From an uncultured Algibacter sp. (GTDB taxonomy: Bacteria > Bacteroidota > Bacteroidia > Flavobacteriales > Flavobacteriaceae): a stretch of DNA of 64,000 bases. A model generated the notes under the pieces. The model was not told the origin of the DNA, ran no database searches, and saw only the letters and a program-made list of their open reading frames with translations. The stretch lies in assembly GCF_947495925.1 (NCBI RefSeq), contig NZ_CANMAU010000006.1:129001-193000 (forward strand), in the 5' to 3' direction. The translations under genes were made by a program, and so were the position numbers. The stretch's first letter is position 1. Every line of letters begins with the position of its first letter. This document shows positions 1 through 64,000 of this stretch, piece by piece.

Positions 1-951
1 CAATGGGCTTGGATGGATGAAGGCCTAAATAGTTTTTTAGAATACTTGGCAGAACAAGATTTTGGGAAAAAGTATCCTGGAGCTTTATCTGAAGAAGATA
101 GTGTTTTTCCTTCAAGACGTGGGCCGGTTAAAAAAATAATACCATATATGGGAGGTAATCAAGATTTTATTGCTCCAATAATGTCTAAAGGAATCAATGC
201 GTATCAATTAGGTAATAATGCTTACGGCAAACCAGCAACGGCGCTCAATATACTTAGAGAAACGATAATGGGGCATGAACTGTTTGATTATGCATTTAAA
301 GAGTATGCTAACAGATGGAAATTTAAACACCCAACACCAGAAGACTTTTTTCGAACGATGGAAGATGCTTCGGCTGTAGATTTAGATTGGTTTTGGAGAG
401 GATGGTTTTATACGACCGACTGGGTGGATATGGGAATCAAAGAGGTGAAACAATTTTATGTCTCTTCTGAACCTAATGCATTTATGAAAGAATTAATGGA
501 AGAAAGAGGTTTGACCAAAAATCAGTTGAGACCTTTGGTATACATGGTTGAAGAAGGAAGTGAAGAGTTTGATAAATCTATGGATGGTACTGGGGCTCTT
601 GAAACGGTTTCAGTAAAAGAATATCTTATGGATAATTTTACGCTTAGCGAAAGGCAAAATATAAAGAATCCAAAATATTTCTATCAGATAACTTTTGAAA
701 AACCAGGAGGTTTGGTTATGCCAATAATTGTACAATATACTTATGCAGATGGTACTTCAAAAAAAGAAACATATCCAGCTCAAATATGGAGGCTTAATGA
801 TAATGAGGTTAGTAAAGCGATTGCTTCAGAAAAAGAAATTATTTCTATTATAATTGATCCTAATGAAGAAACAGCTGATGTTGATACTTCAAATAATACT
901 TGGCCAAGACAAGAAGAACAAAGCGAATTTGATCAATTCAAACAGAAATAA
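1..951 (+). CDS. M1 family metallopeptidase, C-terminal part (5' end outside window)
   Basis: This reading frame is open from base 1, so the gene begins outside the window and only about 316 C-terminal residues are visible. The first residues read QWAWMDEGLNSF. This matches the WxxEG block of gluzincin M1 aminopeptidases, where the Glu is the third zinc ligand downstream of HExxH; the HExxH itself must lie to the left. The rest is the alpha-helical part (YGKPATALNILRE, then WFWRGWFYTTDWVD) and a C-terminal beta-type domain ending in an acidic tail. M1 enzymes remove N-terminal residues from peptides, and the long flavobacterial forms are usually secreted, but the signal peptide cannot be seen here. 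A hairpin terminator follows 26 bp after the stop. Confidence 0.88.
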   Translation, partial: QWAWMDEGLNSFLEYLAEQDFGKKYPGALSEEDSVFPSRRGPVKKIIPYMGGNQDFIAPIMSKGINAYQLGNNAYGKPATALNILRETIMGHELFDYAFKEYANRWKFKHPTPEDFFRTMEDASAVDLDWFWRGWFYTTDWVDMGIKEVKQFYVSSEPNAFMKELMEERGLTKNQLRPLVYMVEEGSEEFDKSMDGTGALETVSVKEYLMDNFTLSERQNIKNPKYFYQITFEKPGGLVMPIIVQYTYADGTSKKETYPAQIWRLNDNEVSKAIASEKEIISIIIDPNEETADVDTSNNTWPRQEEQSEFDQFKQK

Positions 952-976
952 AAAAGTTAAAAGATAAATTTACATT

Positions 977-1005
977 TAAAGCCGATTTTTAATCGGCTTT
1001 TTTTA
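977..1005 (+). terminator. Rho-independent terminator after the M1 peptidase
   Basis: A 10-bp stem (AAAGCCGATT / AATCGGCTTT) with a tiny loop is followed by a run of T. It separates the peptidase from the tatA-type gene, which has its own promoter box. Confidence 0.8.
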
Positions 1006-1024
1006 TTCTAACCAAACAACTCAC

Positions 1025-1032
1025 TATATTTG
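1025..1032 (+). promoter_or_regulatory. Bacteroidota -7 promoter box TATATTTG
   Basis: TATATTTG fits TAnnTTTG, the -7 consensus of the Bacteroidota housekeeping sigma factor. It ends only four bases before the GTG start at 1037, so the transcript would be leaderless or nearly so. No clear -33 TTG was found at the usual distance. Confidence 0.5.
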
Positions 1033-1036
1033 TGCT

Positions 1037-1324
1037 GTGATACAACAAGCAACATTTTTGTTTATTAGTGGTGGTGAAATAGCTTTTATTCTATTTATTG
1101 CTATTATGGTTTTTGGTGCAGATAAATTACCAGAAATTGCTCGAGGTTTAGGTAAAGGTATGCGTACCCTAAAAGACGCTACAAACGATATTAAACACGA
1201 GATAACTAAAACAGCCGAAAATAACGGCATTGATGCAAGTATTACAGGAGATGTAAAAAAAGAATTGGATAAAGTCAAAGATGATCTAGAAGATTTTACA
1301 GGTTCTGTTAGACGTAAGTTTTAA
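1037..1324 (+). CDS. tatA: Sec-independent translocase subunit of the TatA/TatB family
   Basis: The 95-residue protein has the TatA/B plan. A short N-terminal segment leads into one membrane helix (about residues 12-26), then the FGADKLPEIARGLGKGM hinge and amphipathic helix, then a charged tail. TatA forms the pore and TatB the receptor of the twin-arginine export system. Length and sequence fit the single TatA/TatB-like protein of Flavobacteriaceae, and I cannot separate the two roles from sequence. Translation starts at GTG. No other in-frame start fits, and a promoter box lies directly upstream. No tatC is adjacent; in this phylum tatC is often elsewhere. Confidence 0.88.
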   Translation: MIQQATFLFISGGEIAFILFIAIMVFGADKLPEIARGLGKGMRTLKDATNDIKHEITKTAENNGIDASITGDVKKELDKVKDDLEDFTGSVRRKF

Positions 1325-1469
1325 TTTCTCACTTTTTTTCAACGATTTTTAGTGTAGCTGATTTTTCTTTATCATTTAAAATAATCGTTTCAACGTTTTT
1401 TTTAATTAATAACGGTCTTTTATTCTTTGGTTTTCTAGTTTAGTTACCCCTCAACTAAGTATTTAACCT

Positions 1470-2078
1470 ATGAAAATCAAGCTACTTAATAGTCTATTGT
1501 CTTTTTCTTTCGTAAATGAAATCAACATATTTCTAAAGAAGGGGGGTGGAAAGTCATTTATAGACACCTTATTTTCAAATAAAAAAGGAATAAAAGAAAT
1601 ACCGGTAATAGAAGAGAACGTATATGCCGATAGCGCAATTTCTGTTCCAATCAAAAAGAATAAGATAAGAGTATTATTAGTTGATGATAATAAAGCAAAT
1701 CAAGTTTTAATAAGCGATTTATTAAAAAAAGAAAAGTATCAATTCGATATTGTAAAAAATGGTAGGGAAGCTATTTGTGCGTTCGAGGCTAGCGTATACG
1801 ATTTGATTATTATGGATATTAATATACCGGTTCTTGATGGTGAAGAAGCCACGAAAACTATTAGAAAAATCAATAAACAAATACCAATTTTAGCTTTAAC
1901 CGCCGATGAAGTTAGTAACGAATTGTTTGAGGATAAGTTTTTTATGGGTTTTAACGATGTTATTTCTAAACCTCTCAATAAAGAGGATTTCCTAACAACA
2001 ATTAACAATTTAATTACACTCACCAAAAGGTCTTTTGTATATTCCAGTTCAAGAAATAAAGTTGCCTTGGCGTCATAA
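1470..2078 (+). CDS. Stand-alone response regulator (receiver domain only)
   Basis: Residues about 66-185 form a CheY-like receiver. The acidic pair is Asp72/Asp73, the phosphoacceptor is Asp116 in IIMDINIP, the switch residue is Thr144, and Lys167 lies in ISKP. The first 65 residues match no domain I recognise, and the last 20 are a short Ser-rich tail. There is no DNA-binding or enzymatic output domain, so it should act by protein contact or in a phosphorelay. No kinase gene is next to it; the hybrid kinase at 15.4-17.6 kb carries its own receiver. The 145 bp upstream hold no promoter box I could identify. Confidence 0.85.
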   Translation: MKIKLLNSLLSFSFVNEINIFLKKGGGKSFIDTLFSNKKGIKEIPVIEENVYADSAISVPIKKNKIRVLLVDDNKANQVLISDLLKKEKYQFDIVKNGREAICAFEASVYDLIIMDINIPVLDGEEATKTIRKINKQIPILALTADEVSNELFEDKFFMGFNDVISKPLNKEDFLTTINNLITLTKRSFVYSSSRNKVALAS

Positions 2079-2088
2079 ATGGATAGAA

Positions 2089-2733
2089 TTAAAGCTTTCT
2101 ACTAATGGTTAAGCCGTCTCTTATAGGCAAAACAACGGTTTCTACACGTTTGTCTTCTTTTAGAAGTTTATTGTATGTAATTAACGCAGGCGTAGAAACA
2201 TCATCTTTTTTAAAGGAAGTTTCTAAAACTTTACCACTCCACAATACATTGTCAGATAAAATAATGCCACCTGGATTTAACTTTTCTATAATCACATTAA
2301 AATAGTTGCAGTAGTTTTCTTTGTCCGCATCAATAAATACCAAATCAAAAGAAGTTTCAAGCTTAGGGATTATTTCTAATGCATTTCCTAAATGTTGATA
2401 TATACGTTTACCATATCCTGATTTATCAAAATATTTACGTTGAAAATCAACCAATTCTTCGTTGATATCAATGGTGTGTAATTTCCCGGATTCTTGCATG
2501 CCTTCAATTAAGCATAAAGCTGAATAACCCGTATAAGTCCCAATTTCCAAAATGTTTTTTGGATTAGTTAATTTAGAAATTATACTTAACAAACGCCCCT
2601 GATAATGACCACTTAGCATTCTTGGTTGTAATATTTTCTGGTACGTTTCTCTGTTAAGCTGCCGTAATAATTCAGGCTCATCGTCAGAATGAGCTACAAC
2701 ATAGTTGTCTAATTCTTCTGTTATAAAATGCAT
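2089..2733 (-). CDS. Class I SAM-dependent O-methyltransferase
   Basis: The 214-residue protein matches the COMT-like O-methyltransferase family 3. It has the SAM-binding EIGTYTGYSALCL glycine loop near residues 61-75, an acidic ribose-binding region (TIDINEE) and the metal-site motif FIDADKENY. These enzymes methylate catechol-type hydroxyls using a divalent cation. Its ATG overlaps the ACMSD stop by one base (TAATG), so the two are translationally coupled and it is the last gene of the kynurenine operon. A role on a kynurenine-derived hydroxylated aromatic is an inference from position; a general small-molecule role is equally possible. Confidence 0.85.
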   Translation of the reverse strand: MHFITEELDNYVVAHSDDEPELLRQLNRETYQKILQPRMLSGHYQGRLLSIISKLTNPKNILEIGTYTGYSALCLIEGMQESGKLHTIDINEELVDFQRKYFDKSGYGKRIYQHLGNALEIIPKLETSFDLVFIDADKENYCNYFNVIIEKLNPGGIILSDNVLWSGKVLETSFKKDDVSTPALITYNKLLKEDKRVETVVLPIRDGLTISRKL

Positions 2734-3818
2734 TAATTTAAAATTCTATGTGTTAATTTTTCCTGAGAGAGTTTACTGTCACCACAAAGCCATCTAACAA
2801 CATTATCTTCCCAAATGGCATCATAATCTCTCTGGTTTATAATCTTTCTCTTCATAGCTAAGTCCAATATTTTACCAGGGTAAGAGGATTGCTTATCACT
2901 CTCCATTTCACCTAAAGGGTAAGGGTCATCAAGTCCCATTATAACCTGTTTGGAACCATGGTTTCTTATTAAAAGTTCTAAGCCTCCAGTATCATGCACA
3001 AGGGTGTCGAAAAAAATGTTTTTATGACCAACAGCTTCACGTGGGTGGTGTTTACCTTCAAATAAATCGGGTCTGCCATCAAAACCCTGTATACGTCTAC
3101 CTAGGTTAATTTGTGCTAATTGCCCACCATGTGCAAAACAGGTACGCATATTTGGGTATTTTTCTTGATAACCGTTTAATGTTAAAAAGTGATACGCATC
3201 TGCACATTGTGCCAGCATCCATATCAAATGAAAACGCCAAGAGGTATTTTTTAATTTTATAAATTTTTCGCCATCGTAAGGGTGTATTTCTACAGCTAAA
3301 TTATATTGGTTAGCTAACTCAAAAATAGGTTCATTTTCCTCATCAAAAATACATCGCCAAGTACCAATAGTGTCCATATAGTGGGTTGGTAAACAAAGCA
3401 ATTGCATTCCATGTTGCTCAACACAACGTTCAATTTCCCAACAAGCACTCCGAACAAATCCAGGGTGTACTACAAACCCACAGGTAAATTTACTAGGATG
3501 TTCATGCTGAATACTCGCATTAAAATCATTTTGAAAGCGCAAAGCTTTTTTCATTTCTTCAACACGTAAACCGTTTCCGTATAATTGAGAAAGGTTTAAA
3601 ACCACGGCGTGATCTAGTTTATTGTGTTCCATCCATTCAAGCTTTTCTTCCAAGAAGAAACTGGAATCTGTTACTGGGCGTTTCCAATCTTTTTGAAGCA
3701 TAAACTTTCGGTCTTTATCTACCCAAAAAATACCTTTTTCATGCATGAAATCAGGAATGTCTTCCGGATACGGAAGCAGATGGGAATGACCGTTAATTCT
3801 AAGTTTACGCTTTTCCAT
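2733..3818 (-). CDS. Amidohydrolase, 2-amino-3-carboxymuconate-6-semialdehyde decarboxylase (ACMSD) type
   Basis: The 361-residue amidohydrolase-fold protein has an N-terminal metal motif NGHSHLLP (His11, His13), a second ligand region AVEIHPYDG, FAHGG, and the closing Asp motif GLDDPYPLGE. ACMSD decarboxylates the ring-opened product of 3-hydroxyanthranilate, diverting it from quinolinate/NAD synthesis. Its place one gene after 3-hydroxyanthranilate dioxygenase fits that role. I chose ATG 3818; an in-frame TTG at 3836 is possible, but it sits inside a 20-bp inverted repeat. The gene is coupled to the O-methyltransferase by a one-base overlap. Confidence 0.88.
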   Translation of the reverse strand: MEKRKLRINGHSHLLPYPEDIPDFMHEKGIFWVDKDRKFMLQKDWKRPVTDSSFFLEEKLEWMEHNKLDHAVVLNLSQLYGNGLRVEEMKKALRFQNDFNASIQHEHPSKFTCGFVVHPGFVRSACWEIERCVEQHGMQLLCLPTHYMDTIGTWRCIFDEENEPIFELANQYNLAVEIHPYDGEKFIKLKNTSWRFHLIWMLAQCADAYHFLTLNGYQEKYPNMRTCFAHGGQLAQINLGRRIQGFDGRPDLFEGKHHPREAVGHKNIFFDTLVHDTGGLELLIRNHGSKQVIMGLDDPYPLGEMESDKQSSYPGKILDLAMKRKIINQRDYDAIWEDNVVRWLCGDSKLSQEKLTHRILN

Positions 3819-3825
3819 AGTTATT

Positions 3826-3845
3826 ATTCTTGCCAAGGCAAGAAT
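3826..3845. repeat. Near-perfect 20-bp inverted repeat just upstream of the ACMSD start
   Basis: The arms ATTCTTGCC and GGCAAGAAT are exact 9-bp complements separated by AA. The repeat ends seven bases upstream of the ACMSD ATG. A two-base spacer is too short for a normal RNA loop, so a DNA operator is more plausible than an RNA hairpin. The binding protein is unknown. Confidence 0.5.
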
Positions 3846-3860
3846 TTATTTCACATTTAT

Positions 3861-3903
3861 CTGAGGCTAAAATTTATGAATCATCACGATATTGTAGCCT
3901 CAG
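3861..3903. repeat. Inverted repeat in the dioxygenase-ACMSD spacer
   Basis: CTGAGGCTA (3861-3869) and TAGCCTCAG (3895-3903) are exact 9-bp complements around a 25-base AT-rich loop. In the minus-strand transcript this gives a hairpin directly after the dioxygenase stop. No T-run follows, so it may slow decay or attenuate rather than terminate. Confidence 0.45.
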
Positions 3904-3910
3904 AAGGGTT

Positions 3911-4444
3911 TTATTCTATTTTAACTTTTCTTGGAGGTTCCATAATTTCTCCACAATTAGGGCAACTTCGTTTGTCTTTATCGTTGTAATATTTATCAAA
4001 TATTTTCGACATGTCTGTTTCAATATTCTCTAAAGTAAAATCTTCTTCATATAATTTAGTTACGCAATTTTCGCAGAACCAAAGCAATGCATCACGCATA
4101 CCTTCTGGTCTTTTGTATTCTATCACCAATCCAACTGTGTTAGCACCGCGCTGAGGAGAATGTGGTACTTTTGGAGGTAATAAATAAATATCACCTTCTT
4201 TTATATGTACATTTTTTGGAGTACCCTTATCAATTATTTTTAAAACAATATCTCCTTCAACCTGATAAAAAAATTCGGGTGTTTCGTTATAATGATAATC
4301 CTTTCTATTGTTAGGGCCTCCAACCACCATCACAATAAAATCGCCGTCTTTCCAAACCACTTTATTTCCAACAGGAGGTTTTAATAAATGCCTGTTTTCT
4401 TCAATCCAAGCTTTAAAATTTATGGGAGACGTTAAATGACTCAT
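3911..4444 (-). CDS. nbaC: 3-hydroxyanthranilate 3,4-dioxygenase
   Basis: This 177-residue cupin has the catalytic iron ligands expected from bacterial HAO (His51, Glu57, His95) and substrate residues Arg47, Arg99 and Glu109. It also has a second, rubredoxin-like iron site: Cys124-x2-Cys127 and Cys161-x2-Cys164. It opens the ring of 3-hydroxyanthranilate with O2 to give 2-amino-3-carboxymuconate semialdehyde, the ACMSD substrate. The second iron site marks the bacterial and fungal form. It lies between a structured RNA element upstream and two inverted repeats downstream, so its expression could be set apart from the rest of the operon. Confidence 0.96.
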   Translation of the reverse strand: MSHLTSPINFKAWIEENRHLLKPPVGNKVVWKDGDFIVMVVGGPNNRKDYHYNETPEFFYQVEGDIVLKIIDKGTPKNVHIKEGDIYLLPPKVPHSPQRGANTVGLVIEYKRPEGMRDALLWFCENCVTKLYEEDFTLENIETDMSKIFDKYYNDKDKRSCPNCGEIMEPPRKVKIE

Positions 4445-4455
4445 GTTTTAATGTT

Positions 4456-4522
4456 TTGGGCGTACCCCTTTCGGGTCGGGCTTTACGGGCTACATGGTAG
4501 CTGGCTGCAATCCCTCACGCAG
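4456..4522 (-). ncRNA. Candidate structured RNA resembling the Flavo-1 motif
   Basis: This is a GC-rich island in an otherwise AT-rich 150-bp spacer. Read on the minus strand it runs from GAGGGATTGCAG through a hairpin GCTAC-CAT-GTAGC, then AGCCCGACCC-GAAA-GGGG, to TACGCCC, ending 11 bases before the dioxygenase start. The order GGGATxGCAG ... AGCCCGACCC ... CGCCC matches my memory of the Flavo-1 RNA motif, a conserved element of unknown function in Flavobacteria. It could be a 5' leader element of nbaC or a separate RNA. The family assignment is from memory and is not verified. Confidence 0.55.
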
Positions 4523-4594
4523 TTTACGTTTCTAAAATTAAGTAAAAACTATAAAAGAAAAGCATTCATATCTTATTCTTTCGTTCTATTTTGA

Positions 4595-5377
4595 TCATAA
4601 GCACTTCGTTCTACCGCCATCAACAGGAATACTGGTTCCGTTAACATAAGCGGCAGATTCGCTCGCTAAAAACACCATTACATTGGCAAGTTCTTCTGGG
4701 GTAGCAAAGCGTTTTATAGGGGTGTAATCTTTCATGATTTGTGTCATTTCCTCAATAGTAGTTTCTTCAAAATCAGCTTTTATTTTTATTATTTCTGTTA
4801 GACGTTCTGTTGCTGTAAATCCAGGTAAAACGTTATTAACAGTAATTCCAAATTGAGCCAATTCCAATGATAGGGTCTTACTCCAATTACCAACAGCACC
4901 TCTAATGGTATTGCTTACACCCAAGCCTTCAAGTGGTTCCTTAACTGATGTAGAAACAATATTAATAATTCTTCCAAAACCAACTTCCTTCATAAAAGGT
5001 GCAGTAGCCTGTGCTAATAGGTGGTTACATTTTAAATGTTGCGTAAATGCGTTTTCAAATTCAGACAATGAGGCGTTCAAAATATTACCTGGTCTTGGTC
5101 CTCCAGTATTGTTAACCAAAATATGAAAGCCATGTTCTTTTTCTATAAACTTAATGACTTGCTCATATAGCTCCCTTGGGTTAGAAAAATCAGCAACAAT
5201 ATAGTTATGGTTTCTATGCTGAGGTAATTCTGCTAGCACTGCTTTTAGTTTTTCTCTGTTTCTAGCTACAAGGGTAACATTTACACCTTCTGCAGCCAGT
5301 GCTAAAGCAGTAGCTTTACCAATACCTTGAGTGCTTCCGCATACCAAGGCGTTTTTATTATTGAGTTTTAAATCCAT
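4595..5377 (-). CDS. SDR family oxidoreductase with atypical active site
   Basis: The 260-residue Rossmann protein has the cofactor motif CGSTQGIG (about residues 13-20), the NNTGG motif at 89-93 and a PGFTATE loop. The catalytic Ser is present (Ser142), but the YxxxK pair is replaced: the aligned stretch reads SNTIR, with Ser155 at the Tyr position and Arg159 at the Lys position. The fold and cofactor site are intact, so it may be a non-classical reductase or use other residues. It is separated by 2 bp from the GNAT gene inside the kynurenine operon. A role on a kynurenine-pathway intermediate is inferred from position only. Confidence 0.88.
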   Translation of the reverse strand: MDLKLNNKNALVCGSTQGIGKATALALAAEGVNVTLVARNREKLKAVLAELPQHRNHNYIVADFSNPRELYEQVIKFIEKEHGFHILVNNTGGPRPGNILNASLSEFENAFTQHLKCNHLLAQATAPFMKEVGFGRIINIVSTSVKEPLEGLGVSNTIRGAVGNWSKTLSLELAQFGITVNNVLPGFTATERLTEIIKIKADFEETTIEEMTQIMKDYTPIKRFATPEELANVMVFLASESAAYVNGTSIPVDGGRTKCL

Positions 5378-5379
5378 AT

Positions 5380-5820
5380 TTATTCATATATTTTTTTTGC
5401 TCTGGGACTTAGCCTTTCCATGAGCTTTTCTGGGCTTTTAATACCTGTAAATCCAAATTTAGTATAAAGAGTATGCGCGTCTTTAGTTGCTAGCATCCAC
5501 TTGTCAACGGTTTTTAAATCAGGAGCATTAAGTATATGGTCAATAAGCAATTTGGAGTAACCCTTACCTTGTTCACTTTCTATAACAAATACATCTAATA
5601 GGTATGCAAAAAACACTTTATCGGTCATGACTCGTGCATAAGCTATTTGTTGATTATTTTTAAACAGACCAAAGTTAATGGTGTTTTTCGATGCTTTTTT
5701 CTGTTCTTTAAAGGTTCTCGATTCTCCCCAATACGAATTTTTAACAAACTCATATATGAGAGGTAAATCCATATCATTAAAATTTGACGACAAATAAATA
5801 CCTTTAGTTATTTCAGTCAT
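5380..5820 (-). CDS. GNAT family N-acetyltransferase
   Basis: The 146-residue protein has the GNAT core, with strand 4 (LDVFVIES) leading into the acetyl-CoA pyrophosphate loop EQGKGYSKLL, and a C-terminal YTKFGF segment. GNAT enzymes move the acetyl group of acetyl-CoA to an amine. It lies 61 bp after kmo and 2 bp before the SDR gene, so it is inside the kynurenine operon. An amine of that pathway is a reasonable but unproven substrate. Confidence 0.85.
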   Translation of the reverse strand: MTEITKGIYLSSNFNDMDLPLIYEFVKNSYWGESRTFKEQKKASKNTINFGLFKNNQQIAYARVMTDKVFFAYLLDVFVIESEQGKGYSKLLIDHILNAPDLKTVDKWMLATKDAHTLYTKFGFTGIKSPEKLMERLSPRAKKIYE

Positions 5821-5881
5821 TAAATTGTATTTATATTTCTAGTGCTTATCTTATTTAATAATTGAAAGGTTTAAATATCTC

Positions 5882-7279
5882 CTATTTTAAACCTGCAATT
5901 CTATCATCTTCAAGAATAGCTTCAGTTTCGAGTTTTATCTTTTTTAAGGTAAGTTTTAAATCATCGTTTAAATTTAAAAATCCATCAGTCAATAGGTTTA
6001 AAATAGCTTTATCTTGAGCTCGTCCCTTTAGCATAGCTTCCTTATATCCCATGTTTTCATTAAATGTAACCATGGAATATTTTGATGCGTATTCATTTGG
6101 AAATGCTTCCTCTAAAGCCATTTCTAATTTACGTTTTTCTTTGAATATAGGATTGGCCACATGGTCTTTCATTTCATGAAAATTATCAATAGCTAAATCG
6201 GCAATGGCATCGGTATCTTTTTTTCTACCCTCTTCGTAGGTTTTAAATACAGTGTCCCAGTGTTCAAGATTTTTATCTAAAACTTTATCGAACTCTACAA
6301 CATCTTCAAATGACGCATTCATACCTTGCCCATAAAATGGAACAATGGCATGTGCCGCATCCCCCATTAACAGTGTATTTCCTTTATAATGCCAAGGTGA
6401 GCATTTTATAGTGCCTAATGGAGCTGTAGGGTTTTTAAAAAAATCATCTAAAAGATTTGGCATTAAGGCCAAAGCATCGGGAAATTCTTTTTGAAAAAAT
6501 TCCAATACTATATTTTCATCATTAAGATTGTTGAAATTGTACTGGCCCCCGTCATAACTTAAAAATAGGGTTACTGTAAAACTTCCACCTAAGTTGGGTA
6601 GTGCAATGAGCATAAAATTGCCACGAGGCCATATATGAAGAGCTTTTTTTTGAAGCCTAAAATCATTGTTTTCTTTAGGAAGAATACTTAATTCTTTGTA
6701 GCCATGTGTTAAATAGTTTTGTGAAAAACTGAACAAGAATTTTTTACCCAAATAGTAACTTTTTCGCATTGCAGAACCTGCGCCGTCAGTAGCTATAATA
6801 ATATCTGCATCTTCAACAAATTCGGTTTTAGTTTTATAATCCTTAAATAGTGCTGTGGTTTTTTCAAAATCAACAGATTTACATTTTTTGTTGAAATATA
6901 TGTTGATGTTCTTGTGTTTTTCAGCTTCATTTAGAAGTAACGAGTTTAAGTCGCCACGTGAAATTGAATTTATATATTCATGAGGACGACCGCTATAGTT
7001 TGATTGAAATGTATTGCCATGTGAGTCATGAATCATACGTCCATGCATGGGGATACAGAGTGGTTTTATTTGGTCTTCTAGTCCAACAAGTTTTATAGCC
7101 TTATAACCACGATTGGAGAATGCTAAGTTTATAGAACGTCCGGCACTGATATCAACTTTGCGTAAATCAGGTCGCATTTCGTAAACAGTTACATTATAGC
7201 CTCTTTGACCTAATCTTAAAGCTAAGAGACTCCCGCAAAGGCCTGCTCCAATAATAAGTATGTTTTGTTTATTATTCAT
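5882..7279 (-). CDS. kmo: Kynurenine 3-monooxygenase
   Basis: The 465-residue FAD monooxygenase starts with the dinucleotide-binding motif IIGAGLCGSLLALRLG. It has the second FAD motif GDAAHAIVPFYGQGMN near residue 305 and the KMO-type segment DISAGRSINLAFSNRG. It hydroxylates L-kynurenine to 3-hydroxykynurenine with NADPH and O2. Eukaryotic KMO is anchored in the mitochondrial membrane by its C-terminus; this protein ends in a charged segment with no obvious anchor. Its start overlaps the end of kynU by 8 bp, so the two are coupled. Confidence 0.96.
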   Translation of the reverse strand: MNNKQNILIIGAGLCGSLLALRLGQRGYNVTVYEMRPDLRKVDISAGRSINLAFSNRGYKAIKLVGLEDQIKPLCIPMHGRMIHDSHGNTFQSNYSGRPHEYINSISRGDLNSLLLNEAEKHKNINIYFNKKCKSVDFEKTTALFKDYKTKTEFVEDADIIIATDGAGSAMRKSYYLGKKFLFSFSQNYLTHGYKELSILPKENNDFRLQKKALHIWPRGNFMLIALPNLGGSFTVTLFLSYDGGQYNFNNLNDENIVLEFFQKEFPDALALMPNLLDDFFKNPTAPLGTIKCSPWHYKGNTLLMGDAAHAIVPFYGQGMNASFEDVVEFDKVLDKNLEHWDTVFKTYEEGRKKDTDAIADLAIDNFHEMKDHVANPIFKEKRKLEMALEEAFPNEYASKYSMVTFNENMGYKEAMLKGRAQDKAILNLLTDGFLNLNDDLKLTLKKIKLETEAILEDDRIAGLK

Positions 7280-8543
7280 TTAAAATGACTTTCAGTTTTT
7301 CAACAAGACGATAAACATCTTCAAAAGAGTTGTACAAGGGCACGGGGGCACAACGTATAACATTAGGTTCTCTCCAGTCGCTAATTACTCCCTCATTAAT
7401 TAGTCTGTCATGTAACGTTTTATTGGCATTTTTAACTTGTATAGATAGTTGGCATCCACGCTCATTGACATTACTAGGGGTAATTATTCTTATTGTGTCT
7501 TCCCCTAGTTCTCTAAGTAAAAATTCTAAATATCCTGTTAGCTTCTTTGACTTGCTTAATAATTGGTTCATTCCAATTTCATTAAACATGTCTAGTGATG
7601 CTTTTATGGCAGCCATAGATAGAATAGGGGGATTGCTTAATTGCCAACCTTCTGCACCTTCCAATTGATCAAATTCATCGCGCATGTTAAATCTTGTTTG
7701 TTTATTGTGACTCCACCAGCCCGTAAAACGATTTAAATTTTTACTATATGCATGACGCTCATGAACAAAGCAACCACCTAAACTTCCTGGACCGGCGTTT
7801 AAGTATTTGTAAGTGCACCATACTGCGAAATCGGCATCTGAGTTGTGAAGGTTTAATGCAACATTACCTGCGCCGTGAGCACAATCGAACCCCACCAAGC
7901 AACCTTGTTTGTGCCCAAGACTTGTTATACGTTTTAAATCAAAAAACTGTCCTGTATAATAATTAACGCCGCCTACCATGATAAGGGCTATTTCTTGTCC
8001 TTGTTCTTCAAGAATAGTTTTTAAATCCTCATAACGTAATAACTCTTCACCTTTTCTTGGTTCCCATAAAACGACTCCTTCTCTATCATCAAAACCATGA
8101 TGGCGAAGTTGAGATTCTACAGCGTATTTATCAGAAGGAAAAGCATCACTTTCTATTAATATTTTATAACGTGTTTTTGTTGGCTTATAAAACGAAACCA
8201 TCATGAAGTGAAGGTTTGCCGTAAGGGTATTCATAACAACAACTTCAATAGGTTTTGCTCCCACGATTTTAGCCATATTCTCGGTTAAAAATTCATGGTA
8301 AGGTAACCAAGGTGTTTTTCCTTGTGTATGACCTTCAACACCTAAATTTGCCCAATCTTCTAATTCTTGATTTATATAAGATTTTGTGCATTTGGGTTGT
8401 AACCCTAACGAATTGCCAGTCATGTAAATCCATTCATTACCACCGTTGTCTTTGGGTATATGAAATTGGTTTCTATAAGACTTTAGTACATCTTTTTTGT
8501 CTTGTTCTAAAGCGTAATTAATCCCTAATTTATAATCAGACAA
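7272..8543 (-). CDS. kynU: Kynureninase
   Basis: The 423-residue fold-type I PLP enzyme has the Schiff-base Lys246 in WCTYKYLNAGPG and the cofactor-binding Asp220 and His223 in FDCAHG. The kynureninase block GNSLGLQP lies near residue 45. It cleaves 3-hydroxykynurenine to 3-hydroxyanthranilate and alanine. The start is TTG (TTG TCT GAT); no in-frame ATG lies upstream before the promoter box. It is the first gene of the operon kynU-kmo-GNAT-SDR-nbaC-ACMSD-OMT. No tryptophan dioxygenase or formamidase is adjacent, so kynurenine must come from genes elsewhere or from outside. Confidence 0.96.
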   Translation of the reverse strand: MSDYKLGINYALEQDKKDVLKSYRNQFHIPKDNGGNEWIYMTGNSLGLQPKCTKSYINQELEDWANLGVEGHTQGKTPWLPYHEFLTENMAKIVGAKPIEVVVMNTLTANLHFMMVSFYKPTKTRYKILIESDAFPSDKYAVESQLRHHGFDDREGVVLWEPRKGEELLRYEDLKTILEEQGQEIALIMVGGVNYYTGQFFDLKRITSLGHKQGCLVGFDCAHGAGNVALNLHNSDADFAVWCTYKYLNAGPGSLGGCFVHERHAYSKNLNRFTGWWSHNKQTRFNMRDEFDQLEGAEGWQLSNPPILSMAAIKASLDMFNEIGMNQLLSKSKKLTGYLEFLLRELGEDTIRIITPSNVNERGCQLSIQVKNANKTLHDRLINEGVISDWREPNVIRCAPVPLYNSFEDVYRLVEKLKVILNE

Positions 8544-8567
8544 TGTATATTTTTTTTGGGTTTATAA

Positions 8568-8575
8568 CAAAAATA
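8568..8575 (-). promoter_or_regulatory. Promoter box TATTTTTG for the kynurenine operon
   Basis: On the minus strand TATTTTTG fits TAnnTTTG and lies 24 bp upstream of the kynU TTG start. I see no clear -33 TTG. Confidence 0.5.
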
Positions 8576-8660
8576 AGGATTAAAAAATTATAAAGTAGGG
8601 CTCTAATACTTACTTTTTAATGAGGAACTTTTTTTGTATATTTAGTGAAATGCCAATACT

Positions 8661-9080
8661 ATGAGTAAGATAAAAGAATATTCGAACGGAGAGACTACCG
8701 TGGTTTGGGAGGCTGAAAAGTGTATCCATTCTGCAATTTGTGCAAAAGGACTGCCTAAGGTATTTCGCCCTAGATTGCGCCCGTGGATTAAACTGGATGA
8801 AGCAAAAACCGAAGCTATAATCAATCAAGTAAAGCAATGTCCGTCTGGAGCACTACGATTTTATATGAATAATAAAGACGATAAGACTTCTGAAACTTTA
8901 GAAACTAAAGTTGAGGTTTTAGAAAATGGACCTTTATTAGTTTATGGGACACTTAAAGTAGTTAATAGGGACGGATCTTCCGAAACAAAAAATAAAACCA
9001 CCGCTTTTTGTAGATGTGGTGCTTCTGGCAATAAGCCTTATTGTGATGGCGCTCATGTCTCCTCAGAATTTAAAGGCTAG
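8661..9080 (+). CDS. Two-domain Fe-S protein: divergent 4Fe-4S domain plus CDGSH domain
   Basis: Residues about 10-70 form a divergent 4Fe-4S domain of the YjdI type (CIHSAICAKGLP ... QCPSGAL). Residues about 85-139 form a CDGSH zinc-finger-like 2Fe-2S domain with the ligand set CRCGASGNKPYCDGAH (three Cys, one His). CDGSH clusters are redox-active and can be transferred, and the fusion suggests a soluble electron or cluster carrier. The partner is unknown. The gene is monocistronic, diverging from kynU, and ends before a hairpin. Confidence 0.88.
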   Translation: MSKIKEYSNGETTVVWEAEKCIHSAICAKGLPKVFRPRLRPWIKLDEAKTEAIINQVKQCPSGALRFYMNNKDDKTSETLETKVEVLENGPLLVYGTLKVVNRDGSSETKNKTTAFCRCGASGNKPYCDGAHVSSEFKG

Positions 9081-9091
9081 AACAAAAAGAT

Positions 9092-9123
9092 AAAGCGCTT
9101 AAACCAATTGATTCAAGCGCTTT
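9092..9123 (+). terminator. Hairpin after the CDGSH gene
   Basis: AAAGCGCTT (9092-9100) pairs exactly with AAGCGCTTT (9115-9123) across a 14-base loop, 11 bp after the stop. The T-run is short (TTTAATATAT), so termination is probable rather than certain. Confidence 0.5.
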
Positions 9124-9220
9124 AATATATATAGACGCATTACGCGGAAAATAATTACTATACTTTATATACGAGCGCTAGTCTCTTGTTAGGTTTAAAT
9201 TACAGAAAGGTCTAAAATTT

Positions 9221-9880
9221 TTAATTTAAAATGACTTTGATATTACTTAAGGTTAAATTCCAATCTGAATCTAACATTTTGTGATCTGAAGCTAGAAGTA
9301 ACCCATTGTAGTTTTTGTAATTTTCAAACGTATTGGTTAGTGATGGTTCTGGTTGGTTACCTTTTCTGAAAGCCCATTCTTTAATTAAAAAATCATCATT
9401 GTAGTAAATATCATAGGCATCACCCGGTGTGTATCCTCCACTATCATTTGAATAAGTTAAAACGATTTTGTTCATGATTACTTGACTTATAGGAGCTTTT
9501 TCTATTAATGGTTGAGAGATTGTTGTGTTTTTATCCCAAACCAACTGAAAAGGAATTAATAGCCAAAACTTGTCATTAATAAAATTTTCATCCGCTCTAA
9601 ATGATAGACTATCAATATTTTTTCTGAAATAATTAATGGTGTCTTTTTCAGTAATAAGTGAAATACTATCGTTTTTAGGCTGCCATACCCAATTTCTTTT
9701 TTTGTTAAAGGTAAATTGTATTTTAGAAATATATTGCCAATTCTTAAAACCATGGGCATTGGCTATTTTTTCAGCAATAGACAGTGTGGGGTGAGTTTTA
9801 GAATTAGTTTCAGATTTAGGCTTTTCTTTGCACCCAGTTATAAGGGTAAATGCTAAAGTAGTGTAGAATAGTATTTTCAT
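9221..9880 (-). CDS. DUF6503-like lipoprotein
   Basis: The 219-residue protein has a short hydrophobic signal and a lipobox LITGC, so it should be lipid-anchored in the envelope. The body contains the phrases AHGFKNWQ near the N-terminus and TPGDAYDIYYNDDFL near the middle. The same phrases occur in the plus-strand protein at 50706-51494 (VHGGLANWN and SPEDEYILYYDAE). The two are therefore paralogues, and I place both in the DUF6503 group, which resembles LolA/LppX-type lipoprotein-binding folds. Function is unknown. It stands alone between convergent and divergent neighbours. Confidence 0.7.
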   Translation of the reverse strand: MKILFYTTLAFTLITGCKEKPKSETNSKTHPTLSIAEKIANAHGFKNWQYISKIQFTFNKKRNWVWQPKNDSISLITEKDTINYFRKNIDSLSFRADENFINDKFWLLIPFQLVWDKNTTISQPLIEKAPISQVIMNKIVLTYSNDSGGYTPGDAYDIYYNDDFLIKEWAFRKGNQPEPSLTNTFENYKNYNGLLLASDHKMLDSDWNLTLSNIKVILN

Positions 9881-9913
9881 AAATTAGACTTTTTGTAAAT
9901 ATATAACTTGATT

Positions 9914-10714
9914 ATGAGTACTAACAAGAAATATTTTGAGATTAACAAATCCACATGGAATGATAAAGTAAAAGTGCATTCTGAAAGTAATATGTACGAT
10001 TTAGAGGGTTTTAAAAAAGGGAAGTCATCATTGATGCCTTATGAATTAGAAGCTTTGGGAGATGTGAAGGGGAAGTCGTTATTGCATTTACAATGTCATT
10101 TTGGGCAAGATACACTTAGTTTAAGTAGGATGGGAGCCAAATGTGTTGGTGTAGATTTAAGTGATGAGGGAGTGAAATTAGCTAAACGTTTGAATGATGA
10201 GTTGAAGCTAGATGCTAATTTTGTTTGTTGTAATGTTTTAGATACGTCTGAATTTGTTAAAGATGAATTTGATATTGTTTATACAAGTTATGGTGTTATA
10301 GGGTGGTTGCCTGATTTAAAACCTTGGGGGCAAATGATAGCTGAACGCTTAAAAAAGGGAGGGACGTTTTTTATGGCAGAATTTCATCCTATAGTTTGGA
10401 TGTTCGATTACTTAGAAGATAAGCCTGTTATGAAATATGGATACATGCAGGACGAGGTTATTTACGAAGAATACGAAGGAACTTATGCTGATGAAAACTC
10501 TAGTATGATTAGTAAAGAATATGCATGGAATCATGGGGTAGGTGAAGTGATTTCCGCGTTAACGGAAGCTGGATTGCATATAGAGTATTTAAAAGAGTTT
10601 AATGAGAGTCCTTACGATGTATTACCTAATCTAAAACAAAATGAGTCAGGAATGTATGCAACAGATGATAAATTATACCCTTTGATTTTTACTTTAAAGG
10701 CTACTAAACTTTAA
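9914..10714 (+). CDS. SAM-dependent methyltransferase
   Basis: The 266-residue class I methyltransferase has SAM-binding motif I as LLHLQCHFGQDTLSLSRMG (about residues 53-71) and the acidic motif GVDLSDEGVKLAKRL. It then has a TSYGVIGWLPDL stretch typical of the methyltransferase-11/25 type. I chose ATG 9914 over an in-frame TTG six bases upstream. The substrate cannot be told from sequence. The gene is monocistronic and divergent from the DUF6503 gene, from which it is separated by 33 bp. Confidence 0.82.
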   Translation: MSTNKKYFEINKSTWNDKVKVHSESNMYDLEGFKKGKSSLMPYELEALGDVKGKSLLHLQCHFGQDTLSLSRMGAKCVGVDLSDEGVKLAKRLNDELKLDANFVCCNVLDTSEFVKDEFDIVYTSYGVIGWLPDLKPWGQMIAERLKKGGTFFMAEFHPIVWMFDYLEDKPVMKYGYMQDEVIYEEYEGTYADENSSMISKEYAWNHGVGEVISALTEAGLHIEYLKEFNESPYDVLPNLKQNESGMYATDDKLYPLIFTLKATKL

Positions 10715-10824
10715 TATTAAATAGGAGAGGATTGATATATTGAATTATAATTTAAGGACTCTAATTTTCTGTAAAAGCTAGGGGCATTATTTAATAAACA
10801 TCTGAAGCTTTCAAAATAAAATTG

Positions 10825-10832
10825 TAAATTTG
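10825..10832 (+). promoter_or_regulatory. Promoter box TAAATTTG
   Basis: TAAATTTG fits TAnnTTTG, 33 bp upstream of the ATG at 10866. A longer in-frame TTG start at 10830 would fall inside this box, which argues for the ATG. Confidence 0.5.
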
Positions 10833-10865
10833 ATAATAATATACAACTACTATAACTTTTTAATT

Positions 10866-11297
10866 ATGAAAAAAACACTCTTTTTAACAACGTTGGTCAT
10901 TACATGTTTTTCAGTAAATGTTTTTAGTCAAGCTAGGAGCGAATTGAATTTTGGACTTATTGGCGTTAATTATGAAATTCCTGTACATAAGGATATTACA
11001 ATCGCACCTGGGGCAGGTACTAATTTTGATCTTGATTGGTTAACATTAGGAGTCAAAGCAAATTATTATTTTGATAACCTATTTGGTTTAGCTGATGAGG
11101 CCTGGGATGTTTATGGTGGATTAGGTGCTGGTTACGCCATTTATAATGGGAATGGTAATAATAGTAGTGATTTTGACTTAGGTCTTCATGTTGGAGGAAG
11201 ATGGTTTTGGAATGATAAATGGGGTATTTACTTAGAATTTGGTGGTGGCAGTACGCAAGGTGCCACTGGAGGTCTTGGAGTGACTATGAAGCTATAA
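10866..11297 (+). CDS. Small secreted outer-membrane beta-barrel-like protein
   Basis: The 143-residue protein has an N-terminal signal peptide (MKKTLFLTTLVITCFSVNVFSQ, cleavage likely after FSQ). The rest is alternating Gly/aromatic strands (LGVKANYYFD, VYGGLGAGYAIYNG, GLHVGGRWFWN, GIYLEFGGG) ending in MKL, as in small outer-membrane barrels. No enzyme motif is visible. The size suggests an eight-strand or smaller barrel. It is monocistronic with its own promoter box and a downstream terminator. Confidence 0.7.
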   Translation: MKKTLFLTTLVITCFSVNVFSQARSELNFGLIGVNYEIPVHKDITIAPGAGTNFDLDWLTLGVKANYYFDNLFGLADEAWDVYGGLGAGYAIYNGNGNNSSDFDLGLHVGGRWFWNDKWGIYLEFGGGSTQGATGGLGVTMKL

Positions 11298-11365
11298 GAA
11301 CAATAAGTTTTTTAAAAGTTAATACTTGATTAATGACTTAATGATTAAACAGGAAATTAAACTTG

Positions 11366-11398
11366 AACCTCAATGTGTTTACAGATTGAGGTTTTTTT
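11366..11398 (+). terminator. Rho-independent terminator
   Basis: AACCTCAAT and ATTGAGGTT form a 9-bp stem with a 10-base loop followed by seven T. It ends the transcript of the small secreted protein, 68 bp after its stop. Confidence 0.8.
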
Positions 11399-11476
11399 AA
11401 GATTTTATTTTTTATATCCTAGGTGATGTGAATTTTTATATTGAGTAAAGTTCTGTTTTTCAAGACTACAAATAAC

Positions 11477-12139
11477 TTAAAATGAAACTTCTTTTAATAG
11501 TTCTTTAGGGAATTTACTTTTAAATCTGTTTAGGCGTGGAATAGAGACATTCTGGATATATGGATGGTTTGGGTGTCGTTTTTCATAGTTTTGATGATAG
11601 TCTTCTGCTACCCAAAATTTTTGAAAAGGATATACTTCTGCAGCAATTTCAACATCCATGGCTTTGGCTAAAGCTACTTTCTTTTTTAAAATGACTTGCT
11701 TTTGTTCATCATTTTGATAAAAAATAATGGATCGATATTGAGATCCTCGGTCATTACCCTGCCCATTTATTTGTGTTACATTTTGAGAAGCAAAATATAC
11801 ATCAACTAGGGTTTCAAAACTTACTACATTCGGATCGTAAATAATTTCTACGGCTTCGGCATGTCCTGTTTTACCTGTATTACTAGCGTCATAAGTTGGG
11901 TTTTTGGTGTGCCCACCAGAATAGCCTGAAATAGATTCGTCTACTCCTTTTACGCTTTCATAAATAGCTTCTACACACCAAAAGCAACCGCTAGCAAAAT
12001 AAGCTCTTGCTTTTCCATTTTTTAGTGGTACTTGAATGGGTTTAGCTTGTTTTACTAATTCCTGTGATTTTTTTGATTGCGCAGAGTTTTGACAACTAAA
12101 GCAAAGTGCTAATACTATGAGGGGGATAATACGTTTCAT
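11477..12139 (-). CDS. msrA: Peptide-methionine (S)-S-oxide reductase, lipoprotein form
   Basis: The 220-residue protein has a signal and lipobox ending at Cys16, so it is envelope-anchored, unlike cytosolic MsrA. The catalytic motif is GCFWCVEA (Cys52, Cys55), followed by the family blocks GYSGGHTKNPTY, HAEAVE and QYRSIIFY. MsrA reduces the S epimer of methionine sulfoxide in proteins. Only about 50 residues follow the QYRSI block, and no MsrB domain is fused. It is probably monocistronic. Confidence 0.95.
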   Translation of the reverse strand: MKRIIPLIVLALCFSCQNSAQSKKSQELVKQAKPIQVPLKNGKARAYFASGCFWCVEAIYESVKGVDESISGYSGGHTKNPTYDASNTGKTGHAEAVEIIYDPNVVSFETLVDVYFASQNVTQINGQGNDRGSQYRSIIFYQNDEQKQVILKKKVALAKAMDVEIAAEVYPFQKFWVAEDYHQNYEKRHPNHPYIQNVSIPRLNRFKSKFPKELLKEVSF

Positions 12140-12249
12140 ATATTTTATTTTTATAATAGACGTTTGAAACTCAGAAACCTTAATTAATTATTCGTCATTT
12201 TAACAATTCCGATTGAAGCATTTTGAATTATAGGTTTTACGTTTTGTTA

Positions 12250-12257
12250 TATCTTTG
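12250..12257 (+). promoter_or_regulatory. Orphan promoter box TATCTTTG
   Basis: TATCTTTG fits TAnnTTTG and points into the 328-bp spacer between msrA and the DUF164 gene, where no recognised protein gene lies on the plus strand. A TTTG at 12222-12225 is 24 bp upstream, slightly far for a -33 element. Confidence 0.4.
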
Positions 12258-12263
12258 TAAGTT

Positions 12264-12445
12264 CTGCTGATAGTGGCTAAAATTAAACATTTAAGTTTTT
12301 ATAGGTTCAATACAATAAACTTTAAGAAAGAATTTGTTCCAATCGCTCTAGCTAACTTTGGCAAGCGTCAAAGCTGGACTAGCCATGGTTGGAACACTTT
12401 GTCCATAGAATTAATAAAAAAAGCCTCCAGTTTCCTGAAGGCTCT
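12264..12445 (+). ncRNA. Candidate small RNA or palindromic repeat in the msrA-DUF164 spacer
   Basis: The region between the box at 12250-12257 and the hairpin at 12414-12445 is about 180 bases. Its centre holds a nested, symmetric hairpin: GTTCCAA (12336-12342) with TTGGAAC (12389-12395), CTAG (12348-12351) with CTAG (12379-12382), and CTTTG (12356-12360) with CAAAG (12369-12373), closed by an 8-base loop. A 60-codon frame from GTG 12273 crosses the region but resembles no protein I recognise. The element could be a small RNA or a dispersed palindromic repeat. Strand and ends are inferred. Confidence 0.3.
12414..12445 (-). terminator. Terminator of the Nif3-DUF164 operon
   Basis: On the minus strand AGCCTTCAG and CTGGAGGCT form a 9-bp stem with one G-U pair, followed by seven T. 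It lies about 20 bp after the stop of the DUF164 gene. Confidence 0.8.
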
Positions 12446-12467
12446 AAATATTTAATGTTTAAATGGA

Positions 12468-13247
12468 TTAAAGTTTTGAAAACATTTTTTCCATTTTTTC
12501 TTTTTGTTCTTCAGCTAAGGCCGCGTCAACTAAAATTCTTCCACTATGCTCGTCTGTAATAACTTTTTTACGAGAGGCAATTTCAACCTGCACTTGTGGT
12601 GGAATTGTGAAGAAAGATCCTCCTGAAGCACCTCTTTCAATTGGTACAACAGCTAATCCGTTTTTTACATTAGTTCTTATTCTAGTATAGGCAGAAACTA
12701 AGCGTTCTTCAAGTTGTTGCTTGTATTCTTCTGACTTTAAAATTAAAGCTTGTTCTTCTTTTTCAGTTTCAGCTAAAATATCATTAAGCTCACCTTTTTT
12801 GTGTTTTAAATGCGTATCACGCTCTTTTACACGTTCTTTAGTTTCAGCAATAACTTCTTTTTTCTGCTCAATTTGAACTTTAAACTCTTTGATGTGCTTT
12901 TCTGCTAATTCTATTTCTAATTCTTGAAACTCAATTTCTTTAGTTAAAGAGTTGAATTCTCTGTTGTTTCTAACATTTTGTTGTTGCTCTGCATATTTTT
13001 TCATTAAAGCTTTTGATTCCTCAATCAAATTCTTTTTGCTAGCAATATCGTTGTCTATTACCTCTAAATTAGAAACAAGTTTTTCTAATCTTATGTTTAA
13101 TCCAGCAACTTCATCTTCTAAATCACGAACTTCTAAAGGAAGTTCTCCACGAACATTTCTTATTTCATCTATACGAGAATCGATGAGTTGTAAATCGTAT
13201 AAAGCTCTTAAGCGCTCTTCGACAGTTACTTCTTTCTTTTTAGCCAT
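12468..13247 (-). CDS. DUF164-type coiled-coil protein with degenerate C-terminal zinc ribbon
   Basis: The 259-residue protein is a long antiparallel coiled coil (about residues 10-190) followed by the C-terminal block that in homologues is a four-Cys zinc ribbon. All four metal Cys are replaced here: RGASGGSF has Ser208 and Ser211, and ITDEHSGRI has Asp232 and Ser235. The ribbon scaffold (IPPQ, GRILVD) is kept, so the fold may persist without metal. Function is unknown. It follows the Nif3-like gene by 3 bp, a pairing I recall as common in bacteria. Confidence 0.85.
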   Translation of the reverse strand: MAKKKEVTVEERLRALYDLQLIDSRIDEIRNVRGELPLEVRDLEDEVAGLNIRLEKLVSNLEVIDNDIASKKNLIEESKALMKKYAEQQQNVRNNREFNSLTKEIEFQELEIELAEKHIKEFKVQIEQKKEVIAETKERVKERDTHLKHKKGELNDILAETEKEEQALILKSEEYKQQLEERLVSAYTRIRTNVKNGLAVVPIERGASGGSFFTIPPQVQVEIASRKKVITDEHSGRILVDAALAEEQKEKMEKMFSKL

Positions 13248-13250
13248 ACT

Positions 13251-14345
13251 TTAAAAATACTTAACAGGATTGGTGTTTATCTTTGATAAAATGATTGCAA
13301 AATTAGTAATTTTTTTTGTAAGATGTGCAACTAAACCATTTTTTGTGAATTGCTCACTTTCATAATGTCCAATATCTGCCAATAGGATACTATTTTCTGC
13401 TGTAAAAAAGTCGTGATACTTTAAATCTGCAGTCACAAATGCATCAGCGCCTACAGCCATAGCGGCTTGAATGGCAAAACTGCCAGAGCCACCTAGTACA
13501 GCCACTTTTTTAATCGTTTTATTTAATAATGATGAATGCCTAATACATTCGGTATTCATTTTTACTTTTAAGTGGTTAAGAAAACTCTGTTCGTCCATTG
13601 GTTCAGCAAGTTCTCCAATCATTCCCATACCAATATTTTGGTTTTTGTTCTCTAAAGTTGTTACTTCATAAGCGACTTCTTCGTAAGAATGATTTTTAAA
13701 AAGTGTATCAAGAACTTTTGATTCTAAATGTTTTTTAAAGGTGATCGTGATTTTAGTTTCTGCTTCAGTATGAATACTGCCTTTTTTACCTTTACTTGGG
13801 TTGGATTGTTCGTTACCATTAAAGGTACCGAAACCTTCAATATTAAAACTACAATCGTTGTAATTGCCAATGCTGCCCGCCCCAATTTTAAATAAAGCGG
13901 TTCTTAACGTTTCGGCTTCGTCCTTTGGAACATACGTAGTGAGCTTTTTTATGGTTTCGCTTTGCGGAATAAGTATACGTTTTTTGGTTAATAATAACTG
14001 ATTACAAATCATATCATTCACACCATGAATGGCGTTGTCTAAAGCAGTATGCATACTGTATATGGCGATATCATTTTTTATGGCTTTCATAACTACACGT
14101 TCAACATAACTTTTGCCAGTCATTTTTTTTAACCCTTTAAAAATAATAGGGTGGAAGCTTATTATTAAATTGCAGTTTTCTGAAATAGCTTCATCTATTA
14201 TACCTTCAAGAGTGTCTAAAGTCACCAAAACTCCTGTAATTTTTTGAGTTTTGTCGCCAACTAAAAGGCCAACGTTGTCAAAACCTTCAGCATAAGCTAA
14301 AGGGGCAAGTTCTTCTAAATGATTTATAACATCTTGTACAATCAT
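13251..14345 (-). CDS. Nif3-like dinuclear metal-centre protein
   Basis: The 364-residue protein has the Nif3/YbgI blocks NVGLLVGD, IISFHPIIFKG (first metal His) and MHTALDNAIHGVND. It ends with the C-terminal DIGHYESEQF (metal His and Glu). The inserted central domain (about residues 130-240) is the PII-like insertion of the long Nif3 form. Members form hexameric rings with two metals per site. They have been linked to GTP cyclohydrolase I in older annotations, but the activity is unproven. It is the first gene of the two-gene operon with the DUF164 protein. Confidence 0.9.
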   Translation of the reverse strand: MIVQDVINHLEELAPLAYAEGFDNVGLLVGDKTQKITGVLVTLDTLEGIIDEAISENCNLIISFHPIIFKGLKKMTGKSYVERVVMKAIKNDIAIYSMHTALDNAIHGVNDMICNQLLLTKKRILIPQSETIKKLTTYVPKDEAETLRTALFKIGAGSIGNYNDCSFNIEGFGTFNGNEQSNPSKGKKGSIHTEAETKITITFKKHLESKVLDTLFKNHSYEEVAYEVTTLENKNQNIGMGMIGELAEPMDEQSFLNHLKVKMNTECIRHSSLLNKTIKKVAVLGGSGSFAIQAAMAVGADAFVTADLKYHDFFTAENSILLADIGHYESEQFTKNGLVAHLTKKITNFAIILSKINTNPVKYF

Positions 14346-14362
14346 ACTTAATTTGTTTGGTT

Positions 14363-14370
14363 CAAAGATA
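14363..14370 (-). promoter_or_regulatory. Promoter box TATCTTTG for the Nif3-DUF164 operon
   Basis: On the minus strand TATCTTTG lies 17 bp upstream of the Nif3 ATG, in the 46-bp divergent spacer with lpxK. Confidence 0.55.
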
Positions 14371-14391
14371 AAATATTATACTTTCGTTAGG

Positions 14392-15390
14392 ATGAAAATA
14401 GTAAGATACATATTATTTCCAATTGTGCCTGTTTACTTTTTAGTAACCTGGTTAAGAAATAAATTATATGATGCTGGAATTAAGGCATCGAAATCATATA
14501 ACTTTCCCGTAGTTTGTGTAGGTAATTTAAGTGTAGGTGGTACTGGAAAAACGCCGATGATTGAGTACTTAATAAACCTTTTAAAAGATGAATATAAGCT
14601 AGCTACCTTGAGTAGAGGTTATAAAAGAAAAACAAAAGGATTTGTACTGGCGAATGAAGTTTCGAGTGTTGATTCTATTGGAGATGAGCCTTTTCAGTTT
14701 TATTCAAAATTTAAAGGGAACGTTCTGGTTGCTGTTGATTCTAATAGGCAACATGGAATTAAGTGTTTACAAGATTCTGAACCAGACCTAATTTTATTAG
14801 ATGATGCTTTTCAACATAGAAAAGTTAAAGCAGGCTTAAATATTTTATTAACAACCTATAACAAACCTTATTATAAAGATATTGTGTTACCCACTGGTGA
14901 TTTAAGAGAACCTAGAAGTGGAGCAGATCGCGCTAATATTATTGTGGTTACAAAATGCCCGAATAATTTAAGTGATACAGATAAAAGTGAAATAGTAAAA
15001 TGTATTAAGCCTAAAAACTTTCAAAGCGTGTTTTTTAGTTCTATTGCTTATTCTGAAAGGTTGTTTTCTGTAAAAGAAACGAAATTGTTAAGTGAAATAG
15101 CAGATTTTACGTTAGTAACAGGAATAGCAAATGCTTCTCCGTTATTGCAGTTTTTGAAGAAGAAACAATTGAAATTTGAACATTTAAATTTTAAAGATCA
15201 TCATCATTTTTCTCGAAAAGATATTGATGCTTTAAAAAATAAAGATTTGATTCTTACTACAGAGAAAGATTTTGTGAGATTAAAACAATATGATATCATA
15301 AAGGACAAACTATTTTATTTACCTATTACTGTGTCTATGGACGGGGCATTGGGGTTTAATCAAAAAATCAAAGATTTTATTAAGCATTAG
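14392..15390 (+). CDS. lpxK: Tetraacyldisaccharide 4'-kinase
   Basis: The 332-residue protein starts with a membrane-associating helix (ILFPIVPVYFLVTWL), then the P-loop VGNLSVGGTGKTPM near residues 43-56. The LpxK blocks LSRGYKRKTKG, GDEPFQFY and LDDAFQHRKV follow. It phosphorylates the 4' position of the lipid A disaccharide precursor at the inner membrane, so this organism makes lipid A. I chose ATG 14392; the longer TTG frame at 14353 overlaps the divergent promoter region. Its 3' end overlaps the convergent kinase gene by 11 bp. Confidence 0.95.
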   Translation: MKIVRYILFPIVPVYFLVTWLRNKLYDAGIKASKSYNFPVVCVGNLSVGGTGKTPMIEYLINLLKDEYKLATLSRGYKRKTKGFVLANEVSSVDSIGDEPFQFYSKFKGNVLVAVDSNRQHGIKCLQDSEPDLILLDDAFQHRKVKAGLNILLTTYNKPYYKDIVLPTGDLREPRSGADRANIIVVTKCPNNLSDTDKSEIVKCIKPKNFQSVFFSSIAYSERLFSVKETKLLSEIADFTLVTGIANASPLLQFLKKKQLKFEHLNFKDHHHFSRKDIDALKNKDLILTTEKDFVRLKQYDIIKDKLFYLPITVSMDGALGFNQKIKDFIKH

Positions 15391-17617
15391 CGGAATTACT
15401 GCTTTTCGAAGCTAAAGCGTTGTATAGTTTTTTCTCAAACTCTTCTTGTTTGAATGGCTTTGGAATGATGTCAGTAAATCCAGCTTCTTCAAATTCATGC
15501 ATTTTATCTTCAATAGTAACCGCCGTGAGTGCGAAAATAGTAAGTTCCTTATCAAATGATCTAACAATTTTTGTAGCTTCAATACCGCTGATTCCTGGCA
15601 TATGAATATCCATTAATATGATATTGTAGTTGTTTGATTTAATCATATCCACCGCATCTTCACCATTGTCAACAATATCGCATTTCAATTCCATTTTAGT
15701 TAGAATTTTCTTGGTTATCATTTGGTTAATCTTGTTGTCTTCAACAACTAAAATTTTAACACTTTTCAGGTCTATATCCTCTTTATTTCCATCAAAATAG
15801 GCAACTTTATTCTCTTTAGCTTCTTCAACCGTAGTGTGCTCTAAAGGAATTTCAAAGTAAAATGTTGTTCCTTTTTCTAACTCACTTTTTACATAAATTT
15901 TACCTTTTAAGATATCAATAAGTCCTTTAACTATAGATAGTCCTAAACCAGTTCCACCATATTTTCGATTGATTTGAATTGATCCTTGAGAAAAACTTTC
16001 AAACATATGATCTTGTTTTTCTTGACTAATGCCAATCCCATTATCTTCAACTTCAAATCTTAAGGTGTATAATTTTCCAACTTCTTCAATTTTATAAATA
16101 CGAATCCAGATATCTCCATCTTTGGTGAATTTTATGGAGTTACCCACAAGATTGATTAAAATCTGGGAGATCTTTAACTGGTCCGCTATAAAGTTTTCTG
16201 GTAATTCTTTATCATATTCAAAATGGATATTAACATTATTGTCTTGAGCAGAATTGTTTAAAGCCAAAACAATATTGTTTATCTTTTTCTTAAGATTAAA
16301 CGGTTCAGGTTCGATATCCACTTTATTTGCTTCAATTTTATTGATTTGAAGGATATCGTTTATAAAGGTTAAGAGGTAGTCTCCAGAAAACTTTAAAGAC
16401 TTTAGGTGTTGTACTTGTTCAGGCTTTGGGTTTTCTTCCAAAAGCATATTACTTAATCCTGTAACGGCATATAAAGGTGTTCTTAGCTCGTGCGTTACTG
16501 TGGATAGGAAATTTGCCTTGGTTTTTGATGCGAGTTCCGCCTTCTCTTTAGCAATAATAAGTTCTCCGTTTTTTTTGTGAAGCATGTTGTTCGTCTTCAA
16601 ACGGATGTTATTGTTTTTGTATAACGATAAGGTTAAAAGAGATAGTATGGTAATAAGTGCAACACTTAGAATTGAAATTAAAGTACCAAGATTTTTATCA
16701 TCTTCAGCCTGCTCTAACTTTTCAACAATTTGATTGTTCTTCTCAATTTCTTCGTTCAACAAATATTGAGTTTCTTGGTCTTGAGAAGAATTAATTCTTG
16801 TTAAACTTCTAATGGAATCTGACAATTTTAAGTATGAATTTAAATAACTTCTTGAAACCTTAAAGTCTCCAACATTATTATGTAAATTACTAAGAGTCAA
16901 GTACCCTTGATTGAGAATATTGTTGAATTTTTTGGCTTTTGCAATTTGTAGTCCTTCTTCTCCAACAGCAAGCGCTTTTTCGTTATTACCTAGTTTATTA
17001 TAAACTATAGCGTGATTAATTAACGCTTCACTTTGTATTTTGAAGTAATCATATGTTTTTGCAATAGCCAAAGATTGTTCAATAACATCTCTAGCTTTAT
17101 TGAAATTTTTTAATTCTATATAAGTTTGGCCTTCACGTAACAATGTTTCTGCTAACTCTTCGTTTAATTCTTCCTCTTCAAATTTAGATTTAGCGGCTCG
17201 ATAAGAGTCTAAAGCCGAATAATAATCATCTTTAGCTAAATATACATCTCCAAATGTTTTATAGGAACTTCCTAAGTTTGCATTATCATTAATAATTCTT
17301 TGTATTTCAATGGCCTTATTTAATGATTTTATAGCCTTATCTTCTTCTTCAATTATAAGTTGAATACGTCCTTTTAAGGCATGTATAATACCGAGACTTT
17401 TCTTATTATCTGCTTTTAAGGCTAGTTCTAATGCCTCATCAAGTTTCTTTTGAGCATTAAAATAGTTATAATTCTCAAGCTCAAATTGTGATTGAGTAAT
17501 ACGGTAGTTGATATTATTTTGCGCTATTTCAGGGTCATCCGCCATCGATTTTTGGGCGTATAGACTCATACTAAAAAGCAATATAATAATATATATGTAA
17601 TGTTTCGTTCGGGACAT
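15380..17617 (-). CDS. Hybrid sensor histidine kinase with periplasmic TPR repeats
   Basis: The order of parts is signal peptide (1-22), about six TPR units (35-275), a coiled coil, a membrane helix (311-333), HisKA with His376 in THELRTPL, an HATPase domain (N-box Asn493, DNGIGI at 525-530, GGTGLGL at 554-560) and a C-terminal receiver. The receiver has Asp627 and phosphoacceptor Asp670 in LMDIHMPG. The TPR part would lie in the periplasm and sense a protein or peptide signal. No DNA-binding output is present, so the phosphate must pass to a partner; the orphan regulator at 1.5-2.1 kb is one candidate. ATG 17617 is preferred to a TTG six bases upstream. Confidence 0.93.
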   Translation of the reverse strand: MSRTKHYIYIIILLFSMSLYAQKSMADDPEIAQNNINYRITQSQFELENYNYFNAQKKLDEALELALKADNKKSLGIIHALKGRIQLIIEEEDKAIKSLNKAIEIQRIINDNANLGSSYKTFGDVYLAKDDYYSALDSYRAAKSKFEEEELNEELAETLLREGQTYIELKNFNKARDVIEQSLAIAKTYDYFKIQSEALINHAIVYNKLGNNEKALAVGEEGLQIAKAKKFNNILNQGYLTLSNLHNNVGDFKVSRSYLNSYLKLSDSIRSLTRINSSQDQETQYLLNEEIEKNNQIVEKLEQAEDDKNLGTLISILSVALITILSLLTLSLYKNNNIRLKTNNMLHKKNGELIIAKEKAELASKTKANFLSTVTHELRTPLYAVTGLSNMLLEENPKPEQVQHLKSLKFSGDYLLTFINDILQINKIEANKVDIEPEPFNLKKKINNIVLALNNSAQDNNVNIHFEYDKELPENFIADQLKISQILINLVGNSIKFTKDGDIWIRIYKIEEVGKLYTLRFEVEDNGIGISQEKQDHMFESFSQGSIQINRKYGGTGLGLSIVKGLIDILKGKIYVKSELEKGTTFYFEIPLEHTTVEEAKENKVAYFDGNKEDIDLKSVKILVVEDNKINQMITKKILTKMELKCDIVDNGEDAVDMIKSNNYNIILMDIHMPGISGIEATKIVRSFDKELTIFALTAVTIEDKMHEFEEAGFTDIIPKPFKQEEFEKKLYNALASKSSNSANA

Positions 17618-17636
17618 AATCAATTAATAGTACCGA

Positions 17637-17644
17637 CAAATATA
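17637..17644 (-). promoter_or_regulatory. Promoter box TATATTTG for the hybrid kinase
   Basis: On the minus strand TATATTTG lies 19 bp upstream of the kinase ATG, inside the 40-bp gap after the GAPDH gene. The kinase may therefore be transcribed apart from lipA-GAPDH. Confidence 0.5.
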
Positions 17645-17657
17645 ATTATTTTATCGA

Positions 17658-18662
17658 TTAAAGACACTTTTTTTCCGATAAATTGCATAAAAGATCAATT
17701 ATTCGTTGAGAATAGCCCGTTTCATTATCGTACCAACCGACTATTTTAACCATGTTTCCAATAACAGAGGTCATTTGAGAGTCGAAAATACAAGAATGTG
17801 AATTTCCAACTACATCAATGGATACAATTGGATCTTCAGTATATTCAATTATTCCTTTATATTGATTTTTAGCAGCTTCTTTAAAGGTGTTATTTATATC
17901 TTTAATAGAAACCTGTCTTTTAACATTAAACGTAATGTCTGTTAAAGAGCCATTAATTACAGGGACTCTAATACCACAACCTCCAATAACTTCAGATAGC
18001 TTGGGGAAGATTTTAGTTAATGCTTTGGCGGCTCCCGTAGTTGTAGGAACGATTGACTGACTAGCAGCTCTAGAACGTCTTAAATCGTGATGTGGTTGAT
18101 CGTGTAAACTTTGGTCTGTTGTATAAGAATGCACAGTTGTAATATAAGCTTGATTAATGCCGCAAAGTTTATTAATAACATCAATCATTGGGGCCGCATT
18201 GTTCGTGGTGCAAGACGCATTTGAAATGATAGTCTCAGAACCGTCAATACTTGCATCATTTACGCCCAATACAATGGTTTTAATATCATCTTCAATAGGA
18301 GGAACACTTAAAACAACATGTTTTGCCCCGTTTTTCAGATGATAATTCAATTCTGTACTTGTTTTGAATTTCCCCGAACATTCTATGACAAAATGAGCTT
18401 TAAAAGGAGACCAATCAATAGATTTTGGATGATTTTCATTTAAAAGAGGAATCTTAACGTTGTTTACAATGATATGATTTTGGTCTGAAGATATAGAGCC
18501 GTTGAAAATACCGTGTACGCTATCGTACTTTAGTAAATGACTTAATGTTTTTGCGTTTGCTAAATCGTTTATGGCAACGACTTGAAATTTTTCATACTCT
18601 TGTAGAAGCCTAAAAACGCGTCGTCCTATTCTACCAAAACCATTGATAGCAACATTAATCAT
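17658..18662 (-). CDS. Type I glyceraldehyde-3-phosphate dehydrogenase paralogue
   Basis: The 334-residue protein has the NAD motif INGFGRIGRR, Asp at the NAD-selecting position (AINDLAN), the catalytic Cys in SNASCTTNNAAP and the catalytic His in TTVHSYT. Two signatures differ from the glycolytic norm: NNAAP in place of NCLAP, and DNETGY in place of DNEWGY. The LHDQPHHDLRRSR segment recalls the GapB/Epd branch. It may therefore be a second, gluconeogenic or erythrose-4-phosphate enzyme rather than the main glycolytic GAPDH. It follows lipA by 2 bp. Confidence 0.88.
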   Translation of the reverse strand: MINVAINGFGRIGRRVFRLLQEYEKFQVVAINDLANAKTLSHLLKYDSVHGIFNGSISSDQNHIIVNNVKIPLLNENHPKSIDWSPFKAHFVIECSGKFKTSTELNYHLKNGAKHVVLSVPPIEDDIKTIVLGVNDASIDGSETIISNASCTTNNAAPMIDVINKLCGINQAYITTVHSYTTDQSLHDQPHHDLRRSRAASQSIVPTTTGAAKALTKIFPKLSEVIGGCGIRVPVINGSLTDITFNVKRQVSIKDINNTFKEAAKNQYKGIIEYTEDPIVSIDVVGNSHSCIFDSQMTSVIGNMVKIVGWYDNETGYSQRIIDLLCNLSEKKCL

Positions 18663-18664
18663 GA

Positions 18665-19549
18665 TTAGTTTATATGTTTTTGAGCTTTATATGAAGACCT
18701 GACCAAAGCACTACTTTCAACGTGACGAAAACCTAAATTTAGTCCAATTTCTTCGTATTCTTTAAACTGATCTGGAGTAATAAATTGTTTAACAGGTAAA
18801 TGTTTTTTACTTGGTTGTAGATATTGACCAATGGTGACCACATCAACATCATTAGATTTTAGATCATGTAATGTTTGAATAACTTCTTCTCTAGTCTCTC
18901 CTAAGCCTAACATAATTCCAGATTTAGTTCTACGTTGTCCTTGTTGTTTTAAGTATTTCAAAACGCCCATACTGCGATCATATTGAGCTTGTATTCTTAC
19001 TTCTCGAGTTAAACGGCGAACAGTTTCAATATTATGTGAAACTACTTCAGGAGCTACATCGACAATGCGATCTATATGTTTTTCAATACCTTGAAAATCT
19101 GGAATAAGTGTTTCAAGGGTTGTATTAGGGTTCATACGTCTTACGGCTTTTACTGTTTCAGACCACATAATACTCCCCATATCTTTTAAATCATCTCTAT
19201 CCACACTCGTTATAACAGCATGTTTTATGCTCATAATTTTAATTGAACGGGCTACTTTTTCAGGTTCATCCCAGTTTACTGTTTCCGGTCTACCTGTTTT
19301 TACACCACAAAATCCGCATGAGCGGGTACAAATATTCCCTAAAATCATAAAAGTAGCAGTACCTTCTCCCCAGCATTCACCCATATTTGGGCAACTACCT
19401 GAAGTACATATGGTATTTAGCTTGTATTTATCAACTAAACCTCTTAGTTCAGTGTACTTTTTACCAGTAGGAAGCTTAACACGAAGCCATTTTGGCTTTG
19501 CTTGACGTTCTGGTAATATATTGGAATTAGTATCTGTGTTCATGGTCAT
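18665..19549 (-). CDS. lipA: Lipoyl synthase
   Basis: The 294-residue radical-SAM enzyme has both 4Fe-4S sites: the auxiliary cluster CTSGSCPNMGECW and the radical-SAM CTRSCGFCGV. The C-terminal part ends with ALVRSSYKA, whose RSSY Ser coordinates the auxiliary cluster in this family. It inserts two sulfurs into octanoyl groups on lipoyl domains. ATG 19549 is used; ATG 19543 is two codons further in and equally possible. It is the first gene of a two-gene run with the GAPDH paralogue. Confidence 0.96.
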   Translation of the reverse strand: MTMNTDTNSNILPERQAKPKWLRVKLPTGKKYTELRGLVDKYKLNTICTSGSCPNMGECWGEGTATFMILGNICTRSCGFCGVKTGRPETVNWDEPEKVARSIKIMSIKHAVITSVDRDDLKDMGSIMWSETVKAVRRMNPNTTLETLIPDFQGIEKHIDRIVDVAPEVVSHNIETVRRLTREVRIQAQYDRSMGVLKYLKQQGQRRTKSGIMLGLGETREEVIQTLHDLKSNDVDVVTIGQYLQPSKKHLPVKQFITPDQFKEYEEIGLNLGFRHVESSALVRSSYKAQKHIN

Positions 19550-19562
19550 AAAATATGGAACG

Positions 19563-19570
19563 CAAAGATA
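19563..19570 (-). promoter_or_regulatory. Promoter box TATCTTTG for lipA
   Basis: On the minus strand TATCTTTG lies 13 bp upstream of the lipA ATG, predicting a very short leader. It separates lipA from the Nramp-like gene upstream. Confidence 0.55.
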
Positions 19571-19592
19571 CGAAGTATTCTTTTAAATTATC

Positions 19593-20807
19593 TTAAAGCG
19601 TGGTAAGATACCAAAGGCTAAATCCTATTAAAAAAATAATACCAGAAATGCTCAAAACATGTAGTGATTTAGATGGGTGCCAAGCTTTAGGTGTATGTTT
19701 TCCTGAAATCAGGATATAGTTTATAATGGCATAAAATGGTGCGGTTACAAAAGATAAAATGGTAGCGACTTTAATTAAAAAACCCATTTCTGAAACGAAA
19801 AATAAAAACACACAAATAGTTCCTATTGAAAGTAAAGCGATCCAGAAAGTGTAATTAAGTTTGGTGCTTTTATTAAAAAGTAATTGAGATGTTTTTTTCA
19901 TTGCTCTTGGAGAGGCGTCTAGTGTTGTAAGCGTTGTGCTAAACATGGTTGTAAAAGCAGCAATTCCAATAATAACGTGTGCCCAATGTCCTAGATTTGT
20001 AGTGTACATTTTAATTAATTGTCCTGAAAATACCGTAGCTGAATTACTGAAAGTCTCTCCCGAATTAAATAGGATTAAGGTGCCTAAAAGCACAAAGCAT
20101 ATACCCAAAGCGATAGTTCCAATATAGCCTACATTAAAATCAAAAATAGCAGACTCAGTATTGTATTTCTTATTATTTTTTTGTTTTTCAATAGACCATA
20201 AAGATTGCCATACTGCAATATCTAAAGGCCCTGGCATCCAACCCATAAATGCAATTAAGAATGTTATTTCTAAGCTGTTCTTTGGTAAAACTTGGTTGAA
20301 TGAAAGCGATGATGTATTTTTTAGCATAGCAATGATTACAGCGGTTATTGTACTTATTGTAAGTGTAATGATAATGATCTTCATAAGCCTATCCAGAAGC
20401 TTATACTTACCAAAAATTAAAATAACTAGGCATGTAATAAGAATAATTATGGTCCAACCTTTTAAACTTATAAAATCTCCAAAAATAGATGAGGCTAAAC
20501 CAGCAGTAACTATAGTGACTGCGGTTTGAATAGTAAACATAGTTGCTAGACTTATTAAAAAATAAGCAACTAGTACACCCTTGCCTAATTTTTTATAACC
20601 ATCCAATAAACTTTCCCCGGTTGCAGTAGAGTAGCGTGGACCAAATTGAAAAAAAGGGTATTTAAAAAGATTTACAAGTAAAAGAGCCCAAATTAAACCT
20701 AACCCAAAATCGGCTCCAGCCCGTGTAGATTGTACTAAATGCGATACCCCGATACAAGCACCAGCAAATATTAACCCAGGACCAAGGTTTTTAAGTTTAT
20801 TAAGCAT
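19593..20807 (-). CDS. Nramp-related membrane transporter with altered metal motifs
   Basis: The 404-residue protein has about 11 membrane helices and the Nramp/LeuT arrangement. The DPGN metal motif of helix 1 is not seen; the corresponding helix reads GPGLIFAGACIGVSHLVQS. The MPH motif of helix 6 appears as GWMPGPLDI. Canonical Nramp metal ligands are therefore replaced, and the substrate may not be Mn or Fe. It directly abuts the sigma factor gene (stop TAA then ATG) at the end of the four-gene run. Confidence 0.82.
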   Translation of the reverse strand: MLNKLKNLGPGLIFAGACIGVSHLVQSTRAGADFGLGLIWALLLVNLFKYPFFQFGPRYSTATGESLLDGYKKLGKGVLVAYFLISLATMFTIQTAVTIVTAGLASSIFGDFISLKGWTIIILITCLVILIFGKYKLLDRLMKIIIITLTISTITAVIIAMLKNTSSLSFNQVLPKNSLEITFLIAFMGWMPGPLDIAVWQSLWSIEKQKNNKKYNTESAIFDFNVGYIGTIALGICFVLLGTLILFNSGETFSNSATVFSGQLIKMYTTNLGHWAHVIIGIAAFTTMFSTTLTTLDASPRAMKKTSQLLFNKSTKLNYTFWIALLSIGTICVFLFFVSEMGFLIKVATILSFVTAPFYAIINYILISGKHTPKAWHPSKSLHVLSISGIIFLIGFSLWYLTTL

Positions 20808-21353
20808 TTATTTTTCTCGTATAATTTCGGCAAGTAGTTTTTTTGCGCGTAGTAATTTCACCTTAATATTATTCATGGGTTGATCAAGCTTCTTAGAAAT
20901 TTCTTTATAACTTAATTCCTGAAAATATCTCAAGTTTATAATTTCTTGATAATGAGGTTTTAACTTTTTAATATCCCGAAGCAGTTTTGCCAAGTGTTGC
21001 TCTGTAATAAGTTTGTCTTCTGGCGATGGCGATTCATCTATAACTTGAAAAACTTCTTGATTGTCATTTGACAAGACTTGCGAAATAGAATTTTTTTCTT
21101 TTCTTAATAAATCAATATGGATATTCTTAGATATAGAAATTAACCAAGTTTTAAACTTATATCTTTCGTCAAAGGTCTCAATTTTGTCAAATGCTTTTGA
21201 GAAGGTTTGGATGGTAATATCTTCTGCATCATTTTCATTTTGAGTACGTTTTAATTGAAAACCATAAACACTATCCCAATATATATCTAATAAATAATTA
21301 AATGCTTTTTGATCATTTTTTTTGGCACGTTTAATAGCATTATCTATTTCCAA
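20808..21353 (-). CDS. RNA polymerase sigma-70 family (ECF-type) factor
   Basis: The protein has sigma region 2 (LLDIYWDSVYGFQLKRTQNE leading to DAEDITIQTFSKAF) and region 4 (LRYFQELSYKEISKKL). The longest frame starts at 21533, deep inside the glycosyltransferase gene, and its first 60 residues look like shadow sequence. The homologous start is at Leu61, a TTG at 21353 (fMet-EIDNAIKRAKK). This gives 181 residues and a 10-bp overlap with the glycosyltransferase stop. No anti-sigma gene is adjacent, unlike the pair at 23.6-24.9 kb. Confidence 0.85.
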   Translation of the reverse strand: MEIDNAIKRAKKNDQKAFNYLLDIYWDSVYGFQLKRTQNENDAEDITIQTFSKAFDKIETFDERYKFKTWLISISKNIHIDLLRKEKNSISQVLSNDNQEVFQVIDESPSPEDKLITEQHLAKLLRDIKKLKPHYQEIINLRYFQELSYKEISKKLDQPMNNIKVKLLRAKKLLAEIIREK

Positions 21354-22456
21354 TGGTTGGGTTTTGAAATTAGGTTGTTTATAAAGATAGTTAATTGCGC
21401 AATAATTAAAAAGATTTCTAAGATGGGAAGGAAAAATAAAAGGTCTTTTTCGTTTAGTTTTTTTGTAGAAGCTCCAAAAATAAAAAATTGAAGAATTAAT
21501 CGAAATAGAAAAAGACAAAGCACCATTTTCCAACTAAAGGCAGCTATAAGAAGAATAATTGCTAATAGCCAAAATAGTAAGTTTGAGCTGTAAAGCAAAC
21601 TAAGTAAAACTTTATGTTTCGGTTTATAGTGCTTTGCAGTTGATATATGCCGTCTTTTTTGCTTAAACCAAGCTGTAAAAGTTGTTTTTGGTTTTGATTC
21701 AGTAAACGTTTTTTTCGATAAGCTAATTGCAGTATTTTCTGGAGTTGCAACCTGATTAACAAATAAATCGTCATCACCAGAACGTACCTTAATATGACTT
21801 ATAAAACCATTGGCTTTAAAAAAATCTTTTTTGGTGTAGGCCAAATTTCTTCCAACGCCCATATATGGAAACCCAGATAGCGCAAAGGAAAAGTAATTTA
21901 TGGCAGTGACTAAAGTTTCAAACCGAATAAGCTTGTTTAAAAACGATCGCTTTACTTTGGAGTATGCCCCATATCCTAAAACAATTCCTATGTTTTCATC
22001 AAAATGAGCAGTCATTTCTTTTATCCAATACTTTGATAGAGGCTTACAATCTGCATCGGTAAATAAAAGGTAATCATGTGATGAAGCTTTGATTCCTAAT
22101 GTTAGTGCATATTTTTTGTTTCCCCAGAATGCTTCAATACTTTTAACATCAACAACTTTAATGTTTTTATGAAGACTTGCATAATGTTTAATAACCTCTA
22201 AGGTATTATCGCTAGAAGAGTCGTTTATAAGAACTATTTCAAATTCTTCATAATTCTGGTTAATTATTGAGGGAATAAAAGCTTTTAAATTGTCAGCTTC
22301 ATTTTTAGCGCATATAATAACTGAAACTGGATAGTTTTTTGGAACTGTTTTTTTTGGTTTTGAGAATGCGAATCGGGAAAAGAAAACAGAATAAAAAACA
22401 ACTTGAACAACAACTACAACAACAAATGTGTAGAAAACGACATCAAGAACCCCCAT
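21344..22456 (-). CDS. Family 2 glycosyltransferase, membrane-bound
   Basis: The 370-residue protein has an N-terminal membrane helix and a GT-A domain with VSVIICAKNEADNL, the metal-binding FTDADCKP (DxD type) and the catalytic-side RSGDDDLFV. A QKRRH segment stands at the place of the QxxRW motif of processive enzymes. At least two C-terminal membrane helices follow (about residues 285-350). It should transfer a sugar from a nucleotide donor at the inner membrane; acceptor and product are unknown. It lies 8 bp after the small membrane protein gene and overlaps the sigma factor gene. Confidence 0.9.
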   Translation of the reverse strand: MGVLDVVFYTFVVVVVVQVVFYSVFFSRFAFSKPKKTVPKNYPVSVIICAKNEADNLKAFIPSIINQNYEEFEIVLINDSSSDNTLEVIKHYASLHKNIKVVDVKSIEAFWGNKKYALTLGIKASSHDYLLFTDADCKPLSKYWIKEMTAHFDENIGIVLGYGAYSKVKRSFLNKLIRFETLVTAINYFSFALSGFPYMGVGRNLAYTKKDFFKANGFISHIKVRSGDDDLFVNQVATPENTAISLSKKTFTESKPKTTFTAWFKQKRRHISTAKHYKPKHKVLLSLLYSSNLLFWLLAIILLIAAFSWKMVLCLFLFRLILQFFIFGASTKKLNEKDLLFFLPILEIFLIIAQLTIFINNLISKPNHWK

Positions 22457-22464
22457 AAATTTAT

Positions 22465-22668
22465 TTAAGAATGTTGAGGTTCATTGCAATCACTAAACTG
22501 GTCTGGGGTTTTACCACAAAAACCGCAAGCCTCTCCTTCAGTATTCAACATAGGATTTTGACTGGCACATGTGCCAGCAAATTCACCATCTTTTTTAGCC
22601 CAAATTTTAATTGCAATACCTGCAATGCCAATACCTAAGAGTATAATAGTGATTAAAAGAAGTTTCAT
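22465..22668 (-). CDS. Small single-span membrane protein with CGFCG motif
   Basis: The 67-residue protein has one N-terminal membrane helix (about residues 2-23), a lysine-rich border and a Cys-rich tail. The tail reads TCASQNPMLN, then EACGFCGKTPDQFSDCNEP, with five Cys in all. The CxxC pair suggests a metal site or disulfide. I do not recognise a named family. It is the first gene of the run small protein-GT2-sigma-Nramp and has its own promoter box. Confidence 0.75.
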   Translation of the reverse strand: MKLLLITIILLGIGIAGIAIKIWAKKDGEFAGTCASQNPMLNTEGEACGFCGKTPDQFSDCNEPQHS

Positions 22669-22687
22669 TTAAATGTTATTATTTATG

Positions 22688-22695
22688 CAAAGATA
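22688..22695 (-). promoter_or_regulatory. Promoter box TATCTTTG for the GT2-sigma-Nramp operon
   Basis: On the minus strand TATCTTTG lies 19 bp upstream of the ATG of the small membrane protein. Confidence 0.55.
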
Positions 22696-22818
22696 TGATT
22701 TTAGATAATTGTTTTAGTAATAAATAAGTCAAAAATAACGTGACTTTTGGAGCCCTTTGGGTCTTATTGATGAATTATTCGTACATTTAAATACTAACTA
22801 ATTAAAAAATTTCACATT

Positions 22819-23505
22819 ATGAAAAAATTATTTGCAGAGTTTTTTGGAACTTTTTGGCTTGTTTTTGGAGGTTGTGGTAGTGCTGTTTTTGCAGCAGGTT
22901 ACCCAGATTTAGGGATTGGTTTTGTAGGTGTTTCTTTAGCTTTTGGATTGACTGTTTTAACAATGGCTTATGCTGTTGGGCATATTTCAGGAGGACACTT
23001 TAACCCCGCAGTCTCATTCGGCCTTTGGGCGGGTGGTAAGTTTGAAGCTAAAGATTTATTGGGTTACATTGTGGCGCAATTAATTGGCGCTTTTGTTGCG
23101 GCTGGAGCTTTGTATTTAATTATTACGAATAAATCTGATTTTGTAACAATTGGAGGGTTTGCTGCAAATGGTTATGCAGATTTGTCCCCAGATGGATATT
23201 CAATGATGGCTGCGTTAATCGCAGAGTTCTTATTAACCATGTTTTTTTTATTAATTATATTAGGTAGTACTAATGAAAGAGCTCCAAAGGGTTTTGCTCC
23301 AATAGCTATTGGATTAGGGTTGACTTTAATCCATTTAATAAGTATTCCAATAACTAATACTTCCGTAAATCCAGCTAGATCAACAAGTCAGGCCCTATTT
23401 GCAGGAGGAGAATTTATAAGTCAATTGTGGTTGTTTTGGTTAGCCCCAATAGCTGGTGCTATTGTTGCTGGTTTTATTCATAAAACTTTGTTTGATAAAG
23501 AATAA
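22819..23505 (+). CDS. aqpZ: Aquaporin Z-type water channel
   Basis: The 228-residue protein has six membrane helices and both half-helix NPA motifs: [11 protein letters not shown] after helix 2 and [11 protein letters not shown] after helix 5. The Arg of NPARS and the small residues of the selectivity filter fit the water-specific AqpZ subgroup rather than glycerol facilitators. It equilibrates water across the inner membrane during osmotic change. It is monocistronic and ends at a strong bidirectional terminator. Confidence 0.95.
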
Positions 23506-23524
23506 TTGATTTGAAAGTAGACCG

Positions 23525-23566
23525 AAAAAAGCCTCGTTTATTTAATAAACGAGGCTTCACTTTTTT
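23525..23566. terminator. Bidirectional terminator between aqpZ and the anti-sigma gene
   Basis: AAGCCTCGTTTA and TAAACGAGGCTT form at least a 12-bp stem between convergent genes. A T-run follows on the minus strand directly and on the plus strand after CAC. Confidence 0.9.
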
Positions 23567-23579
23567 AGTTCAATGGATT

Positions 23580-24371
23580 TTATTGTAAACTAATTTGTGC
23601 TACAGAGTTTTCAACAGAAGCAATACTGTTTCCGCCTTTAGGTTCTATAGTAATACTTAATGCTAGTGCATCTTCCATGTAAGGAATATTTCTTAATTTT
23701 CTATCTGCTTTATCTAAAACACCTAGGTTTACCATTTTTCCTTGCAATTCGGCCCATATTTGGTAACATTGCTCTTCTGGTAATTCAGGTAAAGAGACTA
23801 CATCAATCATTGATGTTTTTTCTTTGGCATTAATATAAGCAACGGTTTTTAAATCTTTTGCTCTCTCATTTCCTTTAATAATATACTTCTCAGTCTCAGG
23901 ATTATTAAGCTTTAAAAGCTGTCTCATGACTTTATCAAGCATCTTATTGTTTTGATCAATATCACTTCTTAAATCATAAATTTCTTCAACAACTACTTGG
24001 TTTTCTTCAGATAGTTTTTGATTTTGATTGTAAAAAGAATAAGACGTACCGGCAAAAATTAATGCAGCAACACTAGCGGCAACACTATATTTATACCATT
24101 TTTTGTATGTCTTTTTGGAACTGTTTAATGCAATAACCGGTTTTTCATCAAGTTCATCTAAAATATTATTTAAGATGTGCTTTGGTGCTTCAATAGCATT
24201 ACTTTTTGCAACAACTTCTAGGTTGAATTGCAATGTATTGTATGCATTTTGAACGTCTGGGTATTTTGAAATGTAAGATTCAACCATTTCTGTTTCGGCA
24301 GAGGTGGTATCACCTAAAAGATATTTTTCTAATAGGCCAGAACTTAAAAAAGTATTTATTTTCTCATTCAT
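23580..24371 (-). CDS. RskA-family anti-sigma factor
   Basis: The 263-residue protein has a cytoplasmic N-terminal domain, one membrane helix (about residues 95-113), a coiled coil (115-160) and a periplasmic RskA domain with YQIWAELQGKMVNLGVLD. The N-terminal part lacks the HxxxCxxC zinc motif, so it is the zinc-free type. It should hold the ECF sigma factor encoded 11 bp upstream and release it after periplasmic proteolysis. It is the last gene before the terminator. Confidence 0.92.
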   Translation of the reverse strand: MNEKINTFLSSGLLEKYLLGDTTSAETEMVESYISKYPDVQNAYNTLQFNLEVVAKSNAIEAPKHILNNILDELDEKPVIALNSSKKTYKKWYKYSVAASVAALIFAGTSYSFYNQNQKLSEENQVVVEEIYDLRSDIDQNNKMLDKVMRQLLKLNNPETEKYIIKGNERAKDLKTVAYINAKEKTSMIDVVSLPELPEEQCYQIWAELQGKMVNLGVLDKADRKLRNIPYMEDALALSITIEPKGGNSIASVENSVAQISLQ

Positions 24372-24382
24372 GACTTTGTTAT

Positions 24383-24913
24383 TTAAGGATTATAGATTTT
24401 TTTTAATTCTCTTAACCCAATTTTTAATCTCGATTTTATTGTTCCCAATGGGATATCTAATTCATCGCTAGCTTCTTGCTGCGTCATACCCTCAAAAAAG
24501 AGAGCATTAATAACTATTTGATATTTTTCATCTAAAGACTTTAGATGTTTTTTAATATCAAGAACATCCTGATTTATTTCGTTGGACGTTATCTTATATA
24601 CGGCTGCTGTCTCAATCTGGACTTCATTGCTGCTTTTATTTTTTTGTGATCTAACTTTGTCAATAGCAGTGTTATACGCTATTCTATAGAGCCAAGTAAA
24701 CAATTTTGCTTTACTGGAATCATATTTTTTAGCATAGCGCCATATTTTAACAAAGGTTTCTTGAAGTACATCTTGTGCGGTGTCTTCATCAGAAATTATT
24801 TTTTGAATGACCCCATATAAAGAATCAGCATAATACTCATAAAGCAAATTAATAGCTCTTTTATCGCTATTTTCAAGTAAACCTACTATTTCCTTTTCTA
24901 TTGCTGTAACCAA
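24383..24913 (-). CDS. ECF RNA polymerase sigma factor (partner of the RskA anti-sigma)
   Basis: The 176-residue protein has region 2 (LLYEYYADSLYGVIQKI, then DEDTAQDVLQETFVKIW) and region 4 (FFEGMTQQEASDELDIPLG). The start is TTG (TTG GTT ACA GCA); no in-frame ATG exists between the promoter box and residue 30. It is the SigK-like type that pairs with RskA proteins. The promoter it recognises cannot be named from this window. Confidence 0.92.
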   Translation of the reverse strand: MVTAIEKEIVGLLENSDKRAINLLYEYYADSLYGVIQKIISDEDTAQDVLQETFVKIWRYAKKYDSSKAKLFTWLYRIAYNTAIDKVRSQKNKSSNEVQIETAAVYKITSNEINQDVLDIKKHLKSLDEKYQIVINALFFEGMTQQEASDELDIPLGTIKSRLKIGLRELKKIYNP

Positions 24914-24959
24914 TGCGATGGTGTCTTAAATTAGTTTAGATAATTTGAATTACTAAATT

Positions 24960-24967
24960 CAAAGTTA
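24960..24967 (-). promoter_or_regulatory. Promoter box TAACTTTG for the ECF sigma/anti-sigma operon
   Basis: On the minus strand TAACTTTG lies 46 bp upstream of the sigma TTG start. This is a housekeeping-type box; no second, sigma-specific promoter could be identified. Confidence 0.45.
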
Positions 24968-24982
24968 GAAATTTCTTTTTGA

Positions 24983-25996
24983 TTATATAATGTTTACTTC
25001 AGCTTCAATAGTAATGCCAAAAAGACGTTTAATTGTTTTTTGAATCAATTTGGAAAGATTTACAATGTCGGAACCACATGCACCACCATAGTTTACAAGC
25101 ACTAAAGCCTGCTTTTTATGAACACCGTAATTGCCAAATGTTTTTCCTTTAAAACCAGATTTTTCAATAAGCCATCCAGCAGGAACTTTAACATTTTCCT
25201 CAGATACAGGGTAGCTTGGTATATCTTTGAAGTTTTTACTTAATGCGTTGAACTGCTTCTTTGGGATAACAGGGTTTTTAAAGAAGCTACCGCTATTACC
25301 AATTTCTTTTGGATCGGGTAATTTGCTATTTCGAATTCGTATTACTGCGTCTGATATATCTGCTATAGAAGGCTCATTTATGCCTCTGTTTTCAAGTTCA
25401 GAAGCTATTGTGCCATAATTAATGTTTAATTTATGATTACTTTTTGTTAATTTAAAAGTAACATTGGTGATGATGAATTTTCCTTTCGCATGCTGTTTGA
25501 AAATAGAATTTCTATACCCAAATTGACAATCTGATTTTGTGAATTTGTGTAGTTTTTTGGAATCTATAGATATCGCTTCGCAAGATTCAAAAACGTCTTT
25601 TAATTCAACACCATAAGCTCCAATATTTTGAATAGGTGCAGTACCAACATTCCCAGGAATTAATGATAAATTTTCAATACCACCAAAATTATTATGGATG
25701 CACCAAAGTACAAAGTCATGCCAGTTTTCACCTGCATTACTCTTAACAAAAACAAAGTTTTCATCTTCTGAAATAACTTCAATGCCCTTTATTTTATTAA
25801 TAATAACTAAACCATCGAAGTCTTTTGTAAGAAGTATGTTGCTACCTCCTCCAAGAATAAGTTTTTTTGGGTGTTCGGTTAAAGATAAAACAGATTTTAA
25901 ATCGTTAAGACTTTCAACAGAAACAAAATGTTTGGCTTTAACATCAATGCCAAAGGTGTTATACGGTTTTAACGAAATATTTTGATGAATATGCAC
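24983..25996 (-). CDS. murB: UDP-N-acetylenolpyruvoylglucosamine reductase
   Basis: The 337-residue flavoenzyme has the FAD motif LGGGSNILLT, the IQNIGAYGVELKD block of type I MurB and the catalytic Ser in NSGSFFKNP. It reduces enolpyruvyl-UDP-GlcNAc to UDP-MurNAc in peptidoglycan synthesis. The start is GTG, overlapping the aminotransferase stop by one base (TAGTG), so the genes are translationally coupled. It is the last gene of the pair. Confidence 0.96.
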   Translation of the reverse strand: MHIHQNISLKPYNTFGIDVKAKHFVSVESLNDLKSVLSLTEHPKKLILGGGSNILLTKDFDGLVIINKIKGIEVISEDENFVFVKSNAGENWHDFVLWCIHNNFGGIENLSLIPGNVGTAPIQNIGAYGVELKDVFESCEAISIDSKKLHKFTKSDCQFGYRNSIFKQHAKGKFIITNVTFKLTKSNHKLNINYGTIASELENRGINEPSIADISDAVIRIRNSKLPDPKEIGNSGSFFKNPVIPKKQFNALSKNFKDIPSYPVSEENVKVPAGWLIEKSGFKGKTFGNYGVHKKQALVLVNYGGACGSDIVNLSKLIQKTIKRLFGITIEAEVNII

Positions 25997-27186
25997 TAGT
26001 CCTTATAAATCTTTAGGGCTTCTTTTAAAATGTTTACGGCTTTAATCAAGCTTTCTTTATTAAGTACGTAAGCAATCCTTATTTGGTTTAAACCTACTCC
26101 CGGAGTTGAATAAAAACCGCCGGCAGGAGCTACCATTATAGTTTCGTTATTTAAATCAAAACTTTCTAAAAGCCATTGAGCAAAAACATCTGTGTTTTTT
26201 ACAGGAAGCTCTACCATACAATAAAAAGCGCCTTGAGGTATTGCAACTTTTATACCTTCTATCTTTTTTAGCTCATTAACTAAGGTGTTTCTACGCTCAA
26301 CGTACTCATCAATAACATTATCAAAATAGCTTTGAGGTGTTTCTAGAGCAGCCTCACTAGCTATTTGCGCATAGGTAGGAGGACTTAGTCTTGCCTGCGC
26401 ATATTTTAATATGGTTTGGATTAATGCCGTGTTTTTAGAAACTAGGCAACCAACACGAGCACCACACATACTATAACGTTTAGAAACAGAATCAATTATA
26501 ACAGCATGCTCTTCAATACCATTAACTTGCATGATTGAATAATGAGAATTGCCATCATAAACAAATTCTCTATATACCTCATCAGCTACAAGGAATAAAT
26601 CATGTTTTATGGCCAATTTAGCAAGCTGTTCTATTTCTTCTTTCGAATATAAATACCCTGTTGGATTATTAGGGTTACATATAAGAATAGCCTTTGTTTT
26701 TGGTGTTATCAATTTTTCAAAAGCTTCAAAAGCGGGTAGGGCAAAATTATTGTCTATATTAGATATTACCGGAACAACATTAATACCTGATACCATGGAG
26801 AAAGCACTATAATTAGCATAAAAGGGTTCAGGGATTATAACTTCGTCATCAGAATCCATAATGCTACTAAACAGAAAAAGTAATGCTTCACTAGCTCCTG
26901 TGGTGACTATAATATCTTCATAAGATACGTTAATGTTTGCATTTTTATAATAATTGGCTAGTTTAACCCTATAGGCTTCTGAACCTTCAGATTTAGAATA
27001 TGATAAAATATTAATATTATTTTCCTTGACTGCTTTAAGTGCAACGTCTGGAGTTTTAATATCTGGTTGCCCTATATTTAAATGGTATATACTTTTTCCT
27101 CTCTCAATAGCCTGCTCAGCATATGGGGCCAATTTTCTAATAGGGGAAGAAGGCATTACACGTCCTTTTTTGGATATAGAAGGCAT
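25996..27186 (-). CDS. Pyridoxal phosphate-dependent class I aminotransferase
   Basis: The 396-residue fold-type I enzyme has the N-terminal LNIGQPDIKTP block, NPNNPTG, the YREFVY segment and the Schiff-base Lys in DSVSKRYSMCGARVG. The Arg of QIRIAY binds the substrate alpha-carboxylate. The closest relatives are aspartate/aromatic-type aminotransferases; the amino donor cannot be fixed from sequence. Coupling to murB suggests co-expression but gives no substrate. A near-promoter CAACTTTG lies upstream but does not match TAnnTTTG. Confidence 0.92.
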   Translation of the reverse strand: MPSISKKGRVMPSSPIRKLAPYAEQAIERGKSIYHLNIGQPDIKTPDVALKAVKENNINILSYSKSEGSEAYRVKLANYYKNANINVSYEDIIVTTGASEALLFLFSSIMDSDDEVIIPEPFYANYSAFSMVSGINVVPVISNIDNNFALPAFEAFEKLITPKTKAILICNPNNPTGYLYSKEEIEQLAKLAIKHDLFLVADEVYREFVYDGNSHYSIMQVNGIEEHAVIIDSVSKRYSMCGARVGCLVSKNTALIQTILKYAQARLSPPTYAQIASEAALETPQSYFDNVIDEYVERRNTLVNELKKIEGIKVAIPQGAFYCMVELPVKNTDVFAQWLLESFDLNNETIMVAPAGGFYSTPGVGLNQIRIAYVLNKESLIKAVNILKEALKIYKD

Positions 27187-27310
27187 TAATTATAAGTTTA
27201 GTTGCAAAGTTGAGGAATTTATCTTAAAGTTTTTTTAAAAAAGCTTCTTAAATCAAGAAGCTTGCATAAAGATTTGTAATTTGATAAGTTGAATGACGTA
27301 TCGTTCCAGT

Positions 27311-28648
27311 ATGAAAAAATACACGGCTCTATTTTTTTTGTTTTTTTGCATAAGTTATTTTGTTTTTTCCCAGAATAAATTCGTTGTTCAAAATAAACAG
27401 CAATCAGATAAAATCAAATTTAAATTGATAAATAATTTGATTATTATCCCTGTTGAGGTAAACGGAGTAACACTATCGTTTTTGTTAGATACAGGAGTGA
27501 GTAAACCGATTATTTTTAATTTTTTGAATGTTTCTGATACATTAAAAATAAAAGATACCGAATCTATTTTTTTAAGAGGTTTAGGTGAAGGAGATCCAAT
27601 TGAAGCATTAAAATCAAGAAATAATGTGTTCAAAGTTGGGGATGCTATAAAGCTTAAGCAAGAATTATATGCCGTTTATAATATAAATTTAAATTTAAGT
27701 CCCAAATTAGGTTTTCCGGTTCATGGAATTATTGGTTTCGATTTATTTGAAGATTTAGTTGTTCAAATAAACTATTCTCAACAAATCATTATTTTAACAG
27801 AACCTGAAAAATTTGAGTACAAATCTTGTAGAGGCTGTGAGCATTTTGGGTTGGTATTTCATAATAAAAAACCATACATAAAAGGTATCGTTGAAATAAA
27901 TAATAAAAATATACCAGTTAAATTGTTAATTGATTCAGGAAGTAGTGATGCGTTGTGGCTTTTCGAAGATAGTTCTATTGGTGTTACATCAGGTAGTAAA
28001 TTTTTTGAAGATTTTTTAGGGCATGGGCTTGCAGGTAGTGTTTATGGAAAACGATCTAAGGTTCAGTCATTTTCTTTGAAACGTTTTAAATTAAAAAATG
28101 TTAACGTATCCTTTCCCGAGTCAAAGTCTATAGTTTTTGCTCAACGGATTGAAAATAGAAATGGAAGTTTGTCAGGTAATATTTTAAAGCGCTTTAATAT
28201 TATTTTTAACTACAAACAAAGGACATTAACACTAAAGAAGAATAAGTTTTTTAATGAATCATTTGGCTATAATAAAAGTGGAATTGAACTAGCCCATGAC
28301 GGGAGTAGGCTTATTAAAATTGTTGATAATAGTAAAAGCCGAGAAAGAGGGTTTCCCTCTGACGATAAAACTCAAAGTAGTTCTTTAGTAAGAATAAAAA
28401 ATAATTATCGGTATGTATTAATGCCTGCATATGTAATTGTCGAGTTACGTGAAAAATCACCGGCTAAAATTGCTGGTTTAAAAGTAGGTGATTTAATACT
28501 TAGCATTAATGGAAAAGACACTAAACAATTTTCTCTTCAACAAATTAATCAAAGATTCTATGATGATGCCGGAAAAAGGATTAAACTGAAAGTGGATAGG
28601 GATGGTCAAATTATGACATTTAGCTTTTTTTTAAAGCAGTTATTTTAA
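27311..28648 (+). CDS. Secreted retropepsin-like aspartic protease with PDZ domain
   Basis: The 445-residue protein has a signal peptide ending near FSQ21, then two retropepsin-type halves. The first active-site triad is LLDTGVSK (Asp60) and the second LIDSGSSD (Asp208), so it resembles a fused, single-chain aspartic protease rather than a dimeric retropepsin. A C-terminal PDZ domain (about residues 370-445, KVGDLILSINGKD) would recognise substrate ends. It should act in the periplasm. ATG 27311 starts directly at the signal peptide; an in-frame ATG at 27293 only adds six residues. Confidence 0.85.
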   Translation: MKKYTALFFLFFCISYFVFSQNKFVVQNKQQSDKIKFKLINNLIIIPVEVNGVTLSFLLDTGVSKPIIFNFLNVSDTLKIKDTESIFLRGLGEGDPIEALKSRNNVFKVGDAIKLKQELYAVYNINLNLSPKLGFPVHGIIGFDLFEDLVVQINYSQQIIILTEPEKFEYKSCRGCEHFGLVFHNKKPYIKGIVEINNKNIPVKLLIDSGSSDALWLFEDSSIGVTSGSKFFEDFLGHGLAGSVYGKRSKVQSFSLKRFKLKNVNVSFPESKSIVFAQRIENRNGSLSGNILKRFNIIFNYKQRTLTLKKNKFFNESFGYNKSGIELAHDGSRLIKIVDNSKSRERGFPSDDKTQSSSLVRIKNNYRYVLMPAYVIVELREKSPAKIAGLKVGDLILSINGKDTKQFSLQQINQRFYDDAGKRIKLKVDRDGQIMTFSFFLKQLF

Positions 28649-28671
28649 TGAGTAAAGATATTTTAAAAGAA

Positions 28672-28704
28672 AAAGGCTTGAACATTAATGTTTAAGCCTT
28701 TTTT
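28672..28704. terminator. Bidirectional terminator between the protease and the DUF1573 gene
   Basis: AGGCTTGAACAT and ATGTTTAAGCCT form a 12-bp stem with one mismatch, and T-runs follow on both strands. It serves the convergent gene pair. Confidence 0.85.
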
Positions 28705-28722
28705 GAAATCTATTTCATATGA

Positions 28723-29139
28723 TTATTGATCCATAACACTTTTATCTGTTTTTTCCATAACGTTTACTTTGCTAGGGTCAACCACTAAACCTTTGATCTT
28801 TAAAGCCACCGTTGGAGTTTCAGCATTCGAAATTACGGTAATTGTTTTTCTAATAGGGTTAACTCTATTAGTGTCATATTTTACCTCAATTTCCCCTGTT
28901 TTTCCTGGTAGAATAGGATCTTTCGGTTTTTTAGGGATAGTACATCCACAGCTTGATGATACCTTTGAGATAATTAGGGGCTCGTTGCCAGTATTCGTGA
29001 ATTCAAATACCCTTACCCCATCAGACCCCTTATCAATTGTACCATAATCAATGGTTTCTGATTTAAACTCAATCTTTGCCTGGGCATTAATAGAAAAACT
29101 TATTAATCCGATAAATAAAATTGTAATTAGTTGTTTCAT
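28723..29139 (-). CDS. DUF1573 secreted protein
   Basis: The 138-residue protein has a signal peptide (ITILFIGLISFSINAQ) and one DUF1573 domain. The domain is an immunoglobulin-like fold with the motif SCGCTIPKKP and the phrase VKYDTNRVNPIRKTI. The SCGC pair may form a disulfide or bind metal. Members are common in Bacteroidota and often sit in the periplasm; the function is unknown. It is monocistronic with a good promoter. Confidence 0.85.
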   Translation of the reverse strand: MKQLITILFIGLISFSINAQAKIEFKSETIDYGTIDKGSDGVRVFEFTNTGNEPLIISKVSSSCGCTIPKKPKDPILPGKTGEIEVKYDTNRVNPIRKTITVISNAETPTVALKIKGLVVDPSKVNVMEKTDKSVMDQ

Positions 29140-29226
29140 AATAAATATATTTTTTTAAGATTTTTTAGACCATTTTAACACCCTAATAGTTAAGGTAATT
29201 CATACAATTCATTCTGTTTTCTAAAT

Positions 29227-29257
29227 CAAACATACTTACTTTTTCTACAATCTGCAA
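29227..29257 (-). promoter_or_regulatory. Promoter of the DUF1573 gene (TTG-N20-TATGTTTG)
   Basis: On the minus strand a TTG at 29257-29255 is followed after 20 bp by TATGTTTG at 29234-29227, matching the Bacteroidota -33/-7 pattern. The 308-bp spacer 29140-29447 holds this promoter, the valS box at 29410-29417 and nothing else I can recognise. Confidence 0.6.
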
Positions 29258-29409
29258 AAAAATTGGATGTAATGCACGTTTGTTAACATACCGTTTAGAT
29301 GTCAAATGTACATATTGCTTCTAAACTGCTTGGTTTAAAAACTGTTAAATTCTATATAAGTTCTATACTATCAAGTTGTGTTTTAGTTTCACAGAACTAT
29401 AAATATAAG

Positions 29410-29417
29410 TACTTTTG
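29410..29417 (+). promoter_or_regulatory. Promoter box TACTTTTG for valS
   Basis: TACTTTTG fits TAnnTTTG, 30 bp upstream of the chosen ATG. The longer TTG frame at 29415 would begin inside the box, which rules it out. Confidence 0.5.
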
Positions 29418-29447
29418 CACATCATTATTCAAAAACTATTCCAAAGC

Positions 29448-32081
29448 ATGGAGATTCCATCTAAATATGATGCCAGTCAGGTAGAAAGCAAGTGGTATAA
29501 CTACTGGATGAAACACGATTATTTTCATTCTGAACCAGACGAAAGAGAACCTTACACTATCGTAATTCCACCGCCAAATGTTACGGGGGTTTTACATATG
29601 GGGCATATGTTGAATAATACGATTCAAGATGTGTTGATCAGAAGAGCGCGCTTATTAGGAAAGAATGCGTGTTGGGTCCCTGGTACAGATCATGCTTCTA
29701 TAGCAACAGAGGCTAAGGTTGTTGCTAAGTTAAAAGAAGAGGGAATTGACAAAAATGATTTATCTCGTGAGGAGTTTTTAAAGCATGCCTGGGATTGGAC
29801 GGAAGAATATGGAGGTGTTATACTAGAACAACTTAAAAAACTGGGTTGTTCTTGTGATTGGGATAGAACCAAATTCACTATGGATGATAACATGAGTGAA
29901 GCCGTAATCCAGGTTTTTATTGATTTATACGAAAAAGGTCTGATTTATCGTGGCTATCGCATGGTAAATTGGGATCCAGAAGCTAAAACGACTCTTTCTG
30001 ATGAAGAAGTTATTCATGAAGAACGTCAGGGAAACCTTTATTATTTACAGTATAAAATTGAAGGAAGTAGCGATACATTAACCATAGCGACTACGCGTCC
30101 TGAAACTATTTTTGGAGATACAGCCATTTGCATCAACCCAAATGATGAACGCTTTTCTCACTTACGTGGAAAGAAAGCCATTGTGCCTATTTGTAATCGT
30201 GTTATTCCGATTATAGAAGATGAATATGTTGATGTCGAATTTGGTACAGGTTGTTTAAAGGTCACGCCGGCTCATGATGAAAATGATAAGAATTTAGGAG
30301 ATAAGCATAAATTAGAAGTTATTGATATTTTTAATGAAGATGCATCTTTAAATAGTTTCGGGCTTCATTATGCCGGTAAAGATCGTTTTGTAGTTAGAAA
30401 AGACATAGTAAATGAACTTGAAGGAAACGGTGTTTTGGTTAAAACTGAAACTCATATTAACAAAGTAGGAACTTCAGAAAGAACAAAAGCTGTTATTGAA
30501 CCTCGATTAAGCGATCAGTGGTTTCTGAAAATGGAAGATTTGGTTAAACCTGCTATTAAGTCAGTTTTAGAAGATCGGGATATAAAACTCTTCCCTAAAA
30601 AGTTTGAGAATACGTACCGCCATTGGATGGAAAATATTCGTGATTGGAATATTTCAAGACAACTTATGTGGGGGCAACAGATTCCTGCATATTATTATGG
30701 AGATGGAAAGGAAGATTTTGTAGTTGCTCAAAATGTAGAGGAAGCTTTAGAAAAAGCAAAAACTGTTACTGGAAATGAAAATCTTACTACAGCTGATTTA
30801 GTTCAGGATAAAGATGCTTTAGACACATGGTTTTCATCTTGGTTATGGCCAATGAGCGTTTTTGATGGTATTCGAAATCCAGAAAATGAAGAAATAAAGT
30901 ATTACTACCCAACCAATGACCTAGTTACGGGTCCGGATATTTTATTCTTTTGGGTAGCCCGAATGATTATAGCGGGTTACGAGTATAAAAATGAGAAACC
31001 TTTTGAAAACGTATATTTAACGGGCTTAGTTCGCGATAAGCAACGCCGTAAAATGAGCAAATCATTAGGGAATTCGCCAGATGCTTTAAAACTTATTGAG
31101 GCGTATGGAGCAGATGGTGTTCGTGTTGGATTATTGTTGAGCTCTGCTGCAGGGAATGATTTAATGTTCGACGAAGACCTTTGTCAACAAGGAAAAGGTT
31201 TTGGAAACAAAATTTGGAATGCTTTTAGGTTAATTCAAGGATGGGAAATTGATGAAACAATTTCACAACCAGAAACTTCAAAAGTTGGGTTAGATTGGTA
31301 CGAAGCCAAGTTTCAAAAAGCTTTGATTGAAATTGAAGATTATTTTAGTAAGTATAGACTAAGTGATGCTTTAATGGCAATTTATAAATTAATTATGGAT
31401 GATTTTTCATCATGGATGCTGGAGATCATTAAACCTGCGTATCAAAAACCAATTGATGCTAAAACCTATAATTCGGTTATTGAAGCTTTTGAAAATAATT
31501 TGAAAGTATTGCATCCATTCATGCCATTTTTATCAGAAGAAATTTGGCAATATATTTCAAAGAGAACCCCGGATGAGGCTTTAATTGTTGCCAAATGGCC
31601 AGAGTTAAAAACAATAAACAAAGAAATAATCAACGAGTTTGAATTTGCTTCGGAAGTAATTTCAGGAATAAGAAACATTAGGAAGCAAAAGAATATTGCA
31701 TTTAAAGATGCTATTGGTTTTTCAGTAATTAATAACGAAAAAACGCATACTACCTTTGATGGAGTTATCGCGAAATTAGGGAACCTTGAAGGTGTAGAAA
31801 TTGTAAATGAGGCTATTGAAGGAGCATTAACCTTTAGAGTGAAATCTAACGAGTATTTTATTCCTATGGTTGGCGCAATCGATGTGGAAGCTGAAATGAT
31901 TAAACTAACAGAAGAATTAAACTATACAGAAGGTTTCTTAAAATCTGTTCGAAAGAAACTATCTAACGAACGTTTCGTAAATAATGCTCCAGAACAAGTC
32001 GTCGCGAGCGAAAAGAAAAAGGAAGCCGATGCTTTAGCTAAAATAGACACATTAAAGACTAGTTTGTCTAATTTAAGATAA
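29448..32081 (+). CDS. valS: Valyl-tRNA synthetase
   Basis: The 877-residue class I synthetase has the HIGH motif as HMGHM (His50-His53). The editing CP1 domain includes [12 protein letters not shown], and the KMSKS loop reads KMSKSLGNS near residue 535. An anticodon-binding domain and a C-terminal coiled-coil arm (ValRS_Tc, about residues 815-877) complete the usual bacterial plan. It charges tRNA-Val and edits mischarged threonine. The start is ATG 29448 ([11 protein letters not shown]). It is monocistronic, convergent with the CBM9-like gene. Confidence 0.97.
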
Positions 32082-32136
32082 TACTTTATTTAATTTTACC
32101 CGATTTTTGCATTGCTGAAAAGAGATGTTCCTATTT

Positions 32137-32916
32137 TTAGTCAATAAACTCAAGTAGTCCGAACATATTTGGTTGGTGAACCCCTTTTTTAATGTCTTCA
32201 ATAGGAAAGATGCTTGATATAACGCGTCTCCCCTGTTTGAGTTCGTTGCGTTCCTGTCTTAAAGCCATAAATGCCCATTGAGTTCCCGTTTGAACAGGGT
32301 GGAAGCTTGTTGACCCTCTAAAGGTTTCAATAGGTATGGCTATTTCCATAGTCCAGCCTTTGTCAATATCAGAATTATCATTGATAGTTCCTTGAGTTAT
32401 TACTTTTACTTGATAATCTGGGTTAAATGCTTTAACAACCGCATCGTTACCATTATAAAAATTGTTGATAAAAATAATGTCGTTTTTGGCTTCATACAGA
32501 TTGATTTCAAAACAAAAATGCATATTTAAGCTATTTGGGATCGGAATTAAAAATAATTCTGCGCAATCATCTAAAAAGGGAGTGCCGTCTTTTTCTTTTT
32601 CTGTGGCTGTTAGATATTTATCCTTACTAGAATAAAATAAATATATCGTTTTATCATCCCATAATATTCGAAAAGTAGTCTTTTGTTTATCATTAGGTTC
32701 TTGAGTGAAATAATGATGGTTAAAGGTTCTAGACTCAGCAAGTCCCCATGAGGTTTCATTCAATTTGCCATCAACGACAATATCTTCATGAGTTTTTTTT
32801 ACGCGGTATAAAGGGCGTTCATCAAGAGATAATTTGTATTCTTGCCCCCAATTATTAGTAATGCTTACTAAACAAACTATTGTTAAAATAAGTGTTTTTT
32901 CAATTTTAAGAATCAT
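32137..32916 (-). CDS. Secreted carbohydrate-binding family 9-like protein
   Basis: The 259-residue protein has a signal peptide (LTIVCLVSITNNWGQ) and a single CBM9-like beta-sandwich. It contains the phrases VVDGKLNETSWGLAE, FLDDCAELFLIP and GWTMEIAIPIETF. CBM9-like modules bind sugars or occur as stand-alone envelope proteins in Bacteroidota; the ligand is unknown. No polysaccharide genes lie next to it. It is the last minus-strand gene before the convergent valS. Confidence 0.82.
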   Translation of the reverse strand: MILKIEKTLILTIVCLVSITNNWGQEYKLSLDERPLYRVKKTHEDIVVDGKLNETSWGLAESRTFNHHYFTQEPNDKQKTTFRILWDDKTIYLFYSSKDKYLTATEKEKDGTPFLDDCAELFLIPIPNSLNMHFCFEINLYEAKNDIIFINNFYNGNDAVVKAFNPDYQVKVITQGTINDNSDIDKGWTMEIAIPIETFRGSTSFHPVQTGTQWAFMALRQERNELKQGRRVISSIFPIEDIKKGVHQPNMFGLLEFID

Positions 32917-32958
32917 AAAATATACATATCACGAAGGCTATTGAATAAGATGAAATGA

Positions 32959-33225
32959 CTATTCTCTATATAAAAAATAATTATTTACTAAATCAATATA
33001 GGATTGTTTTGCGTCATCCTCACTAAGTCCCTTTGCTTGAAACAAGGCGTTGGTTTTAAAAGCATTAATGATAGGTTTTTTGCTTTTAGGTCGTCCATAG
33101 TCATTTGTAGCTTTTTTATAAAAGGCATAAAGTTTCAGTAGAGTATCTGCAGGAAACGGTTCAGTATGCGCATTAACACGCTCAACAGCTTCTTGGAATT
33201 CTATGTCTAAATCAGAATTCTTCAT
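32959..33225 (-). CDS. Acyl-CoA-binding protein
   Basis: The 88-residue protein matches the ACBP four-helix family, with the LYAFYKKATNDYGRP block and the AFKTNALFQAKGLSEDDA block where eukaryotic members have KWDAW. ACBPs bind long-chain acyl-CoA. The family is best known in eukaryotes and is scattered in bacteria. Its start overlaps the psd stop by one base (TAATG), so it is co-translated with phospholipid genes, which fits a role in acyl-chain supply. Confidence 0.88.
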   Translation of the reverse strand: MKNSDLDIEFQEAVERVNAHTEPFPADTLLKLYAFYKKATNDYGRPKSKKPIINAFKTNALFQAKGLSEDDAKQSYIDLVNNYFLYRE

Positions 33226-33878
33226 TAACTTTTTTCCGCAATAATAGTTTCGCCCCCTCTAACTTTTTGATTTAGTTCCACTTTTATATTTGTGCCTAAT
33301 GGTAAGAATAAATCCACTCTCGAACCAAACTTAATAAATCCCGATTCTCCACCTTGGACCGCTTTGTCGTTGAGTTTTGCATAGTTTACAATCCGTTTTG
33401 CTAGGGCTCCTGCAATTTGACGGTGTAAAACCTTACCATAGTTTTCGTTTTCTACTACAACTGTGGTACGCTCATTTTCCTCACTAGCTTTTGGGTGCCA
33501 TGCCACTAAATATTTACCTGGGTGGTATTTACTAAATATAACATGACCTCCAATAGGATAACGAGTAACATGAACATTAATTGGTGACATAAAAACACTC
33601 ACTTGTAAACGTTTTTCCTTAAAATATTCTTTTTCAAATACTTCTTCAATTACGACAACTTTTCCATCAACAGGAGAGATAACGTGTTTGTCATTTAAAT
33701 GTGTATGGCGTTTAGGGTTTCTAAAGAATTGAAGAATCAAGATTAAAAATACAAGCAGAGCAATCATTCCTACTGTTCTTAACCATGCTATGTTTACATA
33801 ACTATCAATTAATAAAAAGCATCCAACAATAAAAATGAGGGTTATAATAATAATTTTATGGCCTTCTTTATGAAACAT
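33225..33878 (-). CDS. psd: Phosphatidylserine decarboxylase (short PSD-C type)
   Basis: The 217-residue protein has N-terminal membrane helices (about residues 8-50), ISPVDGKV, PINVHVTRYP, and the self-cleavage site FIKFGSRVDLF, where Ser becomes the pyruvoyl group. It makes phosphatidylethanolamine at the inner membrane. It overlaps cdsA by 11 bp and acyl-CoA-binding protein by one base, forming a phospholipid gene run. Confidence 0.93.
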   Translation of the reverse strand: MFHKEGHKIIIITLIFIVGCFLLIDSYVNIAWLRTVGMIALLVFLILILQFFRNPKRHTHLNDKHVISPVDGKVVVIEEVFEKEYFKEKRLQVSVFMSPINVHVTRYPIGGHVIFSKYHPGKYLVAWHPKASEENERTTVVVENENYGKVLHRQIAGALAKRIVNYAKLNDKAVQGGESGFIKFGSRVDLFLPLGTNIKVELNQKVRGGETIIAEKS

Positions 33879-34689
33879 AATGTAAAATTCTTAAAAATAA
33901 ATAAATAAACGGTGCTGCAAATATTATACTGTCTAAGCGGTCTAATAATCCACCATGACCAGGCATAATAACTCCACTATCTTTTACATTGGCTTGTCTT
34001 TTAAATTTAGACTCTATTAAATCGCCTAAAGTCCCAAAAACACTAATAATTATGCTTAGAATAAGCCAGCTAGTAAAGCCTAGTGTTTCTGTAAAGGTAG
34101 CAATAAAATAACTTGCTATGCATGAAAAGAACAAGCCTCCAAGAAAACCTTCGACGGTTTTTTTAGGTGATATAATTTCAAATAGCTTTTGTTTGCCAAA
34201 GTTTTTCCCAACTAAATAAGCAAAAGAGTCGTTAACCCAAATCAAGATAAAAGCACCTAATAAAATCTGTGGGTTATAATTTTCGTAATAATTCGCTATT
34301 AAAATTAAAAAAACAAATGCGCTAGATAAATAAAATGTGGTCAACAAAAAGCGCTTAGTTTCAAAAAGTGGGATGGTTTTTACTGAAAAAAGATCTTTTA
34401 TTAGGAATAAATTCACAAATATGGAGATTACAGTAAGAATCTGGGTGGCCTCGTTAAGGCCTTCATCTGTATTCAATACAGTTTGCCAATAACCAAATAC
34501 CGCAAATAAAACAATAAAGATAAAGTAGGGGATATAATTTTTAAGTTGAATAAGTTTGAGGAACTCTCCCATACATACTAAACCAAAAATAAAAAAAAGC
34601 CCAATAAGAGCTTGCTCAAAACATAAACAAACGACTAATAATAATATATAGAGCAATCCAGATAGCGATCGGACAAGGGTTTCTTTCAT
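33868..34689 (-). CDS. cdsA: Phosphatidate cytidylyltransferase
   Basis: The 273-residue protein has about eight membrane helices and the CDP-DAG synthase signature near the C-terminus. The visible pieces are SPKKTVEGFLGG, GDLIESKFKRQ, VKDSGVIMPGHGGLLDR and LDSIIFAAP. It makes CDP-diacylglycerol from CTP and phosphatidate, the branch point for phospholipids. It lies 1 bp after the LUD gene and overlaps psd, so the genes are co-transcribed. Confidence 0.95.
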   Translation of the reverse strand: MKETLVRSLSGLLYILLLVVCLCFEQALIGLFFIFGLVCMGEFLKLIQLKNYIPYFIFIVLFAVFGYWQTVLNTDEGLNEATQILTVISIFVNLFLIKDLFSVKTIPLFETKRFLLTTFYLSSAFVFLILIANYYENYNPQILLGAFILIWVNDSFAYLVGKNFGKQKLFEIISPKKTVEGFLGGLFFSCIASYFIATFTETLGFTSWLILSIIISVFGTLGDLIESKFKRQANVKDSGVIMPGHGGLLDRLDSIIFAAPFIYLFLRILHYVS

Positions 34690-34690
34690 T

Positions 34691-35299
34691 CTATAAATCT
34701 TCTAGAAGTAGGAGGTAGAGATTTTTTGCACTACTACCATAACTTAGAAAATCTTTTTCATCGCCTGATTTAAAATGTTTTATGGTTGTAATATTAGTTG
34801 GAATTCTTTGTCTGTTTTTGGATTTAATACCCCTTAATCCTTCTCCAATATTTTCAACAATTTGACTTGTTGTGGCAAAAACAATAAAGTTTAATGGCAA
34901 CTCCGGTAATTTCTTCTCAAAAATTTGTTTCGACGAAATTAATAACGATCCATCATTAGCAATCAAATTTTCACATGTGGTGAGGAAAAATGTAGCTTGG
35001 TTAAGTTTTTTTGTGGTTAATAAGTCACAACTTTTAAATTTATCTTCGAGACCAGAATCCAATAATAAAACTTGCTCTTCTACCCATTCATTTTCATCAA
35101 TAATATGCCCTAGATTTTGAAAGACTTCATCCAAATTTTCGCAATACAAGAATTTACCACCATTAGCCTTGAAGTTTATAGTAAACCTCTCGTCTATAGG
35201 TAGTTTTATTTCCGGCATATATCTGCCTCTATTATCAGATTTTAATTCCTCTTCAGATTCTTTAGATTTGGAACCAAAAATTTTTCTAAAAAGACTCAT
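34691..35299 (-). CDS. LUD domain protein (LutC/YkgG-related)
   Basis: The 202-residue protein has a charged N-terminal tail followed by a LUD domain: VEEQVLLLDSG, then AIANDGSLL-like ATFFLTTCENLIANDGSLL, then FVVFATTSQIV-like LNFIVFATTSQIVENI. LUD proteins occur in lactate-utilisation complexes with LutA and LutB, neither of which is here. It is placed between ftsH and cdsA, separated from ftsH by a terminator, and is the first gene of the cdsA-psd-ACBP run. The function in this context is unknown. Confidence 0.8.
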   Translation of the reverse strand: MSLFRKIFGSKSKESEEELKSDNRGRYMPEIKLPIDERFTINFKANGGKFLYCENLDEVFQNLGHIIDENEWVEEQVLLLDSGLEDKFKSCDLLTTKKLNQATFFLTTCENLIANDGSLLISSKQIFEKKLPELPLNFIVFATTSQIVENIGEGLRGIKSKNRQRIPTNITTIKHFKSGDEKDFLSYGSSAKNLYLLLLEDL

Positions 35300-35347
35300 C
35301 TAGTTTCTTGCTATTAACACTATATCATGCGAGTTTTATCAAATATA

Positions 35348-35387
35348 AAAAATCTTAAATTAACCTTGCGCTTAATTTAAGATTTTT
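35348..35387 (-). terminator. Terminator of the rsfS-ftsH operon
   Basis: AAATCTTAAATTAA and TTAATTTAAGATTT form a 14-bp stem with an 8-base loop. A T-run follows on the minus strand, 35 bp after the ftsH stop. Confidence 0.85.
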
Positions 35388-35421
35388 ACTTTAAACCTTG
35401 ATAGAACAATCAAGCTTCAAA

Positions 35422-37386
35422 TTATTCCTCTTCTTCGTTTTTTGATATTTCTGCGGCATTTAGAGCTTTTTCTTTTTCAAATGCGCGCTTTCCAAATATC
35501 TTTTCAAGGTTATCTTTAAAAATAACTTCTTTTTCTAATAAAACTTCGGCTAGTTCAGTAAGCTTGTCCTTATTTGCCTCTAACAATTTTATTGCACGTT
35601 GATATTGCTCTTCAATAATGTCTGATATTTCTTTATCTATCAGTTCTGCTGTTTGTTCGCTATAAGGTTTTGTAAAACCGTATTCACTTTGTCCAGAATC
35701 ATAATAAGTTAGGTTACCAATCTTATCGCTCAAACCATATATGGTAACCATGGCTCTAGCCTGTTTGGTCACTTTTTCTAAATCACTTAATGCTCCTGTT
35801 GATATTTTATTAAATATTACTTTTTCGGCAGCACGTCCACCAAGAGCAGCACACATTTCGTCTAACATCTGTTCTGGGCGAACAATCAAGCGTTCCTCGG
35901 GTAAGTACCAAGCCGCACCTAAAGATCGTCCTCTTGGAACAATTGTTACTTTTACCAAGGGCGCAGCATGTTCTAACATCCAGCTGACTGTGGCGTGACC
36001 AGCTTCATGAAAAGCAACTGCTTTTTTCTCGCTAGGCGTTATAATTTTGTTTTTCTTTTCAAGACCTCCAATAATTCGATCAACAGCATCAAGGAAATCT
36101 TGTTTGTCTACTGATTTTTTGCCATTTCTGGCGGCAATAAGGGCAGCTTCATTACAAACATTTGCGATATCGGCACCTGAAAACCCTGGTGTTTGTTTCG
36201 ATAAGAAATCTAAATCCAAGTCTTTGGCTTTTTTTAGAGGTCTTAAGTGAACTTCAAATATCTCTTCACGTTCTCTAACATCTGGTAAATCCACATAAAT
36301 CTGTCTATCAAAACGTCCTGCACGCATTAATGCTTTATCCAAAATATCAGCTCTGTTGGTTGCTGCAATTACAATAACATTGGTATTGGTCCCAAAACCA
36401 TCCATTTCAGTTAATAATTGATTTAAAGTGTTTTCGCGCTCATCGTTACTACCAGACATAGCATTTTTGCCTCTTGCACGACCAATAGCATCTATTTCAT
36501 CAATGAAGATAATAGAGGGTGATTTTTCCTTTGCTTGCTTAAATAAATCCCTAACACGAGACGCTCCTACACCTACAAACATTTCAACAAAATCTGAACC
36601 AGACAATGAAAAGAAAGGTACTTTGGCTTCACCGGCAACGGCTTTAGCTAACAATGTCTTACCAGTACCAGGAGGTCCTACTAGTAATGCCCCTTTAGGT
36701 ATTTTACCTCCAAGAGAAGTGTATTTTTCTGGGAACTTAAGAAAGTCTACAATTTCTTGTACTTCTTCTTTAGCGCCTTCTAATCCGGCAACATCTTTAA
36801 AACTAGTCTTTACTTCTGTATTTTGATCAAATAATTTAGCCTTAGATTTTCCTATATTGAAAATCTGACCGCCAGCACCTCCACCAGCACCACCAGACAT
36901 ACGTCTCATAATAAATATCCAAACCCCAATTAAAAGTATAAATGGTAAAATTCCCATTAGGAGGTTACCCCAATCATTGGTTTCTGTATCGAACGTGATA
37001 ACTGGTTTTTCAGATAAATCTTTTGTTGACTCGTTTAATTTATTTTCAAAATTCTGCAAGTCACCAAATTCAAATCTATAATTAGGTAATTTGGTAGCTG
37101 AGGGTATAAACGTTTGAGGTTTAGAAGTCTTATGAACCTCTTTAGCTTCAGCATCTTTGGTTAAATATACTTTTGCAACACGCGTGTTTTTTACAATATC
37201 GACACGTTCTACATCACCATCTTCTAAATATCTGAAAAAATCAGAAGGCGTTGTTAAGTTACCGTCTTGATAACTTCCGCTGCTAAATAACTGAAACCCT
37301 AAAAATACAGCTATTAGTATACCGTATACCCAATATGGACTAAACTTAGGTTTTTTATCCTTTATTTTTTTATTCTCTTTTGCCAT
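35422..37386 (-). CDS. ftsH: ATP-dependent zinc metalloprotease FtsH
   Basis: The 654-residue protein has two membrane helices (about 18-32 and 142-160) around a periplasmic part. The AAA ATPase has Walker A GPPGTGKT (238-244 region) and Walker [10 protein letters not shown]. The zinc protease motif is HEAGH (His460, Glu461, His464), with a coiled C-terminal region. It degrades membrane and regulatory proteins at the inner membrane. It follows rsfS by 9 bp, the usual flavobacterial order, and is closed by a terminator. Confidence 0.98.
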
Positions 37387-37395
37387 TTCAATTTT

Positions 37396-37767
37396 TTAGT
37401 AACTTGTTTCTATTACGGTTGTTTTTGCGTCTCCCCAAAGACTTTCGATATCATAAAATTCTCTAATATGTTTTTGGAAAACGTGAACTACAACATTTAC
37501 ATAATCAATTAATACCCACTCTGCATTATCTACACCTTCGGTGTGCCAAGGATTGTCTTTAAGTTCTTTACTAACCTTCTTTTGTATAGAGTTAACTATA
37601 GCGTTTACTTGCGTATTTGAAGTTCCTTCGCAAATAATAAAGTAATCACAAACCGTGTTTTCAATTTCTCTTAAATCTAGAATATTTATCTCTTTTCCTT
37701 TAACGTCCTCAATACCATGAATTATTACCGATATTAATTGGTCTGTGCTAATTTTTTCTTTCGCCAT
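37396..37767 (-). CDS. rsfS: Ribosomal silencing factor
   Basis: The 123-residue protein matches the RsfS/DUF143 family, with FIICEGTSNTQVNAI, WHTEGVDNAEWVLIDYVNVVV-type core (cut here to its key words) and VHVFQKHIREFYDIE. RsfS binds ribosomal protein L14 and blocks subunit joining when nutrients are scarce. It is the first gene of the rsfS-ftsH operon and has a promoter box 20 bp upstream. Confidence 0.95.
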   Translation of the reverse strand: MAKEKISTDQLISVIIHGIEDVKGKEINILDLREIENTVCDYFIICEGTSNTQVNAIVNSIQKKVSKELKDNPWHTEGVDNAEWVLIDYVNVVVHVFQKHIREFYDIESLWGDAKTTVIETSY

Positions 37768-37786
37768 TAATTAAATTAAATTTGTG

Positions 37787-37794
37787 CAAAGTTA
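37787..37794 (-). promoter_or_regulatory. Promoter box TAACTTTG for rsfS-ftsH
   Basis: On the minus strand TAACTTTG fits TAnnTTTG and ends 19 bp upstream of the rsfS ATG. Confidence 0.5.
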
Positions 37795-37859
37795 TTATTT
37801 TTTTAGTTCTTTATACTTTAAAATAAACAGAAGATTTAAAGTATTCTAATAACCTTTAA

Positions 37860-38591
37860 ATGCGTATAATCAAACTTAATGCCACCAATTCTACAAATAG
37901 CTACTTAAGGGCGTTATATTCGGAAGGAAATTTAACAGATTTTACAGCGGTTATTGCTAAAGAGCAAACACAGGGAAAAGGGCAAATGGGAGCGTTGTGG
38001 GAATCTCAAGCGTTTAAAAACCTTACATTCAGTGTGTTCAAGGATGTTAAGTCGTTACCTCTGGAACTATCGTTTAGCATTAGTATGATTAGTGCTTTGT
38101 CGGTTCTTAAGACGCTTCAGTTAATTTCCATACCTCGATTAAGTGTTAAATGGCCCAACGACATTTTGTCAGCAGACAAAAAAATATGTGGCATTTTGAT
38201 TGAAAATGTCATAAAATATAGTGTTATTGAGGCTTCTATTATAGGAATTGGTTTAAACGTAAACCAAACCGAATTTGAAAACTTACCTCAGGCCTCATCG
38301 CTTATAAATATTTCAGGTAGTGTTTATAATTTGGACGAGTTGGCATTGGGTATAATAGAAAATTTAAAAATGTATTTTGATCGATTCAAAGAGAATGGAA
38401 TAGAGGTTCTTATTGAGGAGTATGAATCGCATTTATTTAGAAAAAATAAACCTTCAACATTTAGAGATGTTGAAGGTGTTATGTTTTCTGGTTTTATTGA
38501 GGGAGTTTCTAATTTGGGTAAATTACAAGTCAAGCTTGAAGACCATATTTTAAAGGAATATGATTTAAAAGAAATCACCCTTTTATATTAA
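37860..38591 (+). CDS. birA: Biotin--[acetyl-CoA-carboxylase] ligase
   Basis: The 243-residue protein is the catalytic BPL/LplA-type domain with KEQTQGKGQMGALWES (the GRGRxG-type loop), SVKWPNDIL and the ILIEN segment. There is no N-terminal helix-turn-helix, so it is the class I enzyme that attaches biotin but does not repress biotin genes. The small C-terminal domain is present. Its end overlaps the convergent SRPBCC gene by 4 bp. Confidence 0.94.
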   Translation: MRIIKLNATNSTNSYLRALYSEGNLTDFTAVIAKEQTQGKGQMGALWESQAFKNLTFSVFKDVKSLPLELSFSISMISALSVLKTLQLISIPRLSVKWPNDILSADKKICGILIENVIKYSVIEASIIGIGLNVNQTEFENLPQASSLINISGSVYNLDELALGIIENLKMYFDRFKENGIEVLIEEYESHLFRKNKPSTFRDVEGVMFSGFIEGVSNLGKLQVKLEDHILKEYDLKEITLLY

Positions 38592-38983
38592 ATAGCTTCT
38601 GGGATATTGGTCACCAAAGTTTCAATGAATTTGGTGATAGGACCTTTAATCATCATCGCCATCATGGGGTTAAAATCTCCTGAAAAATTTAACTGAACCT
38701 CACTGGTATTCTCATCCACTTTATTGATGTTGCCAATAAGAGAAAAGTCAATTTTTCCGCCAGCCGCACCAAGTATGACTTTGTTTGGAGGGATAACCTC
38801 TTTCTTTTTTAATATAATTTCTGGCATGCCTTTAAGAGCAAAAACAAAAGTGTCGTCTGAAAGGGCTTCAAATTTACTAATGTTCTCTGGCATTAAAGAT
38901 TTAAAATTTTTAACATCAGCTAAAAAATGGCATACATCTTCTTGAGATTTACTAATATTTACTTTCGGAGAATCTAAATTCAT
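38588..38983 (-). CDS. SRPBCC-fold (START-like) protein
   Basis: The 131-residue protein has the helix-grip pattern of the SRPBCC superfamily, with EDVCHFLADVKNFKSLMPENI, FALKGMPEIILK and SEVQLNFSGDFNPMMAMM. Such proteins enclose a hydrophobic ligand, but none can be named here. No signal peptide is seen, so it is cytoplasmic. It lies downstream of pyrE on the same strand with a 66-bp gap. Confidence 0.75.
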   Translation of the reverse strand: MNLDSPKVNISKSQEDVCHFLADVKNFKSLMPENISKFEALSDDTFVFALKGMPEIILKKKEVIPPNKVILGAAGGKIDFSLIGNINKVDENTSEVQLNFSGDFNPMMAMMIKGPITKFIETLVTNIPEAI

Positions 38984-39049
38984 TTTTGTTGTTTTTTTAT
39001 CGTTAGCTAAAAAGATGTAAAGAAATTAAAATAGTTTTACGTTAGTATA

Positions 39050-39694
39050 TCAATTAGCGTTCCATTCGCTAGGATTGGTATTCCATTCAGATAATGTGTT
39101 TAATTCTTTTTTAGAAATATAGTTGGTTTCTAAAGCTTGTTCTAGTAAATTATCATAATTACTTAAGGTATGCAGTAGAACATCTTCTTTCTTAAAATTC
39201 TCGGTAGCAACATCAAATCCATAGGTGAAAATGGCTACCATACCTTTTACATTAATATTAGCCTCTCGAAGTGCTTTAACAGCATTTAAACTACTTTTTC
39301 CAGTACTGATTAAATCTTCTACTACGACTACATTTTGTCCGCTTTCAATAAAACCCTCTATTTGATTTTTTCTACCATGACCTTTAGCGTCTGGTCTTAC
39401 GTAAATAAAAGGAAGTCCTAAATATTCTGCCACTAGCATACCAATACCAATAGCACCAGTAGCAACTCCAGCTATAACGTCTGGTTTGCCATATTGTCTT
39501 TCAATATGTTTTCCTATGGTCTCACGAACGTAGTTTCGAATTGGAGGAAAAGATAGTACAATGCGGTTATCGCAATAAATTGGTGATTTCCATCCAGAGG
39601 CCCATGTAAAAGGCTCCTTAGGGCTTAGTTTTATAGCATTAATTTGTAATAAAACTTCAGCTGTTTTTTTGGCAGTGTCTTTGTTAAAAATCAT
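39050..39694 (-). CDS. pyrE: Orotate phosphoribosyltransferase
   Basis: The 214-residue protein has the PRPP-binding loop VVVVEDLISTGKSSLNAV (about residues 118-135) and the OPRTase blocks WKSPIYCDNR and VATGAIGIGMLVAEYL. It joins orotate to PRPP to give OMP in pyrimidine synthesis. I chose ATG 39694, because the longer ATG frame at 39712 contains the promoter box at 39707-39700 and so cannot be on the transcript from that promoter. Confidence 0.96.
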   Translation of the reverse strand: MIFNKDTAKKTAEVLLQINAIKLSPKEPFTWASGWKSPIYCDNRIVLSFPPIRNYVRETIGKHIERQYGKPDVIAGVATGAIGIGMLVAEYLGLPFIYVRPDAKGHGRKNQIEGFIESGQNVVVVEDLISTGKSSLNAVKALREANINVKGMVAIFTYGFDVATENFKKEDVLLHTLSNYDNLLEQALETNYISKKELNTLSEWNTNPSEWNAN

Positions 39695-39699
39695 AGGGA

Positions 39700-39707
39700 C
39701 AAAATTA
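39700..39707 (-). promoter_or_regulatory. Promoter box TAATTTTG decides the pyrE start
   Basis: On the minus strand TAATTTTG fits TAnnTTTG and ends five bases before ATG 39694. The transcript would be leaderless or nearly so. Confidence 0.55.
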
Positions 39708-39828
39708 CACATAAATTTAATTTTAATTCAGGGCAGTTCATGATAAAAAAAATAATTTTTCAACAATGTTCGGTATGTAAGTAAAAATGATATTTTTACC
39801 ATATTCAAATTAGTAATAGCTTTAAAGT

Positions 39829-40410
39829 ATGTATAAAGTTTTTGTTGGAGATAAGCCTATCGTCTTAACAACTGTAGTAGAGAAAGAAACCTATTTCAAG
39901 AATTATTTACTTAAAACTGTAAATATGGCTAAGGTTATTCGGAAGCTTAATACATCGTCTTTAAAGGAGGTTAGGTTAATTCATAAGAAAGAAGATAAAC
40001 TCATAAAGAAGTTTTTAAGGAAATTGCCGAATGTAATTGCGGGTGGAGGTAAAGTTTATAATGATAAAGGTGACATACTTTTTATATATAGAAATGATAA
40101 ATGGGATTTACCAAAAGGAAAGGCTGAACGCAAGGAGTCTATTGAAGAAACATCCATACGCGAGGTTACTGAAGAAACTGGGGTTACAGGCTTAGAAATT
40201 GTAAAACCATTAGATACTACATATCATATCTTTAAACGCAACGGCCGTTATAAGATTAAAATTACCTATTGGTTTGAAATGAAAACCAACTTCAAAGGTA
40301 AATTATATCCTCAAGAAAATGAAGGCATTACCAAGGTCGCTTGGTTGGATAGTGAGGAGGCTACTAAAGCTTTAGAAAATTCATATGCCAATATTAAGTT
40401 ACTGGTTTAG
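39829..40410 (+). CDS. Nudix hydrolase
   Basis: The 193-residue protein has an exact Nudix box, GKAERKESIEETSIREVTEETGV (given here by its pattern G-x5-E-x7-REVTEETG), at about residues 103-125. An N-terminal 65-residue part of unknown fold precedes it. Nudix enzymes split nucleoside-diphosphate-linked substrates; the WDLPKG block before the box fits NDP-X hydrolases generally. It is monocistronic, divergent from pyrE. Confidence 0.88.
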   Translation: MYKVFVGDKPIVLTTVVEKETYFKNYLLKTVNMAKVIRKLNTSSLKEVRLIHKKEDKLIKKFLRKLPNVIAGGGKVYNDKGDILFIYRNDKWDLPKGKAERKESIEETSIREVTEETGVTGLEIVKPLDTTYHIFKRNGRYKIKITYWFEMKTNFKGKLYPQENEGITKVAWLDSEEATKALENSYANIKLLV

Positions 40411-40590
40411 TTTTATCCTTTTTTCGTTTTGTATCTATGTTTAATTATGCTCTAATAATGAGATAATTAAGAATAGGATTACAATATTCTGTATTGTTTG
40501 TATTTTTTTTGACGAATAGCAATATTTTATTGTTTAATGAAACTAAAATAAAAAAGAAGAAAAGTTAGTTTTATTAGTTTGGTTGGTTTG

Positions 40591-40628
40591 AAAGCCGTTA
40601 TTTATTAAAATAACGGCTTTCTTTTATT
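40591..40628 (+). terminator. Strong hairpin terminator
   Basis: GAAAGCCGTTATTT and AAATAACGGCTTTC form a 14-bp stem with a 4-base loop, followed by a T-rich stretch on the plus strand. It overlaps the stop of the convergent DUF418 gene and lies 180 bp after the Nudix stop. The bases between hold no gene I can see. Confidence 0.75.
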
Positions 40629-41805
40629 TGTAATTTATCCAAGTTAATTTATGCCAAAGCTTCTCTAGAGGACCTTGATTGAATTTTTTCAACCAAAACC
40701 TATAAATATAAACTTGAAAGGTGAAAAGCAAAATACCTAGTAAAAAACTTTTGGTATGTCTTAAAGATGGTCCCAGAGCTAATCCGTATCCATAAAAAAC
40801 AAAACCACCTATTATCGATTGAAAGACATAGGCTGTTAAACTCATTTTTCCACAATAGCGTAGTCCATTAGTTATTTTTATAAAAAAATCGACCCTATAA
40901 AATAAAATAAAGGCTGAAATCAAGAATAGAGTAAATGCCAAATTACCATACATATCAATGGCTTTAAAAAGAGTATCCTTATATATTTGAATATCAATAG
41001 TCGATTTTATGTTCGTTTCAAGAATATAAAGCGGAATGAATGTTAGAATTGAAGCAGTTAGAACTTTTTTCCAGAATTTTAAACTTTTTTCGGAATTCAC
41101 AAATAGTTGTTTTTTTCCTAACCAATAGCCAAAAATAAATAGGCCGGCAGTTTGTAATAACCTGCCAACACTATAAGCCCAAAGGAGTGATGCCTTATGT
41201 CCGTAAAGCGTATTAGATTTTACTAAATCAAGAAAGGAGTGACTTAATTGACCTTCTGATATAAAACCCCAATAACTTCCCATATTTGTTCGAGGAACAG
41301 TATAGGTATTGTCTAACACATACATCATATAATGTATCCATTCTACAGGCTGAAGAAGTAAGATAAACGAAGCTATGAGTAAAGCCTTATTTCCCCAATG
41401 TCTAACTATAAAAAGGGTAACTCCAACAATAGCATACATTAATAAGACCTCACCAGGAAAAAACATACCATTAATAAAGGCAAACCCAGCTAAAAGTAGC
41501 ATACGCCATAAAAAACGATAACCAAAATCTTTGCCTAGTTTGAGTTGTTTAGTGTACATTAAACTAAATGTAAAACCAAATAGAATCGCAAAAATGGCAT
41601 AACCTTTTCCTCCAAAAAGAAAAAATAGGGTATCCCATATACCATCATCAATCGTGTTTAACCAATCTGGTTGCGTGCTTTTGTCAGGAAAAACATAGAA
41701 ATTAAAATGCTCAATACTATGCAAAAGCATTATTGCCATTATAGCGAAACCCCTTAAGGCATCAACAACTTCTATTCTTGGTTTTTTTACTGGAATGCTA
41801 TTCAT
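40624..41805 (-). CDS. DUF418 membrane protein (YeiB-like)
   Basis: The 393-residue protein has about ten membrane helices and the DUF418/YeiB pattern: VVDALRGFAIMAIMLLHS at the N-terminus and a C-terminal SLTAYVFQSIIGGFVFYG half. It resembles acyltransferase-3-type proteins in the first helix. The function is unknown. It is monocistronic with no recognised promoter box, divergent from the SulP gene. Confidence 0.85.
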   Translation of the reverse strand: MNSIPVKKPRIEVVDALRGFAIMAIMLLHSIEHFNFYVFPDKSTQPDWLNTIDDGIWDTLFFLFGGKGYAIFAILFGFTFSLMYTKQLKLGKDFGYRFLWRMLLLAGFAFINGMFFPGEVLLMYAIVGVTLFIVRHWGNKALLIASFILLLQPVEWIHYMMYVLDNTYTVPRTNMGSYWGFISEGQLSHSFLDLVKSNTLYGHKASLLWAYSVGRLLQTAGLFIFGYWLGKKQLFVNSEKSLKFWKKVLTASILTFIPLYILETNIKSTIDIQIYKDTLFKAIDMYGNLAFTLFLISAFILFYRVDFFIKITNGLRYCGKMSLTAYVFQSIIGGFVFYGYGLALGPSLRHTKSFLLGILLFTFQVYIYRFWLKKFNQGPLEKLWHKLTWINYK

Positions 41806-41998
41806 TTAAAGTGGTTTAGTTTAATAACGGCTTTAAAGCTAATGAAAAAAGTGAAACCAAAAAGAATATGTTACTACCATGCTTTTTAAAATTATTGCTC
41901 TTAACTTTTAGAATTATAAAATTATTTCACGTGCATGATTAGAGTATATATTCTCAAACGATTGCGTTTAGCAAAATATGAATTAGTAATACTTCTAC

Positions 41999-42028
41999 TT
42001 GCACGTCAATATATTAAGCGTAAATTTG
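41999..42028 (+). promoter_or_regulatory. Full promoter for the SulP gene (TTG-N19-TAAATTTG)
   Basis: TTG at 41999-42001, a 19-bp spacer and TAAATTTG at 42021-42028 match the Bacteroidota -33/-7 pattern. The ATG is 19 bp downstream. Confidence 0.7.
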
Positions 42029-42047
42029 CACCTTCATTAAAATAACC

Positions 42048-43661
42048 ATGACTGAATTTATTAGAAAACGTGCAGCCAATGCCAAAAATGATATTTTAAG
42101 TGGAATTACTGTAGCTCTTGCCTTAGTGCCTGAGGCAGTAGCTTTTGCCTTTGTTGCCGGTGTTGATCCTTTGGTTGGGTTGTATGCTGCATTTATGATT
42201 GGACTGGTTACGTCTATTTTTGGTGGGCGTCCAGGAATGATTAGTGGTGCTACAGGAGCTCTTGCCGTTGTAATGGTAAGTTTAGTTGCTGAAGGAAATG
42301 CTATGGGGGCAGAAGGGGAGCAATTAGGTTTATATTACTTGTTCTCCACTGTTATTCTTATGGGGGTTATACAAATGCTTGCTGGTATTTTGAAGCTGGG
42401 GAAATTCGTACGTTTGATTCCGCATCCTGTTATGATGGGGTTTGTTAACGGACTTGCTATTGTTATATTTCTATCGCAATTAGGCATGTTTAAAGATGTA
42501 AATGGTGATTGGTTTTCAGGAAGTCAGTTGTATGTTATGCTTGGTTTAGTAGGATTAACTATGCTTATCATGTTTGGTTTGCCTAAGTTAACTAAGAAAT
42601 TACCTGAAGCTTTAGTTGCTATTTTAGTAGTTTCAGCAATTGCTATTTTTGGAAATTTAGATGTAGCTACGGTGGGTAGTTTTATTACAGATGGCGGGGG
42701 TGAAGGTTTAAAAGGCGGTTTACCACAGTTCCAAACAGGTATATTTAGCAAAGTGCCTTTCAATTGGCAAACAATTAAATTCATAGGACCGTATGCCTTA
42801 ATTCTTGCAGCCATTGGTTTAATTGAATCTTTAATGACACTTAATTTAATTGATGAATTAACCGAAACTAGAGGAAATACTAATAGGGAGTGTATGGCTC
42901 AAGGTGGGGCTAATATTCTTACTGGGTTTTTTGGAGGTATGGGAGGTTGCGCCATGATTGGACAGTCTTTAATCAACATTAAGTCAGGAGGAAGAACAAG
43001 ATTGTCTGGTATCGTAGCATCAGTTTTATTACTCGTATTTATACTTTTTGCTTCAGGACTAATCGAGCAAGTACCGATAGCGGCGCTAGTTGGAGTGATG
43101 TTTATGGTTGTTATTGGAACATTTGCATGGAGTAGTTTCAGGATTTTAAATAAAATACCACTTAGTGATGTTATTGTTTTAATAGCGGTTTCATCCCTAA
43201 CGGTCATTTTTGATTTGGCTATTGCTGTAATAGCTGGTGTGATCATTAGTGCGTTAGTATTTTCGTGGGAAAATGCAAAACGTATTCGTGCGCGTAAACG
43301 CATGAGGGAGGATGGTACTAAAGTTTATGAGATTTGGGGACCATTATTCTTCGGATCTATTATTGCATTTAATGAAAAGTTTGATGTAAAAAACGATCCT
43401 GAGCATATTGAAGTAGATTTTGTAGAGTCGCGAATAAGTGATCATTCTGCAATTGAAGCTATTTTTAACCTAGTAAGCAAGTATGAGGCTGCTGGCAAAA
43501 AAATAAAACTGAAGCATTTGAGCGAAGATTGTAAGATTTTATTATACAAGTCTAATCCTAAATTTAGGGAGGTAGTGGTTGAGGATATTGATGATCCGCG
43601 TTACCATTTAGCAGAAAACCCAGAAGCCTTTACAAAGGGGCTTTCAGAATATAAGTTTTAG
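42048..43661 (+). CDS. SulP family anion transporter with STAS domain
   Basis: The 537-residue protein has 12-14 membrane helices of the SulP/SLC26 fold, with VALALVPEAVAFAFVAGV, the GGMGGCAMIGQS loop of helix 8-10 region, and a cytoplasmic STAS domain (about residues 430-525). SulP proteins carry sulfate or bicarbonate; the shortened STAS and the GGMGGCAMIG loop occur in marine members often called bicarbonate or sulfate transporters. The anion is not decided by sequence. The end overlaps the convergent thioesterase by 4 bp. Confidence 0.92.
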   Translation: MTEFIRKRAANAKNDILSGITVALALVPEAVAFAFVAGVDPLVGLYAAFMIGLVTSIFGGRPGMISGATGALAVVMVSLVAEGNAMGAEGEQLGLYYLFSTVILMGVIQMLAGILKLGKFVRLIPHPVMMGFVNGLAIVIFLSQLGMFKDVNGDWFSGSQLYVMLGLVGLTMLIMFGLPKLTKKLPEALVAILVVSAIAIFGNLDVATVGSFITDGGGEGLKGGLPQFQTGIFSKVPFNWQTIKFIGPYALILAAIGLIESLMTLNLIDELTETRGNTNRECMAQGGANILTGFFGGMGGCAMIGQSLINIKSGGRTRLSGIVASVLLLVFILFASGLIEQVPIAALVGVMFMVVIGTFAWSSFRILNKIPLSDVIVLIAVSSLTVIFDLAIAVIAGVIISALVFSWENAKRIRARKRMREDGTKVYEIWGPLFFGSIIAFNEKFDVKNDPEHIEVDFVESRISDHSAIEAIFNLVSKYEAAGKKIKLKHLSEDCKILLYKSNPKFREVVVEDIDDPRYHLAENPEAFTKGLSEYKF

Positions 43662-44188
43662 CTATTTGCTTTTTGAATAATGTCTTTATCAGATTTGAAT
43701 AGATCCAAAACCCACTGAGGAGGTTTTTTTGTTTCTTTAGCACCAACTTCTTTTAAAATATCAGAAAGGGCCGTAGGGATATCTCTTTTCCAAATAAGCG
43801 ATCGTGTTATACCAATAGCTTTTATCTCATGGTCTTGTTCGAAATTATGAATGTGATAAACCCATTTATCATCAGAACCTGCACTCTCTAAAGTTAAGTT
43901 GAATTTAGTCCAGATTTTTAATGGTTTTCTGTAAATTAACTTTTGAGACCCTAAAGTAGGAGCTAGTCCTCGTTTTACAATGGCCTTAAATAGTTTTGAT
44001 CTAGCAATAAGTTCCCAGCGAATAAAATCCATGTAAACAGGGTATTTTGAAGCGGTCATAACACGTAATCCGTCGCAGTCAAACACACCAACTCTAAAGC
44101 TTCTGGATATGGTTTCATTGTATTGGACCTCACTTTGAAAGTTTCTAAATAAAAGAATTTTCAAAATGGTATACCAATAATATATCAT
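43658..44188 (-). CDS. Hot-dog-fold thioesterase family protein
   Basis: The 176-residue protein has the hot-dog elements TISRSFRVGVFDCDGLRVM, YPVYMDFIRWELIARSKLF and LTLESAGSDDKWVYHIHNF. These fit the acyl-CoA thioesterase/THEM4-like group. The N-terminal YYWYTILKILLF may anchor it to the membrane. The acyl substrate is unknown. It is 33 bp downstream of coaD on the same strand. Confidence 0.78.
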   Translation of the reverse strand: MIYYWYTILKILLFRNFQSEVQYNETISRSFRVGVFDCDGLRVMTASKYPVYMDFIRWELIARSKLFKAIVKRGLAPTLGSQKLIYRKPLKIWTKFNLTLESAGSDDKWVYHIHNFEQDHEIKAIGITRSLIWKRDIPTALSDILKEVGAKETKKPPQWVLDLFKSDKDIIQKANS

Positions 44189-44221
44189 GGATTATTTTGT
44201 TTAATAAAGTGTCTATTAAAT

Positions 44222-44677
44222 TTATTTCACTCTTACACTATCAGGAACTAATTTGGTGTAATCTCCATGGTTTCTAATTACATCACGAACAATATTGGAG
44301 GCAATATAAGAGGTGTCAGCAGAGGTTAAAAGAAAAACCGTTTCAATAGGTGCAAGGTCTCTATTAGTATGGGCAATTGCTTTTTCAAATTCAAAATCAG
44401 CAGGATTTCTAAGTCCACGTAAAATAAATTCAACACCAATACTTTTGCAATAATCTACAGTTAACCCTTTATAGGTAACAACCTTGACTTTAGGTTCATC
44501 AGCGAACGTTTTTTCAATAAATGCCATGCGTTCCTCAAGAGAAAACATGTATTTTTTATCGGCATTAACCCCTATGGCAACAATAATTTCATCAAAAAGT
44601 GTAACGCCACGTTTAATGATATCGTAATGTCCAAGTGTAATTGGGTCAAAAGATCCTGGAAATAAAGCACGTTTCAT
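44222..44677 (-). CDS. coaD: Pantetheine-phosphate adenylyltransferase
   Basis: The 151-residue nucleotidyltransferase has the N-terminal motif FPGSFDPITLGHYDII (GH is the adenylate-binding pair) and the ISSTAIR-type motif as YIASNIVRDV near residue 130. It makes dephospho-CoA from ATP and phosphopantetheine. A promoter box lies between ddl and coaD. Confidence 0.96.
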   Translation of the reverse strand: MKRALFPGSFDPITLGHYDIIKRGVTLFDEIIVAIGVNADKKYMFSLEERMAFIEKTFADEPKVKVVTYKGLTVDYCKSIGVEFILRGLRNPADFEFEKAIAHTNRDLAPIETVFLLTSADTSYIASNIVRDVIRNHGDYTKLVPDSVRVK

Positions 44678-44720
44678 TTTAAAATTCTTTTAGTTATTCC
44701 CGAGAAGATGGGAATCTTAT

Positions 44721-44728
44721 CAAAGATA
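44721..44728 (-). promoter_or_regulatory. Promoter box TATCTTTG upstream of coaD
   Basis: On the minus strand TATCTTTG lies 43 bp upstream of the coaD ATG and just after the ddl stop. No TTG is seen at -33. Confidence 0.35.
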
Positions 44729-44736
44729 ATTATAAA

Positions 44737-45714
44737 TTATTTTAAAGCTTCTTTAATAGCATTATCAAACAAATCTGCTAAGGGAATATTTGCAGCTGCC
44801 GCTTGTTGGGGCAAAATGCTTTCTCTGGTTAACCCGGGAACCGTGTTCATTTCTAATAAATGAGGTTCACCATTTTTAAAGATAAATTCACTACGGCTAA
44901 AACCAGTCATTTTTAAAACCTCATAAATCTTTTTAGCCTCGACGGTAACCTTAGTTTCTTCTTCAGTTGTTAATCTTGCGGGTGTTATTTCTTGCGATTT
45001 TCCTAAATACTTCGCTTCATAATCAAAGAAATCATTTTCAGGTACTATTTCAGTAATTGGCAATACTTTGGTTTCTCCTTTATAAGTAATCACACCAACA
45101 GACACTTCTTTACCGTCTAAAAAAGATTCAATAATAATTTCGTCATCTTCTTTAAAAGCCACTTCAATGGCCTTATGTAAGTCTTCTTTTTTATGTGCTT
45201 TACTCACGCCAAAGCTACTTCCGGCTTTATTAGCTTTTACAAAACAAGGTAAACCTACTTTGGCAACAATATCATCCTCATTATAAGAGTCGCCAAGATT
45301 TAAATAATAAGATTCAGCAGTTTTGATTCCATAGGGCTTCAAGATGCTTAAAAAATCACGTTTATTAAAAGTAATACCCGCCTGGTACATACTGCAACTA
45401 GTATGTGGAATGTTTAACAATTCAAAATACCCTTGCATATAACCATCTTCACCTGGAGACCCATGAATGGCATTAAATACACAGTCGAAAGTAGTTTTAA
45501 AAGCACCAACATTAATTGAGAAATCATTTTTATCTATGGAGAATTCAGTGTCTTCTTCATCAACATAAACCCATTTTTCTTTAAAAATATGAATTCGATA
45601 AGGGTTGTATTTTGAGCGATCTAGTGTTTCATAAACCACATTTCCGCTAGTTAATGAAATCTTATACTCACTAGAGTAACCTCCCATTATGATAGCAATA
45701 TTTTTTTTCATCAA
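44737..45714 (-). CDS. ddl: D-alanine--D-alanine ligase
   Basis: The 325-residue ATP-grasp enzyme has IIMGGYSSEYKISL, HGSPGEDGYMQG, the P-loop-like FVKANKAGSSFG and the C-terminal metal motif FLEMNTVPGLTRES. It joins two D-Ala for peptidoglycan. It is divergent from the PASTA gene, which suggests a shared cell-wall theme. The sequence upstream of its start lacks a clear promoter box. Confidence 0.96.
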   Translation of the reverse strand: MMKKNIAIIMGGYSSEYKISLTSGNVVYETLDRSKYNPYRIHIFKEKWVYVDEEDTEFSIDKNDFSINVGAFKTTFDCVFNAIHGSPGEDGYMQGYFELLNIPHTSCSMYQAGITFNKRDFLSILKPYGIKTAESYYLNLGDSYNEDDIVAKVGLPCFVKANKAGSSFGVSKAHKKEDLHKAIEVAFKEDDEIIIESFLDGKEVSVGVITYKGETKVLPITEIVPENDFFDYEAKYLGKSQEITPARLTTEEETKVTVEAKKIYEVLKMTGFSRSEFIFKNGEPHLLEMNTVPGLTRESILPQQAAAANIPLADLFDNAIKEALK

Positions 45715-45855
45715 TTACTTGTTTTTTATTTCGGCAAGGGCCGAAACATTGTCAATTTAAGTGTTCGCGTCTAAAACTAATAATAAAACGTAGTTATTAT
45801 TAAGTGAAGCTAAAATATCATATAAATTGCAAAACAAAAAACAGTTCTGTTTTTA

Positions 45856-45863
45856 TATATTTG
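45856..45863 (+). promoter_or_regulatory. Promoter box TATATTTG for the PASTA-rlu pair
   Basis: TATATTTG fits TAnnTTTG, about 93 bp upstream of the PASTA ATG. A longer leader than usual for this window is implied. Confidence 0.4.
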
Positions 45864-45956
45864 CTGAAACCAAATTGGAAGTGTTTATGTTTTAAAAGAA
45901 CGGAGCAACATGCAATATTTTAGCTGTAAATTGGTTTAAAATTGAAAATTCTATAA

Positions 45957-46514
45957 ATGAGTCTTATAAAATTCCTTACCAGTAAAACTTTTCTGAAACA
46001 GATTATATTGGCTGTAGTGGCTGTGGTTGTGCTCTGCTTTATAATATTAAAGTGGTTGAATGTTTCTACTAATCATGGGGATTTTGAAACGGTACCCGAT
46101 TTAAAAGGAAAATCTATTAGTGTAGCTCAAGTGGAGTTAGAGGATAATAAACTGGTAATGAAAATTCAAGATTCAGCCAATTATAATCCTGATTATCCTA
46201 AGTTCTCTGTTATTGAACAAGAACCTTTGGCTGGATCTAAAGTCAAAGAAAACAGAAAAATATATATTACACTTAACCCGTCAGGCTATAGAAAAATGAA
46301 TATCCCAGAGGGCTTAATTGATAAAACATTCCGTCAAGTAAAACCAACTTTGGAAGCTTTAGATTTTAAAATTGGTAAAATCACTTATGTAAATAACATT
46401 GGTAAGGATATGGTTTTAAAATTATCTCACAGAGGCAAGACGCTTAAAGCTGGAGATAAATTAGCTAAAACATCTGTAATCGATTTGCAACTTGGTAACG
46501 GGAAGAGACCGTAA
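45957..46514 (+). CDS. PASTA domain membrane protein
   Basis: The 185-residue protein has a cytoplasmic start, one membrane helix (about residues 14-32), then two PASTA repeats (TVPDLKGKSISVAQVELEDN, then IPEGLIDKTFRQVKPTLEAL). PASTA domains bind peptidoglycan or beta-lactam-like groups. There is no kinase or penicillin-binding domain, so it is a free PASTA protein. It is 2 bp from the RluD-type gene and divergent from ddl. Confidence 0.86.
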   Translation: MSLIKFLTSKTFLKQIILAVVAVVVLCFIILKWLNVSTNHGDFETVPDLKGKSISVAQVELEDNKLVMKIQDSANYNPDYPKFSVIEQEPLAGSKVKENRKIYITLNPSGYRKMNIPEGLIDKTFRQVKPTLEALDFKIGKITYVNNIGKDMVLKLSHRGKTLKAGDKLAKTSVIDLQLGNGKRP

Positions 46515-46516
46515 TA

Positions 46517-47548
46517 ATGGACGACTACACACCCCAATTACCCAACGAAGATAATCTTTACGAGCACCATGCTTTTACTGTTGATAAAGGTCAGGCACCA
46601 CTTCGTATAGATAAATATTTAATGAATTTTGTTGAAAATGCTACCCGAAATAAAATTCAGGCAGCAGCTAAAGACGGTTGTATTTATGTAAATGATGTGC
46701 CTGTAAAGTCGAATTATAAGGTGAAACCAGATGATAAAATTCGCGTACTATTCTCGCATCCCCCTTTTGAAAATTTGTTGGTAGGAGAAGATATTGTTAT
46801 TGATGTGGTTTACGAAGACGATGATTTACTTGTTGTTAATAAACCAGCGGGTATGGTGGTACACCCTGGGCATGGCAATTATTCAGGTACGCTTATAAAC
46901 GCGTTGATTTACCGATTTGATAATCTACCCAACAATTCAAGTGAGCGTCCTGGGTTGGTACATAGAATTGATAAAGATACAAGTGGACTTTTAGTGGTTG
47001 CCAAAACCGAACAAGCTATGGCTAAATTGTCTTTGCAATTTGCAGAAAAAACAAGTGAACGTGAATATGTAGCTATAGTTTGGGGGAATATGACTGAAGA
47101 TGAAGGTACTATTGAAGGTAATATTGGACGTCATCCCAAAAATAGACTTCAAAATACGGTGTTTCTTGATGATGACGCTGATAAAGGAAAACCTGCGGTT
47201 ACCCATTACAAAGTTATTGAGCGTTTAGGTTATGTTACTTTGGTGTCTTGTAAGTTAGAGACGGGGCGCACGCATCAAATACGTGTACACATGAAACATA
47301 TTGGGCATACCTTATTCAATGATGAACGCTATGGAGGCGATAAAATTTTAAAAGGCACAACCTTTTCGAAGTATAAACAATTTGCAGATAATTGTTTTAA
47401 GGTGTTGCCAAGGCAGGCCCTTCATGCTAAAACACTTGGTTTTGTTCATCCTACTTCTGGTGAATTTTTAAAATTTGAAACACCAATTCCTGAAGATATG
47501 CAGCAATGTGTTGAAAAGTGGCGAGGGTACGCAAAACATCAAGAATAG
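46517..47548 (+). CDS. RluA/RluD family pseudouridine synthase
   Basis: The 343-residue protein has an N-terminal S4 RNA-binding domain (about residues 25-80) and the catalytic motif HRIDKDTSGLLVVAKT (Asp is the nucleophile). The C-terminal part has GRTHQIRVHMKHIGH. It converts uridine to pseudouridine in rRNA, most likely in helix 69 of 23S rRNA if it is RluD itself. It is co-transcribed with the PASTA gene. Confidence 0.93.
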   Translation: MDDYTPQLPNEDNLYEHHAFTVDKGQAPLRIDKYLMNFVENATRNKIQAAAKDGCIYVNDVPVKSNYKVKPDDKIRVLFSHPPFENLLVGEDIVIDVVYEDDDLLVVNKPAGMVVHPGHGNYSGTLINALIYRFDNLPNNSSERPGLVHRIDKDTSGLLVVAKTEQAMAKLSLQFAEKTSEREYVAIVWGNMTEDEGTIEGNIGRHPKNRLQNTVFLDDDADKGKPAVTHYKVIERLGYVTLVSCKLETGRTHQIRVHMKHIGHTLFNDERYGGDKILKGTTFSKYKQFADNCFKVLPRQALHAKTLGFVHPTSGEFLKFETPIPEDMQQCVEKWRGYAKHQE

Positions 47549-47661
47549 CATTCTATTTTCTTTACTTTATTTATCTCTCAACTGAAACAGATTATCAATT
47601 CCATTTATAACCACATTTAAAATAATTTTAGGCTTAAATCTTAAAAGTAAATAAGGAGTTG

Positions 47662-47669
47662 TAAATTTG
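47662..47669 (+). promoter_or_regulatory. Promoter box TAAATTTG for yaaA
   Basis: TAAATTTG fits TAnnTTTG, 54 bp upstream of the yaaA ATG. No -33 TTG is present at 17-21 bp. Confidence 0.45.
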
Positions 47670-47723
47670 AAATGAAAAGAATATGAGATTTCCGTCTTTA
47701 CTGAAATAAAAAAATATCTATTT

Positions 47724-48482
47724 ATGAAATTAGTTATATCGCCAGCAAAGTCGTTAGATTTTGAAACGGAATTACCAACAACACAGCAAACAGAAGCACG
47801 ATTTTTAAAACAATCTGAACGTTTAAACAAACTGCTAAGAAAGAAATCGGCAAGGAGTTTATCAAAACTTATGAGTATTTCTCCTGCGTTGGGTCAATTA
47901 AATTATGAGCGTAACCAATCATGGGAATTGCCATTTACAAAGGACAATGCTAGACCTGCCGTATATGCTTTTAATGGTGATGTTTATAGAGGGTTAGACG
48001 CTTATACTATTCCAGAAGAAAAACTTGAAACGCTGCAGAGTACGGTTCGTATTCTTTCGGGCTTATATGGTGTATTAAAGCCTACCGATTTAATTCAACC
48101 ATATCGTTTAGAAATGGGGACTAAAATGCCGGTAGGTGTAAAAAAGAACCTGTATGAGTTTTGGAAAAAAGACATCACAAAAACTCTTAATGAAGAACTT
48201 GAAGATGATGAGTTGTTCTTAAACTTGGCTAGTAATGAGTATTTTAAAGCTATAGATATAAAAGTGTTGAAAGTACCTGTAGTCACCGCTAATTTTAAAG
48301 ATTTTAAAAATGGCGAATATAAAATGATATCGTTTTTTGCCAAGGCGGCACGAGGTATGATGGCACGCTACATCGTAGATACTAATGCTAAAACTGTTGA
48401 TGACTTAAAAGGTTTCAATTATGATGGCTATGGGTATAGTGAAGCCATGTCAAAAGAAAACGATTTGGTGTTTATTAGATAG
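47724..48482 (+). CDS. yaaA: Peroxide stress protein YaaA (DUF328)
   Basis: The 252-residue protein has the family start LVISPAKSLDFE, then SPALGQLNYERNQSW, PAVYAFNGDVYRGLD, GLYGVLKPTDLIQPYRLEMG and the C-terminal FFAKAARGMMARYI. YaaA lowers free iron and limits oxidative DNA damage in Escherichia coli, and has DNA-binding activity. It is monocistronic, convergent with the M48 gene 3 bp away. Confidence 0.93.
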   Translation: MKLVISPAKSLDFETELPTTQQTEARFLKQSERLNKLLRKKSARSLSKLMSISPALGQLNYERNQSWELPFTKDNARPAVYAFNGDVYRGLDAYTIPEEKLETLQSTVRILSGLYGVLKPTDLIQPYRLEMGTKMPVGVKKNLYEFWKKDITKTLNEELEDDELFLNLASNEYFKAIDIKVLKVPVVTANFKDFKNGEYKMISFFAKAARGMMARYIVDTNAKTVDDLKGFNYDGYGYSEAMSKENDLVFIR

Positions 48483-48485
48483 TAG

Positions 48486-49718
48486 TTATTTCCTCAGGTT
48501 TTTAATGCGTTCTAATAATGTAGGGTGCGAATAATGCATAAATACATATGCAGGATGCGGTGTTAAATTACTCAAACTATTTTTAGAAAGCTTTTTAAGT
48601 GAAGTAATTAGTGGTTCTGGTTTGTATGTATTTTTTGCATAATCGTCTGCTTGGTATTCAAACTTTCTAGAAAACAAATTCATAATTAATCCTGTAATTT
48701 CAGATATAGGAGAGTACAGTAATCCAAATGCAATTAATCCAATGTGAAAACTTGGAATATCAACTCCTATGGCCTGAGATAACATAGGATTAGAAATAAA
48801 TAAGGATAATATATAAAGTGTTAGTCCTGTTAATACAATTGAAGAAAATAGATTGAAAATGATATGTTTCTTTTTATAATGTCCAACTTCATGAGCAAGG
48901 ACAGCTACAATTTCATTTTCCTCTAAATCATTAATCAACGTGTCATAAAGTGTCACGCGCTTTTCACTTCCGAATCCAGAGAAATAAGCATTTGCTTTAG
49001 TGCTTCGTTTAGAACCGTCAATTACAAAAATCTTGTCTAACTTAAAGCCTACGGTCTCAGCATATTTTGAAATATTATCACGTAAACTTCCAGCTTCTAA
49101 AGGTGTTTGTTTATTAAATAATGGTACGATAAGTTTAGAGTAAAACATATTCATAAACAAAGTGAATATAGCTATTAAGCCCCAAGCATATAACCAAAAA
49201 TGTTCTCTAGTAATTTGATAAAACCAAATAATTAAAGCTAAAATACCTCCACCCAGAATAGCCATCATTAGCCAGCCTTTAATTTTATCGAGTATAAAAA
49301 GCTTTTTTGTAGTTTTATTAAAACCGTATTTTTCTTCAATCACAAAAGTGCTATAGTAAGAAAATGGCGTGGTTAAAATATCACTCCCTATCATAATAAT
49401 CCCGAAAAATATTAAAGCAACGATTATTGGGTTTTCACTAAAACCTCTTGCTATCTGGTCAACATATTCAAACCCATCGAGTAATAAAAACCCTAAAGTT
49501 AGCACCAAAGAGAATGTAGAGGTAATGATTCCAAACTTGTAGTTCGTTGCTTTGTAGCTTTGCGATTTTTTATACTCTGTATTGTCATAAACATCCTTTA
49601 AATCTTCAGGAAGCGTATCGTTATAATGCTTTGCGTTAAGTGCATCTAGAACTTTATCTTTTATAAAGTTTATTATAATTATGGCAATTATGATGTAAAA
49701 TAATGTACTTGCTGTCAT
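48486..49718 (-). CDS. M48 family metalloprotease (Ste24-like)
   Basis: The 410-residue protein has about seven membrane helices and the zinc site HEVGHYKKKH, with a downstream ADDYA Glu/Asp region (SRKFEYQADDYA) that supplies the third ligand. It matches the CAAX-protease (Ste24) branch of M48 rather than short HtpX. Bacterial members degrade misfolded membrane proteins. It appears monocistronic; no promoter box was found. Confidence 0.9.
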   Translation of the reverse strand: MTASTLFYIIIAIIIINFIKDKVLDALNAKHYNDTLPEDLKDVYDNTEYKKSQSYKATNYKFGIITSTFSLVLTLGFLLLDGFEYVDQIARGFSENPIIVALIFFGIIMIGSDILTTPFSYYSTFVIEEKYGFNKTTKKLFILDKIKGWLMMAILGGGILALIIWFYQITREHFWLYAWGLIAIFTLFMNMFYSKLIVPLFNKQTPLEAGSLRDNISKYAETVGFKLDKIFVIDGSKRSTKANAYFSGFGSEKRVTLYDTLINDLEENEIVAVLAHEVGHYKKKHIIFNLFSSIVLTGLTLYILSLFISNPMLSQAIGVDIPSFHIGLIAFGLLYSPISEITGLIMNLFSRKFEYQADDYAKNTYKPEPLITSLKKLSKNSLSNLTPHPAYVFMHYSHPTLLERIKNLRK

Positions 49719-49827
49719 ATTTGGTATTTAGCGTTATTGCGAGTCCTTTTTTTGCGATGTAGCAATCTGTATATTTTAGTTTTATTTTATGAAATTATTT
49801 CTGTCATTCTTCATTCGCAATGACAAT

Positions 49828-50622
49828 TTATTTAAAACCACGCTGTCTTTTCGCTTCAAAAATAAGAATTCCTGCAGCAACTGAAACATTCATAGAATCT
49901 ATTTCGCCTCGCATTGGGATAATAATATTTTGAGTGGCGTGGTCGCGCCATTCTTGACTTAAGCCAGTAGCTTCCGTCCCAACAATAATGGCACTAGGTT
50001 TGGTAAAATCTTGAGTATGGTAACTAACAGACTCTTGCAAAATAGCACAATAAATATTAATGTTTTTTGATTTTAAAAAGTCAATAATTTCAGAAGTAGT
50101 TCCTGATGCAATTTGATTCGTAAATATGCATCCTACACTAGAACGAATAATATTAGGGTTATATAAATCTGTTTTTGGATTGGCTATGATAACGGCATCT
50201 ACATTCGCAGCATCGGCGGTTCGTAAAATTGCACCTATATTTCCAGGTTTTTCGGGAGCCTCAGCAACCAAAATTAAAGGATTTGTTGTATTGAAATTTA
50301 AATCTTTTAATTTCTGGTTTTTAGTTTTCGCAATGGCTAAAACACCTTCAGTAGTATCACGATAAGCTAATTTTTGATAGACCTCCTTTGATATTTCTAT
50401 ACAATTTGTGTCTTTATTTGTGATATCGCTAAGCTGGTTTTTAGGAAATAGTTCTTCATAAAACAATACCGTTTCCAATTCAAAACTACCTTTTAAAGCT
50501 AGCGAAATCTCACGGAAACCTTCAATTAAAAATGTTCCCGATTTTTTACGATCACGCGATTTATCCTTGAGTTGAACAAGTTGTCGAATAAGCGGGTTTT
50601 GTGGACTGGTTATTGATTTCAT
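49828..50622 (-). CDS. TrmH/SpoU family RNA 2'-O-methyltransferase
   Basis: The 264-residue protein has the RNA-binding N-terminal domain (SRDRKKSGTFLIEGFREI) and a SpoU trefoil-knot methyltransferase. Its three motifs are NIGAILRTADAAN, IIVGTEATGLS and IPMRGEIDSMNVSVAAGIL. It methylates a ribose in rRNA or tRNA; the site is not given by sequence. It has a promoter box close to its start. Confidence 0.92.
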   Translation of the reverse strand: MKSITSPQNPLIRQLVQLKDKSRDRKKSGTFLIEGFREISLALKGSFELETVLFYEELFPKNQLSDITNKDTNCIEISKEVYQKLAYRDTTEGVLAIAKTKNQKLKDLNFNTTNPLILVAEAPEKPGNIGAILRTADAANVDAVIIANPKTDLYNPNIIRSSVGCIFTNQIASGTTSEIIDFLKSKNINIYCAILQESVSYHTQDFTKPSAIIVGTEATGLSQEWRDHATQNIIIPMRGEIDSMNVSVAAGILIFEAKRQRGFK

Positions 50623-50632
50623 ATGTGTTGAG

Positions 50633-50640
50633 CAAAAGTA
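50633..50640 (-). promoter_or_regulatory. Promoter box TACTTTTG for the SpoU methyltransferase
   Basis: On the minus strand TACTTTTG fits TAnnTTTG and ends 10 bp upstream of the ATG, again implying a very short leader. Confidence 0.5.
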
Positions 50641-50705
50641 ATTGATTTAATGTAATTATTCGTTTCTAACTTCGTCAAACAGGTTAACCATTTTAGCATA
50701 TATTC

Positions 50706-51494
50706 ATGAAGCCAATTATTTCCTTAATTACTGTATTACTTTTAATATCCTGCAATAATGAACAAAAAAAGCAAGTTGAGGTGTCTTTAAATGAAGACGT
50801 GCCAGTTGTTAGCAAAACCTATCCAGAAAACATTTCAAAAATATTTGAAGTGCATGGAGGTTTAGCAAATTGGAATACTTTACGTTCTTTAGAATTTACA
50901 ATGAATAAACCTAAAGGGCATGAAGTAACATTAACCGATTTAAGACATAGGAAATCGTTTATTTCAACAGATAAATTTAAGATGGGGTATAATGGACTGG
51001 ATGTCTGGATAAAACAAGACTCCATGCATTATAAAGGGAATCCTAAATTTTATTATAATTTAATGTTTTACTTTTATGCGATGCCCTTTATTTTAGCTGA
51101 TGATGGAATTATTTATAGCGATGCCAAACCTTTGGTTTTTGATGGAAAAACCTTTCCAGGAATTAAAATAACATATGATGCTGGCGTAGGTGAATCGCCA
51201 GAAGACGAGTACATTTTGTATTATGATGCTGAGACTTACAAAATGACATGGTTAGCCTACACAGTTACCTTTTTTACAAAAGAGAAAGGGAAAGAGTTTC
51301 ATTTTATAAAATATAGCAATTGGCAAGATGTGAATGGTTTATTATTACCAGAGACGATCTCGTGGTATGCTTATGAAAATAATAAACCAACAGAAAAAAA
51401 GAGCGACTTAAAATTTACTGATATTAAGGTATCTAAAGATAAACCAAATTCTAAAATATTTGAAGTTCCAGAAGGGGCCATTATTTTAGAATAA
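50706..51494 (+). CDS. DUF6503-like lipoprotein (paralogue of 9221-9880)
   Basis: The 262-residue protein has a signal and lipobox LLISC, so it is lipid-anchored. It shares the phrases VHGGLANWN and SPEDEYILYYDAE with the protein at 9.2 kb. The middle has the aromatic-rich stretch NPKFYYNLMFYFYAMPF, which could line a lipid-binding cavity of the LolA/LppX type. The function is unknown. It is convergent with DUF3810 and divergent from the SpoU gene. Confidence 0.75.
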   Translation: MKPIISLITVLLLISCNNEQKKQVEVSLNEDVPVVSKTYPENISKIFEVHGGLANWNTLRSLEFTMNKPKGHEVTLTDLRHRKSFISTDKFKMGYNGLDVWIKQDSMHYKGNPKFYYNLMFYFYAMPFILADDGIIYSDAKPLVFDGKTFPGIKITYDAGVGESPEDEYILYYDAETYKMTWLAYTVTFFTKEKGKEFHFIKYSNWQDVNGLLLPETISWYAYENNKPTEKKSDLKFTDIKVSKDKPNSKIFEVPEGAIILE

Positions 51495-51501
51495 TAAGGT
51501 T

Positions 51502-52569
51502 TTACGGGTTTTCTTTTTCAAAATAGTTAACCAATAAAGCGACAACATAACTATAACTTTCCATACCCTTACTTTGTTTGTTGGCCTTTAAGAAGCCGCC
51601 GTAGAATAATTTAAAAAGAGGTTCGGTAGGGTTTTGATGTGCTTCCCAGAAGCGTCTTACTTCTTCATAGTTTTTTAAAATACCAAGGTTTACAGTTTCG
51701 ACTATGGTTTCATAAAGAGCTTCATCGCGTCTGTATATTTCATTCAAACAAAAACGTAGACCAAAGGTGTATCCGGTATATTTAAAATAGGCATCATCAT
51801 TTTTAATACTTGCTAAACATCCTATGAAATTAGCTTCGTTTTCCGCAGCATAACCCAGTTGATGTGCAATTTCGTGAGCTGAGGTAGTTGGGAATTTGTA
51901 AACAGGAATGAGTCCATCTACATGTGCTTCATTAGTAAAGGGGTTTAAGTATCCACTAAATCCCATATAAGTTAAAGGATAACTAAACAAGGATTTTTTA
52001 ATGCTAGCAGGCTCGTAGTTTAAGTGGGGAAATACGCTTTTTAAATTTTTATAGCCGTCTGGGGTCATTTTAAAAATATCACTTTTCGAATAGGGAAACC
52101 TAACAGCAAGACTATCATGTTCAGAAAGTGTAGAGTGTAAGGTGTTAGATTTTTTAATAAGCTTTTCAGTTACTGCAATTAGTTGTTCTGTGTCGTATTC
52201 ATACTCTAGTTTCAAACTTTTGTGAAGGGGCAATCGGTGATAGTTCATACCCCATAATAAATGGAATACAAAATAGAAGATCGATAAGGTGGCTATAACG
52301 TCTACCAGCCAGTATTTAGTGTCCTTTTTTATACGCCTCCTGTTTATTAATAACCAACGTATGCTATATATAATTGTAAATGCATATATAAAATCTCCAA
52401 AAGAAAAGGGAAGCCAGCCTAGAACAAATCGAAACAATTTTGATAACCATTCGTATATTCCATGACTATAAAAGCGTTCAACAAATTCTGGGTAATTCGA
52501 TAAAATGCGAACTAATAAAATTTGTGGAATTAGCGAAAGCGCGATAATAGTCTTTTTCTTTTTTAGCAT
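51502..52569 (-). CDS. DUF3810 membrane protein with HExxH motif
   Basis: The 355-residue protein has three N-terminal membrane helices and a C-terminal domain with the zinc motif HEIAHQLGYAAENEANF, in which HEIAH and a downstream Glu form a gluzincin-type site. It is the DUF3810 family, found in Bacteroidota and Firmicutes; members are assumed to be membrane proteases but none is characterised to my knowledge. It has a promoter box four bases upstream of its ATG. Confidence 0.85.
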   Translation of the reverse strand: MLKKKKTIIALSLIPQILLVRILSNYPEFVERFYSHGIYEWLSKLFRFVLGWLPFSFGDFIYAFTIIYSIRWLLINRRRIKKDTKYWLVDVIATLSIFYFVFHLLWGMNYHRLPLHKSLKLEYEYDTEQLIAVTEKLIKKSNTLHSTLSEHDSLAVRFPYSKSDIFKMTPDGYKNLKSVFPHLNYEPASIKKSLFSYPLTYMGFSGYLNPFTNEAHVDGLIPVYKFPTTSAHEIAHQLGYAAENEANFIGCLASIKNDDAYFKYTGYTFGLRFCLNEIYRRDEALYETIVETVNLGILKNYEEVRRFWEAHQNPTEPLFKLFYGGFLKANKQSKGMESYSYVVALLVNYFEKENP

Positions 52570-52573
52570 GGGT

Positions 52574-52581
52574 CAAAAATA
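52574..52581 (-). promoter_or_regulatory. Promoter box TATTTTTG for DUF3810
   Basis: On the minus strand TATTTTTG fits TAnnTTTG and ends four bases before the ATG at 52569, so the mRNA is predicted leaderless. Confidence 0.5.
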
Positions 52582-52614
52582 GAAAAATGTTTACAAAACA
52601 GGCTATCTAAAGCG

Positions 52615-52622
52615 TATCTTTG
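52615..52622 (+). promoter_or_regulatory. Promoter box TATCTTTG for pepD
   Basis: TATCTTTG fits TAnnTTTG and lies 20 bp upstream of the pepD ATG. Confidence 0.5.
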
Positions 52623-52642
52623 TAGTACTAGATTTTAAAACT

Positions 52643-54103
52643 ATGAGCGTAGAAATAAGACAACTCGAACCACAAGCACTGTGGAATAAATTTGCAGATT
52701 TGAATGCAGTTCCAAGGCCTTCAAAGAAGGAGGAACGAGTTATTGCATTTATGAAAGATTTTGGTCAAAAATTAGGGTTAGAGACTATTGAAGATGAAGT
52801 GGGTAATGTTATTATAAAAAAGCCCGCTACTAGAGGCATGGAAAATAGAACAACGCTGGTTATGCAATCGCATTTAGATATGGTGCATCAAAAAAATAAT
52901 GATACTGTGTTTGATTTTGATACTCAAGGTGTAGATATGTTTATTGAAGGTGATTGGGTGAAAGCGCGGGGTACGACACTTGGAGCCGATAATGGTTTAG
53001 GTGTTGCAACGATTATGGCTATTTTAGAAAGTACAGATATTCCACACCCTGCTATTGAAGCGCTTTTTACGATTGATGAAGAAACTGGAATGACTGGAGC
53101 TATGGGTTTAAAAGGCGGTCTGTTAAGCGGCGGAATTTTATTGAATCTGGATACAGAAGAAGATGATGAAATAGGTGTTGGCTGTGCGGGTGGTATTGAT
53201 GTTACTGCTAAGCGTTCTTATGAAGAAGAGGAGACTCCAGAGTTTAAAGTAGGTTATACTATTTCAGTTAAAGGTTTACAAGGGGGGCATTCTGGTATGC
53301 AAATTCATGAAGGTTTAGGAAATGCTAATAAAATTATGAACCGCCTATTATTTGATGGTTTTGAAAATTACGGACTGCGTATTTCTGAAATAGATGGAGG
53401 AAGTTTAAGAAATGCTATTCCACGTGAAAGCAATGCCATTGTAGCTATTGATGCCGTGCATGAAGATGCTTTTCTTTTAGATATGGCATTGGTAGTAAAT
53501 ACAATTCAAAAGGAGCTTAAAACTATGGAACCTGATTTGAAGATTGGTATTTCAAAATGTGAAGCACCAAAAACAATAATGGATTTAGGAGTTCAAGAAG
53601 GTTTTACTAGAGCCATGTATTCGGCATTAAATGGTGTTTATAGAATGAGTGCAGATATTCCTGGATTGGTAGAAACTTCAAACAATATAGCAAGAGTTAT
53701 TGTTAAGGAAGGAAAAATTCATGTGGGTTGTTTAACACGTTCTTCAGTAGAAAGCGCCAAAGTAGATTTAGCTAATACATTAAGAGCTACTTTTGAATTA
53801 ACTGGATGTGAAGTTGAATTTTCTGGAGATTATCCAGGGTGGACACCTAATATGGATTCGGCAATTTTAAAAGTCATGAAACCATTGTATAAAAAATTAA
53901 ATGGTGAAGATCCTCATGTAGCTGCCTGTCATGCAGGATTAGAATGCGGGATTCTAGGGCAAAATTATCCAGATATGGATATGATTAGTTTCGGACCAAA
54001 CATTAGAGGAGCTCATTCTCCAGATGAGAGAGCTCAAATATCATCAGTACAAAAATATTGGAAATTTGTTTTAGAGATTTTAAAAGAGATTCCTTTGAAA
54101 TAG
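52643..54103 (+). CDS. pepD: Aminoacyl-histidine dipeptidase (M20 family)
   Basis: The 486-residue dizinc peptidase has the M20 blocks MQSHLDMVHQK (first metal His and catalytic Asp), GTTLGADNGLGV (bridging Asp) and TIDEETGMTGAMG (catalytic Glu pair). The C-terminal metal ligands lie in FGPNIRGAHSPDE. The lid domain is inserted at about residues 205-385. It cleaves Xaa-His and other dipeptides in the cytoplasm. It is monocistronic. Confidence 0.94.
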   Translation: MSVEIRQLEPQALWNKFADLNAVPRPSKKEERVIAFMKDFGQKLGLETIEDEVGNVIIKKPATRGMENRTTLVMQSHLDMVHQKNNDTVFDFDTQGVDMFIEGDWVKARGTTLGADNGLGVATIMAILESTDIPHPAIEALFTIDEETGMTGAMGLKGGLLSGGILLNLDTEEDDEIGVGCAGGIDVTAKRSYEEEETPEFKVGYTISVKGLQGGHSGMQIHEGLGNANKIMNRLLFDGFENYGLRISEIDGGSLRNAIPRESNAIVAIDAVHEDAFLLDMALVVNTIQKELKTMEPDLKIGISKCEAPKTIMDLGVQEGFTRAMYSALNGVYRMSADIPGLVETSNNIARVIVKEGKIHVGCLTRSSVESAKVDLANTLRATFELTGCEVEFSGDYPGWTPNMDSAILKVMKPLYKKLNGEDPHVAACHAGLECGILGQNYPDMDMISFGPNIRGAHSPDERAQISSVQKYWKFVLEILKEIPLK

Positions 54104-54234
54104 AATAAATTAAAAATTTCATTTACTTGTATGAATTGTTTAATCTAGATTGAGGTTGATTACATTATCAACGATAGATTTAGATACACTTTGTGAAAAT
54201 ATATGTTCTAAAATATTTTTTTAAATAAGATGAG

Positions 54235-55128
54235 TTATTGTTCTAGGCTTAGTAATTTTTCGCTTAAAATCCATTCGTAAAAACGATCAAGCCATTTTGA
54301 AACAGGAAGCCCTTTTAGCCATGTGCCAAAACCATGGCCACCATTGGCATACATGTGCATTTCTGTTTTAACGCCAGCCTTGTGCCATTTATTAAAAATT
54401 GAAGTAAATACGGTGGCATCTATTAATTGATCGTTAGCAGCCATAATAAACAAGGTTGGAGGTGTTAAATTGTTAGGTTTGGGGTTAATTAAATCAGTTC
54501 CAGGATAGACAGGAACAAGAAAATTTGGTTTGTTTTTTTCAGTACAATCATTTACTACACCAAATAGCACACACCCTCCTCCAGAGAATCCCATGAATCC
54601 AATTTTTTCAGGATCTATTCCAAGTTTATTCGAATTAGTCCTTATATAACTAATAGCATTCAAACCATCGGCAGTAGCATAGGGCATGAGTTTTTTTGTT
54701 ATTCTTACACGTTCCTCATTATTATTTTTTACAATATTTTTTAAATCTTTGATGCCATCATCGCCAGTAGGAACGAGCCTATATTTAAGGATAAAAGCGG
54801 TAATGCCTTTATGGTTTAGCCATTCAGCTACTTTTTTACCTTCGTATTCCATACTCAATGCATATATGCCTCCACCTGGTGCAATTATAACAGAGGTACC
54901 ATTTTGTTTTTCAATAGGGGGGCTATATACAATTAGTGTAGGTGTTGATACATTGGTAACGGCATTTGATTTCCAATCTTTAGAATAATACTCTTTTTCC
55001 GGGTTAGTCCATGTAATACTATCTGGTTTTACATGAGGTAATTCAATAATAGTATGTGTTTGCGCGTGCGCCAAAAAAGATAATAATATCAGGAATGGAA
55101 GTATGGGGCTTTTAATAGTCTTAAACAT
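54235..55128 (-). CDS. Secreted alpha/beta hydrolase (carbohydrate-esterase-like)
   Basis: The 297-residue protein has a signal peptide (ILPFLILLSFLAHAQ), the oxyanion region VIIAPGGGIYALS, the nucleophile elbow GFMGFSGGG (Ser in FSG) and the C-terminal His in YANGGHGFG. This places it with BD-FAE/Axe-like esterases that remove acetyl or feruloyl groups from polysaccharides. It is not next to glycan-degradation genes here. It is monocistronic with no clear promoter box. Confidence 0.86.
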   Translation of the reverse strand: MFKTIKSPILPFLILLSFLAHAQTHTIIELPHVKPDSITWTNPEKEYYSKDWKSNAVTNVSTPTLIVYSPPIEKQNGTSVIIAPGGGIYALSMEYEGKKVAEWLNHKGITAFILKYRLVPTGDDGIKDLKNIVKNNNEERVRITKKLMPYATADGLNAISYIRTNSNKLGIDPEKIGFMGFSGGGCVLFGVVNDCTEKNKPNFLVPVYPGTDLINPKPNNLTPPTLFIMAANDQLIDATVFTSIFNKWHKAGVKTEMHMYANGGHGFGTWLKGLPVSKWLDRFYEWILSEKLLSLEQ

Positions 55129-55249
55129 AATTAACGTGTTAAATCTAATTTCAATAGAAAATTAAATATAATACTAATTACGTCTCCTTAGTTTTAATTC
55201 AACTAAAATAGGTAGTAATGTTGATTTGACTTTGTTTGAATAGGATTCT

Positions 55250-55471
55250 TTAAGGAACGGGATCGTAGCCTGAGCCTCCCCACGGATGACAACTAAAAAT
55301 ACGTTTTATAGCAAGCCAGCCACCTTTAAAAAGGCCATGTTTTTGAAGGGCTTCTTTACTGTAATGTGAACATGTTGGCTGATATCTACATGTTGCAGGT
55401 GTAAGCGGAGATATTAAAGCTTGGTAAACTTTAATTAAAAATAAAAAAGACGTAATAAGAAGCTTTTTCAT
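55250..55471 (-). CDS. yidD: Membrane protein insertion efficiency factor YidD
   Basis: The 73-residue protein has an N-terminal membrane-associating helix and the Cys-rich YidD core [14 protein letters not shown] with [15 protein letters not shown]. YidD helps insertase YidC at the inner membrane. Neither yidC nor rnpA nor rpmH is adjacent, unlike in many bacteria. Confidence 0.93.
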
Positions 55472-55539
55472 GTTTTTGAATATGAATATTAGCCATTAAA
55501 TTATTCTTTCTATAATGTAAGACTAATTCAAAAAAGTCA

Positions 55540-57021
55540 CTAATTTACAGAAAACGTTGTGCCGTCTTTTCCATCTTTAAGATGAATACCAACTTCTGCC
55601 AACTCATCGCGAATTTTATCCGATAGGGCAAAATCTTTATTAAGCCTAGCTTCTTGTCTTAACTTGATTAAAACATCAATAGCACCAGACAATTTATCGG
55701 TTCCCGAATTAGATTTAGAACTGTTTTCAAGACCCAAAACATCAAAAACGAAAATATTTACAGTGTCTTTTAATGTATTTAAATCCTCAGAAGAAATAGT
55801 TGCTTTTCCTTCTTTTATTTGGTTAATGTATTTAGCTACCTCAAAAAGTTGCGCAATCAGGATAGGTGAATTAAAGTCGTCATTCATGGCATCATAACAT
55901 TTCTGTTTCCATGCTGAAACATCAAAAGTAGAGGTTGTCGTAGCTTCTATGATTTTTAACAAATTTACTGCATCCATCAATCTGTAAAAGCCTTTCTCAC
56001 TTCCTAATAAACCATCATCCGTTAAATCTAAAACACTTCTGTAAGAAGACTGAGCGTTAAAAAAACGGATAACGCTAGGGGAGTAGGGTTTACTGAAAAA
56101 CTTGTTTTTTCCAGAAAGCAATTCGTCTGGATTTACCGTATTTCCAGTTGATTTAGACATTCTAGATCCATTTAATTCTAGCATATTAGCATGCATCCAA
56201 TAATTTACCGGAGAAACACCTTTTGCAGCTTCATTTTGAGCAATCTCACATTCATGGTGAGGGAATTTTAAATCCATACCACCTCCATGAATATCAAATT
56301 TTTCACCTAAGTATTTTGTACTCATGGCAGTACATTCTAAGTGCCAGCCTGGAAAGCCATCACTCCATGGAGAAGGCCAGCGCATAATATGTTGAGGTTC
56401 TGCTTTTTTCCAAAGTGCAAAATCCTGCGGATTTTTTTTATCACTTTGTCCATCGAGTTCACGGGTGTTATGAATTAAATCTTCAACTTTACGTTTGCTT
56501 AATTTACCGTAGTCGTTGGTTTCGTTAAACTTGTGAACATCAAAATAAACCGAACCGTTTATTTCATAAGCATAACCATTTTCAATGATCGTACTTATTA
56601 ATTCAATTTGTTCAATAATATGCCCGGTTGCAGTTGGTTCAATACTGGGAGGTAGAAAATTAAAGGTGTTTAAAATGTTATGAAAGTCGACCGTATAACG
56701 TTGTACGACCTCCATAGGTTCAATTTGTTCTAGTCGTGCCTTTTTTGTGATTTTATCCTCGCCAGCATCAGCATCATTTTCTAAATGTCCTGCATCTGTA
56801 ATGTTTCGCACGTATCTTACTTTATATCCTAAATGTTTAAGATATCTAAAAACCATGTCAAAAGACATAAATGTTCTTACGTTGCCTAAATGAACATTAC
56901 TGTAAACTGTTGGTCCGCAAACATACATACCAATATGGCCTTCGTTAATGGGTTTAAATATTTCTTTTTTTCCAGTAAGAGAATTGTATATTTTTATTTG
57001 TTGCGATTGGTATAACGGCAT
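55540..57021 (-). CDS. cysS: Cysteinyl-tRNA synthetase
   Basis: The 493-residue class I synthetase has the HIGH motif as YSNVHLGN, the zinc Cys in [10 protein letters not shown] and WHLECTAMS, and the KMSKS loop as RMSKSTGN. The C-terminal anticodon-binding DALR domain follows. It charges tRNA-Cys. It precedes folE by 37 bp on the opposite reading order (folE is upstream on this strand), so the two may share a transcript. Confidence 0.96.
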
Positions 57022-57058
57022 GTTAGGCAGGTGATGAGTTATTTAATTAGGCTAAAAA

Positions 57059-57736
57059 TTAAAAAGTTGTGTCTAATTTAATGTAGTCAAGAAATTCGCG
57101 ACGCGTTGCCATGTCTTTAAATTTTCCTCCAAATTCTGAAGTTACCGTACTACTTTCAATATCTCTAATTCCTCTTGAATTGACACATAAATGCTTGGCG
57201 TCAATTACACAAGCGACATCTTTTGTTCCAAGAACATCTTGAAGTTCTCTAACTACTTGTATGGTAAGGCGTTCTTGAACTTGCGGACGTTTAGCAAAAT
57301 AATCTACAATACGATTCATTTTAGATAGCCCTACTACAGTTCCGTTTGAAATATAAGCAATATGAGCTCTACCAACTATAGGCAATAAATGATGCTCACA
57401 GGTTGAATATACCGTAATATTTTTTTCAACCAGCATTTCACCATACTTGTATTTATTATCGAATGTTGAAGCACTTGGTTTTTTATTTGGGTCTAAACCT
57501 CCAAAAATTTCTTTAACAAACATTTTAGCGACACGGTTTGGTGTTCCACTAAGACTATCGTCTGTTAAATCTAAACCTAAGGTTTCCATAATATGACGAA
57601 CATCATCTTTAATGATGTCTATTTTTTCCTCATTAGAAAGTTTAAAAGCATCATTGCGCATCGGTGTGTTTTCCGAAGTACCAATGTGCTCATCTCCTAA
57701 AGCTTCAAAGTCGTCTAAATTGTTGTCAAATTTCAT
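57059..57736 (-). CDS. folE: GTP cyclohydrolase I
   Basis: The 225-residue protein has the FolE signature: YSTCEHHLLPIVGRAHIAYI, with zinc ligand Cys and His, and KMNRIVDYFAKRPQVQERLT. It makes dihydroneopterin triphosphate, the entry to folate. I chose ATG 57736 (MKFDNNLDDFE); the longer frame from 57787 crosses the promoter box at 57769-57762. It lies upstream of cysS with a 37-bp gap. Confidence 0.95.
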   Translation of the reverse strand: MKFDNNLDDFEALGDEHIGTSENTPMRNDAFKLSNEEKIDIIKDDVRHIMETLGLDLTDDSLSGTPNRVAKMFVKEIFGGLDPNKKPSASTFDNKYKYGEMLVEKNITVYSTCEHHLLPIVGRAHIAYISNGTVVGLSKMNRIVDYFAKRPQVQERLTIQVVRELQDVLGTKDVACVIDAKHLCVNSRGIRDIESSTVTSEFGGKFKDMATRREFLDYIKLDTTF

Positions 57737-57761
57737 CAGTAATAGCTCAAAATTTAATTTG

Positions 57762-57769
57762 CAAAGATA
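57762..57769 (-). promoter_or_regulatory. Promoter box TATCTTTG for folE
   Basis: On the minus strand TATCTTTG fits TAnnTTTG and lies 25 bp upstream of the folE ATG. A TTG at 57787-57785 is 15 bp upstream, a little short for the -33 element. Confidence 0.55.
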
Positions 57770-57917
57770 AGCATTTCTCTTTTGCAACGTTTGATGTTAG
57801 CAAATAATTAATACTTCTACTTAGTCTAGTAAATTGAAATTTAATTACAAGAATTTTGCTTAAAAAATTAGCAGCTATAATTATTTGGTGTGATCTGTAA
57901 TTGTTATACGATCGAAA

Positions 57918-59462
57918 TTAAATATTAAATGCTAAAGTGAACGTGAAATTTTGGTTCTCAGTATTAACATTGGCAGACGGAGCAGTCCCAAAGTTTAAAT
58001 TGTAAAGATTGTTTTGGGAATCTCGTTCTGCACGATCATAAGCTAGGTCTAGTCGAAAGTTTCCAAAGTTGAATCCAATACCAAAAGAATAACCAGTTAA
58101 ATCCCCAACAGTTGTTTGGTTTAAATAAGGACTTTCTTCAAACCTATACCCACCTCTTAGGCTGATTTGTTTTATTTTATATTCTGCGCCGATTCGGTAT
58201 GTTGATGCATTTGTAAATGTATTACTCATAATATCGTTTTGATCAGCAAAAAAGGGATCGTAAGTTGGAGTAAGTTTTGTTTTGCTATAATTTGTGTTTG
58301 AATAGTTGAAACTTAAAATTCCGCGCTTTGCAAAAACATAGGCTAAACTACCTGTAAATCTTGAAGGGGATTGTAAATTGTATCTCGGGTATACGTTTAA
58401 AATTCCAGGAGCTATAAGTATAGATTCAGGACCATTAACCTCATCTCGAACAGTGGAAACAGATTGTGAAGTTTCTTCATCCACAGAGTACCATGTAGGG
58501 GAGTCGTAAGTTAGTCCAGCTCTAAGCTCTGGGGTTAGTTTTACAATAGCTCCCAATTGGAAGGAAAATCCAGCAGCTCTGCTTGTTAAATTATTTCTGA
58601 AATCTATACTATTGACGTAAGAACCAACATTATTATTATCTTCTAAAAGAATTGTAGCTCTATCATACCTCATAAAGTGAGAGTTTAAATTTAAACCAAG
58701 AGATAAAACATTTTTGTATTGTGTAGCTAGATTGAAACTCATTTTAGAGCTATAGCCTGATGCGATATAGGTGTAATTATGATTAAAATTTCCTGGCTCT
58801 ACATTAGAAAAATAAGCTGTGTTTTCATCATCATCAAACTCTGGGTCTAAAATATAAGATTCATAGCCTAAAAAACCTTGTTGATGTGCAAAACCAAATT
58901 CATCTCCAATATTTCTATATGCCTGTGATATGGTTTCATCAGGTAGGGCAGAAATGTCAACAAGTCTTTTGCCGTCTGCATAGTCAAAAAAGTAACTTGC
59001 TACAGAATTACTAAAATCAGGATCTTGAGTGTCATTTAAGCCTCTTGCCGTCCAACTACTGTTATGATTATTTGTGCGTTCATAATTGAAGGACAGTGCA
59101 AATTTAGACCACTCGGAACTTCTGTCATTATTTCTAAATATAAAAGCGGCTCCACCTTGGTTTATTTGAAATTTAGATTCGTTAGAATTTGTATAATTAT
59201 TGAAATACTCGGTAGTATTGTCCGTACCTACGACAGAACCAGTTATTGCTGCGTGGCTTTGGTTAAAAACGACAGATCCTGCAGGATTTAAGCTTACCGC
59301 ACTTAAGTCACCACCTAAAGCGCCAAATGCACCACTCATAGCTCTAAATCGAGCCGTTCCATGAATTTCGCTTTGTGAATACCGTAACACATCACTAATT
59401 TCTTGTGCGTAAACGGTAGACATAGATAGGATTCCTATGAATAGTAAATTTAACTTTTTCAT
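57918..59462 (-). CDS. OmpP1/FadL/TodX family outer-membrane protein
   Basis: The 514-residue protein has a signal peptide (LFIGILSMSTVYAQ), an N-terminal hatch-like segment with ALGGDLSAVSLNPAGSVVF, and many Tyr/Gly-rich strands ending in FTLAFNI, as outer-membrane barrels do. The NPAG motif is typical of FadL-type channels for hydrophobic compounds. It lies 32 bp after the GW/RS-rich lipoprotein gene on the same strand, so the two are probably co-transcribed. The cargo is unknown. Confidence 0.9.
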   Translation of the reverse strand: MKKLNLLFIGILSMSTVYAQEISDVLRYSQSEIHGTARFRAMSGAFGALGGDLSAVSLNPAGSVVFNQSHAAITGSVVGTDNTTEYFNNYTNSNESKFQINQGGAAFIFRNNDRSSEWSKFALSFNYERTNNHNSSWTARGLNDTQDPDFSNSVASYFFDYADGKRLVDISALPDETISQAYRNIGDEFGFAHQQGFLGYESYILDPEFDDDENTAYFSNVEPGNFNHNYTYIASGYSSKMSFNLATQYKNVLSLGLNLNSHFMRYDRATILLEDNNNVGSYVNSIDFRNNLTSRAAGFSFQLGAIVKLTPELRAGLTYDSPTWYSVDEETSQSVSTVRDEVNGPESILIAPGILNVYPRYNLQSPSRFTGSLAYVFAKRGILSFNYSNTNYSKTKLTPTYDPFFADQNDIMSNTFTNASTYRIGAEYKIKQISLRGGYRFEESPYLNQTTVGDLTGYSFGIGFNFGNFRLDLAYDRAERDSQNNLYNLNFGTAPSANVNTENQNFTFTLAFNI

Positions 59463-59494
59463 ATTGATAGTTTTTTTTTGAATGAATAAAAAGA

Positions 59495-60619
59495 TTAGCG
59501 TCTTCTTCCTCCGCCACCAGATGAACGCGCACCACCCGAACTTCTACTGCCACCAGATGATCTTGACATTGAACCACTTGACCTTGAACTAGAGCTTCTA
59601 CTTGGAGAATACCCCGAACTTCGCGAAGATGAATTTCTATTTGCGTTTCCAGAATTATAAGTTCTTGCTGGTTGTCTGTAGACTGTACTTGAACTTCTTC
59701 TTGCAGAAGGAGATGAAGCCCGTGCTGTTGAATTTCTTGATGGCGTTCTAGAAACGGTACTAGATCTTCTTGCGGTTCCAGAGTATGTTCTATTGCCATT
59801 AGAATTATAGCCTTGCCTGTAACCATTACTAGTTCTAGAGGAGCTACGGTTTACACTGCTACTACTTCTTCTAGCGGTGTTATATTTTGAAGTTGTTCTA
59901 TTGTTAGAATTTACAGAACTACGTCTGGTGCTGCTATTGCCAGATACAGAATTTCTTGAATTATTGGAAGCATATGCACTTCGTCTGCCTCCAGTATTTG
60001 ATTTTCCATATGAACTTCGTCTACCAGTTTGAGTTCCACTATAGCCTCTAGAGTAATAACTACCTCTTCTACCAGCATTATATGACACGTATGGACTGCG
60101 GTAGTAACCGCCATAACCGGGATAACACCAGCCTGGATATCCCCATCCTGGGTAACCCCATCCGGGATAGTATCCTCCCCATCCCCAACCTGGGTAACCG
60201 CCATAAAATCCACCATAGCCCCAGCCAAAGCCAATACCCCAACCGCCGTAGCCACCCCAGCCTCCCCAGCCAGAATTTACGTTAACAACAACATTGGTAT
60301 TACTTTGTCCCCATCCAGCATAACCTTGATAGTTATTTGGTATAGTATCATTTTCAACATAACTTGAGTTTTCGTAGGAGTCTATATCAGTAAAGATAAC
60401 ATTGTCGTCATCAAGATTTTCCGATTCGATTGCTTTGGTCTGAAAATAGTTTTCATAATAGTTATTATCCTTTTTTGGTGGTGTTTCAACAGTTTTTTCT
60501 TGATGCATAACCACAGGTTCACCATAGATGCCGTCGTTATCAACACCTACATAATCGTAAGTTCCACAGGAAACTAAACCTAGCAATGACCCCAGTAATA
60601 TTACTAAGGGTGTTTTCAT
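59495..60619 (-). CDS. Low-complexity GW/GY- and RS-rich lipoprotein
   Basis: The 374-residue protein has a signal ending in lipobox LVSC (Cys18), an acidic linker (about 20-100), a Gly/Trp/Tyr-rich block (about 115-172) and a Ser/Arg/Asn-rich basic tail (about 183-374, SR and RRSS repeats, ending GGGGRRR). No domain is recognised. The basic tail could bind nucleic acid, lipopolysaccharide or a surface glycan. ATG 60619 begins at the signal. The frame at 59395-59826 is a shadow of it. It is followed by the FadL-type gene. Confidence 0.8.
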   Translation of the reverse strand: MKTPLVILLGSLLGLVSCGTYDYVGVDNDGIYGEPVVMHQEKTVETPPKKDNNYYENYFQTKAIESENLDDDNVIFTDIDSYENSSYVENDTIPNNYQGYAGWGQSNTNVVVNVNSGWGGWGGYGGWGIGFGWGYGGFYGGYPGWGWGGYYPGWGYPGWGYPGWCYPGYGGYYRSPYVSYNAGRRGSYYSRGYSGTQTGRRSSYGKSNTGGRRSAYASNNSRNSVSGNSSTRRSSVNSNNRTTSKYNTARRSSSSVNRSSSRTSNGYRQGYNSNGNRTYSGTARRSSTVSRTPSRNSTARASSPSARRSSSTVYRQPARTYNSGNANRNSSSRSSGYSPSRSSSSRSSGSMSRSSGGSRSSGGARSSGGGGRRR

Positions 60620-60670
60620 TTTTAAGTAGTTGTTAATATGCATATCTCTAAATTTTATTGTTGAACATAA

Positions 60671-60678
60671 CAAAAATA
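60671..60678 (-). promoter_or_regulatory. Promoter box TATTTTTG for the GW/RS-FadL operon
   Basis: On the minus strand TATTTTTG fits TAnnTTTG, 51 bp upstream of the lipoprotein ATG. A TTG lies about 22 bp further up. Confidence 0.5.
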
Positions 60679-60740
60679 GTTAGTTTTGCTGAACTATTTT
60701 CAATTAACAATAGTCACAACATTTGTGCCAAAACAATAAT

Positions 60741-62219
60741 ATGGGTAAAAAACTTACTAGTAGAGCGGAAGATTATTCTAAGTGGTATAACGAATTGGTT
60801 GTCAAAGCAGACCTTGCTGAGAATTCAGCAGTAAGAGGATGTATGGTGATTAAACCTTACGGTTATGCGATTTGGGAGAAAATGCAGGCAGAATTAGATA
60901 AAATGTTTAAAGAAACAGGGCATCAAAATGCGTATTTCCCTTTGTTTGTTCCTAAAAGTTTGTTTGAGGCAGAAGAGAAGAATGCAGAGGGTTTTGCTAA
61001 GGAATGTGCAATTGTTACGCATTACAGGTTGCAAAATGATCCGGATAAAGAAGGGAAATTACGAGTAGATCCAGAGGCTAAACTTGAAGAGGAACTTATT
61101 GTAAGACCTACAAGTGAAGCTATAATTTGGAATACTTTTAGAGGTTGGGTACAATCTTATAGAGATTTACCTCTTTTAATAAATCAGTGGGCAAATGTGG
61201 TGCGTTGGGAAATGCGAACGCGCTTATTTTTGAGGACTGCAGAGTTTTTATGGCAAGAAGGGCATACCGCTCACGAAACAAAAAAAGAAGCTCTGGCAGA
61301 AGCAGAGTTGATGAATAATGTATATGCTACGTTTGTTGAAAAGTTTATGGCTATTCCGGTAGTTCAAGGTTTGAAAACAGAAAGTGAACGTTTTGCTGGA
61401 GCCGATGAAACTTATTGTATTGAGGCATTAATGCAAGATGGAAAGGCTTTGCAAGCAGGGACTTCACATTTTTTAGGTCAAAATTTTGCAAAAGCATTCG
61501 ATGTTAAGTTTGCTAATAAAGAAGGAAAACAAGATTACGTTTGGGCAACATCGTGGGGTGTTTCAACACGTTTAATGGGGGCTTTAATTATGACGCATAG
61601 CGATGATTATGGATTAGTATTACCACCAAGTTTAGCACCTAACCAAGTTGTTGTTGTGCCGATATATAAAAGTGCAGAAGATTTGGAGGCTATTACAGAA
61701 GTTGTAAATAGTATACTAAGTGATTTAAGAGCAAAGCATATTACGGTTAAATTTGATAATAGAACAACGCATAGACCGGGAGCTAAATTTGCACAGCATG
61801 AGTTACAAGGAGTACCATTGCGTATAGCTATAGGTCCGAAAGATTTGGATAACGGAACGGTTGAGATTGCAAGGAGAGATACCTTAACTAAAGAAGTTAT
61901 TGCTTTGGATAATTTAAATGACAAGGTTGAAGGTTTGCTAAAAGAAATGCAAGACAGTTTATTTAATAAGGCGCTTGATTATAGAAATGAACATACTACT
62001 GAGGTTGAAACTTTTGAAGAGTTTAAAAACGTTTTAGAAACTAAAACAGGGTTTATTTCTGCACATTGGGACGGTACAAATGAGACTGAAGACAAGATAA
62101 AAGAGTTAACCAAAGCTACTATACGTTGTATTCCTTTGGAAGCCAAGGAAGAAGAAGGGGTTTGTGTGTATTCTGGAAAACCGTCGAAACGTAGAGTATT
62201 GTTCGCAAAAGCATATTAA
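60741..62219 (+). CDS. proS: Prolyl-tRNA synthetase (short, type 3)
   Basis: The 492-residue class II synthetase has motif 2 as [20 protein letters not shown] and motif 3 near [10 protein letters not shown]. There is no INS editing domain between motifs 2 and 3, and the protein ends in Tyr (LFAKAY), as archaeal/eukaryote-type ProRS do. It charges tRNA-Pro. ATG 60741 is used; the TTG at 60723 only adds six residues. Confidence 0.96.
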
Positions 62220-62236
62220 TTTCAAAAATAAAAAAG

Positions 62237-62271
62237 GCAATATAAATTTTTTTAAAAAAAATTTATATTGC
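62237..62271. terminator. Long perfect AT-rich palindrome after proS
   Basis: GCAATATAAATTTTTTT and its exact 17-base complement flank a single A. The hairpin is near-symmetric, so it could terminate transcription on both strands, although no clean T-run follows the stem. It lies 17 bp after the proS stop. Confidence 0.6.
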
Positions 62272-62273
62272 TC

Positions 62274-62303
62274 TTGCAACATTTAAAAATAGTTGTATTT
62301 TTG
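62274..62303 (+). promoter_or_regulatory. Upstream promoter P1 of the tRNA-Glu/rpsT region (TTG-N19-TATTTTTG)
   Basis: TTG at 62274-62276, a 19-bp spacer and TATTTTTG at 62296-62303 match the -33/-7 pattern exactly. The predicted start is about 100 bp before tRNA-Glu. Confidence 0.65.
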
Positions 62304-62364
62304 CATCCGCAATGGAAAACATTGTAAGTTATTTGAAACAGTGAAGTAATTATTAAATTTTAAG

Positions 62365-62394
62365 TTGCAGGTTTGTAAATTAAAATTATATTTG
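62365..62394 (+). promoter_or_regulatory. Downstream promoter P2 of tRNA-Glu (TTG-N19-TATATTTG)
   Basis: TTG at 62365-62367, a 19-bp spacer and TATATTTG at 62387-62394 match the consensus. The tRNA begins 18 bp after the box. Confidence 0.65.
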
Positions 62395-62411
62395 CGCACT
62401 CTAAAACAAAT

Positions 62412-62483
62412 GGCCCGTTCGTCTATCGGCTAGGACGCCAGGTTTTCATCCTGGTAAGAGGGGTTCGATTCCCCTACGGGCTA
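62412..62483 (+). tRNA. tRNA-Glu (TTC)
   Basis: The 72-base sequence folds as a cloverleaf. The acceptor GGCCCGT pairs with ACGGGCT (one G-U). The anticodon stem CCAGG/CCTGG carries the loop TTTTCAT with anticodon TTC. The T-arm is AGGGG-TTCGATT-CCCCT. The discriminator is A and CCA is not encoded. It lies 23 bp before rpsT and probably shares its transcript. Confidence 0.97.
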
Positions 62484-62506
62484 CAATATTTAATAAGAAG
62501 AATAAA

Positions 62507-62758
62507 ATGGCAAATCATAAGTCAGCATTAAAAAGAATTAGAAGTAACGAAGCTAAACGCTTAACTAATAAATATCAGCATAAAACAACACGTAATGCTA
62601 TCAAGAAGTTACGTGAATTAACTGATAAGAAAGAGGCTGAAGCTTTATTCCCTTCAATAGTTTCTATGTTAGATAAGTTAGCTAAGAAAAATGTAATTCA
62701 TGCTAATAAAGCTGCAAACCTTAAATCCGGTTTGGCTGCACATGTTGCTGCACTTTAA
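62507..62758 (+). CDS. rpsT: 30S ribosomal protein S20
   Basis: The 83-residue basic protein has the S20 pattern [19 protein letters not shown] with a helical bundle ending [16 protein letters not shown]. It binds 16S rRNA early in 30S assembly. It is co-transcribed with tRNA-Glu and followed by a good terminator. Confidence 0.97.
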
Positions 62759-62780
62759 GATTCGTTAAAGAAATATATTT

Positions 62781-62812
62781 AAAAGCTTCTCATTATGAGG
62801 AGCTTTTTTTTT
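62781..62812 (+). terminator. Terminator after rpsT
   Basis: AGCTTCTC and GAGGAGCT form an 8-bp stem with one G-U pair, followed by nine T. Confidence 0.85.
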
Positions 62813-62856
62813 GATTTTCTTTTAATGTTTTAGTTTTAAACCAATAAATAAAACTA

Positions 62857-62864
62857 TAAATTTG
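62857..62864 (+). promoter_or_regulatory. Promoter box TAAATTTG for the 62.9 kb gene
   Basis: TAAATTTG fits TAnnTTTG and lies 39 bp upstream of the TTG start at 62904. Confidence 0.5.
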
Positions 62865-62903
62865 CAATAGCAACAAGTAGTAAACTTAACAAATTACAAT
62901 CCC

Positions 62904-63266
62904 TTGGAAAATAAAGAAGCAATAAAACTTATAGATAAGACTCTTAAGAAAATCGATGAAGATGGTGTTAATAGTGAAGGCGTAATAAGTAATGTTAAAG
63001 CATTACGCGTTTTTGCTTTAGAAGAGCAAATACCTTTAGTGGTTAAGGTTTTAAGACTTACTTATGAGCATATTGAAGCAAATGATTCATTTTTAATACC
63101 AATTCTGGATGATGAACCGCTAGAAGAGAATGGAGAAATTGTGGCAAATGATATGACTGCACCTGAAGAAAGTCTTAAATATTTATTATCTCTTATTAAA
63201 AATTTGAATAATAAGATGAATGTTTTGGACTTAAAAGAATACAGAGATCTTTTAACTGACTATTGA
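62904..63266 (+). CDS. Hypothetical small acidic protein
   Basis: The 120-residue protein is acidic and helical throughout, with no signal peptide, membrane helix or known motif. It starts at TTG (TTG GAA AAT AAA); no in-frame ATG lies between the promoter box and the protein. Two Leu-rich helices (IPLVVKVLRLTYEHI and LKYLLSLIKNLNNKM) suggest a helical bundle or a protein-binding role. It has its own promoter and terminator. I do not recognise the family. Confidence 0.7.
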   Translation: MENKEAIKLIDKTLKKIDEDGVNSEGVISNVKALRVFALEEQIPLVVKVLRLTYEHIEANDSFLIPILDDEPLEENGEIVANDMTAPEESLKYLLSLIKNLNNKMNVLDLKEYRDLLTDY

Positions 63267-63289
63267 ATAGAAAAATAGATTATAATTTA

Positions 63290-63319
63290 AAAGCCTTTCA
63301 AATTCGAGAGGCTTTTTTT
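63290..63319 (+). terminator. Terminator after the 62.9 kb gene
   Basis: AAAGCCTTTC and GAGAGGCTTT form a stem with one T-G pair and a 6-base loop, followed by seven T. Confidence 0.8.
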
Positions 63320-63445
63320 ATAAAGTATCCTTTGTAAAATATTATAAACATTTACAAGCTATTTTGAGGTTTCTGTTATTTTGAAAAGAACAACTTATTT
63401 TTACTATTTTAGTGAGTGAATGATTTTCATTTAAACCATACAGTT

Positions 63446-64000
63446 ATGTCTCAAAAAAGAAGTTTTTTTTTCTTGTTTTTATTCTTTTGTTTAATCTCTA
63501 CAAGACTTTTTGCACAATATGATTGGGATGGTATAGATATACCAGTTGATCCTGTTGTTGGCCAATGGGAGCTCATAGACGAGACTTCAGATGATTTTAA
63601 TTACGAAGCTCCAGCAGATAATAAGGGAGCTATTTTTAATAGTAAGTGGAAAGATGGTTTTATTAACGGTTGGAAAGGTCCGGGAAATACAGAATGGATT
63701 CCAGATAACGCAAGAGTAACGAATGGTAATCTGGAAATAAAAGCCACACGAGTGCCTGGTACAACTGATAAAGTCCATTTTCAGGCCATTTCAACTAAAA
63801 CAGCAATTAAGTATCCTGTTTTTGTTGAAACTCGAATGAAAGTGATGAATTCGGTAATGGCTAATGCAGTTTGGATGCTAAGTTCAGATAGTGCTGAGGA
63901 GATCGATATTGTTGAAGCCTATGGTTCTAGCTATTCCGAAAGTGCTAGTTCTTCAAAAGAATGGTTTGCAAAGCGAATGCATTTGAGTCATCATACTTTT
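63446..64000 (+). CDS. GH16 beta-agarase-like glycoside hydrolase, N-terminal part (3' end outside window)
   Basis: The frame is open from ATG 63446 to the window edge (185 residues, no stop). It has a signal peptide (FLFLFFCLISTRLFAQ) and a GH16 domain with the FNDGFINGWKGPG-type stretch given here as WKDGFINGWKGPG and the catalytic motif EEIDIVEAYG. In the motif Glu152 is the likely nucleophile, Asp154 the assistant and Glu157 the acid/base. The surrounding words (YPVFVETRMKVMNS and AYGSSYSESA) match GH16 beta-agarases of marine Flavobacteria, which cut agarose in red-algal cell walls. Porphyranase and carrageenase relatives are less likely. No lipobox is seen. Confidence 0.88.
   Translation, partial: MSQKRSFFFLFLFFCLISTRLFAQYDWDGIDIPVDPVVGQWELIDETSDDFNYEAPADNKGAIFNSKWKDGFINGWKGPGNTEWIPDNARVTNGNLEIKATRVPGTTDKVHFQAISTKTAIKYPVFVETRMKVMNSVMANAVWMLSSDSAEEIDIVEAYGSSYSESASSSKEWFAKRMHLSHHTF

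Follow-up and report, generated by a model that had tools for sequence, protein, structure and literature searches.

In the genome of an uncultured Algibacter sp., a structured element lies immediately before the gene encoding 3-hydroxyanthranilate 3,4-dioxygenase (nbaC), raising the question of whether it serves that gene or has come to lie there for other reasons. The window analyzed is a 64,000-nucleotide stretch of contig NZ_CANMAU010000006.1, and the features given below as x..y are all on the minus strand.

The nbaC locus and the folded element

The gene run begins with kynU, encoding kynureninase (7272..8543; TIGR01814, 458 bits, above cut-off), and leads through an SDR-family oxidoreductase gene (4595..5377; no single model above cut-off among the 25 shown) to nbaC (3911..4444, ATG at 4444; TIGR03037 at 249 bits and NF009763 at 268.6 bits, both above cut-off). 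The spacer between the SDR gene and nbaC (4445-4594, 150 nt) is the widest gap from kynU to nbaC, in agreement with an earlier note on this DNA that had placed the element in the only large gap of the operon. Among the best 80 of the 573 nbaC loci found, 77 have an SDR relative upstream on the same strand, with SDR-nbaC spacers of 24 to 2224 nt. The kynurenine gene run of the window also holds a GNAT-like protein (5380-5820), which acetyltransferase models match weakly, below cut-off.

The structured element, of extended Flavo-1 type, spans 62 nt (4459..4520), and its 3' end lies 14 nt before the nbaC ATG, not the 11 bases given previously. The extended-element model (R1), whose training set includes the window copy, scores it at 58.3 bits, and a second model (R2), derived from 24 of the 32 own-genome copies and from no nbaC copy, matches 4459-4520 alone in the 64-kb window (40 bits, E 6e-10) and shows P1, the P2 base and P3. 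As the R2 copies were collected with R1, the independence of the two models extends to their sequences, but not to the way in which the copies were obtained.

P1, the outer stem, would close a junction from which two hairpins extend, the long and variable P2 and the short P3. P1 pairs GCGUG (4516..4520) with UACGC (4460..4464), ending in a G-U pair, as indicated by the pair counts of alignment A1 described below and by the R1 match; the P2 base pairs GGG-A-UU (4509..4514) with AA-G-CCC (4478..4483), likewise on A1 pair counts. Both hairpins already read from the sequence are present: the apical GCUAC-CAU-GUAGC hairpin (GCTAC-CAT-GTAGC in DNA; 4489..4501) and P3, CCC-GAAA-GGG (4466..4475), with a GNRA tetraloop and a covarying stem. 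The window copy has a G-U wobble as its fifth P1 pair, leaves the sixth open and carries a C-C mismatch at the inner pair 17-86. A similar apex occurs at nbaC in loci L045, L050, L054, L055 and L062, and is absent from the other own-genome copies compared.

Folded alone, the window element does not stand out (z -0.33), 75 of 200 shuffles folding equally well. Folding of a single copy is thus uninformative, and the structural case rests on comparison. Alignment A1 comprises 24 nbaC-leader copies, namely the window and 23 of the 28 leaders found by regular expression, five decayed, very long or nested copies being omitted (L044, L048, L051, L054 and L081). Standard pairs occupy 94.7% of A1 cells against 82.6% in shuffled alignments, and compensatory changes, proposed beforehand as a check on homologous spacers, are abundant (38 double-change cells versus 7.5 shuffled), 14 of the 38 falling at the inner P2 pairs 16-87 and 17-86. 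The covariation score of 0.323, compared to 0.100 for shuffled alignments, is reached by 0 of 500 shuffles, and slid partners score at most 0.081. The structure scored on A1 was drawn up after the alignment had been viewed, with RNAalifold and a second set of copies (A2) serving as controls: unaided, RNAalifold predicts 15 of the 16 same pairs on A1, missing only the last of P1.

Individual pairs vary in a compensatory manner. Pair 5-159 of P1 is UA in 17 rows, GC in 6 and GU in 1, the GU being that of the window, and the fifth P1 pair accordingly alternates between U-A, G-C and G-U; the sixth is open in 12 of the 24 rows and gapped in one more. The first pair of the P2 base (7-97) is AU in 18 rows, GC in 5 and other in 1, and the fifth (12-92) is UA in 19, AU in 3 and other in 2. 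The P3 pairs, 100-102 with 155-157, covary, several relatives substituting other complementary letters in the stem. Most of the invariant letters belong to P1, the base of P2 and the beginning of P3, and the interior is hypervariable. A2 comprises 24 of the 32 own-genome copies, the remainder being the copy at nbaC, two copies lacking a locus and five that are long, offset or divergent; RNAalifold again recovers P1, the P2 base and P3 from these copies, which had been found with R1. In a set of 93 copies, double-change cells number 131 versus 28.5 shuffled, in an alignment fitted to the model. Covariation thus supports a predicted three-way junction of P1, P2 and P3.

Relationship to the Rfam family Flavo-1

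Flavo-1 was named in 2010 by Weinberg et al. (PMC2864571), in a table that marks it 'y' as an RNA and 'n' both as a cis-regulator and as a switch. Rfam classes it (RF01705) as 'Gene; sRNA', and a 2021 transcriptome study gained no real clue to its function. The RF01705 model does not match the window copy at the gathering score, at E<=10 within 4300-4700 or at E<=1 over the window, and the cut-off of 42 bits is not reached by this copy. The earlier note had called the element Flavo-1-like and had itself named a missing covariance-model match as evidence to the contrary; its proposal fails on the window copy as such, yet holds by homology through orthologous leaders. When 12 nbaC leaders drawn from the 27 with an element were given to Rfam, 7 passed the RF01705 cut-off (L039, L053, L064, L066, L074, L079 and L101) and 5 had no match (L040, L050, L062, L088 and L096), indicating that the nbaC site holds Flavo-1 elements. 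The leaders that pass have an apex of the UCC(U)n/(A)nGA type and the 5 without a match have other apices; the P2 of the window likewise lacks the apical UCC(U)n/(A)nGA stem of the Rfam consensus, bearing the short GCUAC-CAU-GUAGC hairpin instead. The missing match goes with this differing apical half of P2, and the window copy is a Flavo-1 relative of a subtype that the Rfam model does not recognize.

The same genome holds 24 RF01705 matches at E<=0.001, 16 of them above the cut-off, and several lower-scoring ones have the same termini as the window copy: GCGTTAGGGATTG on the 5' side and, on the 3' side, AAAGCCCGACCC and ACGCCC. A genome search for GGGATNGNAG..AAAGCCCGACC gives 12 matches, one of them in the window, against 0 for the reversed control. 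The two models overlap in part: 9 of the 32 extended-model copies coincide with an RF01705 match above the cut-off, 17 with any RF01705 match and 15 with none listed, and 7 of the 16 above-cut-off RF01705 matches overlap no extended-model copy at E<=1e-3.

Sites in nbaC leaders, in the genome and across the family

A strict regular expression, applied to the gene strand only, picks out 28 spacers with the element, at a distance of 14-18 nt from the nbaC start codon. Searching both strands, R1 finds it in 27 of 80 nbaC leaders, 23 of which belong to its training set, and R2 likewise in 27 of 80, all in sense orientation with either model; it is on these both-strand searches, not on the regular expression, that the sense claim at nbaC rests. 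Further matches in L104 and L113 lie elsewhere than in the leader. The other 53 leaders have no R1 match, element-free loci having short spacers, other sequence or another repeat.

On an SDR+nbaC tree of 76 rows, presence of the element changes 15 times and subtype 9 times; the tree is a quick one, with 21 of 73 inner branches starred, and subtype labels were assigned by eye. Among close relatives, interiors differ between alike flanks. Upstream bases agree at 35 of 40 positions for L079/L075 and 32 of 40 for L074/L075 in Psychroserpens, and at 32 of 40 for L054/L065 in Aestuariibaculum; for L040/L050 only 16 of 40 are alike in an ungapped count.

Two further observations concern these spacers. 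A second, unrelated repeat-like element is seen by eye in the same spacer of 12 of the 80 loci (L036, L042, L046, L047, L056, L068, L097, L104, L105, L106, L112 and L113), in several as CTCAAAT-ACCCG-ATTTGAG followed by CTCC/GGAG and, ahead of the ATG, AGGGG; an inverted partner is often found upstream. Rfam returns nothing above gathering score on these 12 loci, the sub-threshold matches near the spacers including His_leader in L056 (38.4 bits versus 49) and snoR30 in L046 (24.5 versus 60). In addition, in L054:2376-2486 and L081:2343-2486, from two genera, another apparent hairpin-like insert interrupts the element following GGATT, and the two share a similar TTCGTGAA stretch.

Beyond nbaC, the element is dispersed. 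R1 finds at least 32 copies in this genome at E<=1e-3 and 42 at E<=1, the count being a lower bound because 150 of 1978 candidates were scored, and it has matches in at least 106 of 149 family genomes, where 30 candidates per genome were scored as opposed to 150 in the own-genome and sister-genome searches. With gene neighbors called by a simple ORF caller, co-directional genes flank 11 sense and 11 antisense copies of 30 in this genome, convergent genes 6 and divergent genes 2. The 130 family copies, which are the top scorers of the 149 genomes and among which nbaC copies are favored by training, comprise 35 sense, 50 antisense, 18 convergent and 15 divergent copies and 12 before tmRNA; 11 of the 130 precede nbaC, and fairer figures for the two sites are 27/80 (nbaC) and 11/18 (tmRNA). 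Once the nbaC and tmRNA copies are set aside, antisense copies outnumber sense copies by 50 to 24 (an automatic pass recognized 8 family nbaC copies and 3 more were found later, bringing 27 sense copies down to 24), and this surplus indicates that placement is not a matter of simple indifference. Antisense copies have their 3' end 0-15 nt beyond the stop codon of the preceding gene in 8 of the 11 own cases and in 33 of the 50 from the family. Standard pairs make up 97.6-98.1% in every context (15 pairs, the sixth P1 pair omitted), suggesting a constraint independent of the neighbor's transcript, in a context test limited by the choice of copies by model score, which favors intact ones.

The neighboring genes are many and unrelated, in both orientations. 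The earlier note had taken the position in a metabolic operon as a functional clue and had proposed looking at the genes that follow other copies; in view of these neighbors, and with 53 of 80 nbaC leaders lacking an R1 match, the reading of the position as a clue to function is not supported.

The tmRNA locus is a recurrent site. The element stands in sense in the tmRNA leader of 11 of the 18 family genomes with a tmRNA locus, including this genome and its sister (G001), at gaps of 25-182 nt from the tmRNA and with a weakest match of 25 bits (L218); the R1 training set contains no tmRNA copy. At tmRNA loci of other families it is found in 0 of 12, one of the 12 being a partial tmRNA match. 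The own tmRNA-leader copy lies outside the 32 (E 0.004 in the genome search, 58.5 bits in the locus search). The element also stands in sense upstream of leuB, both in the present genome and in G071, and antisense at pheS (TIGR00468), where 4 of 30 loci have it, including a weak match at 23.4 bits; in L392 a fifth, weaker match falls within pheS itself. In the sister genome 3 copies were found at E<=1e-3 versus 32 here: it shows no R1 match at nbaC (L037) or pheS (L377), where decayed relics are seen by eye, and its tmRNA-leader copy has the top score among the family matches listed (80.4 bits).

In F. psychrophilum, a -7 box TAnnTTTG is described at -12 to -5 (PMC9723704). The window has a candidate -7 box, TAATTTTA (4533..4540), a variant of TAnnTTTG with similar boxes at nbaC in relatives, and if this box is used, transcription would start close to position 4528, some 8 nt ahead of P1. 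Searching for TAnnTTT[AG], a loose form of TAnnTTTG, within 40 nt upstream, we found a box at 16 of 21 nbaC/tmRNA copies versus 23 of 139 others (p 8e-8, the copies not being independent and three family nbaC copies remaining among the others). An earlier cut gave 11 of 26 sense and 2 of 34 antisense copies, one of the latter 2 being a tmRNA leader. At box-bearing nbaC and tmRNA sites, the element would form the start of the transcript.

Explanations for a dispersed element

From the homology, structure, copy number, sites and patchy presence established by computation, we favor, at a probability of roughly 0.62, the interpretation that the element is a REP-like structured repeat of extended Flavo-1 type that serves, or is tolerated, as the 5' leader of nbaC, rather than a metabolite switch. 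At nbaC it would lie just downstream of the promoter and make up most of the 5' leader, placing a closed stem at the beginning of the mRNA and leaving 14 nt between the structure and the start codon. Its likeliest local effect would be a constitutive one on the 5' end, through mRNA stability or an open start region, not ligand sensing. Genome-wide, it behaves like a REP-type repeat, keeping its structure regardless of neighboring gene or orientation, while at a fixed site relatives have different interiors, presumably exchanged between copies. No mobility was observed, in that neither a target duplication nor a clean insertion boundary was seen. A neutral repeat would not require the sense-only orientation found at nbaC and tmRNA, though single insertions may be the origin of the copies there.

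A dedicated cis-regulator or riboswitch of nbaC, sensing a tryptophan, kynurenine or NAD metabolite, would agree with the uniform sense orientation of all 27 R1 leader matches on a search of both strands, the 14-18 nt spacing of the regex-found copies from the ATG, the strong covariation and the promoter-like boxes upstream. We nonetheless regard it as very unlikely, given that the hypervariable interior offers no conserved ligand-binding core, that the element also occurs at tmRNA, leuB, pheS (in antisense) and many unrelated genes with no consistent gene context, and that most nbaC leaders (53 of 80) have no R1 match and the sister's copy looks decayed; a dispersed repeat with about 30 copies in the genome is probably no nbaC-specific switch. 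The Rfam type 'Gene; sRNA' points to a gene for a trans-acting small RNA, as does an excess of G-U over A-C on the element strand (25:10 in 189 distinct copies, p 0.008; 17:9 in 93 copies) that does not flip in antisense copies (sense 13:6 versus antisense 8:2, p 0.67). Model scoring, however, favors G-U over A-C and the copies are not independent, the ratio falls to 14:6 (p 0.058) once the three pairs that vary most are excluded, and a promoter-like box is uncommon outside nbaC and tmRNA (23/139); we judge such a gene improbable. A ratio that does not flip with orientation brings no decision between RNA and single-stranded DNA. At the other extreme, a chance pair of GC-rich hairpins might be suspected from a single copy that folds no better than its shuffles and is missed by RF01705, but this candidate was rejected, with next to no probability left to it, on the comparative data: covariation, the RNAalifold pairs, the R2 match in the window and the R2 matches in 27 of 80 leaders.

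Mobilization as a REP element by a RAYT/Y1 transposase would fit a short, structured, multicopy element that is intergenic in both orientations. There is precedent in a mostly Bacteroidetes TnpA-REP subclass, whose genes are described as flanked by atypical structures with copies elsewhere (PMC6006769), and Y1_Tnp, which has a match in 58 of the 149 family genomes, is found in element-rich genomes including G033, G036, G044, G045 and G125. Against this, Y1_Tnp has no match in the present genome (a draft of 39 contigs, 99.98% complete) or in eight genomes with 21-30 R1 matches each (G049, G068, G070, G071, G091, G093, G124 and G140). Furthermore, R1 has no match in 30 Y1_Tnp loci of relatives (92 kb; best match per genome) or in 35 regions around weaker Y1_Tnp matches (86 kb), some with YIHNNP-type proteins, each covered for about 1-1.5 kb on either side, and we consider this origin unlikely. 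Alternatively, a trans-acting factor, either a protein or an exchange process on the folded strand, might keep the copies intact genome-wide, with the tmRNA-leader copy as functional anchor; its loss, perhaps in the sister, would let dispersed copies decay together while the tmRNA-leader copy stays. This proposal we consider doubtful; if it were true, RNase P cutting of pre-tmRNA would release the element as a free RNA of about 80 nt.

The preferred reading, a REP-like repeat used or tolerated as a leader, can be set against what is in print. The strand indifference of Flavo-1 has been reported in F. psychrophilum, where its matches lie indistinctly sense or antisense to transcribed regions (PMC9723704). 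New here are the extension of the Flavo-1 architecture by P1 and P3, the detection of variants that the Rfam model misses, and a site pattern in which an element dispersed in both orientations is yet a recurrent sense leader of tmRNA and nbaC; neither the extended structure nor the tmRNA and nbaC sites were found described in the literature consulted on Flavo-1, RF01705, RAYT/REP, flavobacterial repeats and tmRNA leaders. A sister species with far fewer copies provides a direct comparison and makes the motif testable.

Loci L341-L345, L348 and L361 encode TnpA-REP-like proteins (MSRNYKF..., with YIHNNP or close variants), the element not being nearby. An attC-like site was considered for the GTTA/TAAC ends and dropped, the ends pointing the wrong way for such a site.

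Like REP and REPIN sequences, the element is multicopy, structured, intergenic and present in both orientations. Unlike those associated with RAYTs, it forms a predicted three-way junction instead of one palindrome and has no RAYT link in the regions searched. A table in PMC12306157 names Flavobacterium genomes. The element also resembles the CGTC-tagged palindromes, which are reported in Bacteroidetes among others and are not tied to a transposase gene; compared by description only, each of these is one stem of 8-9 bp whose loop measures 4-5 nt, with a CCA-like tail (PMC3733652). With Flavo-1 itself (RF01705) the element shares the P2 core GAUUGNAG...AAAGC; in contrast to that family, several P2 interiors, including that of the window, are unlike the Rfam consensus, and the extended type gains P1 and P3 from sequence that is unpaired in that consensus.
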